Source: Gemmatimonadota bacterium (lineage in GTDB: Bacteria; Gemmatimonadota; Gemmatimonadetes; Longimicrobiales; Gaopeijiaceae). Taken from it: 63,763 bases of DNA. The translations under genes were made by a program, and so were the position numbers. Location of the stretch: assembly GCA_015664885.1 (NCBI GenBank), contig DQPL01000028.1, positions 1 to 63,763 on the forward strand, given 5' to 3'. Below the pieces are notes generated by a model that saw only the letters and a list, made by a program, of their open reading frames with translations, made no database searches and was not told the origin of the DNA. Positions 1 to 63,763 of the stretch are shown here, one piece after another (position 1 is the first letter of the stretch; each line of letters opens with the position of its first letter).

Positions 1-49
1 CCTGTCGGGACCCGCGCCGATCGGCGTATCTTGCGGCGACGCTAGCTCA

Positions 50-67
50 TCCTCATGAGAATGAGGA
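50..67. repeat. Short perfect hairpin upstream of the first cassette core
   Basis: Arms TCCTCAT and ATGAGGA (7 bp) flank a GAGA loop. It lies 24 bases before the GTTAGGC core at 91 and could be the stem of an attC or attI site whose left part is outside the window. That role is an inference; a chance hairpin is possible. Confidence 0.3.
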
Positions 68-90
68 GGGTCGGCGCGAGACACACATGA

Positions 91-97
91 GTTAGGC
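91..97 (+). other. Integron core site GTTAGGC (start of cassette 1)
   Basis: GTTAGGC fits the integron core consensus GTTRRRY. Its exact reverse complement, GCCTAAC, occurs at 707-713, where the R'' site of the same cassette should lie. This is the relation expected for a cassette inserted by a tyrosine integron integrase between G91 and T92. The start codon of the cassette gene is only 26 bases downstream, as is usual in cassettes. Any integrase gene would lie to the left, outside the window. Confidence 0.55.
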
Positions 98-122
98 AGA
101 GGCCCCGATGAGGTGATCAGTT

Positions 123-694
123 GTGACAGTCCCGGACTTTCAGACATGGTTCCTACCCCTTCTCCGCCTCTTGAGAAATGGGGAGGTCCATCGGATCCGG
201 GATGCGTACCAGATCCTCGGCGAAGAAATGCAGCTCAGTCCAGAGGATCGGGCCGAGGTTCTGCCAAGCGGAAAGCAGCAGAAGTACATCAACCGAATCG
301 CCTGGGCACGTACATACTTGAAGAAGGCTGGTCTTTTGGCTTCGCCGGGCCGGGGGCTTGTCCAGATCACCGACCGCGGCAAGGACTTGCTCGGAGACCC
401 ACCGGATCGCTTGAACGTGAAGTTCCTGAAACAGTACTCCGAGTTCAGGGAGTTCCACGAGTACAAGGGGGAGCCTGGGGACGACTCGGTGGGCTTGGTC
501 TCGGAAGAGATCGATGAGACACCCGAGGACATCTTGGAGCGCGTGCACCGCAGCCTGCGGAACGAACTTGCTGAGGAGTTGCTTGAGCGGGTCAAGCAGG
601 CCCCTCCGCCATGATAGAGCACGGATTAGGCATCAACTCCGTCGCCTCGTACGAAGTGAGCCGCATCGACTCCGACTACTTCGATGAGCAGTAG
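123..694 (+). pseudogene. mrr: Mrr-type restriction protein with the nuclease domain deleted
   Basis: The main frame (GTG at 123, stop at 612-614, 163 aa) is the winged-helix Mrr N-terminal domain, including the motifs QKYINRIAWARTYLKKAG and ELAEELLERVKQ that precede the catalytic domain in Mrr. Directly afterwards, in another frame, bases 611-694 encode 27 residues containing GINSVASYEVSRIDSDYFDE, which is the extreme C-terminus of Mrr. The roughly 120-130 residue PD-(D/E)XK nuclease core that normally sits between them is absent, and the remaining pieces are out of frame with each other. What is left could at most be a DNA-binding wHTH protein. The gene fills cassette 1 of the array. Family assignment rests on motif recognition at both ends. 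Confidence 0.8.
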
Positions 695-706
695 GCCAAG
701 GGCGCT

Positions 707-808
707 GCCTAACAAGCGATTGCTACAGTCGCGGAAGGAGCGGGTGGCTCGCGCGTGCCGCGCTCGGTGGGCATGCTGGCCGCGCAGCAGAATCGCGAGG
801 CGTTAGAG
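707..808 (+). other. attC site 1 (end of cassette 1 / start of cassette 2)
   Basis: R'' GCCTAAC (707-713) and R' GTTAGAG (802-808) bound 102 bases. The inner arm L'' GCGATTGCT (716-724) pairs with L' AGCAGAATCGC (787-797) over nine base pairs, leaving two extrahelical bases in the L' arm, a feature of attC sites recognised as folded single strands. R' departs from GTTRRRY at its last base. The next cassette's own R'' (CTCTAAC, 1277) is the exact complement of this R'. The stretch between the arms is GC-rich and probably forms the variable terminal structure. Confidence 0.55.
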
Positions 809-974
809 TGGGGTCGGGACGCTGCGGTGTTGGGAGCGACGCTCATGGGAACACGACCCGGTGCCGTACCACTTTGGCCCCGAGACGGCGGTTCGGATGG
901 CTGCTGCCCAACTCCGTCGACTCCACCGGAGTCGTGACGCGCGAGCGGAGGCATATGGTGGCCCAGGTTTTCAC

Positions 975-1223
975 ATGAAGATTCGGCCCACGGCGACGAG
1001 GTTCGCTCGGTGGGGCGCTTACCTCGGCCTGATTTGCGGCGTGCTCTACTCCTTTGGCGGCGTCGTGGTCGATCTGCTCACGATCGGTCTGAACTGGGGC
1101 ACGTTAATGGCGTTCGGCGCGCTCCTGGGTATGCCCCTCGTCTTCGGTGCGTTCGGCTTCTTCCTTGGAGCGCTCATCGCCCTCATCACCAACGGCGTCG
1201 GGGCGGTTCTCGACCGTCTTTAG
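975..1223 (+). CDS. Small membrane protein carried in cassette 2
   Basis: An 82-residue protein. After a short basic N-terminus (KIRPTATRFARW) come two hydrophobic segments, about residues 15-40 and 45-72, rich in Gly, Leu and Phe. This fits a two-pass inner-membrane protein. ATG at 975 is preferred over the in-frame ATG at 861 because the upstream extension is polar and arginine-rich, although neither has a strong ribosome site. It is the only plausible gene between cores 802 and 1277. I recognise no family; short membrane proteins of unknown function are common in integron cassettes. Confidence 0.5.
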   Translation: MKIRPTATRFARWGAYLGLICGVLYSFGGVVVDLLTIGLNWGTLMAFGALLGMPLVFGAFGFFLGALIALITNGVGAVLDRL

Positions 1224-1276
1224 CAGTAAGCAACGAGGCGTGCAAGGAGTGAACGTATGCCTTTCCGGGCGCTGCA

Positions 1277-1336
1277 CTCTAACAAGCGATTGCTGTATTC
1301 GCGGAATGACTTAGCAGGTCCGCAGCACTCGCCTTG
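1277..1336 (+). other. attC site 2 (end of the last cassette)
   Basis: CTCTAAC (1277-1283) is followed by the same bases as attC 1 (AAGCGATTGCT), then a diverged copy of the next segment (GTATTCGCGGAA against ACAGTCGCGGAA). L'' GCGATTGCT matches an L' arm AGCACTCGC at 1324-1332 with one mismatch. The similarity ends at CTTG (1333-1336), where a G^TTRRRY crossover would fall, and no core follows. That is what an array end joined to non-integron DNA would look like. Length is 60 bases, near the minimum for attC. Confidence 0.5.
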
Positions 1337-1492
1337 CGCCCCGGCTTGGACCCACAGCCAGCAGACACTTCCAGGCCCGCACGGCCTACAGTCCCCCACC
1401 CCATTGAGAGGTGTAGACCTCCAACGATTCGGTGTGTGCACGACGCCGCTTCAGCCGGCTCACGCGTCACCCAACGCGCCCGTCGCCCCCGC

Positions 1493-2053
1493 TCAGCGGA
1501 TCTCCGGGTTCACGTAGCCCGCGGGAAGAGCCAGGTGCGGATCTATGCGCACGCTCAGGTAGGTGACCTCATCGGGAATGAGCGTCCACGCATGCAGCAC
1601 TCCGGCGGGGATGACCACTACGTCCCCCTCTGAGATTTCACGAATCTGGCCGTTCCTGGATTGCCCCGAGAACGTAGGCCCGATGAGGATGCTGCCGGCG
1701 GACGGCTCGGTCGGGTCAATGATGTCGCCGCCCGTGAGCAGTGTGCCCCCGCCCGACAGGATGATGTAGACCTCTGTCACCTGGGCGTGGATAATGCCCC
1801 GGTGCGCGCCGTCGGTGTCGTTGTCCCCGTCCCTATGAAGGATGCCGACGCCCACGTTCTCTCCACCGCCGATATCGGCAATCTTGAGTTGACGGTCGAT
1901 CGACTCGCCCATGCTCGCCAGAACCGTCTGGATTTGCTCACGCGTGATGTCGGTGGCGGACGTCGGTGCGGACTGGGCACTTACCGACGTCCCGTAAGCC
2001 AGTGCCATCGCGGTTGCCGTGCAGTTGAGGGACGATCTGAGCCATTGTGTCAT
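1493..2053 (-). CDS. Secreted single-domain cupin protein
   Basis: A 186-residue protein. A signal peptide covers about residues 1-26 (ALAYGTSVSAQS gives a good AxA-type cleavage site). The rest is a small beta-barrel cupin: motif 1 is reduced (HAQVTEVYIILSG, one His and one Glu) while motif 2 is good (GDVVVIPAGVLHAW, with the metal-ligand His). It probably binds a metal outside the cytoplasm; the substrate is unknown. The ATG at 2053 is chosen because GGGAG lies 7 bases upstream; an in-frame start at 2092 would add 13 residues before the signal peptide. It reads toward the cassette array and away from the lipoprotein gene. Confidence 0.7.
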   Translation of the reverse strand: MTQWLRSSLNCTATAMALAYGTSVSAQSAPTSATDITREQIQTVLASMGESIDRQLKIADIGGGENVGVGILHRDGDNDTDGAHRGIIHAQVTEVYIILSGGGTLLTGGDIIDPTEPSAGSILIGPTFSGQSRNGQIREISEGDVVVIPAGVLHAWTLIPDEVTYLSVRIDPHLALPAGYVNPEIR

Positions 2054-2205
2054 TGGAACTCCCTGCTGAGAGCGGTGCATGGATAGCTGCATCTAAGAGG
2101 AGAGGACCGCAGCCGCAAGGCGCGTGAGATGGCTTTCATGGATCGCTAGATGGCTTGCTCTCATCCCCTCGACAGGTACGTTGTCTCCCTTCCAAGGAGC
2201 GTACG

Positions 2206-2658
2206 ATGAGCAGATACCGGTTGGCCCTCGCCGTGGCTGGCACGTTCGCACTCGCGGGTTGTGCTTCGACGCCGGAGGACCCCAATGCGCCGCAGGCGTG
2301 CATAACGATCGACAACACCCAAGGCGGCGGGGCCGCGGGTCGCATATCCCTCATCAAGGACGGACGCGAGGGTCTGGCACCGGGCGAGATCACCGAGCTC
2401 AATCAGTTCCGCGGCGAGCGCATTCGCCTCGGCCAAGTCAGCATGGGCCGCACGATGCGGCAGTGCATCCGGCGAAGCGCACTCGTCGGCAATTACCGCG
2501 TTGTCGTCGAAGGTGGCTCGTCCGATACCATCGACCCCGCGAACAACCAAAACCAGGCGCCTCTCCTGTTCTCCGAGATCTTCCGCCTGAACCCCGGGGA
2601 CGAGGTGGAGTGGAACGTGCGGCTCAACCGGATTCGCTTCACTACGGGCGGGAACTGA
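2206..2658 (+). CDS. Predicted lipoprotein of unknown function
   Basis: 150 residues with a short basic start, a hydrophobic stretch and the lipobox LAGC at about residues 15-18, so it is expected to be lipidated and exported. The mature part is a compact beta-rich domain with two cysteines and the motif NQAPLLFSEIFRLNPGDEVEW, which looks like a small Ig-like or C2-like fold, though no family is certain. The start at 2206 is supported by AAGGAG eight bases upstream; an in-frame start at 2155 would place the lipobox too far in. Confidence 0.65.
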   Translation: MSRYRLALAVAGTFALAGCASTPEDPNAPQACITIDNTQGGGAAGRISLIKDGREGLAPGEITELNQFRGERIRLGQVSMGRTMRQCIRRSALVGNYRVVVEGGSSDTIDPANNQNQAPLLFSEIFRLNPGDEVEWNVRLNRIRFTTGGN

Positions 2659-2752
2659 CACCGAGTCAGTCGGCCGCTCGCAATCTGGAGAGGCGCGGCT
2701 TCGTTGTGCTGGGAGGCGGCTCCATGAACGTCATCTCCCAACCCAGGCAGCG

Positions 2753-3283
2753 ATGAAGTTGACGAAGAAAAGCGTGATCGGAGTCTTGATCATGCTCGTC
2801 GCGATCATCGCTATCGTCGGGTCCACGATTGGTCGGGAGCTCATAGCGGGCGAGCCCGTCGGACTGGTTTCGTTCGCTTTGATCCACTTCGCGGGCTACC
2901 TGTTTTTCCTACTCATGCCCGTCGAAATCCTGGTCCCGCTCTACTTGGCGGAGGGACATCCAGGGCTCGTGTTGATCGGCCTGAGTGTGGGCACTGGCTT
3001 GTTGGCCCAGACCATCGACTACGCAATCGGGTGGGTGGTCAGCGAACGGGTCGTGGATACGCTGATCAGCCGAGAAAAGTTTGAGAAGTTCAAGGCCACG
3101 TTCCAGAAATGGGGAGGGTGGGCAATCTTCACGTTCAACCTCTTGCCGCTTTCGTCGCCGAACATGCTGTTAGTGTCGGGGATCATGCGCTACAATCGGC
3201 TCAAGGCCCTGCTGATCAGCGCGAGTGGGCTGGCGGTGAAGTATGTGGTGCTGGTGTTCGTCTTTCCCGGCGGTTTCGGATGA
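2753..3283 (+). CDS. DedA/VTT-domain membrane protein
   Basis: 176 residues with an N-terminal helix (residues 5-28) and several further membrane segments. The central region, including SREKFEKFKATFQKWGGWAIFTFNLLP followed by NMLLVSGIMRYNR, resembles the SNARE-associated (VTT) core of DedA proteins, with a glycine and proline-containing turn before the last helices. DedA proteins act in lipid flipping and membrane potential maintenance. This copy is shorter than the usual 200-220 residues and lacks the common F..R..P.....AG motif in its classic form, so it is assigned to the superfamily only. Confidence 0.55.
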   Translation: MKLTKKSVIGVLIMLVAIIAIVGSTIGRELIAGEPVGLVSFALIHFAGYLFFLLMPVEILVPLYLAEGHPGLVLIGLSVGTGLLAQTIDYAIGWVVSERVVDTLISREKFEKFKATFQKWGGWAIFTFNLLPLSSPNMLLVSGIMRYNRLKALLISASGLAVKYVVLVFVFPGGFG

Positions 3284-3318
3284 GCTGGCGAATCGCCTGG
3301 GGCTCTCCCCGTCCGAGG

Positions 3319-3350
3319 GCCTCGCAGACGTGGTCGCGAGGCGATTTCGC
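3319..3350 (+). terminator. Possible terminator after the DedA-like gene
   Basis: A perfect 7-bp stem, GCCTCGC (3319-3325) against GCGAGGC (3336-3342), with a 10-base loop and then GATTTCGCTCC. The T tract is short, so this is a moderate candidate only. It sits 36 bases after the stop codon at 3283. Confidence 0.35.
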
Positions 3351-3451
3351 TCCCTTCCGGTAATTTTTTCGCCCGATCGGCCGACCCTTCATGGTAGAGA
3401 AGAGTGCCTAGCTTCCACCCAAGGACCGGTTCCGATGTTCCGGATCGAGAA

Positions 3452-3829
3452 ATGAAGACGGAGGTTCAGCCGAGTGAGCTGAGCGACTCCACGCCTACGC
3501 TGAGTCAGGTCGAGAGTGTGTTCAGCGAGTTCGAGCAGAAGCTCACCGAGGTCTCCTCAGCGACCGAAATGGCCACGTCAGAACTGCTCGACGGTCTGGA
3601 CCGTGCTCTTCTGCTCGTCGACCAACTCGAAGTGGGGCCCTCGAGCTCGGACGACGACGCAGACCCGCGTGACGATCTCAGAGAAGAGCTGCACACGCTC
3701 GTGACAGTGCTACAGTTTCAGGACACCACCAAACAGCAGCTCGGCAACGCCTCCACGGTGCTGGAGGAGCGAATGCTGCGGCTCGCCGAGGTGTTCGACC
3801 TGAGCGACGGCACGCTGGTGGACGCCTAG
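3452..3829 (+). CDS. Small acidic helical protein with a CheZ-like motif
   Basis: A 125-residue protein that is mostly predicted helix, rich in Glu, Ser and Leu, with no signal peptide. The C-terminal part reads LVTVLQFQDTTKQQLGNAS; the LQFQD(L/T)T..QL pattern is typical of the CheZ-type four-helix dimer and related chemotaxis-associated proteins. The N-terminal part (residues 15-55) could be a coiled coil. No chemotaxis gene is nearby, so a CheZ role is only suggested. The ATG at 3452 is used, with GGATCGAG just upstream; the in-frame codon at 3404 is further from any ribosome site. The stop overlaps the converging hydrolase gene by 4 bases. Confidence 0.5.
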   Translation: MKTEVQPSELSDSTPTLSQVESVFSEFEQKLTEVSSATEMATSELLDGLDRALLLVDQLEVGPSSSDDDADPRDDLREELHTLVTVLQFQDTTKQQLGNASTVLEERMLRLAEVFDLSDGTLVDA

Positions 3830-5598
3830 CGCACTCGCTGGCGGAGCACCGGCAGCACCACATGGGAAGGATAGCGCCGCGAGTGAAGAACCGTGTTGCG
3901 CGCAACTCTCCACTCGGTTTCGTCGAAGTTGTTGCCTCCGGTGTTCAGATTCCGACTCCAGCGCGGGAAGTTCGAGCTGGAGACCTCGATCCGGATCCGA
4001 TGTTGCGGTCCGAAGTAGTTGCTGGTGGCGTGAAGATCGAGGCGAATCTCGTAGACCTCGCCCGGCTGCATCAGCACCGCGCTCGTCAGCCCTTCGCGGT
4101 ATCGCATTCTGAAGGCTGCCTCTTGGATGTTGTAGGCGGTACCGTCGGGAAAGACATCCACGAGCTTCACCGTGAAGTCCGTGTCGGGCGCGTCCGAGGA
4201 CACGTACAACACCGCCTCGAGTGGCCCCGTCACTTCGAGGCCCTCCGCGAGCACCTCCGAGGTGTAGACCAGCACGTCCTCACGCGCTTCGATCTCGCGC
4301 TGGTCGTAGGCACCGGCTCCCGTATTCATGCCGGTGCAGCAAGCCTGACCGCCTAGCGAAGGAACCGGATCGTCCGGGTCGTAGACGAGCTGATCTGCCG
4401 GCTCCTCCCCCGGCGCCGCCATCGTGAGCGAGCCGTCGCCCGATAGGCTGTTGGCCCCGCCGCCGCTGTGCAGATAGAACTTCTCAAACGTGGTTCCTTC
4501 GACAGGCCAGGTCTCGCTGCTGCGCCACTCGTTGGCGCCCATCAAGTAGTACTGCACACGCGGCATGTCGGTGATGCCATTGTCTGCCTTGTCCAGCCAG
4601 TGCCGGTACCAACGCAGGTACATGTCGTTGAAGTCGAGCTGCCAATCCCCGACGTCGCGGGCGCCCGCGCGCATGGGGACCCTGGCTCGGCTCCAGGCAC
4701 AATGCGTGCTCGGAGTGATGATCACGTACTGGTTGTCGCGCGCTTCCTGGCTGACCGCGTTCTCTCGCATCTGGTTGAAGAGCTTGAGCGTCTCGGCGAC
4801 GCCGAAGTCGTACCAGGAGTCGATATAGATCGCGGGAATGTCGAAGCGGTCCGAGCTGCGCACGAAGTCCAGGGAACGGAAGTACTCGGAGTCTGGTGTG
4901 TTCGAGACGTAGTCCTCGTAGTCGGTCCCGGAGGCGCCCGACTTCTGCACGATGTCGAGCGTCGGCAGCGTGCGATACAGCTCCAGGCGATTACGCGTGC
5001 CACCCGGCATGAACCACCCCGCGGTCTGCGCTAGCTCGAAGGCTCCACCATCGAAGGAGGTCCAAGGCCGCCCCCCGAGGTCGTACGCCGCGGAGGGCGC
5101 TCCCGGGATTGCTGCGATGTGATTGGGGTGTCGCTCCGCCGCGAGCACGATCTGCGTTTCGCCCCGGTACGAGCAACCGAAGGTCGCTACTTTCTGGTTC
5201 GACCAAGGCTGCTCGATGAGCCAGGAAACCGCGTCGTAGCCGTCCTCGCGATCGGAGAAGCGTACGGTATACTCGCCCTCGGACTCAGCGCGTCCGCGCG
5301 TGTCCTGATACGCCACCGCGAAGCCCGCTTCCACCAGCATGGGCACGATGCCACCGTAAGGATACTCACGCGTTTTCCCGTAGGGCGTGCGGATCATGAT
5401 GGTCGAAAACGGTGCGGCGGCGTCCGCCGGGAAGTAGAGGTCGGTCGCGAGGCGCACCCCGTCCCTCATCGGTACCATCACGTTTTGCTCTTTGCGGATC
5501 CCGTCGGGCAGGTCGCGTGCGCTGTCCTGGCGCGCGCCCGCTCCCGCGGCGTCGCCCGCTCCTGCGAGTAACAGCGCGACGGTGACGAATATCTTCAT
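3826..5598 (-). CDS. Secreted CocE/NonD-family (X-Pro dipeptidyl-peptidase-like) hydrolase
   Basis: 590 residues: signal peptide (about 1-22), an alpha/beta-hydrolase domain, then a jelly-roll C-terminal domain (about 360-590, with DVLVYTSEVLAEGLEVTGPL). The N-terminal hallmarks RDGVRLATDLYFP and QDTRGRAESEGEY are present, and the nucleophile elbow is GCSYRGETQ, with Ser143 as the likely nucleophile. Members hydrolyse esters or X-Pro peptides; the substrate here is unknown. The first codon of the longest frame is TTG at 5607; ATG at 5598 is preferred, with GGA upstream. Its 3' end overlaps the preceding plus-strand gene. It lies 25 bases downstream of the BCCT transporter gene, so the two may share a transcript. 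Confidence 0.85.
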   Translation of the reverse strand: MKIFVTVALLLAGAGDAAGAGARQDSARDLPDGIRKEQNVMVPMRDGVRLATDLYFPADAAAPFSTIMIRTPYGKTREYPYGGIVPMLVEAGFAVAYQDTRGRAESEGEYTVRFSDREDGYDAVSWLIEQPWSNQKVATFGCSYRGETQIVLAAERHPNHIAAIPGAPSAAYDLGGRPWTSFDGGAFELAQTAGWFMPGGTRNRLELYRTLPTLDIVQKSGASGTDYEDYVSNTPDSEYFRSLDFVRSSDRFDIPAIYIDSWYDFGVAETLKLFNQMRENAVSQEARDNQYVIITPSTHCAWSRARVPMRAGARDVGDWQLDFNDMYLRWYRHWLDKADNGITDMPRVQYYLMGANEWRSSETWPVEGTTFEKFYLHSGGGANSLSGDGSLTMAAPGEEPADQLVYDPDDPVPSLGGQACCTGMNTGAGAYDQREIEAREDVLVYTSEVLAEGLEVTGPLEAVLYVSSDAPDTDFTVKLVDVFPDGTAYNIQEAAFRMRYREGLTSAVLMQPGEVYEIRLDLHATSNYFGPQHRIRIEVSSSNFPRWSRNLNTGGNNFDETEWRVARNTVLHSRRYPSHVVLPVLRQRVR

Positions 5599-5623
5599 CG
5601 GTTCCAATCCACTCTGGTCGGAT

Positions 5624-7135
5624 TCAACTGCCCTCAGCTTGGTCCTCGCGCAGCGATCGTACCAGGGAGGCCGCCATGAGCACTCCGACCGCGATGAGTG
5701 GGAGTGATACCACCACCGAAGCGGTCTGCAGCGGCGTGAGACCGTCCAAGAACATCAGTGTCACGGGAAGCACCCCAATCCCGAAAGCCCAGAACAGCCG
5801 GTGCCACCTCGGCGGGTCTTGACCGACCTGCAAGCGACGAGTGGCCCCGAGCGCCAACGTATAGGCGGCCGAATCGTAGGTAGTGGCCATGAACACGAGG
5901 CATACGAGGCAAAAGAGGGGCAAGACGATCGAGCTGAACGGCAACGACTGTACCACGGCGATGATCGCCTGGGGAGCCCCCTCTTCCTGTAGCATCGTAG
6001 TAACCGAGAGCGCTTCGCTGAGCTCCAGATACAGCGCGTAGTTCCCGAAGACCATGAAGAAGAGAGCGCAGCCGGCGGTTCCGAACCCCAGCATGCCGAA
6101 CGTGACCTCGCGAATGGTCCTGCCCCTCGATATGCGAGCCACGAACATGCCCATGTAGGGCCCCAGAGCGATCCACCACGCCCAGTAGAAGATGGTCCAG
6201 GTCTCCACGAAGCCCGAGTCGCCGATCGGTTCCGTCCAGCTGTTCATGCGCACGAAATTCTGCAGCACGTGACCCAAGCTGCTGGTGCCCGCCTTCAGGA
6301 TGAACAGCGTTGGGCCGACGATGATTACGAAGAGCAACAACCCTAGCGTGAGCATGACGTTCAGGTTGCTTAAGCGCCGGATGCCGCGCTCGAGACCGGC
6401 GTATACGCTCGCCGCAAAAACCGCGGTTACGGCGAGCACGACCGCGAGGTCGAGTTGGAACGAGTCAGCCACGCCGAGCAGCTGACTGAGTCCATTCGAG
6501 ATCAGCGGCACCGCCAGGCCGATGCCAGTGCCAGCCGCGCCAAGCAGCCCCAGCATGAAGAGAAGGTCGATCACCTTGCCCAGCGCGCCGTCGGCGTGAT
6601 CGCCGATCACGGCGCGGCAGTTGTCGCTGAGGCGCATCGACTTGGTGCCCCGGCAGAAGTACGCATAGCTGATCGCGAGCGCAGGTAGGCAGTAGAATGC
6701 CCAGCCGGTGACCCCCCAATGAAAGATCGGGTAGCTGGTGGCCCACTCGATCGCCTCGGGGGAGCGAGGCACGACCCCGTACGGTGGAGCGTCATAGTAG
6801 TACGCCCATTCGATGGTGCCCCAGTAGAGAATGCCGGTCCCGATTCCGGCACAGAAGAGCATCGATACCCAGCTGAAGGTCGAGAACTCCGGTGGCGAAT
6901 CGTCGTTGGACAGCCGCACACGCCCGTAGCGACCGAACGCGAGCCAGGCCAGAAATACGAGGTTGATCACCGCGGCCCAGATGTACAACACACCGAAGTT
7001 TCCGGTGATGAAGTCGAAGACGCTCTGGAGCGCCGCACCCCCGGCGTCCGGGGCGAGGATGAGCGGGACCGAAACCGCCAGCAGCAGAATTACCGTCGCT
7101 ACGAAGATGAAGCGGTCGACTTCGGAGCGTTGCAC
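5624..7135 (-). CDS. BCCT-family transporter (betaine/carnitine/choline type)
   Basis: 503 residues with about 12 membrane helices. Family hallmarks are clear: CAGIGTGILYWGTIEWAYYY in TM3, PIFHWGVTGWAFYCLPALA in TM4-5, and WTIFYWAWWIALGPYMGMF followed by ARISRGRTIREV in TM8. These build the aromatic cage that binds quaternary ammonium groups. GIGTG rather than GMGIG in TM3 leaves the coupling ion open, and the C-terminal regulatory tail is very short (about 15 residues), which argues against BetP-like osmosensing. It sits in a minus-strand run with the SDR and MDR dehydrogenases, suggesting uptake and oxidation of one substrate, possibly carnitine-like or betaine-like. A dimethylglycine/sarcosine dehydrogenase homologue lies at 53626-56058. 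Confidence 0.9.
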   Translation of the reverse strand: MQRSEVDRFIFVATVILLLAVSVPLILAPDAGGAALQSVFDFITGNFGVLYIWAAVINLVFLAWLAFGRYGRVRLSNDDSPPEFSTFSWVSMLFCAGIGTGILYWGTIEWAYYYDAPPYGVVPRSPEAIEWATSYPIFHWGVTGWAFYCLPALAISYAYFCRGTKSMRLSDNCRAVIGDHADGALGKVIDLLFMLGLLGAAGTGIGLAVPLISNGLSQLLGVADSFQLDLAVVLAVTAVFAASVYAGLERGIRRLSNLNVMLTLGLLLFVIIVGPTLFILKAGTSSLGHVLQNFVRMNSWTEPIGDSGFVETWTIFYWAWWIALGPYMGMFVARISRGRTIREVTFGMLGFGTAGCALFFMVFGNYALYLELSEALSVTTMLQEEGAPQAIIAVVQSLPFSSIVLPLFCLVCLVFMATTYDSAAYTLALGATRRLQVGQDPPRWHRLFWAFGIGVLPVTLMFLDGLTPLQTASVVVSLPLIAVGVLMAASLVRSLREDQAEGS

Positions 7136-7147
7136 GCCCTGCCCCGC

Positions 7148-8137
7148 TTAGGCTCGTGGGCCGACGTTCAGGATCACTTTGCCGACCGGTCCCGCTTCCA
7201 CCGCCTGATGAGCCCCGACCGCCTGCTCGAGCGGGAACACCTCTGCGACGTTGTGCTGCAAACGCCCCCCGGCCAGCCACTTGGTAATGTCCGAAACCGC
7301 AGCCGCCTTCGACTTCTCCGGCATCATGAAGACCAACTCGAAGCGCACCGTCAGGTTCCGGTAGAGAAGCTGGTAGAAGGGGATCTGAGGCTCAGGCTCG
7401 GCCTGAGAGGCATAGGTGGCTATCACGCCGTCGATTTTCGTCGCGCCCAGGGCGTCGGTCAGATTGCCGCCGAATTCGACCTCCACCACACGGTCGACGC
7501 CCCGTCCGTCCGTGAGCTCGAGCACCCGCTCCACGACCGGCTCCTCGCGGTAGTTGATGACGTCGCCGGCGCCGGCCGCGGTCGCGATCCGCGCCTTCTC
7601 CGGCCCGCTCACCGTGCTGATCACCCTGGCTCCGCCGAGCGTGGCAAGCTGGATCGCATAGTTGGCCACGGCCCCCGCGCCACCGGTAACGAGGATCGTC
7701 TGGCCAGCGACCGAACCGTCTGCGAACACGCAACGATGCGCCGTGAGTGCAGGAATCCCGAGGCACGCCCCGTCATTGAACGATGCGGCGTCGGGAAGCG
7801 GGACCGCCCTGCGATGGTCGATCGCCACGTATTCAGCGGCCGTGCCTAGGTGGCGTTGCACCTGCGCCTCATACACCCAGACGCGTTGCCCCATTCGGCC
7901 GGGGTCCACGCCCTCCCCCACCTCGTCGATGACCCCGGATCCGTCGGAGTGCGGAACGACCTGGGCCGCGGCGATCGCGCCTCGGCCTCCCGCTCTTCGC
8001 TTCACGTCGACCGGGTTGACGCCGGAAGCGTACAACCGGACCCGCACCTCGCCGGAACCGGCATGAAGCGTAGCCATCTCGCCGACCTCGAGTACTTCCT
8101 CTGCGGACCCGAAGTCCGAGTACCAGACTGCTTTCAT
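7148..8137 (-). CDS. Zinc-independent MDR (quinone oxidoreductase-like) dehydrogenase
   Basis: 329 residues. An N-terminal GroES-like domain (GEVRVRLYASGVNPVDVKRR) is followed by a Rossmann domain with GGAGAVANYAIQLA, an AxGGVG..A variant, then GRGVDRVVEVEFGG. No structural or catalytic zinc ligands of true alcohol dehydrogenases are seen, so it should be a NADPH:quinone or enone reductase type. The ATG at 8137 overlaps the SDR stop codon (ATGA), indicating translational coupling, and GGAG lies upstream. The longer in-frame extension to 8230 is arginine-rich and lies inside the SDR gene, so it is rejected. Confidence 0.85.
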   Translation of the reverse strand: MKAVWYSDFGSAEEVLEVGEMATLHAGSGEVRVRLYASGVNPVDVKRRAGGRGAIAAAQVVPHSDGSGVIDEVGEGVDPGRMGQRVWVYEAQVQRHLGTAAEYVAIDHRRAVPLPDAASFNDGACLGIPALTAHRCVFADGSVAGQTILVTGGAGAVANYAIQLATLGGARVISTVSGPEKARIATAAGAGDVINYREEPVVERVLELTDGRGVDRVVEVEFGGNLTDALGATKIDGVIATYASQAEPEPQIPFYQLLYRNLTVRFELVFMMPEKSKAAAVSDITKWLAGGRLQHNVAEVFPLEQAVGAHQAVEAGPVGKVILNVGPRA

Positions 8138-8916
8138 CGGGGAATCTCCACTCGTAGCGTTCCGAGACCTTCCGTGTGGCCGTCGACGGCAATAGCCTGG
8201 CCGGATATGGCGGCCCCCGCGTCCGAACACAAGAACAGCACCATCGCCGCCACGTCCTCCGCGCGCACGAACATCCTCATCGACGTCTGTCGAAGAAAGC
8301 CCTCACGTACCTGCTTCTCGGAGACACCGCGCGTAGTCGCCTCGGCCGCCACTACTCGGTCCATGCGGTCGCCGCCCACGCTGCCGGGGCAAATCGCGTT
8401 GACCCGAATGCCGTAGGGGCCGAGCTCCATTGCCAGAGTCTTGGTGAGGCCGATCACGCCCCACTTGGCCACGGCATAGGGAGCTCTCAGGGGATAGCCG
8501 TGAAGGCCCGCGGTCGAAGAGATGTTCACGATCGAGCCTCCGCACGCGGTCTTGAGCATTAGCACCGCGAGGCGCGTGCAAAGAAACTGGCTGTCCAGAT
8601 TGACGGCCAATGTCGAATGCCAGTCGTCGAAGCTCAGGGACTCGAAAGGTCCGGTGGGGCCCGCCGTTCCCGCGTTGTTGACCAGCACGTCCAGACCGCC
8701 GAGCTCGCTTTGCACCTCGTCGAAGAGTGCGGCCACCTGGTCCGGGTCGGAAACGTCGGCCGCGGTGGTCCCGATTTCGCTCGATGCGGAGACCGCCTCC
8801 AGGCGTGATCGATCGATGTCACACACATGGACGCGCTCCCCGGCCGCCGCAAAGGCCTGGGCGATGACCAGCCCGATGCCGGATCCACCCGCAGTCACTA
8901 GAACCCGCTGGGGCAT
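8134..8916 (-). CDS. Classical short-chain dehydrogenase/reductase
   Basis: 260 residues. It has the cofactor motif at the N-terminus (VTAGGSGIG, where TGxxxGIG is expected, so one glycine is replaced by alanine), D37-type acidic residue after strand 2 (CDID, pointing to NAD), NNAG, the catalytic Ser in NISSTAG and the YAVAK pair, and PGSVGGDRM. It probably oxidises a secondary alcohol. The start at 8916 (MPQRVLV) fits the family; no clear ribosome site precedes it, and an in-frame ATG at 9003 exists, so the start is uncertain. First gene of the SDR-MDR-BCCT run. Confidence 0.85.
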   Translation of the reverse strand: MPQRVLVTAGGSGIGLVIAQAFAAAGERVHVCDIDRSRLEAVSASSEIGTTAADVSDPDQVAALFDEVQSELGGLDVLVNNAGTAGPTGPFESLSFDDWHSTLAVNLDSQFLCTRLAVLMLKTACGGSIVNISSTAGLHGYPLRAPYAVAKWGVIGLTKTLAMELGPYGIRVNAICPGSVGGDRMDRVVAAEATTRGVSEKQVREGFLRQTSMRMFVRAEDVAAMVLFLCSDAGAAISGQAIAVDGHTEGLGTLRVEIPR

Positions 8917-9143
8917 GGGCGGAGAGAGGTGGTAGGGGAGAGCGAAGGAGGCCGGCTTCGGCCGGTTTGAGGCACCAATATGCGCGGCGCCAACGTAAGC
9001 CACAGTACCGGCCGGTCGATAGTCCCGAAAGGAGTGCTAGGCTTGCTCCCGGGTTGGCCGGACTCGTTTGACTCAGCACGCCAACGGCGGCAATCTGTAG
9101 CTCGTGGACGGTGATGGGCCGTCCCCGAGCCGTGGAGGGCCTC

Positions 9144-9962
9144 ATGGAAGTCGACCGCAGAGCTTTTCTGGCAACCGTGGGCGTAGGTGCCCTCGAGTTC
9201 ATGTCCCCCGAGGACAAAGCCGAGGAGCTCGAGCACTATATGGAGCACATGCTCGACGATGCCATCACCGCGCGCGACGGTACCGAAGCCGTGCGCTACA
9301 TGCCCGACGGCGAGGCGCTCGCGCTCGCCGAACTCCAGCAAGAGCCGCGGTCTCCACGGGGCACGGGCAGGCTGTTCATGCCTCGCTCGCACGAGTACGC
9401 GCCGATGTCCACGAACCCTACGCTGGTCGAGTACTTCGAGAAGCGCTTCGCGCCGGCCAACCATGTCTTGCAGAGCGCCACCTACGCCCTCGAGACGGGT
9501 CAGACGGAACGCACGATCTTCGCCTGCCTCATGCACGATGTCGTGCTCAACATGATCAAGGTCGACCACGGGTGGTGGGGCGCGCAGCTGATCGAGCCCT
9601 ACGTCGATGAGCGCATCAGCTGGGGTATCCGATACCACGCGCCGCTACGCTTCTATCCGGATGACACCGTAGGGTACGAGTACCCGGAGATGTACAACCG
9701 CATCTTCGGTGAGGACTACGTGCCGGAGCCGTATATCGCGCGGGCGGCCAAGGAGGCCCAGGAGCACCCGTGGTACATGGAAGCGCGGCTGATCACGCTG
9801 AACGACACCTACGCATTCGACGAAGACAAAGTCGTCTCGCTCGATCCGTTCGTGGACATCATCGGCCGCCAGTTCAAGCAGCCTAAAGAGGGGCTGGGTT
9901 TCGACAACAGCCCGTCGTCGCACATGTGGCGGACCATCATGAACCCGGACCGGCCGCTGTAG
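9144..9962 (+). CDS. HD-superfamily-like protein
   Basis: 272 residues. The core resembles a metal-dependent HD hydrolase: HD at residues 131-132 (CLMHDVV), DH at 141-142 (KVDHGWWGAQLIEPY) and a later His at 165 (GIRYHAP), in the spacing seen in HD domains. The N-terminus, RRAFLATVGVGALEF, looks like a Tat signal start but has no full hydrophobic core or cleavage site, so location is unclear. The C-terminal third (SLDPFVDIIGRQFKQP) is unassigned. ATG at 9144 is preferred because GGAGGG lies just upstream. Substrate unknown. It is divergent from the SDR gene. Confidence 0.6.
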   Translation: MEVDRRAFLATVGVGALEFMSPEDKAEELEHYMEHMLDDAITARDGTEAVRYMPDGEALALAELQQEPRSPRGTGRLFMPRSHEYAPMSTNPTLVEYFEKRFAPANHVLQSATYALETGQTERTIFACLMHDVVLNMIKVDHGWWGAQLIEPYVDERISWGIRYHAPLRFYPDDTVGYEYPEMYNRIFGEDYVPEPYIARAAKEAQEHPWYMEARLITLNDTYAFDEDKVVSLDPFVDIIGRQFKQPKEGLGFDNSPSSHMWRTIMNPDRPL

Positions 9963-9967
9963 GGGAT

Positions 9968-10873
9968 CTACGCCGCCCCGTCCCGTAGCCCACGCATATA
10001 CTCGTAGCTCGCCTCGATCGAGCGAAACGGCCCGTCAGGCGTGTCGTGCTCGACGAAGAAGTGCTCGACACCGCCGTTTTCCGCGTGCTCGAAGATGCCG
10101 GCCCAATCGATGACGCCCGCGCCGACGTCGACCATGTCGCCTCCCGCTGTGCGGTCTTTCACGTGCACCAGCGGGATGCGACCGGGCCAGCGATCCATGA
10201 ACTCGATCGGGTCTTGGCCACCGTGGATGATCCAGAAGAGGTCCAGCTCGATCTTCACGAACTCCAGGTCCGACTCTTCACAGAACACGTCGAAGGCGAC
10301 GCGGCCTTCCATCTCCTCGAATTCGAAGTCGTGGTTGTGGTAGGCATACTGAAGCCCCGCGGAACGCGCACGATCTCCGGCGCGGCTCATCGCCGCGCCC
10401 GTCTCGCGCCAAGCATCCAGGCTGGAGCGCATGCTCTGGGGAATCGAAGCCACGACCACGTACTCGTGTCCGATTTCGTTGGAGTCGTCCAGGATCTTCG
10501 ACCAGGCATCGACCTCGAAGTTGGGCGGGATATGGGTCGCGGGCGACCGCAACCCGGTGCGCGCCAGCATCTCCCGAATCTCGGTCGGAGAGTGTCCGAA
10601 ATATCCAGCGAACTCGACCTCCTCGTAGCCGATCGCGGCGACGCGCTCGAGCGTGCTCTCGACGCCGTTGGTCATCTCGGCCCGCACCGTATAAAGCTGC
10701 ACGCCGATCGGACCGATCGGAGAAGCCATCGACGCCGCGGCGGCCGTTCCCGGAGCCGCCCCCGCTTCAGCCGCTCCGGCTTCCGACTCTCCAGAACAAG
10801 CAGCCGCTGTGCCCGCGGCCGCCCCGGCGGCGATCGCACCCATCCGCTTCAACGCATCTCTTCGACTGAGCAT
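9968..10873 (-). CDS. Tat-exported sugar phosphate isomerase/epimerase-type TIM barrel
   Basis: 301 residues. A twin-arginine signal (SRRDALKRMGAIAAGAAAG) and an Ala/Gly-rich linker run to about residue 50. The rest is an AP-endonuclease-2/xylose isomerase-like barrel: GVQLYTVRAEM, EEVEFAGYFGHS, YAYHNHDFEF with the metal His-Asn-His, VKIELDLFWI, LVHVKDRTAGG and FVEHDTPDGP. Glu, Asp, His and Glu metal ligands are in their usual places. Homologues are often called sugar phosphate isomerases although secreted forms probably act on free sugars or inositols. The ATG at 10873 is preceded by GAGGAG; the frame extends further but without signal-like sequence. Confidence 0.85.
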   Translation of the reverse strand: MLSRRDALKRMGAIAAGAAAGTAAACSGESEAGAAEAGAAPGTAAAASMASPIGPIGVQLYTVRAEMTNGVESTLERVAAIGYEEVEFAGYFGHSPTEIREMLARTGLRSPATHIPPNFEVDAWSKILDDSNEIGHEYVVVASIPQSMRSSLDAWRETGAAMSRAGDRARSAGLQYAYHNHDFEFEEMEGRVAFDVFCEESDLEFVKIELDLFWIIHGGQDPIEFMDRWPGRIPLVHVKDRTAGGDMVDVGAGVIDWAGIFEHAENGGVEHFFVEHDTPDGPFRSIEASYEYMRGLRDGAA

Positions 10874-11054
10874 CACAGTTCTCCTCGGTCCATCAGGTCG
10901 ACGGGGTGGTTCGCGGCGCGGACGGTAAGCGCCATGCAGGAAATACTGTCCATGGGGGACTCCTGAAGATTGGACGGGCAATGTACGCGGGGCTTGGAAT
11001 CAGCCGCCAGCAAGCCCATACTGAACCGAGTCCAGCAACCAGGGAGAAGTAACC

Positions 11055-11519
11055 ATGAAAACTCGCAATACGCTCGCTGCGGTCTTCGTACTCGCGGGCG
11101 TCGCCTCAGTCCTGCTGGCAGCGGTCACGCCGGAAACGGCTCCCTTCCACGAGCGCAAAGAAGTCGCCGGCCTGTCGATCGTCTTCGGTGCCGAGCCCGA
11201 GCCCGCGCTCACAGAGGAGATGCAGTTCCTGCGCTGGCGCGTGAGCTCACTGGACAGCCAGGAGCCCTACACGGAGCTCTCGGGCGAAGTGGCGATCAGC
11301 TTCGACGGCGAAGAGCTAGGCTCCTTCCCCGTGCGTCGAGTCCGTGGTACACCCGGAAGCTATCAGACGCGCCACATCTTCACCGAGCCCGGGGCGTACC
11401 AGACGGTCCTGACATTCAAGAAGGGTGAGACCGAAGCCGCGCACACTGTGGACTTCGAGTTCAACATCAACGATCGCTCGACGCTCGAGCTTCCGCGCCG
11501 TCGTGGACACGGGAACTGA
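11055..11519 (+). CDS. Secreted Ig-like beta protein of unknown function
   Basis: 154 residues with an N-terminal signal anchor (residues 5-22). The remainder reads as one beta-sandwich domain, with FGAEPEPALTEEMQFLRWRV, GSYQTRHIFTEPGAYQTVLTF and a basic C-terminal tail (PRRRGHGN). The layout resembles FixH/YtkA-like domains that bind copper or modulate membrane complexes, but no His/Met copper motif is visible. The start is firm: GGGAG lies 11 bases upstream of the ATG. It is divergent from the isomerase gene and followed by a strong terminator. Confidence 0.6.
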   Translation: MKTRNTLAAVFVLAGVASVLLAAVTPETAPFHERKEVAGLSIVFGAEPEPALTEEMQFLRWRVSSLDSQEPYTELSGEVAISFDGEELGSFPVRRVRGTPGSYQTRHIFTEPGAYQTVLTFKKGETEAAHTVDFEFNINDRSTLELPRRRGHGN

Positions 11520-11531
11520 CGGCATGAACAG

Positions 11532-11560
11532 GGGGCCCCGACCGATCCGGCCGGGGCCCC
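11532..11560. terminator. Strong hairpin between converging genes
   Basis: Arms GGGGCCCCG (11532-11540) and CGGGGCCCC (11552-11560) form a 9-bp all-GC stem with an 11-base loop. It lies between the stops of the two converging genes at 11519 and 11586 and can serve both strands. No T tract follows, so intrinsic termination may be weak. Confidence 0.55.
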
Positions 11561-11585
11561 TCGCGGCGCCACCCTGATTGGGTCG

Positions 11586-11981
11586 CTAGTTCTTCTTGGC
11601 CGTGAACGTGCCGGTCAGCTGTCCATCTAGGATGTCGATGGTGCCTGACCACACACCCTCGTCGTCGACCGTCCCGATGTAGAGGACCGAAGCCTCTCCA
11701 ACGCCCTCTAGGGACGCCATGAACGAGACCGTGACCTTGTTGCCGTCCACGGTCCCCGTCACCTCGTTCGCGCCAAGAGCCTCCGACACATAGTGGCCGG
11801 TGAGCTTCATGCCGTCTTGTTCCAGCGTGAGCTCGGGCATGGTCACGCCATTGTCCGTCGAAACTTCCAAGGTCCAGTCGCCGGTCATCATGACTTGGGC
11901 GCTGGCCTGCTGTGCGCCTGCGAACAGCAATGCAGTCGCCGCGATCAGCGCGCCTCCGATCCGGATGCTTTTGAGCCTCAT
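11586..11981 (-). CDS. Small secreted beta protein
   Basis: 131 residues. A clear signal peptide ends near AQQASAQV (about residue 28). The mature domain has repeated beta strands with Thr-Gly turns (GDWTLEVSTDNG, GTVDGNKVTVSF, GTIDILDGQLTGTFTAKKN), which looks like the small lipocalin-like or calycin-type domains common in this phylum. AGGAGG at the right distance supports the ATG. Function unknown. It may be transcribed after the VOC gene upstream, with a gap of about 50 bases. Confidence 0.6.
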   Translation of the reverse strand: MRLKSIRIGGALIAATALLFAGAQQASAQVMMTGDWTLEVSTDNGVTMPELTLEQDGMKLTGHYVSEALGANEVTGTVDGNKVTVSFMASLEGVGEASVLYIGTVDDEGVWSGTIDILDGQLTGTFTAKKN

Positions 11982-12002
11982 GGGTGCCTCCTGTGCTTTT
12001 CT

Positions 12003-12023
12003 GGTCTGGGTTGGTCTGGGTTG
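12003..12023. repeat. Two-copy 10-base tandem repeat
   Basis: GGTCTGGGTT occurs twice in a row, then GGT, in the short gap between the VOC gene and the downstream secreted protein. It may affect nothing; recorded as a visible repeat. Confidence 0.5.
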
Positions 12024-12032
12024 GTGAAAATC

Positions 12033-12833
12033 CTAGTACAAGTCGAAGCCTTCGGTTAACTCGATCACGACGCCCGACGGGTCTGTGAAGAACGCGATCT
12101 TGAGCTCGATGATCGGGATGTCCCGATACGGGACGAAGAACTCGATACCACGCGCTTCGAGCATGTCGCAGAAGGCCTTCAGGTCCTCCACCTCGAAACC
12201 GATGTGGTCGATGGCCCGGCCTCTGGTCGGGGCGCGTTCCGTGTTCGAGCCCGCGAAGCTCAGGTTCTGGCCCGGCGCCCACGCGGTGGTTTCTATCGTC
12301 CCGCGCGGGCCCTTGCGCAGGCCGAACGTGTCGACATACCAATCGAGAAGATCCTCGTGTCCGTTCGTGAAGAAGTGCACGTGGTAGCCCTCGACCTCGT
12401 TCTCGAGCTCGGGGTCCTCCTGGAGCTCGACCCTGACACCGCCCGGCATGGTCACGTAGGAGTTGGAGAAGCCCTCCGCCCCCGTGAAGACGTCTGCCAC
12501 GGGCAGATCGGCCGCGCGAGCCCTGTCCAGCGCCGCCGCGATGTTCCGGACCTTGAAGCCGAAGTGATCCATCACGCTGCCCCGGGAGTCTCCGGTGGGC
12601 TCCCGCTCGGTGAATACGAGCAGGAAGTTCGGGTACTTGATGGTGACGAGTGGTCCTTTTTGAACGATCTCACCTCCGAACTGCTCCACCCACAGCCGCT
12701 TATTGAGCTCCAGATCGGCGACGTTGAGGTGGACGTGAGCGAACGTCACGCCCGCGGAGTTGGGCGCAACCAACTGGGCATCGGCTGGCGACGCGAACAG
12801 GAGCGCTACGGCGACTGTCAGCAGGAATCTCAT
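12033..12833 (-). CDS. Secreted two-domain VOC (glyoxalase/dioxygenase-like) protein
   Basis: 266 residues. A signal peptide covers residues 1-18 (LLFASPADAQ). Two vicinal-oxygen-chelate modules follow: module 1 begins FAHVHLNVADLELNKRLWVE and module 2 begins YHVHFFTNGHEDLLDWYVD. Metal-ligand-like His residues are in HVHL, DHFGFKV, HVHF and DHIGFEV, and Glu in RVELQED and VIELTEG. Such modules bind Fe, Mn or Ni in dioxygenases and lyases; export of a VOC protein is common in this phylum but substrates are unknown. ATG 12833 is preceded by AAGGA; the much longer frame to 13235 overlaps the divergent gene and has no support. Confidence 0.8.
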   Translation of the reverse strand: MRFLLTVAVALLFASPADAQLVAPNSAGVTFAHVHLNVADLELNKRLWVEQFGGEIVQKGPLVTIKYPNFLLVFTEREPTGDSRGSVMDHFGFKVRNIAAALDRARAADLPVADVFTGAEGFSNSYVTMPGGVRVELQEDPELENEVEGYHVHFFTNGHEDLLDWYVDTFGLRKGPRGTIETTAWAPGQNLSFAGSNTERAPTRGRAIDHIGFEVEDLKAFCDMLEARGIEFFVPYRDIPIIELKIAFFTDPSGVVIELTEGFDLY

Positions 12834-12948
12834 TTCGGGTCCTTCTCGGGGATCGAAAATTGAAGTGCGCTGAAAAAAGGCGCGCGATGCCCGCGAAGCA
12901 AGTTCCGTGACCGTGGCGGCCGCCCCCTGCAGGGCGTAGAGTGCGTTC

Positions 12949-13857
12949 ATGCTCACTCGACGAACCTTCCTCGCAGCTTCCGTGGCCGCGCCTCTGACGC
13001 GACTGGTCGATGCCCAGTCCGCCCCGCCGGGCAAAATGCTGCTCAGTATCCACCAGAACACGTCGCGGGCGGCCGGATACCGCGCTTCGCTGGAGGGCTG
13101 GGCCAGGGCCGGTATCCAGCACGTCGAGCTTAACGACAGGGTGCTCGACGGATTCCTCGAAAACGACACGTTGGCTGCCGCGAAGAGCGTGATGACCGAC
13201 CTGGGCCTGACACCGGTGTCGGGCGCCGCGGTCATGCAGGATCTCTGGATCCCGGGCCCGGCCCGTGCGGCATCGCTCGAGAGGTGGCGGCAGCGCTGCG
13301 ATCAATTCGCCGGTCTCGGACTGCGGAAGATCTATTGCCCGTCGATCACCAATCGAGAGGTCAGCGCGGAAGACTTCGCGGCCACTCCGGACTGCATCCG
13401 CGAAGTCGGGGAGATCGCCGGGCAGTACCAGCTCACAGCGATGATCGAGTTCCTGCGTACCTCGACCCACCTGGCAACGCTGAGCTCAGCGTTGCAAGTG
13501 ATTCGCGAGGCGGCGCACCCCAACGTTCGGCCCATGCTCGACTTCTTCCACTTCTGGTCGGGGCTGAGCAAGTTCGAAGACCTGGACTTGCTGGAGCCGG
13601 GCGAGCTCGCGCACGCGCACTTTCAGGATCTGCTGGCTGGACCGCGAGAGTTGATCGACAACGACTCGAGGCTGATCCCCGGCGACGGCATCGCGCCCGT
13701 GGTGCGCATCCTACGGAAGCTGGCTGAGAAGCAGTACGACGGCGCACTCTCGGTCGAGTTGTTCCGGGCTGAGTTCGTGCGCGGCGACCCGTTCGAGGTA
13801 GCCACCAACATCCGTGGAAAGTGCGAAGCCGTGATGCGCGAAGCTGGCGTGTTCTAG
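12949..13857 (+). CDS. Exported TIM-barrel isomerase/epimerase
   Basis: 302 residues with a Tat-like signal (TRRTFLAASVAAPLTRLVDAQ). The barrel carries IQHVELNDRVL, LTAMIEFLRTS, VRPMLDFFHFWSG, LAHAHFQD and GALSVELFRAEF, giving the Glu/Asp/His/Glu metal set of the xylose isomerase-like family. It is related to, but clearly distinct from, the exported barrel at 9968-10873. The start at 12949 has only a weak ribosome site (TAGAG). Divergent from the VOC gene; the 3' end overlaps the small gene at 13854 by 4 bases. Confidence 0.8.
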   Translation: MLTRRTFLAASVAAPLTRLVDAQSAPPGKMLLSIHQNTSRAAGYRASLEGWARAGIQHVELNDRVLDGFLENDTLAAAKSVMTDLGLTPVSGAAVMQDLWIPGPARAASLERWRQRCDQFAGLGLRKIYCPSITNREVSAEDFAATPDCIREVGEIAGQYQLTAMIEFLRTSTHLATLSSALQVIREAAHPNVRPMLDFFHFWSGLSKFEDLDLLEPGELAHAHFQDLLAGPRELIDNDSRLIPGDGIAPVVRILRKLAEKQYDGALSVELFRAEFVRGDPFEVATNIRGKCEAVMREAGVF

Positions 13858-14117
13858 CCCACGTCCACCTGCACGAGCACGTTCGACGACGCAGCGAAGA
13901 AGGGCTGCTTGGGCCGGTCGGGCAGCCGGAGCTCCAGCAAACGACCTCCGTCACTGGTGCGTCCGAGTACACGAACGACCTCTGCCTCACCCTCGATGCA
14001 GTGGACGCTTTCGCCCACGCTGGGGACGCGTTCCGATCCCGCGTGCCAGCCGGGCAACTCGAGAGACTCGATCCGGATTTGCTCGAGCGGTACCCGAGCC
14101 ATGTTGTTGGGAAGCAC
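13854..14117 (-). CDS. Small conserved-looking hypothetical protein
   Basis: 87 residues with a GTG start at 14117, or 82 with the ATG at 14102. It has no signal or membrane segment. The sequence is mixed beta (SVGESVHCIEGEAEVVRVLGRT, LLELRLPD) and ends NVLVQVDVG, which could be a small SH3- or OB-like barrel. It follows infA by 3 bases, so the two are probably co-transcribed. The converging isomerase gene overlaps its end. No family recognised. Confidence 0.5.
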   Translation of the reverse strand: MLPNNMARVPLEQIRIESLELPGWHAGSERVPSVGESVHCIEGEAEVVRVLGRTSDGGRLLELRLPDRPKQPFFAASSNVLVQVDVG

Positions 14118-14120
14118 CGG

Positions 14121-14390
14121 TCAGCGTCTCCTGCGTTGGCCAGGACGCGGAGGCGGCGGGCCCGCGCTCGGCGACTTGTGACGGTATGTGATCCGTCCGC
14201 GCGACAGATCGTAGGGGGACAACTCGAGCGTGACTCTGTCGCCGACCAGAACGCGGATGCGGAACTTCGACATCTTGCCCGCGGCATAAGCGAGGACGAC
14301 ATGGTCATTTTGCAGCTGCACACGGAACTTCTGGTCCGGCAGCACCTCGGTGACCACGCCCTCTACTTCGATTGCTTCCTGCTTTGCCAT
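14121..14390 (-). CDS. infA: Translation initiation factor IF-1
   Basis: 89 residues. The S1/OB-fold core matches IF-1 across residues 2-72: [40 protein letters not shown] and [18 protein letters not shown]-1 is about 72 residues in most bacteria; this one carries an extra tail of about 17 residues rich in Pro and Arg ([13 protein letters not shown]). Gene start is firm, with GAGGT seven bases upstream. It is not in a ribosomal-protein operon here, which suggests a second or relocated copy like those seen in several phyla. Confidence 0.93.
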
Positions 14391-14455
14391 TCGTTACCTC
14401 GGCCCCGAGACGCAGAACACCCTGGTCGCTCGACGTGACAAGGCTAACGGAATCG

Positions 14456-14860
14456 ATGTCGACACCCTATAGCATGCTCCAGCTTCCGAGAGGGCTGGCC
14501 AGGAAACTCGCACTGCTCGCACTGAGCGCATTCTTCGTGCTGGGGGGCGTCAATCACTTCCTGAATCCGGACTTCTACGTGGCGATGATGCCACCGTACC
14601 TGCCCGCGCACGTCGCGCTGGTCTGGGTGAGCGGTGTCTTCGAGATGCTCGGCGGGATGGGTGTCCTGGTCCCGACTGCGCGCGCGCTCGCGGGTTGGGG
14701 ACTGGTGCTTCTGCTCGTGGCGGTGTTCCCGGCCAATCTCCACATGGCGCTCAATCCGGAGCTGTTCTCGGACCTTTCGTCCGCAGCGCTCTATGCGCGG
14801 CTCCCCTTCCAAGTCCTATTCATCGCGTGGGCGTACTGGGCGACCCGACCTGACGACTAA
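14456..14860 (+). CDS. DoxX-like membrane protein
   Basis: 134 residues, four hydrophobic segments. ALSAFFVLGGVNHFLNPDFY in TM1, then PPYLPAHVALVWVSGVFEMLGG and the NLHMALNP loop are typical of DoxX/DoxD-family proteins, whose roles include sulfur and redox metabolism and cell-envelope protection. ATG 14456 is used; the ATG at 14474 (MLQLPRG) is an alternative and neither has a strong ribosome site. Divergent from infA. Confidence 0.75.
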   Translation: MSTPYSMLQLPRGLARKLALLALSAFFVLGGVNHFLNPDFYVAMMPPYLPAHVALVWVSGVFEMLGGMGVLVPTARALAGWGLVLLLVAVFPANLHMALNPELFSDLSSAALYARLPFQVLFIAWAYWATRPDD

Positions 14861-14937
14861 TGGCGCGCCAAGGGGCTGCCGAGACTCACTTCATTAGGTC
14901 TCGAGGTAGAATGGCGACCCCCCCCAAGGCGTCCACC

Positions 14938-15456
14938 ATGAAGACGACCGGCAGAGTTACTGCAGTCGCGGCGCTGGTAGCGGCACTGACGACGCCCGGC
15001 GCGGTGCAGGAGTTGGTCCTGGGTGGACAGGCCCGACCGAGGTTCGAGCGTAAGACGCCCATGAGCGGCGCAACTACGGACTTCACGTCGATGCGGGTGC
15101 GCATGCGCATCGAGGGAGAGTTGGAGGGGTCGGTACGTGTTGTGCTCGAGCTGCAAGACGTGCGCCTGTGGGGCGAGGAGACCAGTACGCTCGGCGATTT
15201 CCGGGCAGACAATCTCGACTTGTATCAGGGCTACTTCGACTACGCGCCCAACGAGGCGTTCTCGCTTAGGGTCAACCGTAAGGAGATCTCGCTCGGCGAT
15301 CACGCTGATCGGGCGCGATTCGGGGCGCCACAGTTGGAGTTACCTCATGACGAACGTGGCCTTTTAGCCTACGTCCGCGCTTGCCGGCTTGAAAGAAGCG
15401 CCCGATTGCCCAACGTTGGTGCCCCGGCATTCCACCCGAGCCTCATCCCAAGGTAG
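14938..15456 (+). pseudogene. Truncated alginate-export-type outer membrane porin
   Basis: A signal peptide (residues 1-24) is followed by the N-terminal strands of the alginate-export beta-barrel family: RPRFERKTPM, DFTSMRVRMRIEGELEGSV, VRLWGEETSTLGDFRADNLD, YFDYAPNEAFSLRVNRKEIS, then LGDH. Similarity stops there (about residue 125, near 15310) and the frame runs out into unrelated sequence to 15456. Family members have about 400 residues, so some two thirds of the barrel is gone. The remnant abuts the DinB gene, pointing to a deletion between the two. It cannot form a porin. Confidence 0.65.
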
Positions 15457-15460
15457 GAAC

Positions 15461-15982
15461 ATGACGAAGCGCCTTCTCGCCACTGCGATCGCCCTCTTAC
15501 TGTCCTGTCCGCTCGCAGCGTCCGCTCAAACGGATCCCGTCGTCGCGTCGCTCAAGGGCCTGAACGACATCACGACGACCAACATCAGGGCCACGGCCGA
15601 GACACTCGACGAGGCCTTGTTCTCGTTCCGCCCAACGGAGGAAGTGCGCTCAATGGGGCAGATCCTGGGCCACATCGCCGGCGCTCAGTACACGTTCTGC
15701 TCGGTTGCGGCCGGTGAAGCCAACCCGAACAGCGACAATTTCGAGATGACCGCCACTACGAAGGCACAGCTCATCGCTGCGCTGAACGGCGGCTTTGAGT
15801 ACTGCACTGGCGTATATGCCGGCATGACCGACGCCAAGGGCGCGGGGTCCGTCAGCTTCTTCGGCACCCCAATGGCTGCGTCCGCAGTGCTCGCGTTCAA
15901 CTCGGCACACAATTACGAGCACTACGGCAATCTGGTCACCTACATGCGTCTGAACGGCATCGTGCCGCCGTCCTCCAGGTAG
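15461..15982 (+). CDS. Secreted DinB-family protein
   Basis: 173 residues with a signal peptide (about 1-22, CPLAASAQT). The rest is a DinB-like four-helix bundle: RATAETLDEALFSFRPTEEV, then MGQILGHIAGAQY with the first metal His, and a last helix FNSAHNYEHYGNLVTYMR with the other His residues. DinB proteins are metal-dependent, including thiol transferases and hydrolases. Many secreted versions of unknown role occur in related bacteria. AAGG and AGGA precede the ATG at 15461. Confidence 0.8.
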   Translation: MTKRLLATAIALLLSCPLAASAQTDPVVASLKGLNDITTTNIRATAETLDEALFSFRPTEEVRSMGQILGHIAGAQYTFCSVAAGEANPNSDNFEMTATTKAQLIAALNGGFEYCTGVYAGMTDAKGAGSVSFFGTPMAASAVLAFNSAHNYEHYGNLVTYMRLNGIVPPSSR

Positions 15983-16005
15983 GGCCCGCGCTGAATCGAG
16001 ATCGC

Positions 16006-17313
16006 ATGAAACCGATCGCTGTCGCGCTTCTGTTGTCGGCAACGCTGACCCCCCTTCCCTTGGGGGGTCAGTCGTTGTCGGAAGTCGAACGGCGGATCAC
16101 GAGCGAAGTCGACGCGAGCGCCGCCGAAGCCATCGACCTGCTCGAGCGGGCGGTGAACATCAACAGCGGCTCCATGAACTTCGACGGAGTGCGCGAGGTG
16201 GGCGTGCTCTTCCGCCAGGAGTTCGACGCTCTGGGGTTCGAGACGCAGTGGATCGACGGTACGTCGTGGGATCGCGCGGGTCACCTCATCGCTCGCCGAG
16301 ACGGAAGTGGGCCTCGGCTGCTGCTCATCGGTCACCTCGACACGGTGTTCGAGCCTAGCAGTCCGTTTCAGAGTTTCGATCGGGAGGGCGACCGGGCGCA
16401 GGGGCCCGGGGTCGTGGACATGAAGGGCGGTGACGTCGTCATCGTGCATGCGCTGAAGGCCCTAGCCGCCTCGGGCGAGCTCGACGACATCAGCATCACG
16501 ATCGTCATGACCGGCGATGAGGAGCGCAGCGGTCGGCCTCTCGACCTGGCTCGTGCCGCTCTCATCGAGGCGGCCGAAGAAGCGGACATCGTGCTCGCGT
16601 TCGAGAACGGAGACAGCAACCCGATGACGGCGGTGGTCGCGCGCCGCGGCTCGAGCGGATGGCGACTCGACGTCACCGGCGCGCCGGCACACTCCTCGCA
16701 GCTGTTCCAAGAGGAGGTCGGCGCGGGTGCGGCCTACGAGGCGTCTCGAATTCTGAGCGAATTCTATGATCGCCTGGCAGGTGAGCCGCTGCTGACCTTT
16801 AACCCCGGCGTCATGCTCGCGGGCACCGACGTGGACTACGACCCATCCGCTGCGGGCGGGTCCGCGTTCGGAAAGAGCAATGTCGTGGCGCAGACCGCGG
16901 TCGTCACCGGGGACCTCAGGACGATTACGCTGGAGCAGCTCGAGCGGGCGCGGGCCACCATGCGCTTCGTGGTTCTGGAGAGCCTGCCGCGAACGTCGGC
17001 TACCATCACCTTCGATGACGGATACCCCCCGCTCGCGCCCAGCGACGGCAACCTGCGCCTGCTCGCGATGTTCAGTCAGGTGAGCGAGGACCTGGGCTAC
17101 GGCGAGGTCACGGCGGTGGACCCACGCAACGCAGGCGCAGCGGACGTTTCCTTCACTGCCGGCTTCGTCGAGATCGCGATCGACGGACTCGGTCCCGGGG
17201 GCGGCAACGATCACACCGTGGACGAATGGATTGACCTGCCGACGCTCGCCATGCAGAGCAAGCGGGCCGCGGTCCTGATGCACCGCCTGGCGCGACGTCC
17301 AGGAGTCGAGTAA
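16006..17313 (+). CDS. Secreted M20 metallopeptidase (glutamate carboxypeptidase-like)
   Basis: 435 residues with a signal peptide (1-22). Dizinc site: LLLIGHLDTVFE (His, Asp), GPGVVDMKGGDVV (bridging Asp), MTGDEERSG (catalytic Glu and Glu), then Asp in ENGDSN. The lid/dimerisation domain begins RGSSGWRLDVTGAPAHSSQ, and the last ligand His is in GGGNDHTVDEW. It resembles CPG2-type carboxypeptidases and aminoacylase-like M20 enzymes; the substrate cannot be set from sequence. It lies 23 bases after the DinB gene on the same strand. Confidence 0.9.
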   Translation: MKPIAVALLLSATLTPLPLGGQSLSEVERRITSEVDASAAEAIDLLERAVNINSGSMNFDGVREVGVLFRQEFDALGFETQWIDGTSWDRAGHLIARRDGSGPRLLLIGHLDTVFEPSSPFQSFDREGDRAQGPGVVDMKGGDVVIVHALKALAASGELDDISITIVMTGDEERSGRPLDLARAALIEAAEEADIVLAFENGDSNPMTAVVARRGSSGWRLDVTGAPAHSSQLFQEEVGAGAAYEASRILSEFYDRLAGEPLLTFNPGVMLAGTDVDYDPSAAGGSAFGKSNVVAQTAVVTGDLRTITLEQLERARATMRFVVLESLPRTSATITFDDGYPPLAPSDGNLRLLAMFSQVSEDLGYGEVTAVDPRNAGAADVSFTAGFVEIAIDGLGPGGGNDHTVDEWIDLPTLAMQSKRAAVLMHRLARRPGVE

Positions 17314-17386
17314 GTCGCAGGAGGCCGCGAGCGTAGAGAAGGAGTACCTTGCCTCACCTGATTTCATCGACCAAGAAGCTGTCTTC

Positions 17387-17926
17387 ATGAAACGAAGCGC
17401 CCGACGGTTGCTCCTTTTCTCAGCGCGCGGCACGCGGCCGGCGGCCCTCGCCGCAACTCTGCTCGTGCTAGGCGGCTGCTATTCCTATACGCCCGTTCAG
17501 ACTCCCGCCCGCGGGAGCATAGCGCGTGTCACGATGCCCGCGCGCTCGGCCATCGAAGGCCTGCCCGGTACCAACGGCTCGACCGCGTCCGTGGAGGGTG
17601 AGATCCTGAGCGCCGGGGACACGATTGTCTTGGGGATGCGGTCGACACGGGAGTGGGGCCCAGACGTCGGCTCGATTCGCCTCGACACGGTGCGCATTCC
17701 CCGGCTGACACTGTCGATCATCGAGAGGAAGGAGCTCTCGATGCCCAAGAGCATCGCGGCGGCTGCGACCATCGTCGGGACGGTGGTAGCGGTCTCGCTG
17801 ATGTTGGACATCAGCGGTTCCAAGGACGGAGACACGCCGTTCGACGGGGACGACCTTCCGGAAGGAGCGGTGATTTCGTTTTCGATCAGTTCGGTGATCG
17901 CCAAGCTCCTTGGCGGGAGTCCTTAG
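17387..17926 (+). CDS. Predicted lipoprotein, envelope-associated
   Basis: 179 residues with a long basic N-terminus, a hydrophobic stretch and the lipobox LGGC (about residue 32), followed by YSYTPVQTP, a start common to a group of lipoproteins in this phylum. The middle part is beta-rich (GDTIVLGMRSTREWG, VRIPRLTLSIIER). A single hydrophobic segment lies near residues 121-137 (AAAATIVGTVVAVSLML). Function unknown. The ORF ends 22 bases before the next gene's start at 17949. Confidence 0.65.
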   Translation: MKRSARRLLLFSARGTRPAALAATLLVLGGCYSYTPVQTPARGSIARVTMPARSAIEGLPGTNGSTASVEGEILSAGDTIVLGMRSTREWGPDVGSIRLDTVRIPRLTLSIIERKELSMPKSIAAAATIVGTVVAVSLMLDISGSKDGDTPFDGDDLPEGAVISFSISSVIAKLLGGSP

Positions 17927-17948
17927 CCCGAACCACAAGAGGTCCCTG

Positions 17949-18215
17949 ATGCGTGCTCCACGACTGTTCGTGTCTCTCATGGTCCTGCTCGTGGCGTTCT
18001 CAGCAGGCGCCGTGTTCGGGTCCGTGTTCACGTCGTCTGCCCGCGCTGAGGTAGCACCTCAGGCTGCCCCGCCTGCGTACATGGTCGGGGTGTCGAGAGC
18101 CCTGGCATCCGATCCGGCCGCGATGGCCGCGTACCGCGACGGGGCAGTTCCCTTGGCTACGGCTGCCGGCTTCGAGGATCTGGCGAGCACCGCCTGGGCT
18201 GTGCTGCCCATGTAG
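17949..18215 (+). pseudogene. Secreted DUF1330-like protein cut at its 3' end
   Basis: An N-terminal signal anchor (VSLMVLLVAFSAGAVFG) is followed by PAYMVGVSRALASDPAAMAAYR and DGAVPLATAAGF, which matches the opening beta-alpha unit of DUF1330 (ferredoxin-like dimeric barrel). The usual remaining 50-60 residues are absent. From about 18176 the frame runs antisense through the 3' part of the converging kinase remnant, giving EDLASTAWAVLPM. Both genes are truncated at the same place, so a deletion fused them tail to tail. Confidence 0.55.
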
Positions 18216-18861
18216 GGCGGGTCCCCAGTCAGCATCTCGTAGAGCACTGCGCCGAGGGCGTATGTGTCGGTGGCCGGTCCCACGAATTGCTCGCCTGTCG
18301 CTTGCTCCGGACTCATGTAGAAGGGAGTCCCGAGGCTCAGACCGGTCTCCGTCATGCGGCCTCCACCAGCCGCACCGACAGCCAGTGCGATCCCAAAGTC
18401 TGCAATCAGCGGCCGCCCCTCATGCATCAAGATGTTGGCGGGCTTGATATCCCTGTGGATGACGTCGTGGCGATGGGCGTAATCCAGCGCTTCGGTCAGA
18501 TCAGTCGTGATTTTCACCGCCTCGTCCACCGGGAGTTGATGCTCCCGATCGAGCCTTTCTCTGAGGCTCTCCCCCTCCACGAAGGGCATCACATAGAAGA
18601 CGAAGGAGTCTGCCTCGCCGGAATCGAAGAGCGGCAGGATGTGCGGATGCTGGAGGTTGGCAGTCGTCTTGATCTCGGCCAGGAAGCGCTCGGCACCAAC
18701 CACGGCTGCCAGCTCCGGCTTGAGGACCTTGAGCGCGACCTTGCGTCGTGCTTGATGTCGTGGGCCAGGTAGACCGTCGCCATCCCGCCCTCGCCGAACT
18801 CGGACTCGATGCGGTAGCGCCCCTCTAGGACTGAGTTCAGGCGGGTGATGGCTTCGCTCAT
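18180..18861 (-). pseudogene. Ser/Thr protein kinase, frameshifted and truncated
   Basis: Frame 1 (18861 to about 18745) has the kinase start, LEGRYRIESEFGEGGMATVYLAHD. The frame is lost after HDIKHD near 18745, where one base appears missing, and frame 2 continues with ALKVLKPELA, FYVMPFVEG, HRDIKPANILM, DFGIA, SPEQATG and TDTYALGAVLYEMLTG. Similarity ends at STAQAVLAR (about 18180) before the last C-lobe helices, and the transmembrane and C-terminal sensor parts are missing. All catalytic motifs survive, so decay is recent. Its 5' leader is duplicated at 62012-62105. Confidence 0.85.
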
Positions 18862-18922
18862 GCGCTCAAGATGCGGTGCAGGTCAGCAATCCGCGAGTAC
18901 GTGCTTTTGCCACCGCGCCCTG

Positions 18923-19903
18923 TCACGCTTGCTCCGCCAAGCGCGCCGCGTGCTCGACCATCTTCGCGATCTGAATGTCCTGAATCGCCACTCCGGTCAG
19001 GTCCGCCACGGTGATCTGGTCGTCGCTGGTTCGGCCGACCCCCGGGTCCTTGATGACATTGCCCAATTCGAGAATGAAGCCCTCTTCGATGTGGTTTCCC
19101 TGCACCGCATGGAAGCACTCACCGTGATCGACACACTGTGAAACGCTGTCCGCGATGACCCGATCGGCCTTGGCCAGGACTCCGGCCTCGAGCTCCTGTT
19201 TGCCGTGGTCATCGGAGCCCATGGCGGTGATGTGCGTGCCCGGCTGGACCTGATCGGCACGAATCAAGGGCTCGCGGGCTGAGGTGGTGGTCACGATGAC
19301 GTTGCACTGGCCAACCAGTTCATCGAGGTCCGTGGCGACTTCGAGGTCCAATCCCCAGGACTGGATGACTTCTCTCTCTCGGAGGTCGGCAACCATGCGC
19401 CGAGCCTTATCGGCGTCTCTGCCCCATATGAGGCACCTCTGACAGTCGACCACATCCCTCAGCATCTCGAGCTGCATCCTTGCCTGTACGCCGGTGCCCA
19501 CGATCCCGATGCGGTGGACGGCGCTCGCAGCCAGATGCTTGGCGGCCACTGCCCCGGCTGCCGCGGTGCGCATATCGGTGAGCCAACACTCGTCCAGGAG
19601 AATCAGCTCGAGATGTCCGGTCTTTTGACTGAACAGCAGCAGCAGCCCGTCGCTGACCGGTAGGTCCAGAGCGGGATTTTCGTAGAACCCGGACGCCATC
19701 TTCAGAACGTAGAAGTGGTCATCGGTCACGAAGCCGTACTTGATGTGCACATCACCTGGAGGCTGCTCGAAGTGCAAGAAACCCACGGGCGGAACGACGA
19801 CCCGGCCTTCGCTATAGAGAACGAAGCCGGTTTCGATCTCTCGGATGAGCCGGCGGGAGTCGATCAGCCGCTTGATCTCATCGAGTTTGAGGACCTTGGT
19901 CAT
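18923..19903 (-). CDS. Ornithine cyclodeaminase / mu-crystallin family enzyme
   Basis: 326 residues. The substrate half carries HIKYGFVTDDHFYVLKMASG and ECWLTDMRTAAAGAVAAKHL; the Rossmann half has GIVGTGVQARMQLEMLR, VTTTSAREPLIRADQV and HITAMGSDDHGKQEL. Family members are NAD(P)-dependent imine reductases, amino-acid dehydrogenases or ornithine cyclodeaminases. Residue patterns here do not single out one. Its ATG overlaps the TGA of the upstream propeller-protein gene (ATGA), so the pair is translationally coupled. No signal peptide, so cytoplasmic. Confidence 0.85.
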   Translation of the reverse strand: MTKVLKLDEIKRLIDSRRLIREIETGFVLYSEGRVVVPPVGFLHFEQPPGDVHIKYGFVTDDHFYVLKMASGFYENPALDLPVSDGLLLLFSQKTGHLELILLDECWLTDMRTAAAGAVAAKHLAASAVHRIGIVGTGVQARMQLEMLRDVVDCQRCLIWGRDADKARRMVADLREREVIQSWGLDLEVATDLDELVGQCNVIVTTTSAREPLIRADQVQPGTHITAMGSDDHGKQELEAGVLAKADRVIADSVSQCVDHGECFHAVQGNHIEEGFILELGNVIKDPGVGRTSDDQITVADLTGVAIQDIQIAKMVEHAARLAEQA

Positions 19904-22900
19904 TGTCGCCCGCGTCTGCGCGGCACCTCGAGCACGGCACCCGGGTCGGGACGAATTCCTTCAGCGTCCAGTGAAGCGTTGAAATCGGGCATCCGGTCCG
20001 TAATCATCGCGTTGAGTCTCTCGATGAGCTCGGGAGCGGAGTCCCAAGCGGCGTCGACCTGCCAGAGTTGATCCTCCGTGGGCAGTGTGGACGACTGCTG
20101 TATGGCGCCGCCGATGCCGGCGTTTCGGCGGACCTCCGTCAACGTCGTCGAGATCTCGCTCAGCTCCTCCTGAAGCGCGGAAAGCTCCTCCGTGATGGAC
20201 TCGGGCGCCCCCTCGTGGTCTTCAAGAAGATGCTCAGCCTCTAAGAGTTGTTCGCCCAGCCGGTCGACGGCCTGACTTGCGTCGTACAGGGGCTTGGCCA
20301 AATCCCGAAGGCTCATCAACGCGTTCTGGCGAGCCATGCGATCGGCACGCGACATCGGGCGTCTCGGGTCGGCCTCGATCTCGACGCTGGACGTAAAGGT
20401 CTCGTGCCCGATCTGCATGCTGATCGTATACGTGCCCGGAAGGGCGATCGGGCCCTGCGGCACTCCCCCACCCCGGCCGCCGCCACCACCGCCTCCACGA
20501 CCTCCGCCGCCCCCTGGCTCCGGCTCGTACGGACGATCGTATCGCCAGTTCCACAACACCTCGTTGATCCCGGATCGCGCGGGAGCTGCGAGCGTGCGCA
20601 CGTGGCTCCCGGTGGCGTCGCTGATCGTCAGGTCGATGCTGTCTGCCTCGGCTGCCTCAGCGAGGTAATACCGGATCCGCGTGGCGCGCGGCGGATTCGC
20701 CGCAGAGTACGTCGCCCCATAAAAGGGCCAATCCCCGCGCTGCGCCCACATCACGGTCTTGCGGGCGGGAAAAACATGACCGGCCTCAGCCATCATGGTC
20801 GTGGAGAGCTGCTCGAGCGGCGTAAGGTCGGCCATGATCCACACGCTGCGTCCGTGCGTTCCGACAATGAGATCGTTCTCGCGCGGATGGATGGCGATGT
20901 CGTCGACCGGCACGACGGGGAGGTTGTTCTTGAGCGCAGTCCAGCTCTCGCCACGATCGATCGAAACCTGGACGCCTACCTCGTTGCCGATGAAGAGTAG
21001 GTTCTCGGCGCGGTGATGCTCGGTGATGACGTTGACGGACCAGCCGTCAGGCAGGCCGCCTGCGATGGACTCCCAATGCTTGCCGTAGTCCTCACTCACA
21101 TAGGCATAGGCAGCGAAGTCACTGTTGCGGTGCCCATCGAACGTCGCATACACGCGACCGGGGGCGTGCGCCGAGGGCGTCAGTCGACTCACGTAAGTGC
21201 GATCGGGTAGCCCTGGAATCTTGTCGACGACGTTTTCCCAGCTGTGACCCCCGTCCATTGTGACCTGCACATTTCCGTCGTCCGTGCCGACCCAGATCAC
21301 ATCAGGAGTGAATCGCGACTCCGCCACCGTGGTGATGTTGCCGTAGTTGGACGTGCCGTCGTGGATGGACATCATGCGCTGATCGCCCGGCACGTCCATG
21401 ATCGCGAGCTCGTCCCGGTCGATGTTCTTGGTGAGGTCTTTGCCTCCCACCTCTTGCCAGCTCATACCACGGTCGCGGGATCGCATGAGGTAGTTCGACG
21501 CGAGGTAGATGGTGGCGGGGTCGTGCCGCGAGATGAGCAACGGAGCGTTCCAGTTGAATCGATAGACCTTGGCGGTGTCTCCGTTCTCGCGGGGCCCGGT
21601 GATCGGGCGCATAGGCGTCTTCTCTCCGGTGACCAGGTCGTAGCGGTTCATGTTTCCGCCCTGGGACTCGGAGAAGACAATGGTGGAGTCCGTCGGGTCC
21701 ACCACCGTCCAGAAACCATCGCCATACGCGGTTTCGTACCAGTCCTGATGGCGGATGCCGTGGAATTCCCGCGTGTTCGAGGGGCCGCACCACGGATTGT
21801 TGTCCTGGAGTCCACCGCACACGTAGTACGGATCGCGCATGTCGAAGCTGACGGTGTAGAACTGCCCCAGCGCGATGTTGTCGAACATGCGCCAATACGC
21901 GGCTCCGTCCCAAGACGCGGAGACCCCTCCATCGCTTCCGATGATGAGGTGGTCGGGGTCGTTGGGGTCGATCCACAGCGCGTGGTGGTCGACGTGGATC
22001 TGCTCGGCTCCGTCGCTGCGGAAGGTCCGGCCCCCATCGTCCGATATCATGAGGCTGCCTCCCAGAACGTAGATGCGGTCCGCGTTGCTCGGGTCGATGC
22101 GCACCTGGGAGTAGTACATCGGTCGCGGGTTGGTATCCGACATCTTTTCCCACGACGTTCCGCGATCTACGGAACGGAAGATGCCTCCGCGGCTCTCGCC
22201 GCCGCCGCCACGACCACCGCCGCCGCCACGCCCCGGACGCCGTGCGTCGGCTTCGACGAGCGCATAGACCACTGACCCATTTTGGCGGAAGACGTCGATG
22301 CCGATGCGGCCCTTGTCGCCCTCCGGGAGTCCATCGGTCAGCTCGGTCCAACTCTCCCCGCCATCGACCGTACGATACAGACCACTGCCGGGACCTCCCC
22401 CGTTGAATCCCCATCCCGTGCGCTGCCGCTGATACATCGCAGCGAACAGCGTGTTGGCATCACCTGGGTCGAGCGCGAGGTCGATGGCGCCCGTACGGTC
22501 GTCGATGTACAGGACCAAATTCCACGACTGTCCACCGTCGCTCGTCTTGTAGACACCGCGTTCGGGGTTCGGCCCCCAGAGATCGCCGACGGCCGCGACG
22601 TAAACGATGTCGGGATCGCGGGGGTGGATGACGATGCGCCCAATGTGCCTCGTGCGCTCGAGGCCCATGTGGGTCCAGGTGTTGCCGGCATCCGTGGACT
22701 TGTACACGCCGTTGCCCCACGGGGAGGACTGCCGATTCTGCGGCTCACCCGTTCCGACCCAAATCAAGTTCGGGTTGGCCTGATGGACCGTGACATCGCC
22801 GATCGAGCTCGTCGATTGCTCGTCGAAGAGCGGGGTCCACGACGTGCCGTGGTTCTCCGTCTTCCAGACCCCGCCGGTGGCGGTCCCGAGATAAAAGATC

Positions 22901-23079
22901 TGGGGCCTCGACTCGACGACGGCCAAGTCGGCGATCCTCCCGCCCATGAGCGCCGGGCCGATCTCGCGGTACTCGAGGTGCGAGAGCGTCTTGGCCAGAT
23001 CCGGCGACTGTGCCTGCAGTGCGGAAACGGAAATCAGTGCGAGCGTGCCGGTAAGCTTCAGGCGGCTTATGGACCTCAT
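19900..23079 (-). CDS. Large secreted BNR/Asp-box propeller protein (VPS10/sortilin-like)
   Basis: 1059 residues with a signal peptide (1-22, SVSALQAQS). At least eight Asp-box repeats are visible in order: STDAGNTW, TSDGGQSW, TVDGGESW, SVDRGTSW, SRDRGMSW, TMDGGHSW, SEDYGKHW and SIDRGESW, building one or two beta propellers. Two Gly/Arg-rich linkers occur, one between propeller blades (RGGGGESRGG region) and one near residue 880 (GGGGRGGGGGGG). The C-terminal 180 residues are helical and beta (QNALMSLRDLAKPLYDASQ). Homologues are labelled glycosyl hydrolase or sortilin but no activity is proven. Start chosen at 23079 (MRSISRLK); the frame extends upstream without a signal. Confidence 0.85.
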   Translation of the reverse strand: MRSISRLKLTGTLALISVSALQAQSPDLAKTLSHLEYREIGPALMGGRIADLAVVESRPQIFYLGTATGGVWKTENHGTSWTPLFDEQSTSSIGDVTVHQANPNLIWVGTGEPQNRQSSPWGNGVYKSTDAGNTWTHMGLERTRHIGRIVIHPRDPDIVYVAAVGDLWGPNPERGVYKTSDGGQSWNLVLYIDDRTGAIDLALDPGDANTLFAAMYQRQRTGWGFNGGGPGSGLYRTVDGGESWTELTDGLPEGDKGRIGIDVFRQNGSVVYALVEADARRPGRGGGGGRGGGGESRGGIFRSVDRGTSWEKMSDTNPRPMYYSQVRIDPSNADRIYVLGGSLMISDDGGRTFRSDGAEQIHVDHHALWIDPNDPDHLIIGSDGGVSASWDGAAYWRMFDNIALGQFYTVSFDMRDPYYVCGGLQDNNPWCGPSNTREFHGIRHQDWYETAYGDGFWTVVDPTDSTIVFSESQGGNMNRYDLVTGEKTPMRPITGPRENGDTAKVYRFNWNAPLLISRHDPATIYLASNYLMRSRDRGMSWQEVGGKDLTKNIDRDELAIMDVPGDQRMMSIHDGTSNYGNITTVAESRFTPDVIWVGTDDGNVQVTMDGGHSWENVVDKIPGLPDRTYVSRLTPSAHAPGRVYATFDGHRNSDFAAYAYVSEDYGKHWESIAGGLPDGWSVNVITEHHRAENLLFIGNEVGVQVSIDRGESWTALKNNLPVVPVDDIAIHPRENDLIVGTHGRSVWIMADLTPLEQLSTTMMAEAGHVFPARKTVMWAQRGDWPFYGATYSAANPPRATRIRYYLAEAAEADSIDLTISDATGSHVRTLAAPARSGINEVLWNWRYDRPYEPEPGGGGGRGGGGGGGRGGGVPQGPIALPGTYTISMQIGHETFTSSVEIEADPRRPMSRADRMARQNALMSLRDLAKPLYDASQAVDRLGEQLLEAEHLLEDHEGAPESITEELSALQEELSEISTTLTEVRRNAGIGGAIQQSSTLPTEDQLWQVDAAWDSAPELIERLNAMITDRMPDFNASLDAEGIRPDPGAVLEVPRRRGRQ

Positions 23080-23254
23080 GGCGTATCTCTCGAGAAGGGC
23101 CTTCGGGCGTGCTAGGGACTCGGATCGGTATTCTGCACCGGTTGAGGTGACACGCAAGGCGGCCGCGAAGATGAATTGACATGCTCGGGAGCGGCGGGTA
23201 CGCTCGGGACGAATCGACCTGGCAAAGCGAGAGGTCACAGGGAGCGCGTGAGCT
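23080..23254. promoter_or_regulatory. Divergent intergenic region
   Basis: This 175-base stretch separates the propeller-protein gene (minus) and the small membrane-anchored protein gene (plus). It must hold both promoters, but I could not identify reliable -35/-10 elements or an operator. Confidence 0.3.
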
Positions 23255-23797
23255 ATGAAGATCGTCAAGACACTACTAGCGGTACTTGGAGGCCTGATCC
23301 TGATCCCGATTGTCGCGTTTGCCACTCTGACGATTTCAGCGCGTGCTTCCGACGGACCGGCCGGGGTGTTCGTTGGTGGGGCGCTCGTCGAGGGTGAATT
23401 GGTGACCGGCTCGGAGCCCGATTGGAGTTTCGTGCACAATATCGGAACCATCGAACTACAGCTGCTCGACCCTGACCGGTCCCGATTGATTTTCGTGCTC
23501 GACTACGAAGGCAAGGCCTACATCGTGTCCGGGTACATGAGCAACCGCATCGGGCGCATTTGGAAAAAGTGGCCGCTCAAAGCGGAGGAAGACGGCCGGG
23601 CGGTCGTGCGCATCGACGGCAAGAGGTATGAGCGTACTCTGGTGCGCATCCAGACCGGTGCGGTCGTGGACGGCGTGATGGCAGAGCTCGGCCGGAAGTA
23701 CGGAGGGGGCGCAACGCGGGCTGCGATCGAAGCAGGGTCGATTTGGCTGTTCGAGCTGGCCCCGCGCGGCGCAGGCATGACCGGAGCCGCCCCATGA
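23255..23797 (+). CDS. Membrane-anchored hypothetical protein
   Basis: 180 residues with one N-terminal helix (5-28). The outside part is a beta-rich domain: SFVHNIGTIELQLLDPDRSRL, FVLDYEGKAYIVSGY, RIGRIWKKWPLKAEEDGRAV and RYERTLVRIQTG, a pattern that recalls split-barrel flavin-binding folds (pyridoxamine-oxidase-like), although that link is an inference. First of three short plus-strand genes; its TGA overlaps the next ATG (ATGA). Confidence 0.55.
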   Translation: MKIVKTLLAVLGGLILIPIVAFATLTISARASDGPAGVFVGGALVEGELVTGSEPDWSFVHNIGTIELQLLDPDRSRLIFVLDYEGKAYIVSGYMSNRIGRIWKKWPLKAEEDGRAVVRIDGKRYERTLVRIQTGAVVDGVMAELGRKYGGGATRAAIEAGSIWLFELAPRGAGMTGAAP

Positions 23798-23925
23798 AGC
23801 GCCTACTGTTGATATACGGTTGTGTAGCGCTCTGCACCGTACTTTGCGTGCTGTTCATCCCCGGCCTTTCGGAGTACCTCTCCGGACGGGTGTTGGGGTG
23901 GGTCGCCGGCGCAGCCTCGTCCTAA
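23794..23925 (+). CDS. 43-residue single-pass membrane protein
   Basis: MKRLLLIYGCVALCTVLCVLF begins a single hydrophobic helix followed by a short tail (LSGRVLGWVAGAASS). Translational coupling to the upstream gene through an ATGA overlap makes it likely to be real despite its size. It is followed 11 bases later by the DUF3237 gene. No family recognised; it may be a partner of the upstream membrane-anchored protein. Confidence 0.5.
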   Translation: MKRLLLIYGCVALCTVLCVLFIPGLSEYLSGRVLGWVAGAASS

Positions 23926-23936
23926 GGAGTTCGACA

Positions 23937-24413
23937 ATGAAATTGACAAAGATCAGCGCGATGGCTCTGGCTGCATTGATGGGAGTTGGCGAAATGGCAT
24001 CTGCCCAGACACCCGCTAGCCCGCTCGAGTCGGAGTTTCTCTTCGAGGTGGTACTAGACGTCGATGCCCAACTCGATGCCGGCCACACGAGTATTGCGCC
24101 CGTCACCGGCGGCACGTTTAGCGGACCGAACATCAAAGGAACCGTACATGCCGGGGGCGCCGACTGGATTACCCAGGTATCAGGACACACAAGCCTCGAC
24201 GTGCGCATCACCCTGGAGACCGATGATGGGGCGATCATCTTCATGTCCTACACCGGCGTCGTCAGTCGAGGAGACACCGGGCTGTACTGGAGAGTACGGC
24301 CCATTTTCCAGACCGCGTCCGAAAAATACGACTGGCTCAACCACGTGGTGTGCGTCGGCAAGAACAAGCAGGTACCAGGCAAGGTCGCTTACGATATTTT
24401 CGGGATCCTGTAG
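23937..24413 (+). CDS. Secreted DUF3237 protein
   Basis: 158 residues with a signal peptide (1-23, MASAQT). The mature part matches the DUF3237 single-domain beta barrel: EFLFEVVLDVDAQLDAG, APVTGGTFSGPNIKGTVHAGGADW, TLETDDGAIIFMSYTGV, LYWRVRPIFQTASEKYDWLN and VCVGKNKQVPGKVAYDIFGI. Function of the family is not established. AAGGAG precedes the ATG by 7 bases. Last of the three-gene plus-strand set. Confidence 0.8.
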   Translation: MKLTKISAMALAALMGVGEMASAQTPASPLESEFLFEVVLDVDAQLDAGHTSIAPVTGGTFSGPNIKGTVHAGGADWITQVSGHTSLDVRITLETDDGAIIFMSYTGVVSRGDTGLYWRVRPIFQTASEKYDWLNHVVCVGKNKQVPGKVAYDIFGIL

Positions 24414-24539
24414 AGGCTACCCGCAGAGGCTACGGGGCCGCCAACCTGGCCGTGCCACGGGGTGCGGTTCGCTGCGCCTGCGCTGAAGAGGCGCACATGG
24501 CCAGAGTCATCAGAATGCAAAGCCGCGGTGCTGTTGTGC

Positions 24540-26198
24540 TCATCTTCGTCCCCCCCACGGCACCTCGGGAAGCGTAGTGATTCCCAGCTCGCTCTTCTGC
24601 TCCTCTACCATCCGGCGCACGTCAGCCAGGAGTTCCTTTGCGTCGTAGACGATACCGTCCTTGATGGTCCAGAGAACGCCACCGACGCGCTCGGCCCTGC
24701 CCGTCTCGTCGTTGAGCCGGACCGCACCGGTCCCGTAGAGCACCTTCAGGTTCTGGATGGGATTCTCCCCCACAATGGCGAGGTCGGCCTTCATACCCGG
24801 CCGGAGGACCCCGAACTGGATACGCTCACCCTTCGGATCGAAGATGGCCTCGGCTCCGTGCAACGTGGCACCCCGGATCACCTCCAGAGGGTGGAAGCCG
24901 GCTTCCTGAAGGAGTTCCATCTCCTCGATGGTCGAGAAGCCGAAGAGGTTGTAGGTGAAGCCCGCGTCCGAACTCACGGTCACGCGGCCGCCGGCGTCCT
25001 TGTAGTCGTCGAGGAAGGCCATCCACACCCGGTAGAAGTTCTTCCACGTCAGCTCGGTCCATGTGGTCCAGTCGTAATAGTAGGATCCGTGGTTCACCCG
25101 ACTCGGCTGGTAGAAGTCCCAGAGCGACGGGAGCGTGTATTCGGCGTGCCAGTCGGCGTTGCGGGCCCGCATCACGTCCCGCGTCGCCAGGTATGCCGTC
25201 ATCGTGGGGTCGAGAATCAGCTCCAGTTCCAGGAACTCCTCGATGAGTGCGTTCCACTCCTCCGAGCCCTGCGGGTGGATCAAGTTCCACTGGCTGGCCA
25301 CCTGGCTGAAGCGCATTTGTTCGTCGTTGTTGATCTGATCCCGGGGCCAGGGCTGGACGTCATGATCGTCGTACAGAGCCTCGAAGAGCCCGTAGAAGTG
25401 GGTCACGTTGTCCAGGCCGATCCTCGCTGCGTCGCGGGCGTTCATGCGGGCAACGCCATCCTGTGCCAGGTGGGCGACCGTGCCGAGGCCGAACCTGTGC
25501 GCCTCGTCGATGAGCGCCTCCATGATGTCCGGGTCGTAGGCGACGAGCTTCAGTCCGTCGATTCTCGCGCCGTCGATCTCCTGTTCGGCGGCCCATCGTA
25601 CCCACGCACGTGCTGTCTCCGGCGCGTTGATTGGGCCGCCGGTCCAGCCCTCACCCTGGCCGGGTCGCACGAATACGTACATACGGGGCGCGGTGATCTC
25701 GTTCCGCGTGCTGCGCGCCTTCTCGCGTAGTGAGAATTCGAACGAGCCGTATCCGACGCCCCGGGTGGTTGTGATACCGTGGCCCATCCAGAGCTTGTAC
25801 ATGTACTCGGCGTCGGGCGCCTTCGGCACCCCTCCGGTGTGGACGTGGATGTCCACGAACCCAGGCATGGCGTACATACCTGTGGCGTCGATCTCCCGGG
25901 TCGCACCTCCTGGCCGGCGGCTCTCGTCGATGTCCACGAACGGGGTGCCGACGCCCCGGATCTGGACAATGCGATCCTCCTCGATGACGATGTCCACGGG
26001 TCCCTGAGGCGGGCTCCCGGCACCGTCGATGAGCGTCACCCCCCGGATGATGAGCCGGCCGAATGGGCCTTCTCCCCGGTTTCGGTCGGGGGCCTGCTCC
26101 ATCTGCTGCTGCGCCCGGGCCGGTGCTCCCATCGCCAGGGCCACGACGGCCGCGGCCGTAAGTGACATGAACGAGTGCTTTATCAAGTGAGTACTCAT
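24540..26198 (-). CDS. Secreted amidohydrolase
   Basis: 552 residues with a signal peptide (about 1-30, GAPARAQQQ). Metal-dependent amidohydrolase fold: MPGFVDIHVHTGG (HxH), later VAHLAQDG (His), VTHFYGL (His) and VSSDAGFTYN (catalytic Asp), then GVLRPGMKADLAIVGENP closing the small beta domain. An insertion of aromatic residues (HGSYYYDWTTWTELTWKNFY) may shape the substrate pocket. Substrate not deducible; imidazolonepropionase-like and prolidase-like enzymes share this pattern. ATG 26198 is preceded by GAGGAG. It lies downstream of the DPP4-like peptidase gene (218-base gap), so a peptide-degradation context is plausible. Confidence 0.85.
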   Translation of the reverse strand: MSTHLIKHSFMSLTAAAVVALAMGAPARAQQQMEQAPDRNRGEGPFGRLIIRGVTLIDGAGSPPQGPVDIVIEEDRIVQIRGVGTPFVDIDESRRPGGATREIDATGMYAMPGFVDIHVHTGGVPKAPDAEYMYKLWMGHGITTTRGVGYGSFEFSLREKARSTRNEITAPRMYVFVRPGQGEGWTGGPINAPETARAWVRWAAEQEIDGARIDGLKLVAYDPDIMEALIDEAHRFGLGTVAHLAQDGVARMNARDAARIGLDNVTHFYGLFEALYDDHDVQPWPRDQINNDEQMRFSQVASQWNLIHPQGSEEWNALIEEFLELELILDPTMTAYLATRDVMRARNADWHAEYTLPSLWDFYQPSRVNHGSYYYDWTTWTELTWKNFYRVWMAFLDDYKDAGGRVTVSSDAGFTYNLFGFSTIEEMELLQEAGFHPLEVIRGATLHGAEAIFDPKGERIQFGVLRPGMKADLAIVGENPIQNLKVLYGTGAVRLNDETGRAERVGGVLWTIKDGIVYDAKELLADVRRMVEEQKSELGITTLPEVPWGGRR

Positions 26199-26416
26199 GT
26201 CCGTGCTCCTCGTGGACGGGTTTTCAGTTCCCGGTGGGGGAAGGAGACATCTCCAAGGAAATGGACGCCCGCTCGGCGCTCCTTGAAGAAACCGCAGGGC
26301 TTTTCGCACGTCGGCGTTGTTGTTCCACCAACGATTTGCCCGTCCATGGAACGAAGGTATGCGCTACTTCGGGGCGGAGCATAAGCCGCCTGGCCGTTCC
26401 ATCCGCGGAACTACGG

Positions 26417-28693
26417 TCACGAGATGGTCTTGGAATCCGGAGGCATGTTCTCCTTCAGGTAGCGCGTCAAGAGTTCGTAGAGATGTCGGGTAGTGCCCGG
26501 CCCCTCGAAAATGCCATGGGTGCGGTTGGGGTATGCCATCATCGTAAAATGCTTGTTGCGCTCGATCATCGCGTTGATGAGCGCTTCCGAGCCCTGGTAG
26601 TGCACATTGTCGTCCCCCGTGCCATGGATCAGCAGGAGATCGCCGCTTAGTCCGTCCACGTGATGGATCGGCGATCCGCGTAGGTAGCCGTCAGCGTGCT
26701 CGTCGAGCGTGCCCGAGTACCGCTCCTGATAGATGGCATCGTAGTACCGCTGATCCGGAACCGGCGCGACGGACATGCCGGTCGCGTAGAGGTCGGGATA
26801 GCGGAACATCATGTTCAACGTCATGGAGCCCCCGCCGCTCCACCCCCACACGCCGATACGGTCGGGGTCTACGAAATCCCAACCGCGGATCACTCGGTTG
26901 GCGGCAGCCTGGTCGGCGGAAGCCAGCGTCCCGACGTCGCCGTGCACCGCCTTGCGCCACTCCCTACCTCGCGGCGCCGGCGTGCCCCGGTTGTCCACGC
27001 TAGCCACCAGGTACCCCTGCTGGGTGAGCATGAGGTGCCACAGGTAGCGCGCACTGCCCCAACGATCCGTCACCGTCTGGCCCGCCGGCTCGCCGTACAC
27101 GTAGAAAAGCAGTGGATACTTTTTCGTCGCGTCGAAGTCGGGGGGCTTCATGAGCCAGCCGTCGAGCTCCACATCGCCAACGTCCACCTTGAAGAACTCC
27201 ACCTCGTCTCTATCGAGGGTGTCTATTCTGCGGATCAATTCCGCGTTCGCCGCCATCGAGCGAACGCCCCGATGGTCAGGCAGTGAGACTAGGTCTACAG
27301 TGGACGGCACGCCGAACGCCGAGTGGGTGCGGAAGCCCCATCGGCCGTCCTGCGAAAGCTGGTACGAGTTCCAACCCGCGTCGTTCGGCGGTGTGAGGCG
27401 CTCGGGGTCGCCGGAGCCGTCCAGCCGGGAACGGTACAGATACCGCTGCGTCGCGTCATCGGGCGACGCGATGAAATAGAGCCAACCTCCCTCGCGGTCG
27501 ATGAGTTCGACGCTCTCCACGTCCATTGCCCAAGGTGTGACCAGTGTTTCCCCACCGCCGTCCCGCGATACGATATAGACATGCCGCCAACCATCCTTCT
27601 CACTCACCCAAGTGAATCGCTCCCCATCGTCCAGCCACAGCATGTCGTCCACTACATCTACCCACGCGGCATCGCGATCCGTGTGCACGGTAGCGGCGTT
27701 GCCGGATGATGCCTCCACGAGCATCACTTCGTTGGTGTTCTGTGCCCTGTTGAGGTGCTGAACCACGATCTCGTGCGAGTTGGCGGCCCATTCCATGCGA
27801 GCGATGTAGTTGTTCCGAGCGTCGCCAGGGATGCGCGCCCAGACCGTTTCTCCTCCGTCCGCGGGCACCACGCCGACACGGGCAGACGACAGAACCTCCC
27901 CTACCTTGGGATACGGGATGGAGGTGATCCTGGGGTAGAGAGAGTCGGTGTTGTTGATGAGCAGGAACTCCTTCACCCCCGACGCGTCGATCTGCCAGTA
28001 CGCGATATGCTGTCCGTCAGGGCTCCATCGGAAGCCGTCCTGGATGCCGAATTCCTCTTCGTAGGCCCAATCGAAGGTCCCGTTGATGAGCGTTTCAGAT
28101 CCCCCTTCGGTGAGCTTCGTGATGCTGCCATCGCTCAGGCGTTCGACGTAAACGTCATGGTCACGCACGTACGCCACTCGATCCGCCTGCGGCGAGAATT
28201 TCGCGAACATGAGGGTCGACTCATCAGCGTCACCCCCGACTTGCAGGAGACGTCCGTTTTCCAGGTCCAACACCCAGTAGTCGCCCCGGGAGTTGGTCCT
28301 CCAAACACGACGGGTGTTCGTATAGACTAGGAGCTTGGAGCCATCATCGGACCATTCGTAGTCGTCCAGAATGAGGGGACGGGAACCGCTCGAGGGGACG
28401 AGCCGCTCCGCCGCCACCAGGATCTCCCGCTCACCTGAAGCCGGATCGTACCGGACGATGTCCAGCCCGGGCGCTGTTGCCGAGCGCTCCACGGTCGTGT
28501 AGCCAGACCCGTCTGCCAGCCAGCGGGCGGGGCCGAAGCGCTCCGAGCTGAACTCCTGGGAGCTGAAGATACGCTCCAGGGTGAGCTGCCCCACCGACGC
28601 CTGGGCCGTGAGTCCGTCCGTCGCGGAGACCAGCAATGTGACGAAGACTGCGGCGAGAAAGCAGGCTTCCCTACGTCGTATGAGCTTCATCAT
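26417..28693 (-). CDS. Secreted S9 peptidase, DPP4-like
   Basis: 758 residues with a signal peptide (1-30). The N-terminal propeller has DYEWSDDGSKLLVYTNTRRVWR, FDWAYEEEF (the DW.YEEE motif that binds the peptide amino end in DPP4) and DGFRWSPDGQHIAYWQ. The catalytic alpha/beta-hydrolase domain has GWSGGGSMTLNMMFRYPD (nucleophile Ser; GWSYGG in eukaryotic DPP4), LIHGTGDDNVHYQ (Asp) and NRTHGIFEG (His). It should remove X-Pro or X-Ala dipeptides outside the cytoplasm. Alternative start at 28690. It sits between the D-aminoacylase-like and amidohydrolase genes on the same strand. Confidence 0.92.
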   Translation of the reverse strand: MMKLIRRREACFLAAVFVTLLVSATDGLTAQASVGQLTLERIFSSQEFSSERFGPARWLADGSGYTTVERSATAPGLDIVRYDPASGEREILVAAERLVPSSGSRPLILDDYEWSDDGSKLLVYTNTRRVWRTNSRGDYWVLDLENGRLLQVGGDADESTLMFAKFSPQADRVAYVRDHDVYVERLSDGSITKLTEGGSETLINGTFDWAYEEEFGIQDGFRWSPDGQHIAYWQIDASGVKEFLLINNTDSLYPRITSIPYPKVGEVLSSARVGVVPADGGETVWARIPGDARNNYIARMEWAANSHEIVVQHLNRAQNTNEVMLVEASSGNAATVHTDRDAAWVDVVDDMLWLDDGERFTWVSEKDGWRHVYIVSRDGGGETLVTPWAMDVESVELIDREGGWLYFIASPDDATQRYLYRSRLDGSGDPERLTPPNDAGWNSYQLSQDGRWGFRTHSAFGVPSTVDLVSLPDHRGVRSMAANAELIRRIDTLDRDEVEFFKVDVGDVELDGWLMKPPDFDATKKYPLLFYVYGEPAGQTVTDRWGSARYLWHLMLTQQGYLVASVDNRGTPAPRGREWRKAVHGDVGTLASADQAAANRVIRGWDFVDPDRIGVWGWSGGGSMTLNMMFRYPDLYATGMSVAPVPDQRYYDAIYQERYSGTLDEHADGYLRGSPIHHVDGLSGDLLLIHGTGDDNVHYQGSEALINAMIERNKHFTMMAYPNRTHGIFEGPGTTRHLYELLTRYLKENMPPDSKTIS

Positions 28694-28745
28694 CTTGCTG
28701 GCTCGGTTCGAGGCGATGCACCCGCGTAAACTAGTCGCTGAGGAT

Positions 28746-30413
28746 CTAGCGTCTCAGCAGCCGACCGGGACGTACGTCGACGAGCACGCCATCGTCGATG
28801 ACAGCCACGCCGTTCACGAAGACGTAGTCGATGCCCTCCGCGTAACGCATCGCATCTCCGAAGTCCGCGACATCCCGGATCGCATCGGGATCGAAGAGCA
28901 GGAGATCCGCAACCAAGCCGGGTGCGACGAGACCGCGGTCGTGGAGGCCCAGTCGCTGAGCAGCCATCGAGCTCATGCGCCGAACTGCATCTTCCAGACT
29001 GAGCGCACCGTCTTGCCGCACGTACTTGCGGATGACCCTCGGGAACGCTCCGAACGCGCGCGGGTGTGCGCTCGCCGACGTCGCCGGGTTCACGGGCGAA
29101 GCGTCGGTATCGATCATCACGTACTCAGCTGCCAGCGCCTGCCACTTCTGCTCCTCGTTCATGCTGCGCGGGTTCACGCTCACGCCGCGCGCCTGCACCA
29201 GGTCGAAGAAGGCGTTCCACGGGTCCGTTCCAAGGACCTCGGCCGCCCCCGCGATGGAGCGGTTGATCACGCGCTCGTCGACCGCGCGTGACGCTGACAC
29301 GATCAGCACGTTCTCCCAGTCCATGCCCACGTGGCGGTACCAGTTCTCCCAGTCGGCGGTCGTCTCGACTTCCCGTCGGAGCTCGGCACGCACCGCCGGA
29401 TCCGCGAGCGTCGCCAGAAACGCCGACGTTCCCTCCGCGTAATGCCGCGGATGCAGGAACGAGCCCAGCCCGATACCATTACGGATGTAAGGGTAGATAT
29501 CCGCGGTCACGTCCATGCCCGCAGTTCTGGCCGAGTCGATCAGCGCGAGCGCCTCGACCATCAGCGGCCAGTTCTCCTCGCCCGCCGCCTTCAGGTGGTA
29601 GATGTGCACCGGGACACCAGCCCCCTCACCGATCGTGATCGCCTCATGGATCGCGTCCAACACCGCATGGCTCTCGTTGCGCATGTGCGTGAAGTACGTG
29701 CCACCGTACTCTCCCGCGACCCGTGTCAACTCGATGAGCTCCTCCGTGCTCGCGTAGACTGCGGGCGGATAGATCAGCGAGGTCGAGACGCCGACCGCGC
29801 CGTCCTCCATCCCTTGGCGTACCAGCTCCTTCATCTGCTCGAGCTGCTCGGGCGTGGGCCGCACGTCGCGCTCTCCCAATACCACCCGGCGGACCTGCGT
29901 GAGACCCACGTTGTGCACGACGTTCAGCGGGATTCCGTATCGCTCCATCAATGCGAAGTACTCGGAGTAGGTACGCCACGTGAGGGTGTCGCCGTCTGCG
30001 ACCGCACCGTCGCCGAAGGTCTCGTCACTCTGCGGCGCAGGCGAGCCTCCCTCCCCCGACAGGTAGGTGGTGATGCCTTGCCTGAGCTTGCTCTCCGCAC
30101 TCGGTGGATCGGTGACGAGCACCAGGCTCGACTGGCCCATCATGTCGATGAAACCAGGGCTCACGACACGACCAGCCGCGTCGATCGTGCGCGTAGCCGG
30201 CCAGTCGTCCAGGTGACCGACTGCCGCGATCCGGTCACCACGAATGCCCACGTCACCGCGGAACCACGGGTTGCCCGCACCATCCACAATGCGGGCATCG
30301 GCGATCAGGACGTCGAGAGCACGGTCCTCCGCGGCGTCTTCCCGCCCCGGCGCGCAAGAGGCGGTCGAGATGGCGGCAGCGAAGACTGCTAGGGCAACGT
30401 AATAGCGCATCAC
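28746..30413 (-). CDS. D-aminoacylase-like amidohydrolase lipoprotein lacking the HxH motif
   Basis: 555 residues; lipobox STASC near residue 20. The order of motifs follows N-acyl-D-amino-acid deacylases: RIVDGAGNPWFRGDVGIRGD, SPGFID, YFTHMRNES (His), HIYHLKAAGEENW (His), MIDTDASPVNP (Asp) and GLVAPGLVADLLLFDP. Two usual metal sites are changed: the HxH after GFID reads MMGQSS, and the zinc-binding Cys loop (usually GNCG) reads SGEGG with Glu. This variant set is shared by a subgroup I recognise from related bacteria, so it may be a different activity rather than a dead enzyme. First of three minus-strand hydrolase genes. Confidence 0.85.
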   Translation of the reverse strand: MMRYYVALAVFAAAISTASCAPGREDAAEDRALDVLIADARIVDGAGNPWFRGDVGIRGDRIAAVGHLDDWPATRTIDAAGRVVSPGFIDMMGQSSLVLVTDPPSAESKLRQGITTYLSGEGGSPAPQSDETFGDGAVADGDTLTWRTYSEYFALMERYGIPLNVVHNVGLTQVRRVVLGERDVRPTPEQLEQMKELVRQGMEDGAVGVSTSLIYPPAVYASTEELIELTRVAGEYGGTYFTHMRNESHAVLDAIHEAITIGEGAGVPVHIYHLKAAGEENWPLMVEALALIDSARTAGMDVTADIYPYIRNGIGLGSFLHPRHYAEGTSAFLATLADPAVRAELRREVETTADWENWYRHVGMDWENVLIVSASRAVDERVINRSIAGAAEVLGTDPWNAFFDLVQARGVSVNPRSMNEEQKWQALAAEYVMIDTDASPVNPATSASAHPRAFGAFPRVIRKYVRQDGALSLEDAVRRMSSMAAQRLGLHDRGLVAPGLVADLLLFDPDAIRDVADFGDAMRYAEGIDYVFVNGVAVIDDGVLVDVRPGRLLRR

Positions 30414-30549
30414 TCAGCTCCAGAGCGGGGATCTCGACCGAGAATCGTATGGCACGCGTCGCGTCTCCAACAGGATCAGCCTTGCCGTGTCGAGGAGGCG
30501 TCGGCCGGGGAGCATAAGTCGGCCCAACCCCATGGGCGAGACATCGGTA

Positions 30550-30990
30550 GACGGAGCCGATACCCTATGTGCGCATCTATTCCTTCGCCGGCAGGCAACA
30601 CGGCCCGGGCGCCTTCCCAGCCGTTCAACGAAGTGGGCAGCAGCTGAGCAGCTCCAACGATTATTCTTGGTTCATGCGTAGTCTGCTGCTGGCCATGAAC
30701 CGATGGGGTACGGACGACTCGGCGCCGCCTGAGAGCAACTATCCGCGGATCAGCGACGGCGATCTCGTGCCCCCCAGCAGCTGGCCTTCCCACGGTTGCC
30801 GGCTATGGGCCAGCCGGCCGATCCGCACAAGGCCTACAGGGTGGACTACGGTCCCGAGTTCGCCACGAGGGGCACTGTCTCGATGGAGCCTCCAGGGGCA
30901 GCATAAGCGTTCCCATCACGGTCCCGCAGGTCGATTCCGACGGCAACGAGACGGGCAGGCTCAAGATGCCGGAAGTCCCGAGTGTGCCTC
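30550..30990 (+). pseudogene. Degraded alpha/beta-hydrolase-domain protein (middle fragment)
   Basis: Three frames in succession carry one protein family. Frame A: PYVRIYSFAGRQHGPGAF, SSNDYSWFMRSLLLAMNRW and YPRISDGDLVP. Frame B: PADPHKAYRVDYGPEFATRG, ending at a stop. Frame C: PITVPQVDSDGNETGRLKMP. The order and motifs fit the alpha/beta-hydrolase family with the motif AGRQH...DY.WVxRALL. At least two frameshifts and one stop are present, and both ends of the gene are missing. It lies upstream of AgcS in a region with no intact gene (30414-31206). Confidence 0.65.
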
Positions 30991-31008
30991 AGGCTCGTGG
31001 GTGCCCCC

Positions 31009-31170
31009 TTACTCCACCCTCTCAAACCTCAGATTCCGCACCCTCCCCGTCGTCAGTTCGAACCCGTCGACCCGCCCTCGGTCATCCCGAGTGAACTGGT
31101 AGCGCTGGCCCGCGTTGAACAGGTCGTCACCGGCCGGGTTCATCTCCCGGTCGGCGAACTTCCTCCTTAT
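31009..31170 (-). pseudogene. C-terminal remnant of a secreted hydrolase beta domain
   Basis: Reading leftward on the minus strand from about 31165 to a stop at 31009-31011, the frame gives KFADREMNPAGDDLFNAGQRY, QFTRDDRGRVDGFELTTGR and VRNLRFERVE. This pattern (FxRDxxGRVxGFxLxxGRVRxLxFER) ends many serine-hydrolase and peptidase genes in this phylum. No start or upstream domain is left. It overlaps nothing intact and supports the view that 30414-31206 is decayed sequence. Confidence 0.55.
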
Positions 31171-31206
31171 CCGCAATCATGCTGAGTAGCCGACCGTAGC
31201 ATCTCA

Positions 31207-32628
31207 CTAGCCACCCGTCGCCCCGTACCCACGCATCATAGGTCCCGTCCGGTCCATTACAGCCGTGGCATACGCTCGCTCCCCACTCAGTTCGTCGCGC
31301 ATCAGCGTCCTGAAGACGCCGCTCAGCGAGAGCATCGCCAGGAGGTTTGGGATGGCGGTGACGGCCACGGCGATGTTGGCGACCAACCACATGCGGTCCA
31401 CGTCGGCGACCCCCGCTACGGCGATGCCGGGCAGGAAATAGACCCAGCGCAGGACCCTGAAGGGGCCCTCACCCACAAGTGAGACGAAGCTCGTCTCGAA
31501 GTACACGTAGAAGCCGATCTGCGTCGACAGACAGAATGTGGCGATGGCCCCCGACACGATGAGGGCAGCGACCGATGGGGAGAACACCTCCGAGAACGCC
31601 ACCAGTAGCAGCTCGATGCCGGACTCACCGCTGGCCATCGCACCGGTGGACAGAATCGCGAGCGCCGTGATGGAGCAGATGACGATCGTATCGAAGAAGA
31701 CCTCGAAGGCGCCCCACACGCCTTGTTGGAACGGATGCTCCGTGTCGGCCGTCGCGTGCACCATGGGCGCGGTGCCCATGCCCGCCTCGTTGGAGAGCAT
31801 TCCCCGCGCCATACCCTGCTTGATGGCCTCACTCCCCGCGACACCCGCCACGCCCCCCACCCCGGCGACGGGTGAGAACGCATGTGAGAAGATCGAACCG
31901 AACACATCAGGTAGCGCCCCGGCGTTCACGATGACGACGACCAAGGCGCCGATGATGTACGCCACGGTCATGAGTGGTACCAAGCGTTCCGAAAAACGGC
32001 CAATCCGTCGAAGGACCCCGAGCACCACCAGGGCGGTGAGCACGGCCATCGCCCCAGTCACGACGTACGGGTTGATGTCATAGCTGGCGAGAAGCGCGCG
32101 CCCCACGGTGTGTGACTGGAGCATGGACGCCGCGAACACGGAGTTGATGAGCATCCCAGCGCTGAACAGCACGGCCAGAGGCGTCCACCCAAGCCCCCTG
32201 TGGATCGTCGACTGAGGGCCGCCCCGGAACTCGCCGTCGGCGCCACGCTCCCGGTAGTAGACGCCCAGGGTGATTTCCACCGTCTTGGACATCATTCCAA
32301 AGAACGCCAGCACCCACATCCAGAAGATGGCCCCCGCCCCGCCCACGGAGAGCGCGGTCGCGACGCCAGCCATGTTGCCCATCCCCACGGTCCCAGCCAG
32401 TGACGTAGCCGCCGCCTGAAAGGGCGTCAATTGCTGCCGCGCGGACCGGTCCGCGCTTGCAGCAAAACACCCCACCGTGCTCCGAAGGATGTAGCGGAAG
32501 CCAGTGAGCTGGAATACGCCCGAGGTCACGGTGAAGAAGACGGCAACCCCGGCCAGGAAGGCCATCGTCCACGGCCCCCACAGATACGAATCGATGATCG
32601 CTAGGGTCGCCAGCAGGGTGTCAGTCAT
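31207..32628 (-). CDS. AgcS-type sodium:alanine/glycine symporter
   Basis: 473 residues, about 10-11 membrane segments. Family hallmarks: TPFQAAATSLAGTVGMGNMAGVATAL in the first conserved block, FWMWVLAFFGMMSKTVEITLG, GMARGMLSNEAGMGTAPMVHATA (the NEAGMGTAP signature) and EVFFDTIVICSITALAI. The transporter should import Ala, Gly or a similar amino acid with Na+. A decayed second copy with the same upstream neighbour lies at 50684-51500. The start is supported by homology with that copy (MTDTLLATL in both); the ribosome site is weak. Confidence 0.92.
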   Translation of the reverse strand: MTDTLLATLAIIDSYLWGPWTMAFLAGVAVFFTVTSGVFQLTGFRYILRSTVGCFAASADRSARQQLTPFQAAATSLAGTVGMGNMAGVATALSVGGAGAIFWMWVLAFFGMMSKTVEITLGVYYRERGADGEFRGGPQSTIHRGLGWTPLAVLFSAGMLINSVFAASMLQSHTVGRALLASYDINPYVVTGAMAVLTALVVLGVLRRIGRFSERLVPLMTVAYIIGALVVVIVNAGALPDVFGSIFSHAFSPVAGVGGVAGVAGSEAIKQGMARGMLSNEAGMGTAPMVHATADTEHPFQQGVWGAFEVFFDTIVICSITALAILSTGAMASGESGIELLLVAFSEVFSPSVAALIVSGAIATFCLSTQIGFYVYFETSFVSLVGEGPFRVLRWVYFLPGIAVAGVADVDRMWLVANIAVAVTAIPNLLAMLSLSGVFRTLMRDELSGERAYATAVMDRTGPMMRGYGATGG

Positions 32629-32706
32629 CGGGGCACGTCTGAGGTTGAGTCATCGCGGCGATGGGCATCCTCGCATCCTAGACCTGGGGACGCCAGCGAT
32701 CCTGGG

Positions 32707-33105
32707 TCACGCGCCCAGGAGAACGAGCAGGATCGACAACGTCACCACAGATGCGGCCGAGGCGACCACCACGGTCCCCGCCGCCACATCCGATGCCGTC
32801 TGATAGCGGGCACCGAACAGGTAGACCATCGCGCCGCTCGGCATTCCCGCTATAACGACCACCACGGGAGCCCACGGAGTGCCGAGACCGAGGATCGGTA
32901 CGGCGATCACCTAGGCGAGGATCGGGTGCAGAATCAGCTTTAGGACCGCCAAGACAGACACCGGCCCGATCTGGCCCGTGAGCGGATAGCCGGCCAACGA
33001 GGCACGAGCCGCTTCGCGCCGATCTGGCCGATGGCCCCTAGGCGTAGCGCCAGGAAGCCCACCGCCATGACTCCGATCGTGCCTGCGAGGAGGGTCACTG
33101 GGACG
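32707..33105 (-). pseudogene. AEC-family (auxin efflux carrier-like) transporter remnant
   Basis: The C-terminal part (32707-32910) reads VIAVPILGLGTPWAPVVVVI, AGMPSGAMVYLFGARYQTAS and ASAASVVTLSILLVLLG, a typical end of AEC permeases. A TAG at 32911-32913 interrupts the frame after VLKLILHPILA. Further upstream, in another frame, lies VTLLAGTIGVMAVGFLALRLGAIG. The N-terminal half is missing. In the second copy (51284-51500) the stop is replaced by Trp (FSAWVIAV), showing that it arose after duplication. Confidence 0.75.
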
Positions 33106-33227
33106 GATCAGGTGAGGGGAGGACAGGGTTCCGCACTCGAAGGGAACGTGTTGTCTTTTGCACGGATGACCGACCCGCGAGTTTCGGGGTCGCCGTCCGC
33201 GGAAGCAACGTAGCCTCCCCAGGAAGA

Positions 33228-33938
33228 ATGCCGGAACGACACACAGCCGGGACCGATCCCGCCGTCATAGCCCATGTGATCGGCCAAACACCACGGCCCG
33301 ACCTCGCGACCGACCTACAACGTCGGTTTCCATCGACCCGGTTCCGAATCGTGGGAGCAATGGATGGCGTCCAACCGGAGGGGATCGCCCCTTTGGCGAT
33401 CGGCGGTCACCCGTTGGAGACCCTCCTCCGCGACGGGAATCGCGTGATTCTCGACGCCGGTTTCGTAGCTCCCCTCCTGCAGGATGCGATCGAGGCGCAC
33501 GACGCCGACGCCTCGGCGCATCTCATTCTCTGCGCAGGCCCCTTCCCCGAGCTCGCTGCACCCGCAACGCCATCCGGACACCGCACGCCCCTCATCCGCC
33601 CGTTCCACGTGGGCGTAGCCGAGTTCCGCAAACGAGGGCACCACCGGCTCGACCTCATGGTGCCGTTCGCCGCTCAGGCGGCTCCTGCCATGGAGAAGTG
33701 GGCCGAGGAGGGCTTCACGTGTCGCGTCCATGTGCTCGCCGAACGGCCGCTCGAACTGACCCTTCCCGCCTGGGTGTCGGGCCTGGTCGGAGAGGGTGAT
33801 GCAGAAGTGTTGGTCTTCGACTACGTTGGCTTCCCTTCCGCCACATTGGGGGAGGTCGCCGTCAGGATCGAGATTCCCGTGTTCGATCTAGGTCACCTCG
33901 CCTTGGACGAGCTGGAAAAGATCCTCAGCGACCCGTGA
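33228..33938 (+). CDS. AroM-family protein
   Basis: 236 residues, no signal peptide. The opening AHVIGQTPRPDLATDLQRRF, the LILCAGPFPEL strand, VGVAEFRKRGHHRLDLMVPFAAQ and the closing VFDYVGFPSATLGEVAVR match the AroM family (Asp/Glu racemase-like fold). AroM function is not known; distant relatives act as racemases or decarboxylases on amides and dicarboxylates. It opens a plus-strand operon with a cyclic amidohydrolase and a DHDPS-like aldolase (10-base and 20-base gaps), which suggests a role in ring-opened nitrogen compounds. AGGAAG precedes the start. Confidence 0.75.
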   Translation: MPERHTAGTDPAVIAHVIGQTPRPDLATDLQRRFPSTRFRIVGAMDGVQPEGIAPLAIGGHPLETLLRDGNRVILDAGFVAPLLQDAIEAHDADASAHLILCAGPFPELAAPATPSGHRTPLIRPFHVGVAEFRKRGHHRLDLMVPFAAQAAPAMEKWAEEGFTCRVHVLAERPLELTLPAWVSGLVGEGDAEVLVFDYVGFPSATLGEVAVRIEIPVFDLGHLALDELEKILSDP

Positions 33939-33948
33939 GTTCCCCTCG

Positions 33949-35349
33949 ATGAACGACACTGCCCCTCACGACCTCGTCGTCCACGGAGACATCGCCCTTC
34001 CGGGGGGACACGTCCTTCGGGGCGGATGGATGGGAATCACCGGCGGTCGCATCGAGCAGACGTCCGAGACCCCACTGGTGGGGCGCGATACGCTGCACGT
34101 GTCGGGCAACGTGGTCCTGCCCGGTTTCGTGGATGCCCACGTGCACACCCGCTCCTACATCGACGAGGGCATCACGGCAACGACTCGGGCGGCATCAGCC
34201 GGTGGCACCACCACGATCATCGACATGCCCTTCGACAAGCCCGCTCGGCCCGTGAACACCCGCGAGCGCTTCGAGGCGAAGGTGGCTGATGTGAACGCCG
34301 AGGCCGTGGTGGACGTGGCCCTGTACGCGACCTTCCCACCTGAAGGGGATCTGGGGATCATCGCCGACCTCGTGGACGCCGGAGCCGCCGGGTTCAAGGT
34401 GTCGACCATCGAAGTCGATCCGGTGCGCTTCCCGCGAATTCCGGACGGCCGTTTCTACGAGGCATTTCAGGAGATCGCAAAGACGGGACGCCCGGTGGCT
34501 GCCCACCAGGAGAACCAGGAGATCGTCTTCTCCCAGGCGGAGGCTTTCCGGGCCCGTGGCGACACGGCAGCCATCGATCACGCGCTGAGCAGACCACCGG
34601 TAGCGGAGGCGGAGGCCGCCGGCAGGCTACTGGAGCTGGCGTATTGGACGGGTGCGCGGCTGCACATGGTGCACGGGACGCTTCCGCGGACGTTCGATCT
34701 CATCCAGTGGAATCGGAGCCAGGGCGTTTCCGCCACCGGCGAGACGTGCCTCCAGTACCTGCTGCTCACCATGGACGCGCTCCGGGAGTTGGGCGGCCGT
34801 GCCAAGTGCAACCCGCCGCTCCGGAGCCAGGAGGCGGTGGAAGGACTCTGGGCCCAACTCCAGGACGGAAGCATCGACATCGTCACGTCGGACCACTCTC
34901 CATATCCCCTGCACCGGAAGGAAACGCCCGATATCTTCGATGCCTTCGCCGGCATGCCCGGCGCGGAAACGCTGGGGCCGCTGCTCTACAGCGAGGGCGT
35001 GGCCAGCGGGCGCATCGACTTGGCTCGTTTCCTCGAGCTGATCGCGTCCGGACCGGCAGACGTCTTCGGCCTGAGCCGGAAGGGTCGGCTCGAGCCAGGG
35101 GCCGACGCCGACTTCGTGGTCTTCGACCCGGACGCCGAGTGGACGGTGGACGATGACGCGACGCACTACGCGGTGGGGTGGACTCCTTTCCACGGCCGTC
35201 CCGTCCGCGGCCGTGTGGTGTCGACCTGGCTCGGAGGCTGCTGTATCTACCAGGACGGTCACGTAACCGCGCAGCCGGGCGCCGGCCGCTTCGTCCGCCC
35301 GACGGAGGAGCGTGCTCCGGCGAAGACGGTTTCCGACACCGGGGAATAA
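33949..35349 (+). CDS. Dihydroorotase/allantoinase/hydantoinase-like cyclic amidohydrolase
   Basis: 466 residues. The binuclear metal site of the subtype is complete: PGFVDAHVHTRSY (HxH), DAGAAGFKVST (the carboxylated Lys), VAAHQENQEI (His), MVHGTLPRT (His) and VTSDHSPY (catalytic Asp). KCNPPLRSQEAVE is the allantoinase/dihydroorotase substrate-side loop. It should hydrolyse a cyclic ureide or imide in the cytoplasm. Sequence alone does not separate allantoinase from hydantoinase. Second gene of the AroM operon. Confidence 0.88.
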   Translation: MNDTAPHDLVVHGDIALPGGHVLRGGWMGITGGRIEQTSETPLVGRDTLHVSGNVVLPGFVDAHVHTRSYIDEGITATTRAASAGGTTTIIDMPFDKPARPVNTRERFEAKVADVNAEAVVDVALYATFPPEGDLGIIADLVDAGAAGFKVSTIEVDPVRFPRIPDGRFYEAFQEIAKTGRPVAAHQENQEIVFSQAEAFRARGDTAAIDHALSRPPVAEAEAAGRLLELAYWTGARLHMVHGTLPRTFDLIQWNRSQGVSATGETCLQYLLLTMDALRELGGRAKCNPPLRSQEAVEGLWAQLQDGSIDIVTSDHSPYPLHRKETPDIFDAFAGMPGAETLGPLLYSEGVASGRIDLARFLELIASGPADVFGLSRKGRLEPGADADFVVFDPDAEWTVDDDATHYAVGWTPFHGRPVRGRVVSTWLGGCCIYQDGHVTAQPGAGRFVRPTEERAPAKTVSDTGE

Positions 35350-35369
35350 CCCTCATTCCAAGAGCATCG

Positions 35370-36290
35370 ATGTCGCTTCAAGGTGTACTCCCGATTCTCC
35401 CCACACCGTTCACATCAGATGGCGCGGTGGACGAAGGCAGCATGCGTCGCCTGATCGACTTCGAGCTCGAAGTCGGTGCCCACGGTGTGAGCGTTCTCGG
35501 TTTCATGGGCGAGGCCCATCGCCTGGCGGGCTTCGAGCGGAAACAAGTTGTCGCCGCGTCGGTGGAGCAGGCCTCGGGCGCCTTCCCCGTCTGGGTGGGC
35601 GTGCTCGCTTTCGGCGCCGCCGGAGCCATTGAGCAGGCCCGTGAAGCGCAAGCGTTGGGAGCCTCGGGTGCGTTCGTGGCACCGCCCCCGATCCAGAGCG
35701 ATCAGGCGATCTTCGACTACTACGCGTCTGTGGCGGAGGCGGTCGAGATCCCCATCGCCATCCACGACTTCCCCGAGTCGTTCAAGACCATCCTCAGCGC
35801 GGAACTCATCGCGCGTATGGGCAACGAGATCGAGGGCGTACGCTACATCAAACTCGAGGACTATCCCGCGCTCGAGAAGATGAGCCGGATCCAGGAGCAT
35901 GCCCCAGATGCCATCGGGATCTTCGGCGGGCTCGGCGGGATGTATTTCCTCGAGGAACTCCAGCGCGGCTCGCACGGCATCATGACCGGCTTCTCCTGGC
36001 CCGAGGTTCTCGTCAGCGTGTACAACGCGTTCCGATCAGGCGACGTGGCGGGCGCGGCCGCCATCTTCGACCGGTACGTGCCGCTGATCCGGTACGAGTT
36101 CCAGCCTAAGATCGGCTTGGCGTACCGAAAGCACGTGTATCACGAGCGGGGCATCATCGACACGACATTCATCCGTCCGCCCGGAATGCAGATTTGTGAC
36201 TACACCCGCGCTGAACTCACAGCCGCCATCGAGCGCGTGGGGTTCAGCCTGAATCGCACGGGTGCACAGACCGTGGCTCCGGCGAGCTAG
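35370..36290 (+). CDS. Dihydrodipicolinate-synthase-family lyase
   Basis: 306 residues, (beta/alpha)8 barrel of the DapA/NAL family. VLPILPTPFTSDGAVDEGSM opens the barrel, GFMGEAHRL replaces the usual GTTGE loop, IPIAIHDFPES carries the position of the Tyr-shuttle region (here His-Asp), and YIKLEDYP holds the Schiff-base Lys. The altered GTTGE and YNxP motifs mean it is not a biosynthetic DapA; it should act on another 2-oxo acid. Start at 35370 follows homology; the longer frame overlaps the amidohydrolase gene. Third gene of the operon. Confidence 0.85.
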   Translation: MSLQGVLPILPTPFTSDGAVDEGSMRRLIDFELEVGAHGVSVLGFMGEAHRLAGFERKQVVAASVEQASGAFPVWVGVLAFGAAGAIEQAREAQALGASGAFVAPPPIQSDQAIFDYYASVAEAVEIPIAIHDFPESFKTILSAELIARMGNEIEGVRYIKLEDYPALEKMSRIQEHAPDAIGIFGGLGGMYFLEELQRGSHGIMTGFSWPEVLVSVYNAFRSGDVAGAAAIFDRYVPLIRYEFQPKIGLAYRKHVYHERGIIDTTFIRPPGMQICDYTRAELTAAIERVGFSLNRTGAQTVAPAS

Positions 36291-36322
36291 GAGCTGGGCA
36301 TCGCGTTCGAGACACGTTTTCT

Positions 36323-38425
36323 CTAGTCGCCCGCAGCGACCCTGACCGTCACAGCTTCACCCGGGTCCCCCAGGTTACCGCTATCGTCAACCGCTCGGCT
36401 GTGGATCGAGACCGTGCCCGCCCGGTCTGGCGTCCACTCGTAGCTCCAGCTCGTTCGACCGATCGCGGGGTGCCAGTTCGTTCCACCGTCAAGGGACAGT
36501 TCCACCGCGGCGACGACCCCACCACCTCTGTCCGACGCCGACCCACGGATCGTCATGACACTCCCCACAGAGCCGGCAACGGAAGTCATATCGATGGACG
36601 AGGTGGGAGGTATGTCATCCGTCGAGGCGGTTGATGCGACCAGATCCGGCTGCATCGTCGCCGGCTGAACGCCCATGTCGGCGAACAGGTTGAGCGTGGC
36701 CTGCTGGATATTCTTGTCAGGCCCGTTTGGGTCGACACCGACCCGAGTGTTCGATCCGTTGGCTCGCTCGGGCGGAACGCCGGTCTCGGAGTCATGATGC
36801 GCATCCAGCCCCCAGGCCCACTGAAGCGTCCCGGAACCGAAGACCAACGCTCCGCTCGAGTGGCGATACAGCACCGCGTTGTGCGTCGCCGTGCCCGATT
36901 CGCACCCTCTCCCCGGGTGCAGGCAGAAGAGTACGTTGTCGACCGTGGTTGCCGAGATCCGGAACAGACCGGGTGGGCGGGCGCCATTGTCGATGTCCGA
37001 GTCCCACTCGTGGCCGAGGATGCCCTTGATGGACACGTAGCGCTCGCCGGGCTGCAGTGCCGCGATCTCCGTGTTGCGCCAGATGCGTAGGCTGGCGAAC
37101 TCGGCGTCCACGATGAGAGGGTCGTTACGCCAGGCGTTGACCGTGAAGATGGTGCCCGTCAGAGCGTTCTCCGGCCACGCCCCTTCCGGGTTGTACGGCC
37201 TGTGGTCCCGGAACTGTCCCGTCCAAACGTCGTCGGCGGGGTCCATCTTGCGGGACACCTCCTTGTAGGTGACCAGCGTGCGGTAGGGCTGCCCGCTGCC
37301 GTCGATGCTCTCTTCCCAGCGGACCTTCCAGTACACCTCGTTGCTGCTGAAGAAGGCCACGTGTACGCCCGCTTCTCGGGCGGCCTCGACGTTGCGGCGC
37401 TGCTCACCCGACCAGTACTCGTCGTGACCCACCGACATGAAGATCTTGTGCTCGAGGATCTCATCGCCTCGCCGGTCGGTGTCTATGCCCGACGTGTAGC
37501 TGACGTCGTAGCCGTTACGCTCAAGCCACCGGACCATTGGGTACTCGGAGTTGAGCGGCATGTTGACCGCTCGATAGTGACGTGTCTCGAACGGGCGATT
37601 GTAGCTCACCTTGTGGGCGCGTGGCGGGCCGCCGTGAAGGCGCACCCTCTGGGGGTTGAGCCGTCCATAAACGCTGTGGCCCCCGTACCGGTTGTACGCC
37701 TGCCACGTCACGTCCGAGGTCTGGAACAGCATCTCCGAGTCTCCATCGTCATCGCGAACAACGAAATAGATGTGACTCGCCCTGGGCTCACGTAGTGGAT
37801 TCGCCATCACCGCCGCGTACGCCTCCCACAGCGGGTCGTCCTCCGCACCGGGCGGCAGCTGCGAGGGACGGAACTGGTCGTTCCGCCAGTAGTCGCCTTC
37901 GACAGGATCCTGGCGGACCAATCGAGCGAAGTAGATGCCCGACGTGGCGTCGAGCGGCGCCCGCCACGAGGCCGAGACGGCCCAGTTGCCACAGTCGAAG
38001 AGGGGCGCGCCGGCAGGCACCAACGCCCCTGCCTGATCCAATACGGGCACCTCTCCGGTCAGACAGTCGGGCTGGTCCTGCGGTAGCGCGGCCGAGGGTT
38101 CGATCGTGTCGACGCGTCGAGCTCCCGCCCCGCTGTAGTAGCCCATTCGGTAGATATCGATGCGATAGTCATCCGAGCCCGTCCGGATCTTGAAGTTGAT
38201 CGTCTCCCCCTGCCCCACGCTGATGTCGTCGCCGAAGCCCTGGATGCTCGGGTCCCCGTAGCCGTTGATGTCCCACTCGGTGGGAGGGTCTCCGGGCTGG
38301 CAGTTCTCTGCAACGATCTCGTTGGCCGGCTCATCGCAGGAGTCCCTCGAGATGACCGCGGACGTCGAGCAGGCCGGGGCGACCGCAACACCGAGAAGAA
38401 GGAAGAGGCGACGATGCCGGATCAT
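36323..38425 (-). CDS. Secreted N,N-dimethylformamidase large-subunit-like lipoprotein
   Basis: 700 residues. A hydrophobic start with APACS as a possible lipobox (residue 19). The main part matches the N,N-dimethylformamidase beta-subunit C-terminal-like domain: YGDPSIQGFGDDISVGQGETI, RIDIYRMGYYSGAGAR, TWQAYNRYGGHSVYG, KVSYNRPFETRHY, MSVGHDEYWSGEQR and FSSNEVYWKVRW. The YW...Y.E and H-D-E-Y-W region contains the mononuclear iron ligands in the known enzyme. The C-terminal 120 residues form an Ig-like domain (TIRGSASDRGGGVVAAVELS). Substrate unknown; the family includes amidases of small formamides. The catalytic domain looks complete. Confidence 0.8.
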   Translation of the reverse strand: MIRHRRLFLLLGVAVAPACSTSAVISRDSCDEPANEIVAENCQPGDPPTEWDINGYGDPSIQGFGDDISVGQGETINFKIRTGSDDYRIDIYRMGYYSGAGARRVDTIEPSAALPQDQPDCLTGEVPVLDQAGALVPAGAPLFDCGNWAVSASWRAPLDATSGIYFARLVRQDPVEGDYWRNDQFRPSQLPPGAEDDPLWEAYAAVMANPLREPRASHIYFVVRDDDGDSEMLFQTSDVTWQAYNRYGGHSVYGRLNPQRVRLHGGPPRAHKVSYNRPFETRHYRAVNMPLNSEYPMVRWLERNGYDVSYTSGIDTDRRGDEILEHKIFMSVGHDEYWSGEQRRNVEAAREAGVHVAFFSSNEVYWKVRWEESIDGSGQPYRTLVTYKEVSRKMDPADDVWTGQFRDHRPYNPEGAWPENALTGTIFTVNAWRNDPLIVDAEFASLRIWRNTEIAALQPGERYVSIKGILGHEWDSDIDNGARPPGLFRISATTVDNVLFCLHPGRGCESGTATHNAVLYRHSSGALVFGSGTLQWAWGLDAHHDSETGVPPERANGSNTRVGVDPNGPDKNIQQATLNLFADMGVQPATMQPDLVASTASTDDIPPTSSIDMTSVAGSVGSVMTIRGSASDRGGGVVAAVELSLDGGTNWHPAIGRTSWSYEWTPDRAGTVSIHSRAVDDSGNLGDPGEAVTVRVAAGD

Positions 38426-38707
38426 GGTGATGTCTCCGCGTCAGAGTAGGTTACGGCAAAGCATCTATCGCTCGCGTGCAAGACCCGTGCGCAAGCGACC
38501 GAAAGCCACGTTTGGCCGCAGTCGTTGGCTCCGCTAGTCAGGCCGGCCCGGAGTCGTCCGCTACAGCAGGTTACCTGGTACGCAGCTGCTAGGTCGGCAA
38601 CTTAGAGCACGGAGCCTCCGGACTCAAACTGTGCCAAGAACTGCGCCGACGCCGACCGACATGAGCCCGCTGGCCGGGCTTACGAACCTCAGGGACCTCA
38701 CTATCCA

Positions 38708-38946
38708 CCCCCGCAGTGTGTACATGTTCGGGAACGACCCGTAGAGGTTGTCACCCACGAAAGCCGCCCGAATCTGGGGCAGCCAGACGGTGAGGTGATC
38801 GTAAGTCTCGCCCGGCATATGGAGGATTTCGAACTGGACTCCACCAACCTCCATGCCATGGTGCGGCTCATCCACACCGTCGACTTGACCAGCTCCCCAC
38901 GGACAGGCACGATGGGTGGTACACCTTTCACGGGAAGGTATTTCAT
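38708..38946 (-). pseudogene. Metallo-beta-lactamase (alkyl-sulfatase-like) fragment
   Basis: The minus strand has KYLPVKGVPPIVPVRGELVK in one frame and GGVQFEILHMPGETYDHLTV, RAAFVGDNLYGSFPNMYTLRG in a second frame, switching near 38878. Together they are the middle of an alkyl-sulfatase/BDS1-like MBL hydrolase. About 75 residues remain of more than 400, with one frameshift. It overlaps the first 2 bases of the PhoD-like gene and occupies the upstream region of that gene, so PhoD's promoter region was probably formed by this deletion. Confidence 0.65.
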
Positions 38947-40570
38947 GGCCAGGGGACCGCTCGTCGACCGGCGGAAGTTCCTCGCAGGCAGCGCCGGCGC
39001 GATGAGCGCGGCGTTCTTTGGAGGCGGGCCGCTCGATGCCCTGACGAGCCGGATCGCGCCACGGCAGTCACAAGTCTGGGATGCCGGTCAGGTGCGACAC
39101 CTCCTCCCGACTGTCAGCGAGTCGAGGATCCTGCTCAAGGTCTCGTTCGAAGAGGCCCTCTTGGCGGCTCCCACACTCCGAGTCGGGGCGCGCAGTTTCC
39201 CGGGCCGGATGAACGATACGAGTGGCAGGTTCTGGCAGTTCTATGCCACGGACCTGGACGCGGGTGCCACCCACTCCCTTTCGCTCGTGGCGGCGAACGG
39301 CTCGTCCCTCTGTGAGCCATGGACGCTGTCCACCTTCCCTCCGGCGGATGCCCGCCCAGAGCGGTTCCGCCTCCTCTTCTTCACGTGTGCGGGCGGGCCA
39401 GAGGGCACCTACACGGGGATAGGGCAGCGTAGGGGGAACCTCCCCACCGCGATCCGCAACCGTCTACTGCGTCGGGCGCTGTCGTTCAACCCGGACGCGG
39501 CCGTCGCCAATGGAGACCACATCTACTGGGACCTCCACCGGTGGAGTGGCCAGCGCACGGGGGCGCTCAGCCCCAGAGCGGAGACCTCGAACTTCGACTT
39601 CTCAGGGTCCGTCTTCGGCACGAGCAACGAGGCGGCGCTCATGCTGGCGGCGGAACCTCAGATCGTGCCCGTTTACGGTACGAACTTCCGATCGACGCCG
39701 GTCTTTTTCCTACAGGACGATCACGACCACTGGGAGAACGACGCAGCGGGTGCGTTCCCGATCGCATGGTTTCAGCTTCAACTCGCCCGTGCGACGCAGC
39801 AACTCTACTACCCGGAGTTTCTGCCCGAAGCAAATCGACCATTGGGGCTGCCATGGTCGGCATCGAGCGACCGAGGCTACCTCTCCGAGAGCTTCGGCAC
39901 GATCCGCTACGGAAGCCTGGCCGAGGTCCTGCTCTACGACGTTCGCCGCACCATGACACTCGGACCCCAGGCCGTCTTCGTGGACCCGACCGTCGAGGAG
40001 TGGCTGCTCGCACGCACCACGTCTCCCGGGGTCCGCCACGTGGTCCACGCGCCTTCGAACCCCATGGGCTGGAGCGCCGGGAAATGGGGCGAGTGGTATC
40101 CCGACGTCCTTGACCGCGCCGTCGGCGCGCTCACAACGGCCGTTCCGAAGCCCTACTGGCAGGACGGATGGCTCAGTCAGCATGATCGGCTGGTGGACGC
40201 GATGTCGGGCATGCGGGCCCGCACGCCGCTCGTCGTGAGCGGTGACCTCCACGCGATTGGCGCCGGCACGATGCAGCGTTCCGGCACGCTGAACCTCGCC
40301 TCAAACCCGGTGACGACTGTCCTGAGCGGTCCGGTCGGCACGTCAGAAGGAGGCTTCCCGTCGGCGGTTCGCGGCGTGGGCTCCTCACCATCCGGGCACC
40401 TCGATCTGGTCGAGACCGTGCCACCCATCGAGCAACACGGGTTCACTCTAGTGGACTTCCTGCCCGACCGGATGGTGGTCAGCCTATTCCGTTGGGATGT
40501 GAACAGCCAGCCGCTCGAAGCGATCGACGGCTTGGAGCCGTTCTACACTACCGAGCTGAGCACGCCGTGA
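38945..40570 (+). CDS. Tat-exported PhoD-like metallophosphatase
   Basis: 541 residues. Twin-arginine signal (DRRKFLAGSAGAMSAAFFGG). PhoD-type metallophosphatase: ANGDHIYWDLHRW (metal Asp), FLQDDHDHWENDA (Asp, His), GWSAGKWGEW and VVSGDLHAIGAGTM (Asp, His). The family includes alkaline phosphatase D and phosphodiesterases that use Fe and Ca. GGGAAGG lies upstream of ATG 38945; the longer frame from 38795 runs over a pseudogene and is rejected. Confidence 0.85.
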   Translation: MARGPLVDRRKFLAGSAGAMSAAFFGGGPLDALTSRIAPRQSQVWDAGQVRHLLPTVSESRILLKVSFEEALLAAPTLRVGARSFPGRMNDTSGRFWQFYATDLDAGATHSLSLVAANGSSLCEPWTLSTFPPADARPERFRLLFFTCAGGPEGTYTGIGQRRGNLPTAIRNRLLRRALSFNPDAAVANGDHIYWDLHRWSGQRTGALSPRAETSNFDFSGSVFGTSNEAALMLAAEPQIVPVYGTNFRSTPVFFLQDDHDHWENDAAGAFPIAWFQLQLARATQQLYYPEFLPEANRPLGLPWSASSDRGYLSESFGTIRYGSLAEVLLYDVRRTMTLGPQAVFVDPTVEEWLLARTTSPGVRHVVHAPSNPMGWSAGKWGEWYPDVLDRAVGALTTAVPKPYWQDGWLSQHDRLVDAMSGMRARTPLVVSGDLHAIGAGTMQRSGTLNLASNPVTTVLSGPVGTSEGGFPSAVRGVGSSPSGHLDLVETVPPIEQHGFTLVDFLPDRMVVSLFRWDVNSQPLEAIDGLEPFYTTELSTP

Positions 40571-40659
40571 GTTCTCGACCCTCCCCGGTCCCGATTGATG
40601 GAGGTGGCCGAGCATGAGCGTGTCGGGAAGTCAACGGCACGTGCTATTTCGTGCGCGAC

Positions 40660-42087
40660 CTACCCTGCTCCGCCAATGCGCAGGACCTCGTCGAGCAGAA
40701 AGTCGATGTCCTCGATCGTCGTGCGGAAGTTCACGATGCAGGCCCGCAACGCGTATCGGCCCTCGAGGTAGGTGGGCGACATGTACGCGGAGCCCTCCTG
40801 GACGATGGTCTCGAGTATGTGTCGATTCAGCTCGTCGACTTCGCCCTCCGTCTCATCGGAGGAGGGCCGGAATCGGAAGCAACTGATGCTCAGCTCCGAA
40901 CCGAGGTGCTCGAGGGAGGGCTCGCGAGCGATGCGATCGTCGAGCGCTTCACGCAGCTCGATGTCTCTGCGAATCGTCTCCACGATGGCGTCGGCACCCC
41001 GAGCCTTGAGGATCGACCACACCTTCAGGCCTCGGAAGCGGCGTGTCATTTCGAGACCGTGATCGAAGAACGCGAAGCGTTCGATCGGGTCGGTCTGGGT
41101 GATAGCCGTGTACTCGCTCTCCCAGCCGAACAGCGCCCGGCTCAATGTTTCGTCTCGGAGGAGAAGACAGCCGACGTCCACCGGCGCGAAGAGCCACTTG
41201 TGGGGATCGAGCGACAACGAATCGGCGCGAGCGAACGAGTCCCGCATCCACGCGTACTTCGTGGTCGCCGCGGCCGGGGCCCCGTAGGCACCATCGATGT
41301 GAAGCCATACGTCCTGCGCTTCACAGACGTCGGCGATCTGCTCAAGCGGATCGATCGCGCCTGTGTTCGCACCACCGGCGGAGGCGCATACCGCGACGGG
41401 GACCAACCCCGCCTCCCGGTCCTGATGCAACCAGGCCAAAAGAAGTTCGGTGCGCATTCGACGACTCGCATCGACCGGGACCAGCCGGATCTGCTCGTCC
41501 GGCACGCCGAGTACGCGACCCGCCTTCTTCATCGAAACGTGCGCCTCGGTGCTCATGTAGATCGCCTGACGGTGCCTCGGGGCCGAGACGTCCGCTTTGC
41601 GGACCGCCAAAGCGAGCGCGTGGAAGTTGGCGGAGGACCCCCCACTCGTGAGGATCCCGCTGCCCTCACCGGAGAAGCCCACCAGCTCATCGAGCCACCT
41701 GAGCACGACACGCTCGACTTCCGTTGCCCCCGGAGCGGAACGCCAGGCGGTGAGGCCCTGGTTCATGGCGGACGCCATGGCGTCGGCGAAGATCCCCACC
41801 GGGTCGGGCGAGGTCACCACGTACCCGAAGAAGCGTGGGTGCCCGTTGTGCCGACAAAGGGGGAGGAGGGTGTCGACCCAGGACTCGATCACCTCGTCGA
41901 CGGCGATGCCCTCGCGTGGGAGAGGTGCGTCCAAAAGCTCCCGGATCTCGTGGCCTCGAGCCGAGGGTAGGATCGGATCCTCCTGCCCCCTCCGGACGGC
42001 CTCCCACATCGAGTCCAGGACTCGCTGGCCCATGCGCTGAAACTCTTCGTGGGAGAGGTCGAACGAGGGCGCGGCTCCTCTACTCAC
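40660..42087 (-). CDS. PLP-dependent decarboxylase (aromatic-L-amino-acid decarboxylase type)
   Basis: 475 residues. Group II PLP decarboxylase: HPRFFGYVVTSPDPVGIFAD, TEVERVVLRWLDELVGF, ILTSGGSSANFHALALA, DVWLHIDGAYGAPA (Asp that pairs with the PLP nitrogen) and SLSLDPHKWLFAPVDVG with the Schiff-base Lys. Likely substrates are aromatic amino acids such as Tyr or Trp. The start is GTG 42087, which overlaps the 3' end of the nitroreductase gene by 8 bases (42080-42087), so the two are coupled. An ATG at 42147 inside that gene would add 20 non-homologous residues. Confidence 0.88.
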   Translation of the reverse strand: MSRGAAPSFDLSHEEFQRMGQRVLDSMWEAVRRGQEDPILPSARGHEIRELLDAPLPREGIAVDEVIESWVDTLLPLCRHNGHPRFFGYVVTSPDPVGIFADAMASAMNQGLTAWRSAPGATEVERVVLRWLDELVGFSGEGSGILTSGGSSANFHALALAVRKADVSAPRHRQAIYMSTEAHVSMKKAGRVLGVPDEQIRLVPVDASRRMRTELLLAWLHQDREAGLVPVAVCASAGGANTGAIDPLEQIADVCEAQDVWLHIDGAYGAPAAATTKYAWMRDSFARADSLSLDPHKWLFAPVDVGCLLLRDETLSRALFGWESEYTAITQTDPIERFAFFDHGLEMTRRFRGLKVWSILKARGADAIVETIRRDIELREALDDRIAREPSLEHLGSELSISCFRFRPSSDETEGEVDELNRHILETIVQEGSAYMSPTYLEGRYALRACIVNFRTTIEDIDFLLDEVLRIGGAG

Positions 42088-42772
42088 GCACTGACAGGAT
42101 CTCGTCCAGCGGCTTCTTGATCTTCGCCACGCTGGGTACAGTCGCATCTTCCGAAGGATGACCCACGGCCAGGATCATCACCGGCTTTTCGGAGTCGGGG
42201 CGATCACACAGCCCATTCAGGAACTTCATCGGGTTGGGTGTATGGGTCAGCGATGCCAGGCCAGCGTGATGGAGCGCCGCGATCAGGAAACCCGTGGCGA
42301 TGCCGACGCTCTCGGGCACATAGTAGTTCTTGAACTTCTGTCCGTCGGCGAACTGTCCGTATCGTTGCGCGAAGATCACGATGAGCCAGGGCGCGATGTC
42401 GAGGTGCGGTTTCTCCTGGTTGGTGCCCACGGGCTCGAGCGCACGGAGCCACTCCTCGCTCGCGCCACCTTCGTAGAAGCCCTTTTCCTCCTCCTCAGCC
42501 GCGAGCCGAATCCGGTGCTTGTGCTCCGGGTTCGAGATGGCAACGAAATGCCAGGGCTGATGGTTCGCTCCGCTCGGTGCAGTCCCGGCAGCGAGAATAC
42601 ACCGTTCGATGATCTCGCGGGGCACTTCCCGTGAGGAGTAATCACGAACGGTGTGCCTGCGCTGCATGAACGAATAGAAGTCGTGGGCCGCCGTGACCAT
42701 CTCCTCGTCGGACATGTGGTGCCGGTGAGGGAGCGGGATCGGTTGGTATTCGAGTCGGTCCTGGGTAAACAT
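42080..42772 (-). CDS. Iodotyrosine deiodinase-like nitroreductase
   Basis: 230 residues, nitroreductase fold binding FMN. The family subset is set by the N-terminal motif RRHTVRDYSSREVPREIIER, the FMN loop AAGTAPSGANHQPWHFVAIS, the lid GFYEGGASEEWLRALEPVGT followed by EKPHLDIAPWLIVIFAQRYG, and YYVPESVGIATGFLIAALH. SGANHQPW and the E...Y...K lid are the marks of iodotyrosine deiodinase (IYD) and bacterial halotyrosine dehalogenases, unlike NfsB or BluB. It should remove halogen from ortho-halophenols such as mono-iodo-, bromo- or chlorotyrosine. The decarboxylase gene overlaps it. Confidence 0.8.
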   Translation of the reverse strand: MFTQDRLEYQPIPLPHRHHMSDEEMVTAAHDFYSFMQRRHTVRDYSSREVPREIIERCILAAGTAPSGANHQPWHFVAISNPEHKHRIRLAAEEEEKGFYEGGASEEWLRALEPVGTNQEKPHLDIAPWLIVIFAQRYGQFADGQKFKNYYVPESVGIATGFLIAALHHAGLASLTHTPNPMKFLNGLCDRPDSEKPVMILAVGHPSEDATVPSVAKIKKPLDEILSVRE

Positions 42773-42887
42773 CGGGAGTCGTCCATGAGGAGAGTGCGGA
42801 CTCTCGGTTGAGCCACCGGTAGGCCCACAAGATACGCCCAGCGGGGGCGCGGAAAAGCAGCCTCGACCAGCATCCTCGATCCGCGAG

Positions 42888-43910
42888 CTACCCCCTGTCC
42901 GCCACCCCGAGCCTTCGACTGCTCGCCCCCCACCCCGCTGAATTATGGAAATTCGCCACCATGCCGCCCGGCGGGACCAGCTCGTCGCATGCCTCTCGCA
43001 CGTCGTCGCTCAACCGCATGTCGCCCACGGGTAGGAGGTCCTCGAGGTGGCTTGTCGTACGCGGACCGATGATAGGTGCCGTGATGCCTGGCTGGTCTTT
43101 CACCCAGAGAACAGCGAGCTGGGCCGGCGGGATCCCCGCTTCCCTCGCCAGGGCCACGAACCGGTTGCCCACATCGATCCCGGGCTGGTTGATCCGCTCC
43201 GCATAAATGCCACCTCTGTAGGCCGCCCTCGAGCCTTCGGGGAACGCAGTGGCATTCGCGTAGCGGCCGGTCAGCACACCCTGGGCGATTGGCGACCATG
43301 GCATGAGCCCCAGACCGTGCTCGACGCAGAGCGGTACCAGCTCATTCTCGATGCGCCTATCGAGCAGGTTATAGGGAGGCTGTTCGCAACAATAACGCGC
43401 GTACCCTCGGCGATCGCTGATGGCCAGAGCCTCCATCACCCTCCAAGCGGGGTGCGTGGAGCAGGCCACGTAGCGCACCCTGCCGGAGCGGACCAGCTCG
43501 TCGAGAGCGGCCAGCGTCTCCTCCTGATGGGTATCGGGATCGAATCGGTGGATGAAGTAGAGGTCGATGTAGTCCGTCTGCAGCCGTTGCAAGGAGTCCT
43601 CGCAGGCCTGCATGATGTGCAGCCTCGAATTGCCACGGTCGTTGGGTCCGGGTCCAGTCGGTGGAAAGACCTTGGTGGTAAGCAGCACTTGCTTGCGGAG
43701 CCCACTGCCCTTCAGAACCCGACCGATGATCCGTTCGGCCTCCCCCTTTCCGTAGCTGTCACCGGTGTCGATCACGTTGATTCCGGCGTCGACCGCACCC
43801 TCCAGGATCTGCTTCGCTTCGTCCTCGGGGGTCGGGTCGGCGAAGTTCGCCGTGCCCAAGGCCAACACGGATATCTGCACGCCCGTTCGGCCGAGTACTC
43901 TGTATTCCAT
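42888..43910 (-). CDS. Aldo-keto reductase
   Basis: 340 residues. AKR barrel: [20 protein letters not shown], the catalytic tetrad Asp ([17 protein letters not shown]), Tyr in DSYG, Lys in LLTTKVFPP and His in [11 protein letters not shown]. It ends with a C-terminal loop NADP-binding region ([21 protein letters not shown]). The start at 43910 follows the family; upstream ATGs at 43946 and 43940 are possible but give a divergent extension. Divergent from the haem-copper protein gene at 44072. Confidence 0.85.
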
Positions 43911-44071
43911 TGATCGACGGTAGATGGCCTGGCGATCCATGTCCATTCCGTTGGCCGGCCCTGGGCACCGCCGCATCTCTTCACGAGCCTCGGCCCGCAT
44001 TGTCCCCGGGGCGCAGACCCGCCATTCTGTATGTATCTCGTCGTTGCTCGATCAGCTCCTGGAGGCTCGGC

Positions 44072-45502
44072 ATGGACTTCAGACGAATCCCTCGGACTCT
44101 CTTGGTAGGCGCAGCCGCGGTCCTCGCGAGCCTGTTTGCGAGTGATGCCGCCGCGCAGGGAGGCGATCGACTAGCCGCCGGGGACGTGGCGACCTCCGCA
44201 GCCCCAGATGCGGTGACGTACTACGACGCCGTTCAGGGCGTGCTGCGAAGGAACTGTGTCACCTGCCATACCGAGAACCCGGTCAGCGTCGGTGGCATGA
44301 TCGCCCCCTTTGCCCTCACGACGTTTCAGGATGCGCGACGGCGGTCGTCCGCCATCGCCGGTGTCGTGAGCACCGGCTACATGCCGCCCTGGGGCGCCGC
44401 CATCCAGCACCAGGGTACGTTCAAGGACGAACGCTACCTTCCCCCGGAGGACAAGCAGATCCTGATCGATTGGGCTGAAACGGGTGCGCAGATGGGTGAC
44501 CCCTCCCCAGCGACGACAGCCGAGAGCCCGGCAGACCTCGACATCCAGGAGCCGACCGTCGCACCCGACGGAAGGGTGTGGTTGATGGGCCTGCCCGACA
44601 TGGTCGTCGGATTCGATGAGCCGCTCCTCGTTTGCGAGCAGGTCCAAGACTGGCAGCCGCAGGTGCCGCAGCGGGTGATTTCGGGAGAGCTGACGGAGCC
44701 CAGGTGGATTCGCGCTACCGAGATCAACGCCGGCCCCAAGGTGCACCATACGGTGTCAAGCCTTCTCGGCGTCGGCACACCGGGGCGCGGGCCCTTCGTC
44801 TTCCCCGAGGGCTGGGGCATCCTGATGGTGCCGGATCAGTACATGAGTATCAGCATGCACTACCACAAAGAGGTCGGCCCGGGTACCGAGATCATCGACG
44901 ACACCCGGGGGGGGATTCAGTTCTACGAGGACGGCGACCGGCTCGATCACGTCGTCGAGACCAGACTCCAGCCGTTCAGGGACTTCGTCATCCCGGCCGG
45001 GCACCCGAACTACGAGGTGCAGAATACGACTCACTTCGACGAGGACATCTACCTCCTGTCGATGGGTCCTCACGCGCACTACCGAGGCAAGGCCGTGAGG
45101 ATCGAGCTCCAGCGTCCCGACAGGCAGTTCCGTGAGACTCTGCTTTCGATACCGAACTACGACTTCAACTGGCAGTTCCAGTATGAGCTGAATGAGCCAC
45201 TGTTCATCCCGGCCGGCTCATCCATGATCACGACCTGGTGGTACGACAACTCCGCCGCCAATCCTTACAATCCGGATCCTACGGCCGAGGTGGTATACGG
45301 TCCGGCGACCACCGACGAAATGATGAACTCGCGCATTTACTTCGCGAGGACCGAACCGCTCGGGCTCGTCGCGGGCGGACCGATCCCCGCGGAGCTGGTC
45401 GAGCGGGCCCATGCGGCCGACGAGAGAGCGCGTCGCTTCGCGCGTGAGTGGGAGGACGGGAGCCAGAGCTGCGCCAAAGCAGCGGACATCGCCAGCCGGT
45501 AG
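44072..45502 (+). CDS. Secreted cytochrome c fused to a copper-monooxygenase-like domain
   Basis: 476 residues with a signal peptide (1-28, DAAAQGG). A cytochrome-c-like unit follows with CVTCH at 62-66 and YMPPWGAA as the likely Met region. From about residue 170 the chain has the two-lobed fold of peptidylglycine/dopamine monooxygenases: KVHHTVSSLL (two His of the first copper site), MSISMHYHKEVG and MGPHAHYRGKAVRIEL (His of the second). It ends NWQFQYELNEP. Such fusions occur in Gemmatimonadota, Acidobacteria and Planctomycetes with unknown substrates. The ATG at 44072 is preceded by GGAGG. A strong terminator follows at 45535. Confidence 0.8.
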   Translation: MDFRRIPRTLLVGAAAVLASLFASDAAAQGGDRLAAGDVATSAAPDAVTYYDAVQGVLRRNCVTCHTENPVSVGGMIAPFALTTFQDARRRSSAIAGVVSTGYMPPWGAAIQHQGTFKDERYLPPEDKQILIDWAETGAQMGDPSPATTAESPADLDIQEPTVAPDGRVWLMGLPDMVVGFDEPLLVCEQVQDWQPQVPQRVISGELTEPRWIRATEINAGPKVHHTVSSLLGVGTPGRGPFVFPEGWGILMVPDQYMSISMHYHKEVGPGTEIIDDTRGGIQFYEDGDRLDHVVETRLQPFRDFVIPAGHPNYEVQNTTHFDEDIYLLSMGPHAHYRGKAVRIELQRPDRQFRETLLSIPNYDFNWQFQYELNEPLFIPAGSSMITTWWYDNSAANPYNPDPTAEVVYGPATTDEMMNSRIYFARTEPLGLVAGGPIPAELVERAHAADERARRFAREWEDGSQSCAKAADIASR

Positions 45503-45534
45503 GCTATCAAGCCTACGTGGGCAGGACCTGGGAC

Positions 45535-45570
45535 GGGCCGCATCCTCTGCGAGAGGGTGCGGCCCGTTTT
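45535..45570 (+). terminator. Rho-independent terminator
   Basis: GGGCCGCATCCTCT (45535-45548) pairs with AGAGGGTGCGGCCC (45552-45565) with one mismatch, a GCG loop, and GTTTT immediately after. The stem is long and GC-rich. It ends the haem-copper gene, whose stop is at 45502. Confidence 0.85.
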
Positions 45571-45738
45571 GGTTCACCCCCCTGACGCTACCGGTTTCGC
45601 CACGCCGCCGGATCGCGATCCGGGTCGCCCAGCGACGTCCTCGTCGCTTGATGCGCCGACCGCGCGGTTTTCTTGCTGATGACGGGCTCGCCCCCTAGGC
45701 TCCCGGGTCAGCAGGAATCACCCTTCAGCACCCAACTC

Positions 45739-46713
45739 ATGGACCGTCGATCGTTCGTCTCCGGGCTTGCCACGGTCGCGGCGTTTCCCGCTTCCAGCCT
45801 GAGCGCCCTGGCACGTACGTTTCCTGCGGCCGGAGAGGTCCATGCACTCGTGCTCGGTACCGCACAGGACGCGGGCTTCCCTCAGATCGGGTGTTATACA
45901 GACCGGTGCAACTACGGTCGCGAGTTGTGGGCCGAGGGCCGGCCCCGCTTCGTCTCGTCCATCGCGCTGATAGAGCCGGATGCCCAGAGGTTCTATCTCG
46001 TCGACGCGACGCCGGACATCACCCACCAGATCGACCTCATCGACGACGACGGCTTCCGTCGGCGCGCCGCGGAGCGACGCCCCTTTGATGGGATCTTCCT
46101 CACCCATGCGCACATAGGGCACTACTCAGGACTCGACGTCCTGGGGAACGAGGGGATCGGGATGGCGGAGACACCGCTGTTCTGCACGCCCCGCATGGCG
46201 GAGTTCATCAGTTCCAATCAGCCATGGCGCTTCCTGGTGGATCAGGGGCGACTCGTGCCCACACCGATCCCCTTCGACACCTGGCACAGACTCGACGACA
46301 ACCTCGAAGTCCAGCTCTGGAAGGTGCCGCACCGGGACGAATTCGCCGACACGGTTGGTTTCGTTTTTCGCGGCCCGAGCCGCACGCTGCTCTTCTTACC
46401 GGATATCAACGGCTGGCACCTCTGGGACAAGGACGCCGCAGAAGCCGTGGCCAGTGTGGATGTAGCACTCCTCGACGCATCGTTCTGGTCCATGGACGAG
46501 ATGCCGGGACGCTCCATGGATGATCTGCCGCATCCCCTGATCCTGCAGACGATGGACACGTTTCAGTCGGTCGTGGACGACAGGCTCGCGGAGGTGGTGC
46601 TCACGCATATCAACAATTCGAACCCTGCCCTGGACGACGGCGGTCCGCAACAAGCGGAGATCGCGCGGCGAGGCTTCACGCTCGCACGCGAAGGGATGCG
46701 CTTCGAGTTGTAA
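45739..46713 (+). CDS. PqqB-like metallo-beta-lactamase-fold hydrolase
   Basis: 324 residues with a Tat-like signal (DRRSFVSGLATVAAF). It matches the PqqB-type MBL fold: LVLGTAQDAGFPQIGC followed by a second Cys in DRCNYG, FDGIFLTHAHIGHYSGL (metal HxHxxH), LLFLPDINGW and HPLILQTMD. PqqB is cytoplasmic and proposed to hydroxylate a PQQ precursor; this copy carries an export signal and stands alone with no pqqA, C, D or E nearby, so a different role is likely. A PQQ-type propeller protein is encoded at 59829-62000. ATG 45739 starts the signal; the longer frame to 45673 adds nothing. Confidence 0.75.
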   Translation: MDRRSFVSGLATVAAFPASSLSALARTFPAAGEVHALVLGTAQDAGFPQIGCYTDRCNYGRELWAEGRPRFVSSIALIEPDAQRFYLVDATPDITHQIDLIDDDGFRRRAAERRPFDGIFLTHAHIGHYSGLDVLGNEGIGMAETPLFCTPRMAEFISSNQPWRFLVDQGRLVPTPIPFDTWHRLDDNLEVQLWKVPHRDEFADTVGFVFRGPSRTLLFLPDINGWHLWDKDAAEAVASVDVALLDASFWSMDEMPGRSMDDLPHPLILQTMDTFQSVVDDRLAEVVLTHINNSNPALDDGGPQQAEIARRGFTLAREGMRFEL

Positions 46714-46735
46714 GCGACACTTGGGCGGTGGCCAA

Positions 46736-47827
46736 TCAGTGCCGAACGACCACCTTGCCCATGAAGTCGCCGTTCATGAAGAAGTCGAACGCCTCGACCG
46801 CCTCCTCGAAGTCGAACACGCGGTCCACGATCGGGCGGATCTGGTGGCCCGAGAGGAATCGGTTCATCGCCTCGAAGTCCGCGCGCGACCCCACCTGAAA
46901 TCCGGTGACGGAGGCGTTCTTGTTGAAGAGCTGGAAGAACGATACCTGCCCGTTGAAGCCCGTGAGGCCCCCGATGAGGGATACATGGGCGCCAAAGTCC
47001 AACGCCTGCATCGCTCGCGGCAGCGTTTCCCTGCCTCCGATCTCCAGAACGTGCTTGACGCCGCGGCCTGCGGTGAGTTCCAACACCCCTTCGTGCCACT
47101 CGGGGTTGCGCCGGTAGTTCACCGTTCCGACCGCACCGAGCTCCACCGCCCGGGCGAGCTTCTCGTCGCTGGATGAGGTGATGATGGGTCGCGCCCCGGC
47201 CGCAGCCGCGAACAGAAGCCCGAAGCTCGAGACCCCTCCGGTGCCCTGCAAAAGCACGTAGTCGTTGGGTTGAAGATCCCCGTGCTTGAACAGCGCGTTA
47301 AAGGCGGTGAGCCCGGCCGTCGTGAGTGTGGCGGCCTCCTCGTACGACAGGTAGTCGGGGATGGCCACGAAGCCGTCCGCATCGGCGACAAAGCTCTCCG
47401 TGAGAACGCCAGGCCCGGGTCCACCGCGACGGTACGGATTGGCTCCCGGAGGCTGGTCCCCGTCGATCCATGCCTCGGCAAAGAAGGTCGTGACCACGCG
47501 GTCGCCGATCACGAAGCGCGTGACGCCCTCTCCGACCGCGGTGACCTCACCCGCGCCGTCGGAGAGTGGGACCTGAACGTCGTCGCACTGGCCGGCGATG
47601 CGGTAGCGGTCCCGGCCGTTGAATGAGGACGCCCGCATCCTGACCCGGATCTCCCCCAGCACAGGCGTTCGCAGTGGCACCTCTCGGACAGCGACCGTGC
47701 AGCGTTCCCCATCGGGATCCGACACATATCGCCACTCACGGACCGTCTGCGCCTGGGCCGCCGTGGCTGTTGCGAGCGAGAGCATCAGTGCGGCGAGGAT
47801 CAGCAATGTTCGTCTTCCGACCCTCAT
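46736..47827 (-). CDS. Exported MDR-type zinc-less dehydrogenase
   Basis: 363 residues. A clear signal peptide (1-25, LATATAAQAQT) precedes a medium-chain dehydrogenase/reductase: VRMRASSFNGRDRYRIAGQ, DGAGEVTAVGEGVTRFVIGDRV, LTTAGLTAFNALFKHGDL, LLQGTGGVSSFGLLFAAA (cofactor loop), then FGAHVSLIGGLTG. The usual catalytic Cys/His zinc ligands are lacking. Export is odd because NAD(P)H is not available in the periplasm. It is the third gene of the run, 1 base after the cytochrome stop, so it should be co-expressed with the flavoprotein and dihaem cytochrome. Confidence 0.8.
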   Translation of the reverse strand: MRVGRRTLLILAALMLSLATATAAQAQTVREWRYVSDPDGERCTVAVREVPLRTPVLGEIRVRMRASSFNGRDRYRIAGQCDDVQVPLSDGAGEVTAVGEGVTRFVIGDRVVTTFFAEAWIDGDQPPGANPYRRGGPGPGVLTESFVADADGFVAIPDYLSYEEAATLTTAGLTAFNALFKHGDLQPNDYVLLQGTGGVSSFGLLFAAAAGARPIITSSSDEKLARAVELGAVGTVNYRRNPEWHEGVLELTAGRGVKHVLEIGGRETLPRAMQALDFGAHVSLIGGLTGFNGQVSFFQLFNKNASVTGFQVGSRADFEAMNRFLSGHQIRPIVDRVFDFEEAVEAFDFFMNGDFMGKVVVRH

Positions 47828-47828
47828 G

Positions 47829-48584
47829 CTATCGCCCCGCTCGTATGACCACCCGGGCGAGACTCTGCGCGTCGGGCTGAAGTTCGGCATCTCCCGCCGG
47901 CATCCCGCCGAGGAGGAGCATGTAGGCAATGACATCGACATACTCCTGCTCGGTCATCGAGTCCGGGTTGTCTTCCGGCATCGTCGCCCGCGTGAATTCG
48001 AATAAGGTCGCGAGCGACCTTCCCTGCCAGACGCGGAGAAACCTCGCACGCGCCAGAGGCGGCGTCGAGCGCATATCCGGATCGTCTGGAGCGCCATTCA
48101 ATCTGTGGCCATGACACGTGCCACAAGCACCCTCGTACGCAGCCTGGCCGCGGTTCGCCTGTGCCTCGGTGAATACGCCGTCCCAGACCGATCCCATTGG
48201 CAGCGTTTCCTCGAGTCCCCCTAGCACCGCCGCTACTTCCTCGGTGGTCACATTGCTAGAGCCGTCCGCCCAGACGTTGCGAACGTAATTCACCAAAGCG
48301 GACAGTTCCTCGGCGGTCAGGCCGGGAAATGGAGGCATGCGGTCCCTGCCCTGTCGGATCGTGCGCACGACCCGCATGGGGTCCCGAAGCTGGTCACTGC
48401 CACGCAGGGCCGGAAACGTCGGCGGATCGCCGGCGCCCAAGTCCCTATGGCAAAGCGCGCAGTTCTCCTTATAGAGTCGCTGGCCCCGCTCCAAAAGGAC
48501 CGTGTCGGGTTGTTGTTGTGCGACGGCGGCCGGGGCGATGAGGCACGCGAGCCCCAGGACGCCGACCACAAGCCTCAACATCAA
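47829..48584 (-). CDS. Secreted dihaem cytochrome c
   Basis: 251 residues with a signal peptide (1-22, AAVAQQQ). Two haem-c domains: CALCH near residue 43 with PPFPGLTAEELSALVNYVR (Met region MPPF), and CGTCH near residue 154 with ATMPEDNPDSMTEQEYVDVIAYML. Each has one distal Met candidate. The upstream flavoprotein's TGA overlaps its ATG (ATGA), so electron transfer from flavoprotein to this cytochrome is likely. The downstream MDR gene starts 1 base later. Confidence 0.88.
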   Translation of the reverse strand: MMLRLVVGVLGLACLIAPAAVAQQQPDTVLLERGQRLYKENCALCHRDLGAGDPPTFPALRGSDQLRDPMRVVRTIRQGRDRMPPFPGLTAEELSALVNYVRNVWADGSSNVTTEEVAAVLGGLEETLPMGSVWDGVFTEAQANRGQAAYEGACGTCHGHRLNGAPDDPDMRSTPPLARARFLRVWQGRSLATLFEFTRATMPEDNPDSMTEQEYVDVIAYMLLLGGMPAGDAELQPDAQSLARVVIRAGR

Positions 48585-50662
48585 AGCGACGGCTCTTCGA
48601 CGGCGTGCGTCCCCGCGATGTAGCCATGCACGTGACCCTTGCCCAGGCCGTGCTTGTTGAATCCCCCCACGGCCTCACCTCCCGCATAGAGACCGGGAAT
48701 CACTTGGCCCTGCATGTCCACGACCTGCTGGCGGCCATTGACCCGCAAACCGCCGTAGGAATCGTGCCAGATCACCATGATCGAGAGCGCATAGAAGGGG
48801 CCGGTCGCGATGCGATTCATGGGGGCATCCACCTCCCGCTCGAATTCGGGGTCGGCACCCGATTCCACATAACCGTTCCAGGTGCCCACCGTGTCGGCCA
48901 GGTACTTCAGCGGCACGCGCTGAAACTCATGGCCCGCGTATATCTGCTCCGCCAAGTCCTCGATGGTATCGGCCTGGAAGAAGTAGCCGTTGTCCGACAC
49001 GTAGGGGTAGCGCAGCTCCCACCCGTTGCGATCGACCGCGTCCTGGTCGAAGACGGCCCAGAGCGGGCCCGAGTAGTAGTCGGGGGCCTCCGACCCCTCG
49101 TTCAGCGCTAGGGCGGCATGCACACCATGGTCGTAGTTGTACATCTCCCTCACCCACTCCTTGCGGCAATTGCGCCAATCGAGCGGGGTGTGATCGAGCC
49201 CCCGCCCCGGGGCGCCGCGGTCGCCAGGGTACGCGCTCGGACCGGGCCGTGCGGGCAGACGGACTTCGTTGAAGAAGCGCTTCCCGACTTGGTTCACGGC
49301 GATGAACTCTTCGAAGCCCGAGCTTCCGACACTGAACCCGGCAGACCCGCGGAAGCCGAACGTCGGGTGTCCGGGCATCATGCCGGTATACGCGTCGCGG
49401 GTACCGAGACGCGTCGAGATGTGGAACGTCGTGAAATACGAGAGATTTTGCTGCATGCCCGCCAGGTTCGCGCCGATCCTCAGGCCGGCGATGAGCGCTG
49501 ATCCGTCCTGACCTCCGGACCCCAGCAGGGCCCGACCGCTCGTCGGGAAAGCGGGCTCGCGCAGGGCCGGGTAGAACATGCTGCGGACCTCGGGGTTTCC
49601 CGCGTGACCACCACTGGCGAGGATGACGGCCTTGCGGGCCCTAATGTTCACGGTGTCCCGCCGCTCGTCGATGTTGCCGTTCTGCCAAAGGCTCTGGAGG
49701 ACCTCGCCGCTCTCAGGGTGCTGCCGTGGGGAATAGTGAGCCTTTATCCCCAGAACCCTGCCCGCAACAGGCTGCTCGCGAACGATCTCGTCGAAACGGC
49801 GGTGCAGGATGAACTGGACGCCCTTCTCGCGGGCCGAGAACTCCAGACACCGGGAGAGCGCGGCGCCGTTGGCCACGGCGTTGGGTCCGACGGAGCGGCT
49901 CGCGTTGTTCATGCGCAGGGGCGCGAACGCACTCGAACGCTCGCGATCGGCTACACCCGCGTCCTCCGCGGTGATGGTCCCCGCCTTGATGTCCGTCACG
50001 TCGCCCAGCATGAGGAAGCAGGTCGCCAAGCGCGCGCGCGACAGCCCTCCGCCGCCGTGCGTGCCCGCGACCCTCGAGAAGCGGACGTAGTTGTCGATCA
50101 GGAACTGCCGAGTCGCCGGACAATTCTCGGCCCAGGCACGCGCCAACTCCCGCTCGTTGTACCGGTAGGGGGCCTGACCCTTGGGGTCGACGACCGACCA
50201 GTCGGTGAGGTCCGTGAACAGGAGCTCGACGTCGTCATCCAGCTCCTCCGGCTCCTCAATGGGAGCGACCGTGACGAACCCCTCTCGGTCGCTCTCGCCG
50301 CTCATGTCTCTCTGCTGAACCGGGTCGCCTCCGCCGAGCGACATCCGGCCCGCACTGTGCAGCATACGGCCGCCGAGGTCGAAGTTCTGATCCACCACAA
50401 GCACGCTGGCCCCGAGGTCCACCGCGCGAATGGCTGCGGTCAGGCCCGCGCACCCGCCTCCCGCGATAACGACATCTGCCTCATAGTGCCAGACCGTTTG
50501 TTGCGTGCCACTCGCCGGGACCTGCGCTTGCGCTTCGGCTGAATCCAACAGAACCCCAGAACCCAACCCGGCAACGACGCCCGTCTTGACGAAGTCTCGC
50601 CTGTTCAGGGCCTTCTTGTTGGGCGTTGGGTCCTTCGACGGACGGTCGTCCTTCGTTGTCAT
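48581..50662 (-). CDS. Tat-exported FAD-dependent oxidoreductase (fumarate reductase/KSTD-like)
   Basis: 693 residues. Tat signal with a long n-region (NRRDFVKTGVVAGLGSGVLL). FAD-binding start YEADVVIAGGGCAGLTAAIRAVDLG and a C-terminal half NRIATGPFYALSIMVIWHDSYGG, then GLRVNGRQQVVDMQGQVIPG, LYAGGEAVGGFNKHGLGKGH. This is the FAD-binding-2 fold shared by soluble fumarate reductases, urocanate reductases and 3-ketosteroid dehydrogenases. No haem domain of its own, but the next gene encodes a dihaem cytochrome. GGGAGGA sits 8 bases before the start. Its upstream region is the end of the AgcS remnant, from which its promoter must derive. Confidence 0.88.
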   Translation of the reverse strand: MTTKDDRPSKDPTPNKKALNRRDFVKTGVVAGLGSGVLLDSAEAQAQVPASGTQQTVWHYEADVVIAGGGCAGLTAAIRAVDLGASVLVVDQNFDLGGRMLHSAGRMSLGGGDPVQQRDMSGESDREGFVTVAPIEEPEELDDDVELLFTDLTDWSVVDPKGQAPYRYNERELARAWAENCPATRQFLIDNYVRFSRVAGTHGGGGLSRARLATCFLMLGDVTDIKAGTITAEDAGVADRERSSAFAPLRMNNASRSVGPNAVANGAALSRCLEFSAREKGVQFILHRRFDEIVREQPVAGRVLGIKAHYSPRQHPESGEVLQSLWQNGNIDERRDTVNIRARKAVILASGGHAGNPEVRSMFYPALREPAFPTSGRALLGSGGQDGSALIAGLRIGANLAGMQQNLSYFTTFHISTRLGTRDAYTGMMPGHPTFGFRGSAGFSVGSSGFEEFIAVNQVGKRFFNEVRLPARPGPSAYPGDRGAPGRGLDHTPLDWRNCRKEWVREMYNYDHGVHAALALNEGSEAPDYYSGPLWAVFDQDAVDRNGWELRYPYVSDNGYFFQADTIEDLAEQIYAGHEFQRVPLKYLADTVGTWNGYVESGADPEFEREVDAPMNRIATGPFYALSIMVIWHDSYGGLRVNGRQQVVDMQGQVIPGLYAGGEAVGGFNKHGLGKGHVHGYIAGTHAVEEPSL

Positions 50663-50683
50663 ATGCAGTCCTCCCTGGATTTC

Positions 50684-51206
50684 TTAGCCGCCACGGCAAT
50701 GTTAGCGACCAACCACATGCGGTCCACATCAGCGACCCCCGCCATAGCGATGCCGGGCAGGAAATAGACCCACCGTAGAATCCTGAAGGGACGCTCACTC
50801 ACAAGTGAGACAAAGCTCGTCTCGAAGTACACGTAGGAGCCGATCTGCGTCGACAAACAAGACGTGGCGATGGCCCCCGACACGATGAGGGCGTCGACCG
50901 ACGGAGAGCCATACCCTGCTTGATGGCCTCACTCACCGCGACGCCCGCCATGTTGCCCATGCCCACGGTCCCAGCCAGTGACGTAGCCGCCGCCTGAAAG
51001 GGCGTCATCTGCTGTCGCTCGGCCCGGTCCCCGCTCGCGGCCAAGCGCCCCAAGGTGCTCCGCCAGATGTAGCAGACACCGGTGAGCTGGAAGACACCCG
51101 AGGTCAGGGTGAAGAAGACGGCGACCCCGGCCAGCAAGGCCATCGTCCACGGCCCCCGTGGATGCGCATCGATGATCTCCAGGGTCGCCAGCAGGGTGTC
51201 GGTCAT
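50684..51206 (-). pseudogene. Second, internally deleted AgcS symporter copy
   Basis: The N-terminal part (51206 leftward) is homologous to the symporter at 31207-32628 up to GTVGMGNMAGVA. It then jumps to SEAIKQGMA, skipping about 190 residues; the join falls in a shared GTCGCG-type stretch, so microhomology deletion is likely. A second jump leads, in another frame, to SGAIATSCLSTQIGSYVYFE, RPFRILRWVYFLPGIAMAGV and MWLVANIAVA, where the copy stops at 50684 beside the flavoprotein start. It cannot encode a transporter. Confidence 0.85.
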
Positions 51207-51283
51207 CGAAGGACATCTAAGCTTGAGTCATCGCTGAGAGGGCATCCTGACATCCCAGAGCGTGAGGCGCCAGAGATCGTGGC

Positions 51284-51500
51284 TCACGCACCCATGAGTA
51301 CGAGGAGGATCGACAGCGTCACCACAGATGCGGCCGAGGCGACCACCACGGTCCCGACCGCCACATCAGATGCCGTCTCGTAGCGGGCACCGAACAGGTA
51401 GACCATCGCGCCGCTCGGCATTCCCGCCATCACGACCACCACCGGAGCCCACAGAGCACCCAGACCGAGGATCGAGACCGCGATCACCCAGGCCGAGAAT
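51284..51500 (-). pseudogene. Second AEC-family transporter C-terminal remnant
   Basis: Reads AWVIAVSILGLGALWAPVVV, AGMPSGAMVYLFGARYETAS and ASAASVVTLSILLVLMG, close to the copy at 32707-32910 (nearly 90% identical bases over this stretch by eye). The gap to the following AgcS start is 77 bases here and 78 in the other copy. The remainder of the gene is replaced by other sequence that runs into the PadR gene end. Confidence 0.75.
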
Positions 51501-51548
51501 GGTGACGTGACCCCCTGAAACGAGACCAGCGCGAATGTTAGGATCTTG

Positions 51549-51884
51549 CTATCCCTCCGCCCCGAGCAAGCGCCCCATGGCAACGGATCGCCGCTGCCAC
51601 TGCCCGGTCGCGGCCTCCAAGTGTCGGAGGCCCGCTCGAGTCAGCGTGTAGTACTTCGCGCGGCGAGAATTCTCGGTCTGTCTCCACTCAGAATCCAGCC
51701 ACCCCCCTCGTTCCAATCGCTTTAGGCAGGTGAGTAACGAGCCGGGGTTCACCTTGAACACACCCTGAGAGACTTGCTCGATTCTTTTAGCGATCCCGTA
51801 CCCATGTAACGGCGACAGGCTGAGGGTCTTCAGGATCAGCAGGTCGAGGGTGCCCTGGATGACGTCGGTATTGCCTTGGTCCAT
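51549..51884 (-). CDS. PadR-family transcriptional regulator
   Basis: 111 residues, winged helix: IQGTLDLLILKTLSLSPLHG, YGIAKRIEQVSQGVFKVNPG, LLTCLKRLERGGWLDSEW, RAKYYTLTRAGLRHLE. This is the short PadR-s2 form with no C-terminal domain. In this phylum it usually sits next to ABC-permease genes; here none remain nearby, which fits the local rearrangement. Start at 51884 (MDQGNTDV) with AAGG upstream. Target unknown. Confidence 0.85.
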   Translation of the reverse strand: MDQGNTDVIQGTLDLLILKTLSLSPLHGYGIAKRIEQVSQGVFKVNPGSLLTCLKRLERGGWLDSEWRQTENSRRAKYYTLTRAGLRHLEAATGQWQRRSVAMGRLLGAEG

Positions 51885-52073
51885 AGCCTTTTCTCGAAGA
51901 GGACGAGATCGACGTTCGGCACACACCACTTGATTGTCAAGATGTGACCGTCAAATGGAAGGTGCTCCGCGACGGCGCTCGCGCTCCACTGGTATGCGGC
52001 GCATCTTGCGCGCCTGGGCGACCCGGTCACCTCCCTGAACGCAGCGCTAGAGAGCCGCAAAAGCGAGATATTA

Positions 52074-53633
52074 ATGAAGCGAAGAAAGTTTGTTCGAACT
52101 GTGATCATGGGCGGTGCCGGCGCTGCCGCGGTAGGCCTGCCGTTTGAAAGAGCCTATTCGCAAGCACCGATGCGGCAGGCGGCTGTTCGCACCAATCGTC
52201 GACACATCGTCAGGGGACCGGCGCACCTGCTCCGGGACGGTCACGAATTCCAGCTTCCATCTCCGACAGAGTACAAAGACGTCGTCATTGTCGGCGCCGG
52301 GCCGAATGCTCTGGTGGCCGCATACCACCTTCCAGATGCAGAACTGGTGTGTTTGGAGAAGGAGCCGAGAAGCGGTGGCAACGCCCAGCGCTCGAAGTGG
52401 CGGGGCATCGACTTCACGGAAGGTGCGGCGTATACGGGCACAGGTTCCCGACTGGCGGACTTCATCGATGCAGAATTCGGCATTGCACCAACACCCCTTC
52501 CCAGCAGCAATGTCGGCTACATCGTTGGCAACAAGGTCATTCCAGACTTTTATCAGACTGGATTCGACGAACTTCCCTTTGACGAAGCCACGCGGGCCGA
52601 ATTCTACCGGTTCCGGGATGCGTGCGAAGAAGCGGAGAGCCGATTGGGTGAGGGGCGGTCCTCTCTTTTCCGCGGTGACCCGATTTCCCATCGGTCGGTG
52701 CGTGAGGAAGTCCTGGCACTCGAGAAGCTGAGCTTCGAGCAGTGGCTCAACGACAACCGGTTTGCCGAGGAAGTGATCCAGTGGTGTGACTCATATTGCC
52801 CCACCGAGACCGGCGGTTATCCCAGAAACATGTCTGCGCTCGCAGGACTTTCGATGGCAGGCCTGGGCGACTACGAAGGCTATGGGGCGTTTCCAGGCGG
52901 ACTGGCGCCGATGGCGGAGGCACTGGCCGCTGGTGTCCGAGCTCACGGTGCGAACCGAATTAGAACGGGGGCGTTCGTGGTGGCAGTGGCCAACACCGTC
53001 GACGGCAGGAACGTCGACGTCACGTATTTGCAGGCGAACAAGCTGCATACGATACGATGCAAGACATGTATCTGGGGCGGCCAAAAACACATAGCAGCGT
53101 ACGTCGTTACAGATATGCCGGAAGAGCAGAAAGCAGCCATCGGCAACATGAGTTACAACGATATCTCGGTCATGAACATGTGTTACGACCGCAGGATCTA
53201 TGACGGGGCGTTCATCACCTGGATGAATGAAGGACCGATTAACAATATCTTGTCCGCGGACTGGGTTCTCAACGGCGGGAGCGTCGATCCCGATTCTCCG
53301 CAGGTGCTCACGTGCGATTGGACGAACCGACCGGAGGACCGGGCGTCGCTACTGGACGATGACTGGGTTGTCGAGCAGTGCCAGCGGTCGGCGCGGCGAC
53401 TCGAAGAGATCTTCCCGGGCAGCATCGATCATCTCGTGGAAATCAGGCTGCCTTTGCGAGCCCACTCGTGGGTTGTCAGATCACCCGGATACGTGACCGA
53501 AATTCTGCCTGTGATCGCAAACGATGTCGGGCGCGTCGTAATCACGCGAGCGAATCACGGCTCATTCACCGAGGCATACAGTGCCGGCCTGGAGAATGCC
53601 GCCACGGCAAGGGACTGGCTCTCCGTCAGCTGA
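52074..53633 (+). CDS. Tat-exported FAD-dependent oxidoreductase, lower GC
   Basis: 519 residues. Tat-like signal (KRRKFVRTVIMGGAGAAAVG). Dinucleotide-binding start KDVVIVGAGPNALVAAYHL, then LVCLEKEPRSGGNAQRSKWRG, typical of amine-oxidase-like flavoproteins; YGAFPGGLAPMAEALAAGV is the mid-chain FAD contact. Substrate unknown. Base use differs from neighbours: the two 60-base lines starting at 53101 and 53161 are each 50% G+C, whereas the rest of the window is near two thirds. That suggests acquisition from elsewhere. It converges on the next gene with an 8-base overlap. No strong ribosome site. Confidence 0.8.
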   Translation: MKRRKFVRTVIMGGAGAAAVGLPFERAYSQAPMRQAAVRTNRRHIVRGPAHLLRDGHEFQLPSPTEYKDVVIVGAGPNALVAAYHLPDAELVCLEKEPRSGGNAQRSKWRGIDFTEGAAYTGTGSRLADFIDAEFGIAPTPLPSSNVGYIVGNKVIPDFYQTGFDELPFDEATRAEFYRFRDACEEAESRLGEGRSSLFRGDPISHRSVREEVLALEKLSFEQWLNDNRFAEEVIQWCDSYCPTETGGYPRNMSALAGLSMAGLGDYEGYGAFPGGLAPMAEALAAGVRAHGANRIRTGAFVVAVANTVDGRNVDVTYLQANKLHTIRCKTCIWGGQKHIAAYVVTDMPEEQKAAIGNMSYNDISVMNMCYDRRIYDGAFITWMNEGPINNILSADWVLNGGSVDPDSPQVLTCDWTNRPEDRASLLDDDWVVEQCQRSARRLEEIFPGSIDHLVEIRLPLRAHSWVVRSPGYVTEILPVIANDVGRVVITRANHGSFTEAYSAGLENAATARDWLSVS

Positions 53634-56058
53634 GCAGGCGCTGGTTGTCGGGATCGTAGAGCGGCTGCTGCACGACCCGCGCCGCCCGGCGCTCGCCCAG
53701 GATCTCCACCACGAGGTCCGTGCCGGGCTCGAGATACCGGACCGGCAGGTAGGCCAGAACGATCGTCTTCTCCACGGTATGCCCGTATCCGCCGGAGGCG
53801 ACGTAGCCGATCCTCTCGCGGCCGGCAAGAATCGGCTCGTAGCCATGAGGATCGGCGTCGTCCGCGTCGACGACGATGCAGGCGAGCCCACGCTCTAGCC
53901 CGCGCTCGCGTTGACGGAGTAGTGCGTCGCGGCCTATGAAGTCGCCCTTGTCGAAATTGACGAAGCGGCCCATCCCAGCCTCGAGAGGGGTGTAGTCGGC
54001 CGACATGTCGGAGCCCCAGAGACGGTAGGCCTTCTCCAGCCGCATGGAGTCGAGTGCTCGGTAGCCGAAGTCGATGATCCCGTACTGCCGGCCGGCTTCC
54101 ATCAAGAGATCGTATAGATACGTCTGATGCTCGCTGGCATGGTGAAGCTCGTAGCCGAGCTCGCCGACGTAGGAGACTCGGAGCACCCGCACGGGCGCCG
54201 TACCTGCACGCAGCTCGCGGCAGCGAAAGAAAGGGAAGGCGCTTCGCGAGCAGTCGGTGTCGGTAATCGCCTGGAGCACGTCGCGCGAGCGCGGACCTGC
54301 GAGTGTGAGTACCCCATCCCGGTCCGTGACGTTGGCGAGTTCGACGCTGTCGTCCTGCGGCAGGTGGCGCGCCAGCCATTCGAAGTCGTGGCACTCTGTC
54401 GCGGCGGCGGACACCACATAAAAGTGCTCGTCCGCGAGTCTGGTCACGGTCACGTCGCACTCGATGCCGCCCTTCGGCGTGCACATCTGCGTTAGCGACA
54501 TTCGGCCGACCGAGCGCGGAAGTGCGTTTGCGCAGAGACGGTCGAGAAACCCCTCTGCGCCCGGCCCCGCGACTTCATACTTGGCAAAACTCGTTTGATC
54601 GAGCACGCCGACAGACGAGCGAACCGCGGAGCACTCCTTCCCGACAGCAGCGTGCCAGTTTCCGCGATGGAAGGAGTACTCGTCTCGTGCCGGGCCTTCG
54701 TGGCAGAACCACAGCGGGCGCTCCCACGCGAATCGGGCGCCGAACACGGCTCCCGTGGCGAGCAGTCGATCATGGAGCGGGCTCGTCTTCAGCGGCCGCC
54801 CGGCGGGGAGCTCCTCTTCGGGATAATGGATGGCGTACTCGCGTTCATACACTTCGCAGGCGCGTTCCGCCACGTACTCGACCGAGCTGGCGTAGTCGCC
54901 GAAGCGACGCGCATCCAGCTCCCACATGTTGTCACTGGGCTGCCCATGCACAATCCATTCCGCGGCATACTTCCCCGCGCCGCCACCGAAGACGATGCCG
55001 AAAATGCTGAAGCCGGCCAGGACGTGGAAGTCCTGGAGACCGGGTACCGGCCCCATCAGACATTTGCCATCAGGCGTATAGCCGTCGGGCCCGTTGATGA
55101 TGCTCTTGATGCCCACGTTTGCGAAGGCGGGTACGCGGCGAGCGGCAGCCGCGAGCACTGATTCGAGCCGATCGAGGTCGGGCGGGAGCAGACTACTGTG
55201 GAAGTCCTCGGGGATCCCCTCCAGCGCCCACGGTTTCGGATTGCGTTCGAAAGGGCCGACGAGCAGCCCGCCTCCCTCCTCGCGAACGTAGAAGGAGGCC
55301 GATGCGTCCCGAAGGACCGGCAGCTCCAGCTCGAGTGAGCTGAGTTCTTCGACTTGCTCCGTGACCAAGAACTGGTGCTCGAGCGGCACGATCGGGAGCT
55401 CGACCCCGACCATGCGGCCGATTTGCCTCGCCCACTGACCAGCGGCGTTGACGACGATTTCGGCGCGGATCTCCCCCTTCGAGGTGGTGACCACCCAACC
55501 GCTGCTGGATCGCTCGATCGCGGTCACGGTCGTGTGCACGAGGATCTTCGCCCCCCTGGCGCGAGCTCCCTTCGCAAGCGCTTGAGTCACGTCGCTAGGA
55601 TCGACGTGCCCATCTGTCGGGAGGTAGGCTGCGCCGACGACCCCATCCAGATCGAGCAGCGGAAATAGCTCTAGAGCTCGCTCCGGAGATACGATCTCGA
55701 AGGGAACCCCGAGCAAGTCGGCGATGCTCTTCCGGTAGTGAAAGTCATCGAGGCGATCCTGAGATTCCGCGAGGCGCACACTCCCGCAGCGGTGGAAGTC
55801 GACCGTCCGGCCGGTCTCGGCCTCCAGGGACCCGTGCAGGTCGAGGCTGTACTGGAGCAGCTTCATCAAGTTGTAGCTGGGGATGAACTGCGTGCAGAGT
55901 CCGGCAGCGTGCCAGGTCGAGCCGCTCGTGAGCTCGTCCTTCTCCACCAGGACGACATCGTTCCAACCCATGCGCGTCAGGTGATAGAGCAGGCTGCAGC
56001 CCGCCACTCCCCCCCCGATGATGACAACGCGCGCTTCGCTTGGAACCGTCGCGCTCAC
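53626..56058 (-). CDS. Dimethylglycine/sarcosine dehydrogenase-like flavoprotein (FAD + GcvT)
   Basis: 810 residues, no signal peptide. Domain 1 (about 1-400) is a DAO-type FAD module: VVIIGGGVAGCSLLYHLTRMG, then TSGSTWHAAGLC with the His-Ala-Ala-Gly loop where FAD attaches in dimethylglycine dehydrogenase. Domain 2 (about 430-810) is the aminomethyltransferase (GcvT) fold: VGVLDQTSFAKYEVAGPGAE, RVSYVGELGYELH, FGYRALDSMRLEKAYRLWG. Together they demethylate N-methyl glycine derivatives and pass the one-carbon unit to tetrahydrofolate. Betaine-type transport is encoded at 5624-7135, far away. It is downstream of the next flavoprotein gene by 4 bases. Confidence 0.88.
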   Translation of the reverse strand: MSATVPSEARVVIIGGGVAGCSLLYHLTRMGWNDVVLVEKDELTSGSTWHAAGLCTQFIPSYNLMKLLQYSLDLHGSLEAETGRTVDFHRCGSVRLAESQDRLDDFHYRKSIADLLGVPFEIVSPERALELFPLLDLDGVVGAAYLPTDGHVDPSDVTQALAKGARARGAKILVHTTVTAIERSSSGWVVTTSKGEIRAEIVVNAAGQWARQIGRMVGVELPIVPLEHQFLVTEQVEELSSLELELPVLRDASASFYVREEGGGLLVGPFERNPKPWALEGIPEDFHSSLLPPDLDRLESVLAAAARRVPAFANVGIKSIINGPDGYTPDGKCLMGPVPGLQDFHVLAGFSIFGIVFGGGAGKYAAEWIVHGQPSDNMWELDARRFGDYASSVEYVAERACEVYEREYAIHYPEEELPAGRPLKTSPLHDRLLATGAVFGARFAWERPLWFCHEGPARDEYSFHRGNWHAAVGKECSAVRSSVGVLDQTSFAKYEVAGPGAEGFLDRLCANALPRSVGRMSLTQMCTPKGGIECDVTVTRLADEHFYVVSAAATECHDFEWLARHLPQDDSVELANVTDRDGVLTLAGPRSRDVLQAITDTDCSRSAFPFFRCRELRAGTAPVRVLRVSYVGELGYELHHASEHQTYLYDLLMEAGRQYGIIDFGYRALDSMRLEKAYRLWGSDMSADYTPLEAGMGRFVNFDKGDFIGRDALLRQRERGLERGLACIVVDADDADPHGYEPILAGRERIGYVASGGYGHTVEKTIVLAYLPVRYLEPGTDLVVEILGERRAARVVQQPLYDPDNQRLLS

Positions 56059-56062
56059 GGCC

Positions 56063-58069
56063 TTATCTCGATGGTATCAGGTCGCTACCGGAGTTCGTGT
56101 GGCGGGCGCGGCTTCGAACAACGAGTTGCTCGCGGACCGCTCGGTGTGCCTCGTCGATGGCGGAGTCCGTGTGCGTCGAGGCTGCGGCGTCGGAGTTGGC
56201 GATGGAAATCCGACCGAATCGCCGGCTCCCGACTACGCAGGGCCGATCGTCGGGGGCGAACAGCGCCCACTCGATCGGGTCGTTCAAGGTGTCGTAGCTA
56301 TACGCGTAGCCGTGCGGCCAGCGATTGACCGTGATCGCTTCGATGTCCCGGGCCGGGTCGAAGCCTCCACCCTCCAAGGTTCGACCGAGCTGGTCCCGGA
56401 TGTTGCGCTCGAAGGTCTCGAAGCTCGCGTCCAGCAGATCCTGCCGCCCCATGCGATGCTGCTCCTTCTTCGGGTGTCCCGGAGCGCAAGGCACCCTGGT
56501 CATGTGCAGAATCATCGGGTCGTCAGGCGACGTGGAGGGCTGGTAGTCACCGAATTGCACGGACCGGCCCAGATTGACTCCGGTGTGGTACATGCCCGGG
56601 GAGGTCGCCCTCGAGATGCCCAAGTTGGTGAAGGCCGTCCAATTGCGGAGCAGCACGTTCGTGTAGACGATCGGCATCTTGACGCCATACATGAGCGCCG
56701 CGCTCTGCTCATCGGACATCTCGGGGACGAGGTGCGGGATGACCCCGTTGTAACAGGCCATCACACAATGATCCGCCCGCACTTTCTCGGCCCTGCCATC
56801 GCGCACGTAGGTGATCTCGACCTCCCGGGCCGCCTCTGGGTCGCCCAGGTGCCGGACTGATACGACCGTGCTGTTGAGCCGAACTCGAGCGTCGGAGCCA
56901 TCGCGGTCGATCCGGTCGTACGCGAGCCGCGAGGTTATAGAGTCGTCCAGCGAATGCCCGGGAAGCGCGTCGGGAATCATGGCGCGAACCAGGAGTCGCG
57001 CCACCGTCGCGTTCCCGTCCGGAAAGTAGAGGTCGTCTCCGTGGTTCCACTCGCTTTCGCGACCGTGTTGTCCGCCCCCGATGTGGGTGAGCGGGCTCAC
57101 GCGCGGCAGGGGCTCGAGGTTCATCCCCTGAAAGCCGGGGTAGCCCTGGGCCCATCCATAGAGTGCCGGATAGCCGTCGATACCTACGCAGAAGCTGCCC
57201 TTCGGGCGGTCATCGAAGAACGCGATCACATCGGGGTGCACCTTGGCCAGATCGAGCAGGAAGTCCCGATAGCTGATCCGCGCTAGCCGCTCCTTCTTGT
57301 CCACATCGGACAGTCCGGACATGTAGTCTGGGTTCGCAGCGTCATCGTAGAGCCGCGCGATGTCCCCGCGTACGTCTGCAGAGAGCGGGGTCTGCGCGAG
57401 CCAATCGGCCCATCCGCGGCTCCCCGATCCCCCTCGTCCCATTACGAGCCGATCCTCGCCGAACACCTCTTTCGCGAAGAACGTGGCGTTGCCAAGGCCC
57501 AGCGAGCGGTAGAATCCCATGCCTGCGTTGCTGGTGGCCGTCGCACTTGCTATGTCGATACCGATTGCGGCGAGCATCGTCCTGGAGACGGTACTGTATT
57601 GCCCCACGGACTCGATGTACGACGTGCCGCCGTTCAGCATCAGCGTGCGGCCTCGGTAGGTCATCTCGTTGCGCTTGGCGTGGCCGCCGAAATCGTCGTG
57701 GTTGTCGAGCACGAGCACACGTGCGCCCCGGCCAGCCGACGTCAGGAAGAAGTAGGCCGCTGAGAGCCCACTCAGCCCCCCTCCGACCACCACGCAGTCG
57801 TAGTGCTCACGGGTGTCGGCGACATCGGCCCAGGCGCCCCCATCACGGAGCGCGTGCGCGACCTCGAACGAACCGGCGTGACTTCCGCGCATTCCAGTTT
57901 GGGCCGGTGGATAGTACTCCTGCGGCCTGTACCCATCGGGGCTCCCGAACGCAGACAGCCAGTCAGGTGTGATGAGTGCGCCCGTGACGGCGACCCCCAT
58001 GCCATTGACGAAGTCGCGTCGGGTGATACCGCGGTGCATCCCGAGATCACGATCCTGGCTCTTTGACAC
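56063..58069 (-). CDS. Tat-exported NAD(P)/FAD oxidoreductase (spermidine dehydrogenase-like)
   Basis: 668 residues. The GTG start at 58069 is supported by GGAGGG eight bases upstream; the frame extends to 58381 with no support. Signal: TRRDFVNGMGVAVTGALI. FAD module starts YDCVVVGGGLSGLSAAYFFL, then VLVLDNHDDFGGHAKRNEM, and the chain has FPDGNATVARLLVRAMIP and GVNLGRSVQFGDYQPST. The order and FGGHAKRNE fit the spermidine-dehydrogenase-like flavoprotein group. Substrate is uncertain. Its stop is 4 bases before the start of the demethylase gene, so they form an operon. Confidence 0.85.
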   Translation of the reverse strand: MSKSQDRDLGMHRGITRRDFVNGMGVAVTGALITPDWLSAFGSPDGYRPQEYYPPAQTGMRGSHAGSFEVAHALRDGGAWADVADTREHYDCVVVGGGLSGLSAAYFFLTSAGRGARVLVLDNHDDFGGHAKRNEMTYRGRTLMLNGGTSYIESVGQYSTVSRTMLAAIGIDIASATATSNAGMGFYRSLGLGNATFFAKEVFGEDRLVMGRGGSGSRGWADWLAQTPLSADVRGDIARLYDDAANPDYMSGLSDVDKKERLARISYRDFLLDLAKVHPDVIAFFDDRPKGSFCVGIDGYPALYGWAQGYPGFQGMNLEPLPRVSPLTHIGGGQHGRESEWNHGDDLYFPDGNATVARLLVRAMIPDALPGHSLDDSITSRLAYDRIDRDGSDARVRLNSTVVSVRHLGDPEAAREVEITYVRDGRAEKVRADHCVMACYNGVIPHLVPEMSDEQSAALMYGVKMPIVYTNVLLRNWTAFTNLGISRATSPGMYHTGVNLGRSVQFGDYQPSTSPDDPMILHMTRVPCAPGHPKKEQHRMGRQDLLDASFETFERNIRDQLGRTLEGGGFDPARDIEAITVNRWPHGYAYSYDTLNDPIEWALFAPDDRPCVVGSRRFGRISIANSDAAASTHTDSAIDEAHRAVREQLVVRSRARHTNSGSDLIPSR

Positions 58070-58365
58070 AGCGCCCTCCGATTCTCCAGCGGATTCATGT
58101 GGCCCTCTGAACAGGCCCTCATTCGAGGCCGACCTGAACGCGATGGTATACGGACGCCCAGCCGGGAGCCACCCCGCGCAACATCTCTGCGAAAGCCCGG
58201 TGCCCCTCGAGACTATCTTCATGTGGCCGACGGCCGACCACCGCGACACTGCCTCTAGACCCCGCTTGACGCCCATGTGGGCGAATCGAAGTATGATGCT
58301 GTGCGTTTGTAGAGCTATCAGCTTCATGAGCGCGGCGCGGGCCTTTGGGAGCCAGTCAACGCCTA

Positions 58366-58430
58366 TGGCGACAGATTCCACCGATCGACACGCCAGTGTC
58401 GACCCCGCGCGCCGAGACTTCCTGAAGTGG
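58366..58430 (+). pseudogene. 5' end of a Tat-exported gene cut off by an IS-like end
   Basis: ATG 58366 opens MATDSTDRHASVDPARRDFLK, a twin-arginine (RRDFLK) start like those of exported oxidoreductases and hydrolases. After about 22 codons the sequence is the degraded IS3-type end, and the frame soon stops at 58511. GGGAG lies about 13 bases upstream. Nothing of the mature protein remains here, so its identity is unknown. Confidence 0.45.
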
Positions 58431-58560
58431 AGTGACGTGCCCCCAGGTGCGGTAACACTTCCTATGTTAGACCTGCACCCCTCGGGGGTCCCTGGGGCTG
58501 AGGCATTCTAAGGAACCAGGGCGATGATCTCAACGCCTCCGGAGCGGGAGGGAGCCCGCC
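58431..58560. mobile_element. Degraded IS3-type element end, copy A
   Basis: Bases 58431-58560 align with 59290-59420, sharing TGACGTGC.CCCA.GTG, GGTCCCTGG.GCTG.GGCATT and CTAAGGAACCA. In copy B the same strip is the C-terminal end of an IS3-family transposase frame; here the frame has lost its reading (a stop after RSGGVEIIALVP). Both copies keep the same direction. It cuts the Tat-type gene start at 58366. Confidence 0.55.
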
Positions 58561-58667
58561 TCTGGTTCGCCACCGGCTGAGTTGCGATTCTGTGAAGTTC
58601 AGCGCACCTTGGGAGCAGGCATGGTGAACGAATCACCTTCCTCAGGGGCAGCTTGGAGGAAAGCACG

Positions 58668-59003
58668 ATGAACGAATCGCCATTTGGATCAGATCCGCCT
58701 CCACCGTCATACGGATCAGGACCACCGTCACCGTCATACGGATCAGGACCACCGCCACCCCAAGAACCAACAAGGAGCTCATCTATGAACCTCGACTCCA
58801 TCTCCGCGACCCTCAGCAACGTTGTGGGCGCACTCGTCAAGCTCGGAATTTCGCTAGTGCTTCTTGCCCTGGTCGTCGACGTTTTGGCTCCAGGTACAAC
58901 CGACATCGTGGCCGGCGTGGTTGGCGTGATCAACCAGTTCGTCGACGCGGGACTGGCCGGACTCGTCGCCTTCATCGTCGTTGTCGCCATTATTACCGAG
59001 TAG
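58668..59003 (+). CDS. Small proline-rich membrane protein (first of a paralogous pair)
   Basis: 111 residues. Residues 1-35 are a proline/glycine/serine tail with three imperfect repeats (PPPPSYGSG, PPSPSYGSG, PPPPQ), encoded by tandem repeats of about 27 bases. From residue 40 a hydrophobic region has a helix (SNVVGALVKLGISLVLLALV), the motif VVDVLAPGTTDIVAGVVGV, NQFVDAGLAGLVAF and a last helix ending ITE. The C-terminal 70 residues are paralogous to the protein encoded next. GGAGGAAAG precedes the ATG by 5 bases. No family recognised. Confidence 0.65.
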   Translation: MNESPFGSDPPPPSYGSGPPSPSYGSGPPPPQEPTRSSSMNLDSISATLSNVVGALVKLGISLVLLALVVDVLAPGTTDIVAGVVGVINQFVDAGLAGLVAFIVVVAIITE

Positions 59004-59053
59004 CGTCACCTCCATCTCCTATGGAGCACCGGTAAACAAAGGGGGAACTGTCT

Positions 59054-59278
59054 GTGGCTAGTATAAAAGGAACGTTCGATACGATTAGCGGCCTTGTGGG
59101 CACCATCACCGACCTTGCGCTTAGACTCATCGTCGCACTGCTGGTCGTCGATGTCCTCTTTCCGGCATCGAGCGAGATCAGCGAAAATATCGGTAGGCTC
59201 GTCGGCCAATTCGGCGACAACGGGCTTGCCGGGCTCATCGCCATTTTGCTCTTCCTACTGCTGTACAAGAACAGGTAG
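59054..59278 (+). CDS. Small membrane protein (second of the pair)
   Basis: 74 residues starting with GTG (AAGGGGG 9 bases upstream). It has two helices: ISGLVGTITDLALRLIVALL, then LVVDVLFPASSEISENI, GRLVGQFGDNGLAGLIAIL, FLLLYKNR. Positions shared with the first protein are VVDVL.P, the I..N/G.V...F....GLAGL.A stretch and the flanking hydrophobic residues. It lacks the proline-rich tail. The 50-base spacing implies co-transcription. The likely topology is two passes with both ends on one side. Confidence 0.65.
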   Translation: MASIKGTFDTISGLVGTITDLALRLIVALLVVDVLFPASSEISENIGRLVGQFGDNGLAGLIAILLFLLLYKNR

Positions 59279-59289
59279 TGGCTTAGGAG

Positions 59290-59420
59290 CGCTGACGTGC
59301 TCCCAAGTGTGGTACCCCACTCCCTAGGTTAGCCGTTGAGCCATCGGCGGTCCCTGGAGCTGGGGCATTCTAAGGAACCAAGACGATGGTTTGACCGCCT
59401 CCGGGGCGGGGAGGTAGACC
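59290..59420. mobile_element. Degraded IS3-type element end, copy B
   Basis: Direct repeat partner of 58431-58560 (see its description), here continuing into recognisable transposase sequence on the minus strand. Together the copies bracket the small membrane-protein pair. Confidence 0.55.
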
Positions 59421-59770
59421 GCGCCCCAGGCGCTGTGTGGTCGGACGGTATTGTACAGCCGCCTCCACTGCTCGACGAGGACGACAGCCTCTGGCAGTGT
59501 GTAGAAGATCTCACCGTTCAGGTAGGCACGATGGGTCCGCAGGCGGCGACCGGCCACAAACGCGGCCACCGCGAAGCCGCCGACCTGGGCGGCCGACAAG
59601 AGCCCAGACCGCCCAAGCGACACGCTGTACTCGAGCGCAACCGCCGGGATGATGAAGGGCGTAGCTGCAAAGAGGGCCGACACTGCAGCGATAGCAGCGA
59701 GCGAATCCAGTTGGGGGCTCTCGCGCAGCACGAGGAAGACCCTGACGGGACCTATCATGAAGAAGTGCAA
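59324..59770 (-). pseudogene. Chimeric ORF: MFS transporter start joined to IS3 transposase end
   Basis: One open frame of 148 codons joins two unrelated families. Residues 1-78 look like the first helices of an MFS-like permease (AVSALFAATPFIIPAVALEY, LGRSGLLSAAQVGGFAVAAF). From about residue 85, LNGEIFYTLPEAVVLVEQWR, RLYNTVRPHSAWGAVYLPAP is the C-terminal end of an IS3-family OrfB integrase (consensus YNTVRPHSSLGYRPPAPE). Either part alone is non-functional. It marks an IS insertion or deletion inside a transporter gene, and supplies the end of repeat copy B. Confidence 0.7.
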
Positions 59771-59828
59771 GCTAGGAGAACTGGCGAGCAGAACAGCCAG
59801 CCAAGCGCCCGTTCAGGATCGGACCGTC

Positions 59829-62000
59829 CTACTGCAACGCGAACGCCACCAACGACCCCGGAAAGCCCGTGCGGATGCTCCCGATCTGCACCACGATGTA
59901 CTGCTTGCCTTCGTGCATATAGGTCATCATCCCGTATTGGCCTGGCGCTGGCAGCTCGACACTCCCCAAGATCTCGCCCGTCATCTTGTCGCGCGCGTTC
60001 AGCCGCAACGGGGCATCAGGCAGAGTCTGGACCATACCCTCACTGAGCCCTCGGGTCTGGATGAGCAGGCTGCCTGTGACCATCTGCACCGAGCCGAAGC
60101 CGGCACCGCCCGTGTTGGGAATATCCACATCGGCGAGAAGCGGGTGGTTCCGAATCCGCTCGGGCGTCTCGCCGACCGGCAATGACCAGATGCGGTCGCC
60201 CGTGTTCATCTGGAACGCGGAGATCTGGTTGTTCATGGGCTTCCAGAGCCGCAGCCCGTCGATGGTGGGCAGACCCGCGCCACCGCCGCCGGGCAACCAG
60301 GCCGACACTGTGGTGCCCGTCGTGGGCGTGCTGTTCGGGGTGGCACCACCGTCGCCGGGGGTGGCGTAGTCGGGCTCATCCCTATCCACACCGTTGGTGG
60401 GCCGCATGAAGCCAGGGGCGCTGCACGTCCGCCTGTGCGACGCATACATCATGCCCGTGCTCGGATCAGCGACCGGGGGGTGCGGGATGACGTTGCCCGC
60501 GCCCTGGCAGCCGAGGTTGTTGACGAAGTCGTTGCCGTGGTCAACCGGAAGCTGCGGCACGTAGAGGCCCCCGATCCGGAAGTCGCTCAGGACCTCCAAG
60601 GCGTATCGCTTCAGCTCCGGCGTGTAGTCGATGACGAATTCTTCCGTCAGCCCGTTCAATACGATGCGGTCCAACGGCTCCGGCCGGGTAGGATAGGGCT
60701 GCGTCGGCGACGTGTAATTACCCGGGACCTCCGTCTGAATGACGGCGCGGTCCTCAATGGGCCAGATGGGCTCGCCGGTCTCGCGGTTGAACGCGAAGAT
60801 GAGGCCCTGTTTCGTGTTCTGGATTAGCGCCGGGATTTGCTGCCCATCCACCGTCAGATCCATCAGCATGGGCGGGGTGGGCAGGTCGTAGTTCCACTGG
60901 TCGCTGCGGTGGATCTGGAAGTGCCACCTGCGCTCACCCGTCTGCACGTCCAACGCCAGAACACTGCCGCCGAAGAGGTTGGCGCCCGGCCGATGGCCGG
61001 AATACGTCTGGACCGTAGACGCGTTCGTCACGAGGTATACGAGCCCGAGTTCGGGGTCGGCGGACGCCGGAGCCCACGTCGACATATCCCCCGACCACTT
61101 CCACGCGTCGTTCTCCCACGTCTCGTGGCCGAACTCTCCAGGCCGGGGAATCACGTGGAATTTCCATAGGAACTTCCCCGTTCTTGCATCGAAGCCCATG
61201 ATGTCGCCCGGCACGTTCTCGATGCGCGTCTGGCCGTAGCTGGGCTGGTGCCCCACCAGCACCACGACCACCCCGTTCACCACGATCGGCGGAGCCGAGG
61301 CGGTCACCATGCCGATCTCCCTCGGGATCCCGAAATTGGCATCGTAGGCACGGCCGTCCGTCATGTACTCTCCCCACCGCCCCCAGTCGCCGACGAGGTC
61401 AGGAATCAGGTCGACGACGCCCGTCTGCGAAAAGTCGTCCAATGGGACCGGTGTGCCCCAATCCTCGAGGGGCCGGCCCGTCTTGGCGTCGAGCGCCCAG
61501 AGGAAGAACCCGGGTGTGGTGACGAAGATGACTCCGCGACCGTCCACTTCAGCGTAAGCGACGCCTTTCCCGTACGCCTGCCTGGGAGAGCGCTGGTGCC
61601 TGATGGTCTGGGGCTCACGGAAGGTCCAGAGGGTCTCGCCAGTGGCGGGATCGATCGCGATCACCTGGCGGCGAGGAGTGGCCACCGTGTAGAGCATGCC
61701 GTCGACGTAGATCGGCGTAGACCGGTTGAAGTAGTCGACGTTGGGCCCGAAGTTGTCGCCCCTCCATATCCACGCCTCTTCCAGATTCCCGAAGTTGTCG
61801 GCGTTGATTTGCGTGAGCGGCGAGGAGCGCGTGTGGCCGGCGTTGCCGCCCAGATAGCGCCATTCGCCGTTCTCGGTGCCGGGCAGGCCCTGGGCGAGAG
61901 CGGAGGCTGAGGTCACCAGCAAGACCGCGAGGGCGAGTCCGAGACAGTGCAGGAGAGTCATCGTTCGGAGGGGTCTGAGCTCGGCCATCATGGTCTTCAT
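59829..62000 (-). CDS. Secreted PQQ-type beta-propeller dehydrogenase-like protein
   Basis: 723 residues with a signal peptide (about 1-40, TSASALAQG). It reads as an eight-bladed quinoprotein propeller: NGEWRYLGGNAGHTRSSPL, AIDPATGETLWTFREPQT, FLWALDAKTGRPLEDWG, GFDARTGKFLWKFHVIPRPG, VLALDVQTGERRWHFQIHRS and FQMNTGDRIWSLPVGETPER. Asp/Glu and Cys-Cys marks of methanol dehydrogenases are absent, and no haem-c domain follows, so it is closer to soluble glucose-dehydrogenase-like or structural propellers. The start at 62000 (GAAGGA upstream) is chosen; the frame continues left into the kinase leader remnant. Confidence 0.82.
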   Translation of the reverse strand: MKTMMAELRPLRTMTLLHCLGLALAVLLVTSASALAQGLPGTENGEWRYLGGNAGHTRSSPLTQINADNFGNLEEAWIWRGDNFGPNVDYFNRSTPIYVDGMLYTVATPRRQVIAIDPATGETLWTFREPQTIRHQRSPRQAYGKGVAYAEVDGRGVIFVTTPGFFLWALDAKTGRPLEDWGTPVPLDDFSQTGVVDLIPDLVGDWGRWGEYMTDGRAYDANFGIPREIGMVTASAPPIVVNGVVVVLVGHQPSYGQTRIENVPGDIMGFDARTGKFLWKFHVIPRPGEFGHETWENDAWKWSGDMSTWAPASADPELGLVYLVTNASTVQTYSGHRPGANLFGGSVLALDVQTGERRWHFQIHRSDQWNYDLPTPPMLMDLTVDGQQIPALIQNTKQGLIFAFNRETGEPIWPIEDRAVIQTEVPGNYTSPTQPYPTRPEPLDRIVLNGLTEEFVIDYTPELKRYALEVLSDFRIGGLYVPQLPVDHGNDFVNNLGCQGAGNVIPHPPVADPSTGMMYASHRRTCSAPGFMRPTNGVDRDEPDYATPGDGGATPNSTPTTGTTVSAWLPGGGGAGLPTIDGLRLWKPMNNQISAFQMNTGDRIWSLPVGETPERIRNHPLLADVDIPNTGGAGFGSVQMVTGSLLIQTRGLSEGMVQTLPDAPLRLNARDKMTGEILGSVELPAPGQYGMMTYMHEGKQYIVVQIGSIRTGFPGSLVAFALQ

Positions 62001-62011
62001 TGTCGGTCCTT

Positions 62012-62105
62012 CCCCTCTGGGGCTGCGTTCAAGCGGGTAATGACTTCGGGATCGCTCACACGCCCAAGATGCGGCGAGGATCAGCAAACCGCGAGCAGAT
62101 GCGGC
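62012..62105 (-). pseudogene. 5' fragment of a kinase gene with its leader
   Basis: From GTG 62059 the minus strand reads SDPEVITRLNAAPEG, homologous to the start of the kinase at 18861 (SEAITRLNSVLEG). The 45 bases upstream also match (TTTGCTGATC and GCCGCATCTTGGGC against the same region at 18862-18905). The similarity ends at 62012, just before the PQQ-propeller gene start, which lies 12 bases further on. So the propeller gene may use a promoter taken from a deleted kinase gene. Confidence 0.5.
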
Positions 62106-62141
62106 TCGAAGGTGCTGGAGGGGCCCCGCGCCGCGAGAGGC

Positions 62142-62566
62142 TCAGCGGTACGTACCCAGCTTTGCTTCAGCCCAAACTGCGGGGAGACCCACCCTCTCGA
62201 CGATCCCAGCAAAGCCTGCGTGCCCGCGAATCGGATCGAAAGGGGGGAACATGAAGTGTAGCCCGGGTGGAAATCCCTCTTCGATCACCTTGTTCAACCA
62301 CATCACCGCATTGTCCCCGTCGCCTTGGGCGGCGTAGACCCCTCCCACTGCGAATGCAACGCCCGTGGGCAGGGCCGGGTCGTGGATCGCCAGAAGCTCC
62401 CTCAGGATGGACCCCACTTCCTCCACCCTGCCGGCACGACCCAGGCGGGAGCACCCAGCTGCGGCAAGAATATGTCGGCGCCCTCCCCCACTCCCAGTCC
62501 GACGATCGCGTAGGCCACACCGACCTTGATGACGCGCCGCCGTTTGAGCTCCGACCAGAAGCTCAC
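62142..62566 (-). pseudogene. TPR-type regulator with an internal deletion and frameshift
   Basis: GTG 62566 (GGAGG upstream) opens SFWSELKRRRVIKVGVAYAI, VGLGVGEGADIFLPQLGAPA, the N-terminal membrane segment found in front of many TPR proteins and kinase-like receptors of this phylum. Near 62435 the frame switches and the second part reads RELLAIHDPALPTGVAFAVG, YAAQGDGDNAVMWLNKVIEE, the end of a TPR repeat protein. The middle of such proteins (often 400 residues) is missing. It lies immediately upstream of the kinase leader remnant. Confidence 0.6.
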
Positions 62567-62794
62567 GTATGTACACCTCCGCAACCACGATCGGCTTCTT
62601 GGAGCACGTTCGCTTCCGTGTCGATGACGATGAGGATCAAACCGACGCCAACATCCGATACGCACACTGGGCGCACAAGGAGCGTCCACCTAGGATGTTA
62701 GGGCTTCCTGGCACCGCATCGATGCGTTGGCTAGCACCGCACAATCGAGGCACAACACGCACGCACTCTGGGCTAGATGCCGCAGACGACGACG

Positions 62795-63763
62795 TTAGTC
62801 TTTAAACACTTCCTTCGAAATCATGGCGTGGATGCCTTTGGTGCCATCTACGACCTGAGTGACCACCATGTCCATGGCCACGCTGCACAGGAGGATCGCC
62901 GTCTCGCGGTCGATACCCTTCGTCTCAACCAAGAAATCGATCATTTCAGCGGCGGCGATTCGCGCGGCCTCATCGAGATCAGGGTTGAGCCCCATGGTCA
63001 TGTAGTGGGTGGGCGTTTCAGCGCGAGGCCACTGGAGTTCCTGATCCTTGTGCAGGAACACCTGGATCTCGCCCTTGAGAGAGGTCTCCACGGCCGAACC
63101 GGAGATCTCGCCGTATCCCTGTACTGCGTGCCCGTCGCCGATGGAGAGCAACCCACCGGGATTGTGGACCGGCAGATATAGGGTGCTGCCCGCCCCGAGG
63201 TCGCGATTGTCCATGTTGCCACCGAAGAAGTTCGGCGCGCCGCTTCTCACTCGCCCCATTTCCAGAGGCGGAGCAACTCCGATCACCCCCCAAAAAGGCT
63301 TGATGGGAACCACCACACCCGGCGCGAACTCGACGGTTCGGTTTACCAAGTCGATCGAGTGGACCCGTGACACGTTGGCATCGATCTCCCCTGGGAATAA
63401 TCGACTCGAGATACCCTGGCCCGCTATTGGCAGCCGGACGTCCACGGACAGGATGCGGATCTCCAGCACGTCTCCGGGCTCGGCCCCGTTCACGAAGATG
63501 GGACCGTTCAGAGTATGGTCGCCTCGACCTGTCGACTCATAGCCTTCGTAAACCGAGTACAGCTCGGCCGGGATCTGATCTCGGGGTACGCCCAGGTTCT
63601 CGAACCAGCGCGGGTTTCCCGTTGCCGTTTCTAGTCTCACCACATCACCCGATTCGATCCGTAGAACCGGCTCGAGCGACGCGTCGAAGAAGAAGATGTG
63701 GGTAGTGGCGGGCGAGGCGTTGAGTTCATGGACCACGACCACCGCGTCCTCTACCGACTGCGC
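62795..63763 (-). CDS. Acetamidase/formamidase family protein (5' end beyond the window)
   Basis: At least 315 residues, open to the window end, so its start is missing. The sequence fits the acetamidase/formamidase family: ELYSVYEGYESTGRGDHTLN, GPIFVNGAEPGDVLEIRILS, PIKPFWGVIGVAPPLE, HNPGGLLSIGDGHAVQGYGE, TSLKGEIQVFLHKDQ and KGIDRETAILLCSVAMDMVVTQVVDG. The GDGHAxQG motif marks the metal-binding region. These enzymes hydrolyse formamide or acetamide to ammonia and the acid. With the dimethylformamidase-like protein at 36323-38425 it suggests use of small amides. Confidence 0.88.
   Translation of the reverse strand, partial: AQSVEDAVVVVHELNASPATTHIFFFDASLEPVLRIESGDVVRLETATGNPRWFENLGVPRDQIPAELYSVYEGYESTGRGDHTLNGPIFVNGAEPGDVLEIRILSVDVRLPIAGQGISSRLFPGEIDANVSRVHSIDLVNRTVEFAPGVVVPIKPFWGVIGVAPPLEMGRVRSGAPNFFGGNMDNRDLGAGSTLYLPVHNPGGLLSIGDGHAVQGYGEISGSAVETSLKGEIQVFLHKDQELQWPRAETPTHYMTMGLNPDLDEAARIAAAEMIDFLVETKGIDRETAILLCSVAMDMVVTQVVDGTKGIHAMISKEVFKD

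Follow-up and report, generated by a model that had tools for sequence, protein, structure and literature searches.

The window analysed here, the whole 63,763-nucleotide stretch of Gemmatimonadota contig DQPL01000028.1, has three minus-strand genes in the order and at the positions given in the first-pass annotation (Table 1); they encode a Tat flavoprotein, a dihaem cytochrome c and a signal-peptide-bearing MDR. The flavoprotein and cytochrome genes meet at TGATG, in which the stop TGA and the start ATG share one A, so that the 1-base overlap is not the ATGA previously read; the single base reported ahead of the MDR does separate the cytochrome stop TAG from the MDR ATG. A second in-frame ATG for the MDR lies upstream at 47890, and the start at 47827 yields the signal peptide directly. 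A consensus scan gave no promoter-like site inside the region, an absence that proves nothing. As the flavoprotein and cytochrome genes are both conserved, a chance arrangement of ORFs is excluded.

Table 1. Features of the three-gene region, in coordinates of the window.
Feature	Position	Strand	Details
Flavoprotein gene	48581..50662	minus	693 aa; PF00890; Tat motif NRRDFVK
Flavoprotein twin-arginine motif NRRDFVK	50585..50605	minus	R21 and R22 invariant in 43/43 aligned orthologues
Dihaem cytochrome c gene	47829..48581	minus	250 aa; PF13442/PF00034; Sec-type signal peptide predicted
First haem motif of cytochrome, CALCH	48447..48461	minus	Read from sequence
Second haem motif of cytochrome, CGTCH	48111..48125	minus	In the domain kept by all family members
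MDR gene	46736..47827	minus	363 aa; PF08240/PF00107; zinc ligands absent; NADP-type Rossmann motif
MDR predicted signal peptide	47750..47827	minus	Residues 1-26; likely cut between A-Q-A and Q; N-terminus MRVGRRTLLILAALMLSLATATAAQAQ
MDR Cys43	47699..47701	minus	One of two cysteines in the mature protein
MDR Cys81	47585..47587	minus	Candidate disulfide partner of Cys43
MDR nucleotide-binding motif GTGGVS	47228..47245	minus	Conserved in all exported homologues

The flavoprotein matches PF00890 (FAD_binding_2) with 112.3 bits against a gathering threshold of 20.4 (E 4e-32) and falls under the curated cut-off of TIGR01813 (flavocytochrome c; 137.5 versus 285.45 bits). Its best fold match is UrdA (6t85; Z 33.4, rmsd 8.7, 422 aligned), followed by 4at0 (Z 32.6), 8joj (Z 32.4) and 8am6 (Z 31.9), which are tied. 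The neighbours with tied Z scores comprise reductases acting on fumarate and urocanate as well as ketosteroid and cyclohexanone dehydrogenases. The protein is thus a predicted Tat-exported FAD enzyme of the fold superfamily of Fcc3, UrdA, KstD and cyclohexanone dehydrogenase. It shares the FAD and cap domain fold with Fcc3 fumarate reductase, urocanate reductase, the 3-ketosteroid dehydrogenases and cyclohexanone dehydrogenase (Z 32-33, tied), whereas the HisHis and GGVHGANRLGG of the Fcc3-type group are replaced by HisAsp and GGFNKHGLGK, and the cytochrome is a separate partner.

Where Fcc3 and Mrd have their carboxylate-clamp arginine (R544 and R501, respectively), which holds the substrate, the alignment places Gly672, a glycine in 43 of 43 orthologues. 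Since this arginine is missing, a fumarate-type dicarboxylate enzyme is disfavoured. The site of the proton-donor arginine (Fcc3 R402, Mrd R353) is mostly occupied by proline (Pro470 in the flavoprotein) in an alignment stretch of only 5.8 bits. Arg472, kept in 40 of the 43 orthologues, lies two residues off this site, and because it is so near in so weak a stretch the catalytic proton donor should not be called absent. His633 occupies the position of Fcc3 His504.

Orthologues of the flavoprotein, 52–90% identical, were located at 54 other loci (52 from one genome collection and two from the order of the window's organism) in Acidobacteriota, Gemmatimonadota, Proteobacteria, Myxococcota and Armatimonadota. 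Loci were considered testable if at least 1.2 kb was available downstream of the flavoprotein or if a partner gene was found there, giving 53 with the window included. A matching cytochrome c follows the flavoprotein in 44 of these, and a gene for a three-domain beta-sandwich protein lacking a signal peptide adjoins it in 39, mostly encoded between flavoprotein and cytochrome. Both partners occur at 35 loci, the cytochrome alone at nine (the window among them), the beta-sandwich protein alone at four and neither at five; the last group suggests that the cytochrome may be exchangeable. The cytochrome is of class I c-type, with two CXXCH motifs in the window copy, and shorter forms in Gammaproteobacteria and others have one CXXCH and retain the second domain. 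In the window no beta-sandwich gene stands beside the flavoprotein, and a paralogous flavoprotein–beta-sandwich pair is found elsewhere in it. The flavoprotein and its haem protein belong to a module common to several bacterial phyla and previously unnamed; neither the module nor the exported MDRs discussed below were the subject of any paper in the literature searched, subscription journals lying outside its reach. The more interesting finding at this locus is the conserved module of flavoprotein, beta-sandwich protein and cytochrome, overlooked in the first-pass annotation. Neighbouring genes include those for alpha/beta hydrolases, a PF04199 cyclase, a P450, an acyl-CoA dehydrogenase, TonB receptors and LysR regulators, but the recurrence of each is too limited to point to a substrate.

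Among the closest known systems is the methacrylate redox system Mrd/Mcc of Geobacter sulfurreducens AM-1, whose flavoprotein falls in the same superfamily and has a Tat motif (RRDFLK); its gene adjoins that of a Sec-exported c-type cytochrome, and the two have been swapped together between lineages (PMC4427408). As best read from sequence, the pair appears to be built like Mrd/Mcc minus the carboxylate-clamp arginine: Mrd has 526 residues and R501, whereas the window flavoprotein has 693 and a glycine at the aligned site, and the tetrahaem Mcc serves the reduction of acrylates (PMC4427408), in contrast to the one or two class I haems found here. The usual beta-sandwich third partner is a further difference from Mrd/Mcc. 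In the amine oxidoreductase superfamily, a Tat flavoprotein with an adjacent cytochrome c predicted cytochrome-using dehydrogenases, which kinetics confirmed (PMC12224317). NicA2, Pnao and CycN thus offer a Tat flavoprotein and a neighbouring Sec cytochrome c as genetic signposts of a dehydrogenase, although they have the PF01593 amine oxidoreductase fold rather than PF00890 and the available part of that report describes no beta-sandwich partner (PMC12224317). Both marks of cytochrome c-linked periplasmic flavoprotein dehydrogenases, the Tat motif and the adjacent cytochrome, are present in the window. FAD glucose dehydrogenase, with its gamma hitchhiker and multihaem subunit, likewise combines an exported redox enzyme, a small partner and a cytochrome, but its Tat signal is on the small helical subunit and its flavoprotein is of GMC type (PMC6719666), whereas here the signal is on a non-GMC catalytic subunit and the small subunit is all-beta. 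Such systems demonstrate that a signal-bearing partner can carry signal-less subunits through Tat (PMC6719666, PaoABC PMC4273604).

We propose that the pair is a periplasmic two-component oxidoreductase, likeliest a substrate dehydrogenase, and that the MDR is a separate exported lineage encoded behind it; this is the probable reading. Many of the host taxa, such as the Roseobacteraceae, are marine or of aerobic type. This physiology argues against the opposite direction of electron flow, in which the pair would be a terminal reductase resembling methacrylate or urocanate reductase, with the cytochrome as donor and an unsaturated organic compound as acceptor. The presence of UrdA and Fcc3 among the best sequence and fold neighbours, and a gene order and Tat/Sec split identical to those of Mrd/Mcc, would suit a reductase; however, the clamp arginine used by fumarate reductase and Mrd is an invariant glycine and the cytochrome is a class I mono- or dihaem protein rather than tetrahaem, so we regard this direction as unlikely. 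The periplasmic respiratory dehydrogenase suggested by the first-pass annotation accordingly stands as an exported redox pair, with dehydrogenation as its likeliest direction.

The annotation had also treated all three genes as a single system, and this fails by the annotation's own refuting condition, a trio that is split up in relatives. The MDR is present at none of the 54 other flavoprotein loci (0/54), where the usual third partner is the beta-sandwich gene, which rules out the trio as a conserved operon. In a relative from the same family (G074) the flavoprotein/cytochrome overlap is kept and a convergent gene takes the place of the MDR. The best reading is that the MDR came to lie beside the pair only in the window's genome, by local rearrangement. 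Since MDR and pair apparently form a single transcription unit here, a local functional link is possible. That the trio works together in the window's organism, with the exported MDR catalysing a step that precedes or follows that of the flavoprotein on a shared substrate or binding to it in a complex, is suggested by the shared compartment and by the same-strand 1-base overlap and 1-base gap, which point to co-translation; it is nevertheless improbable, given the neighbourhoods at other flavoprotein loci, the location of MDR orthologues in different surroundings, and three genomes (G098, G063 and G124) that hold both genes on separate contigs.

Both domains of the MDR, PF08240 (GroES-like) and PF00107 (Rossmann), score above threshold, and the alignment contains GTGGVS and TSSSDEK and lacks the Cys/His zinc ligands. 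We take this zinc-free MDR to represent an MDR7-like branch; its nearest solved relatives are 9vey and 3uog. The predicted signal peptide proved to be conserved: a hydrophobic, signal-like N-terminal extension with a charged n-region, an h-region and an Ala-Gln cut site is present in all 15 homologues examined at 50% identity or above, which form two clades and include one gammaproteobacterium, and is absent from four of four cytoplasmic homologues. Cys43 and Cys81 occur in eight of eight members of the window's clade, and the other exported clade and the cytoplasmic homologues lack the pair. Judged from these features, the MDR represents a genuine exported family. A cytoplasmic enzyme using ordinary NADP(H), its hydrophobic stretch a start-site artefact or membrane anchor, would fit the intact Rossmann and NADP motifs and the ATG exactly at the mature-domain start in the sister clade, but is hard to reconcile with the extension across two clades, the absence of a start codon at the domain boundary in the window and cysteines co-conserved only in the window's exported clade, and we consider it quite unlikely. 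Export through Tat was also rejected: the RR at residues 5-6 of the window copy is absent from orthologues, and in view also of the strongly hydrophobic h-region Sec is the likelier route. The glucose-fructose oxidoreductase of Zymomonas (Gfo/Idh/MocA) is a precedent for an exported pyridine-nucleotide-type oxidoreductase, although it belongs to another family and is exported by Tat once folded (PMC4628093), whereas in the MDR clade a twin arginine is not conserved and export appears to be by Sec. A heme/Cu-monooxygenase-like gene (c7) and its partner (c20) adjoin the MDR in several loci; as each has ∼10-30 matches per genome, no functional link is drawn.

In the proposed mechanism, the flavoprotein would fold with FAD in the cytoplasm and leave through Tat, and the cytochrome would leave through Sec and acquire its haems outside. 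The FAD would accept hydride from a small substrate, probably cyclic or carbonyl-activated, and release electrons singly to the cytochrome, from which they would reach a terminal oxidase. The beta-sandwich protein of most relatives is probably a co-exported or maturation subunit that the window's flavoprotein copy may have lost or dispensed with. The MDR, presumably the last gene of the transcription unit in the window's genome only, would keep its nucleotide bound and act on its own substrate. More tentatively, and somewhat short of an even chance, we envisage these elements jointly as a cross-phylum module of a Tat flavoprotein, a signal-less MG/transthyretin-like beta-sandwich protein that travels through Tat with the catalytic subunit as its carrier and acts as docking subunit, and a class I cytochrome c, together with a lineage of Sec-exported MDRs that would fold and be active beyond the cytoplasm, keeping their nucleotide and having a structural disulfide. 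With the flavoprotein lineage, the exported flavoprotein–cytochrome enzymes of Mrd/NicA2-like class gain a widespread, unnamed member, and the beta-sandwich protein is a new partner whose signal-less export is directly testable. The exported MDRs with intact NADP motifs provide a test case for nicotinamide enzymes in a compartment believed to lack free NAD(P).

The flavoprotein encoded in the window belongs to a conserved family with a patchy distribution. A scan of one collection recovered 52 loci (52–90% identity) in Acidobacteriota (mostly Vicinamibacterales), Gemmatimonadota, Alpha- and Gammaproteobacteria, Myxococcota and Armatimonadota, and the family occurs in only 7 of 146 genomes of the window's own order. 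The twin arginines R21/R22 are invariant among 43 aligned full-length orthologues. Phyla are interleaved in the protein tree, with the window and genome G074 inside an Acidobacteriota/Gammaproteobacteria clade, which suggests horizontal transfer. Two MAG records carrying the module (loci L050 and L057) are titled Bordetella parapertussis, probably a binning or naming error.

Neighbouring genes were called by codon usage and then clustered. In addition to the cytochrome there is a further partner family, the beta-sandwich protein (about 190–360 aa), which is encoded between flavoprotein and cytochrome. Partners were tabulated by direct tblastn at 55 loci, of which 53, with at least 1.2 kb of downstream sequence or an identified partner, entered the counts. 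Both partners were present at 35 of the 53, the cytochrome without the beta-sandwich protein at 9 (window included), the reverse at 4 and neither at 5; absences are limited by MAG contig completeness, with downstream DNA present for each counted locus. Of the 55 loci, the one in the window is alone in carrying the MDR gene. Nine alphaproteobacterial loci (L038, L039, L040, L042-L045, L059, L062) have a divergent LysR gene before the module, and in most of them a short secreted protein (about 70-110 aa; clusters c5, c6) is encoded after it.

The beta-sandwich protein lacks a signal peptide: over the first 40 residues its median peak hydropathy is 0.95, versus 2.14 for the cytochrome, and in the three members exceeding 1.6 a mature beta-strand accounts for the value. 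AlphaFold models it confidently (pLDDT 89) as an all-beta protein. Its C-terminal domain matches the carboxypeptidase D transthyretin-like domain (1qmu, Z 13.7, rmsd 1.2, 77 aligned), and the remainder resembles macroglobulin/Ig-like domains (Z about 10). Pfam gave a weak CarboxypepD_reg match and no other, and NCBIfam no meaningful match. The 693-aa flavoprotein has no adjoining beta-sandwich gene. The same genome encodes a second Tat-type flavoprotein (544 aa, best segment 42% identical) paired with a beta-sandwich paralogue, so the pairing probably predates the cytochrome-linked family. This second pair is divergent from a c7/c20 gene pair.

Coordinates of features in the window and related loci (G000, the window's genome; C32, a contig; L013 and L102, compared loci)
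Feature	Position	Strand	Length	Assignment
Flavoprotein	50662–48581	-	693 aa	Pfam FAD_binding_2
Dihaem cytochrome c	48581–47829	-	250 aa	Pfam cytochrome c
MDR	47827–46736	-	363 aa	Pfam, both MDR domains
Second flavoprotein, beta-sandwich paralogue directly after	G000:C32:7496–10086 (L102 7496-10086)			
Intact symporter	31207-32628			
c7/c20 families	44072-45502	+		
PqqB-like protein	45673-46713	+		metallo-beta-lactamase
Symporter remnant	50689-51206	-		sodium:alanine symporter
Truncated membrane-transporter fragment	51284-51487			
PadR regulator	51549-51884			
Twin-arginine protein	52074-53633	+		amine-oxidase fold
DAO-GcvT fusion and Tat flavoprotein	53626-58039; L013 8928-13379			NAD_binding_8 (flavoprotein)

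In the window, which is part of a 3.96-Mb Gemmatimonadota MAG, the flavoprotein and cytochrome genes meet at TGATG, a 1-base overlap in place of the ATGA reported by the first-pass annotation; the 1-base gap it placed before the MDR gene is seen in the sequence. No NCBIfam assignment above cut-off was obtained for any of the three products.

The MDR is zinc-free with intact GTGGVS and TSSSDEK motifs; among solved structures, 9vey and 3uog are closest to it. In the order sample, 10 other genomes encode homologues sharing at least 50% identity, as does one gammaproteobacterium. An N-terminal extension of 20–45 residues (basic start, hydrophobic core, Ala-Gln end) is present in all 15 examinable homologues, window counted, and four cytoplasmic homologues begin at the domain itself, lacking it (N-terminal peak hydropathy 1.6–2.8 versus 0.85–1.34). 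Cys43 and Cys81 are the sole two positions that are Cys in 8/8 members of the window's clade and in none of the others, suggesting a disulfide. In the sister clade an ATG coincides with the start of the domain, and translation from it could yield a cytoplasmic protein. MDR orthologues sit among other neighbours, and in three genomes (G098, G063, G124) both families occur on different contigs; the position behind the flavoprotein–cytochrome pair is known from one assembly. The paradox that the earlier reading saw in an exported MDR thus holds for the MDR family, with signal-like extensions in 15/15, and lapses as a feature of the flavoprotein system. The gene families c7 (CXXCH and a Cu2_monoox_C-like part) and c20 (without a Pfam assignment), noted in the window and at L084, L090 and L102, are expanded, each with roughly 10-30 matches per genome (split matches counted apart). 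They are often paired and sometimes lie directly upstream of the exported MDR. The PqqB-like protein (125 bits, below the 245 cut-off) carries RRSFV in an N-terminal extension and may be an exported homologue of PqqB.

The symporter remnant immediately upstream of the flavoprotein gene has an internal deletion: measured against the intact copy, residues 1-95 (77% identical) are fused to 350-422 (90%). With the neighbouring transporter fragment and PadR regulator, the region looks rearranged. Near the flavoprotein–cytochrome pair, both in this Gemmatimonadota genome and at L013, from a MAG labelled Acidobacteria, are the DAO-GcvT fusion (84% identical) and the Tat NAD_binding_8 flavoprotein (86%), suggesting transfer of a larger oxidation island. 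The amine-oxidase-fold protein, also near the pair, has RRKFV at its start, with no cytochrome gene of its own alongside.

The flavoprotein model has a pLDDT of 77 and is unreliable at residues 474–513 and in the signal region. Its matches are urocanate reductase (Z 33.4), the fumarate reductases of the Fcc3 type, and ketosteroid (4at0, Z 32.6; 8joj, Z 32.4) and cyclohexanone (Z 31.9) dehydrogenases, model-based scores that are ties. In the well-aligned C-terminal stretch, His633 takes the position of Fcc3 His504 (42/43 orthologues). Fcc3 His505 is replaced by Asp634 (43/43), and the carboxylate-binding Arg544 by Gly672 (43/43) inside an invariant HGxG motif; alignment around the proton-donor Arg position is weak. 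The Fcc3 residue roles are in part general background; those of the two Mrd/fumarate-reductase arginines follow PMC4427408. We infer a substrate that would lack a clamped carboxylate. A Tat signal and adjacent cytochrome c were validated as markers of dehydrogenases that use cytochrome, in a different flavoprotein superfamily (PMC12224317); the methacrylate redox pair Mrd/Mcc shares the layout and acts as a reductase (PMC4427408). Function, direction and partner contacts are all inferred, and the flavoprotein quite likely works as an oxidising enzyme rather than a reductase.
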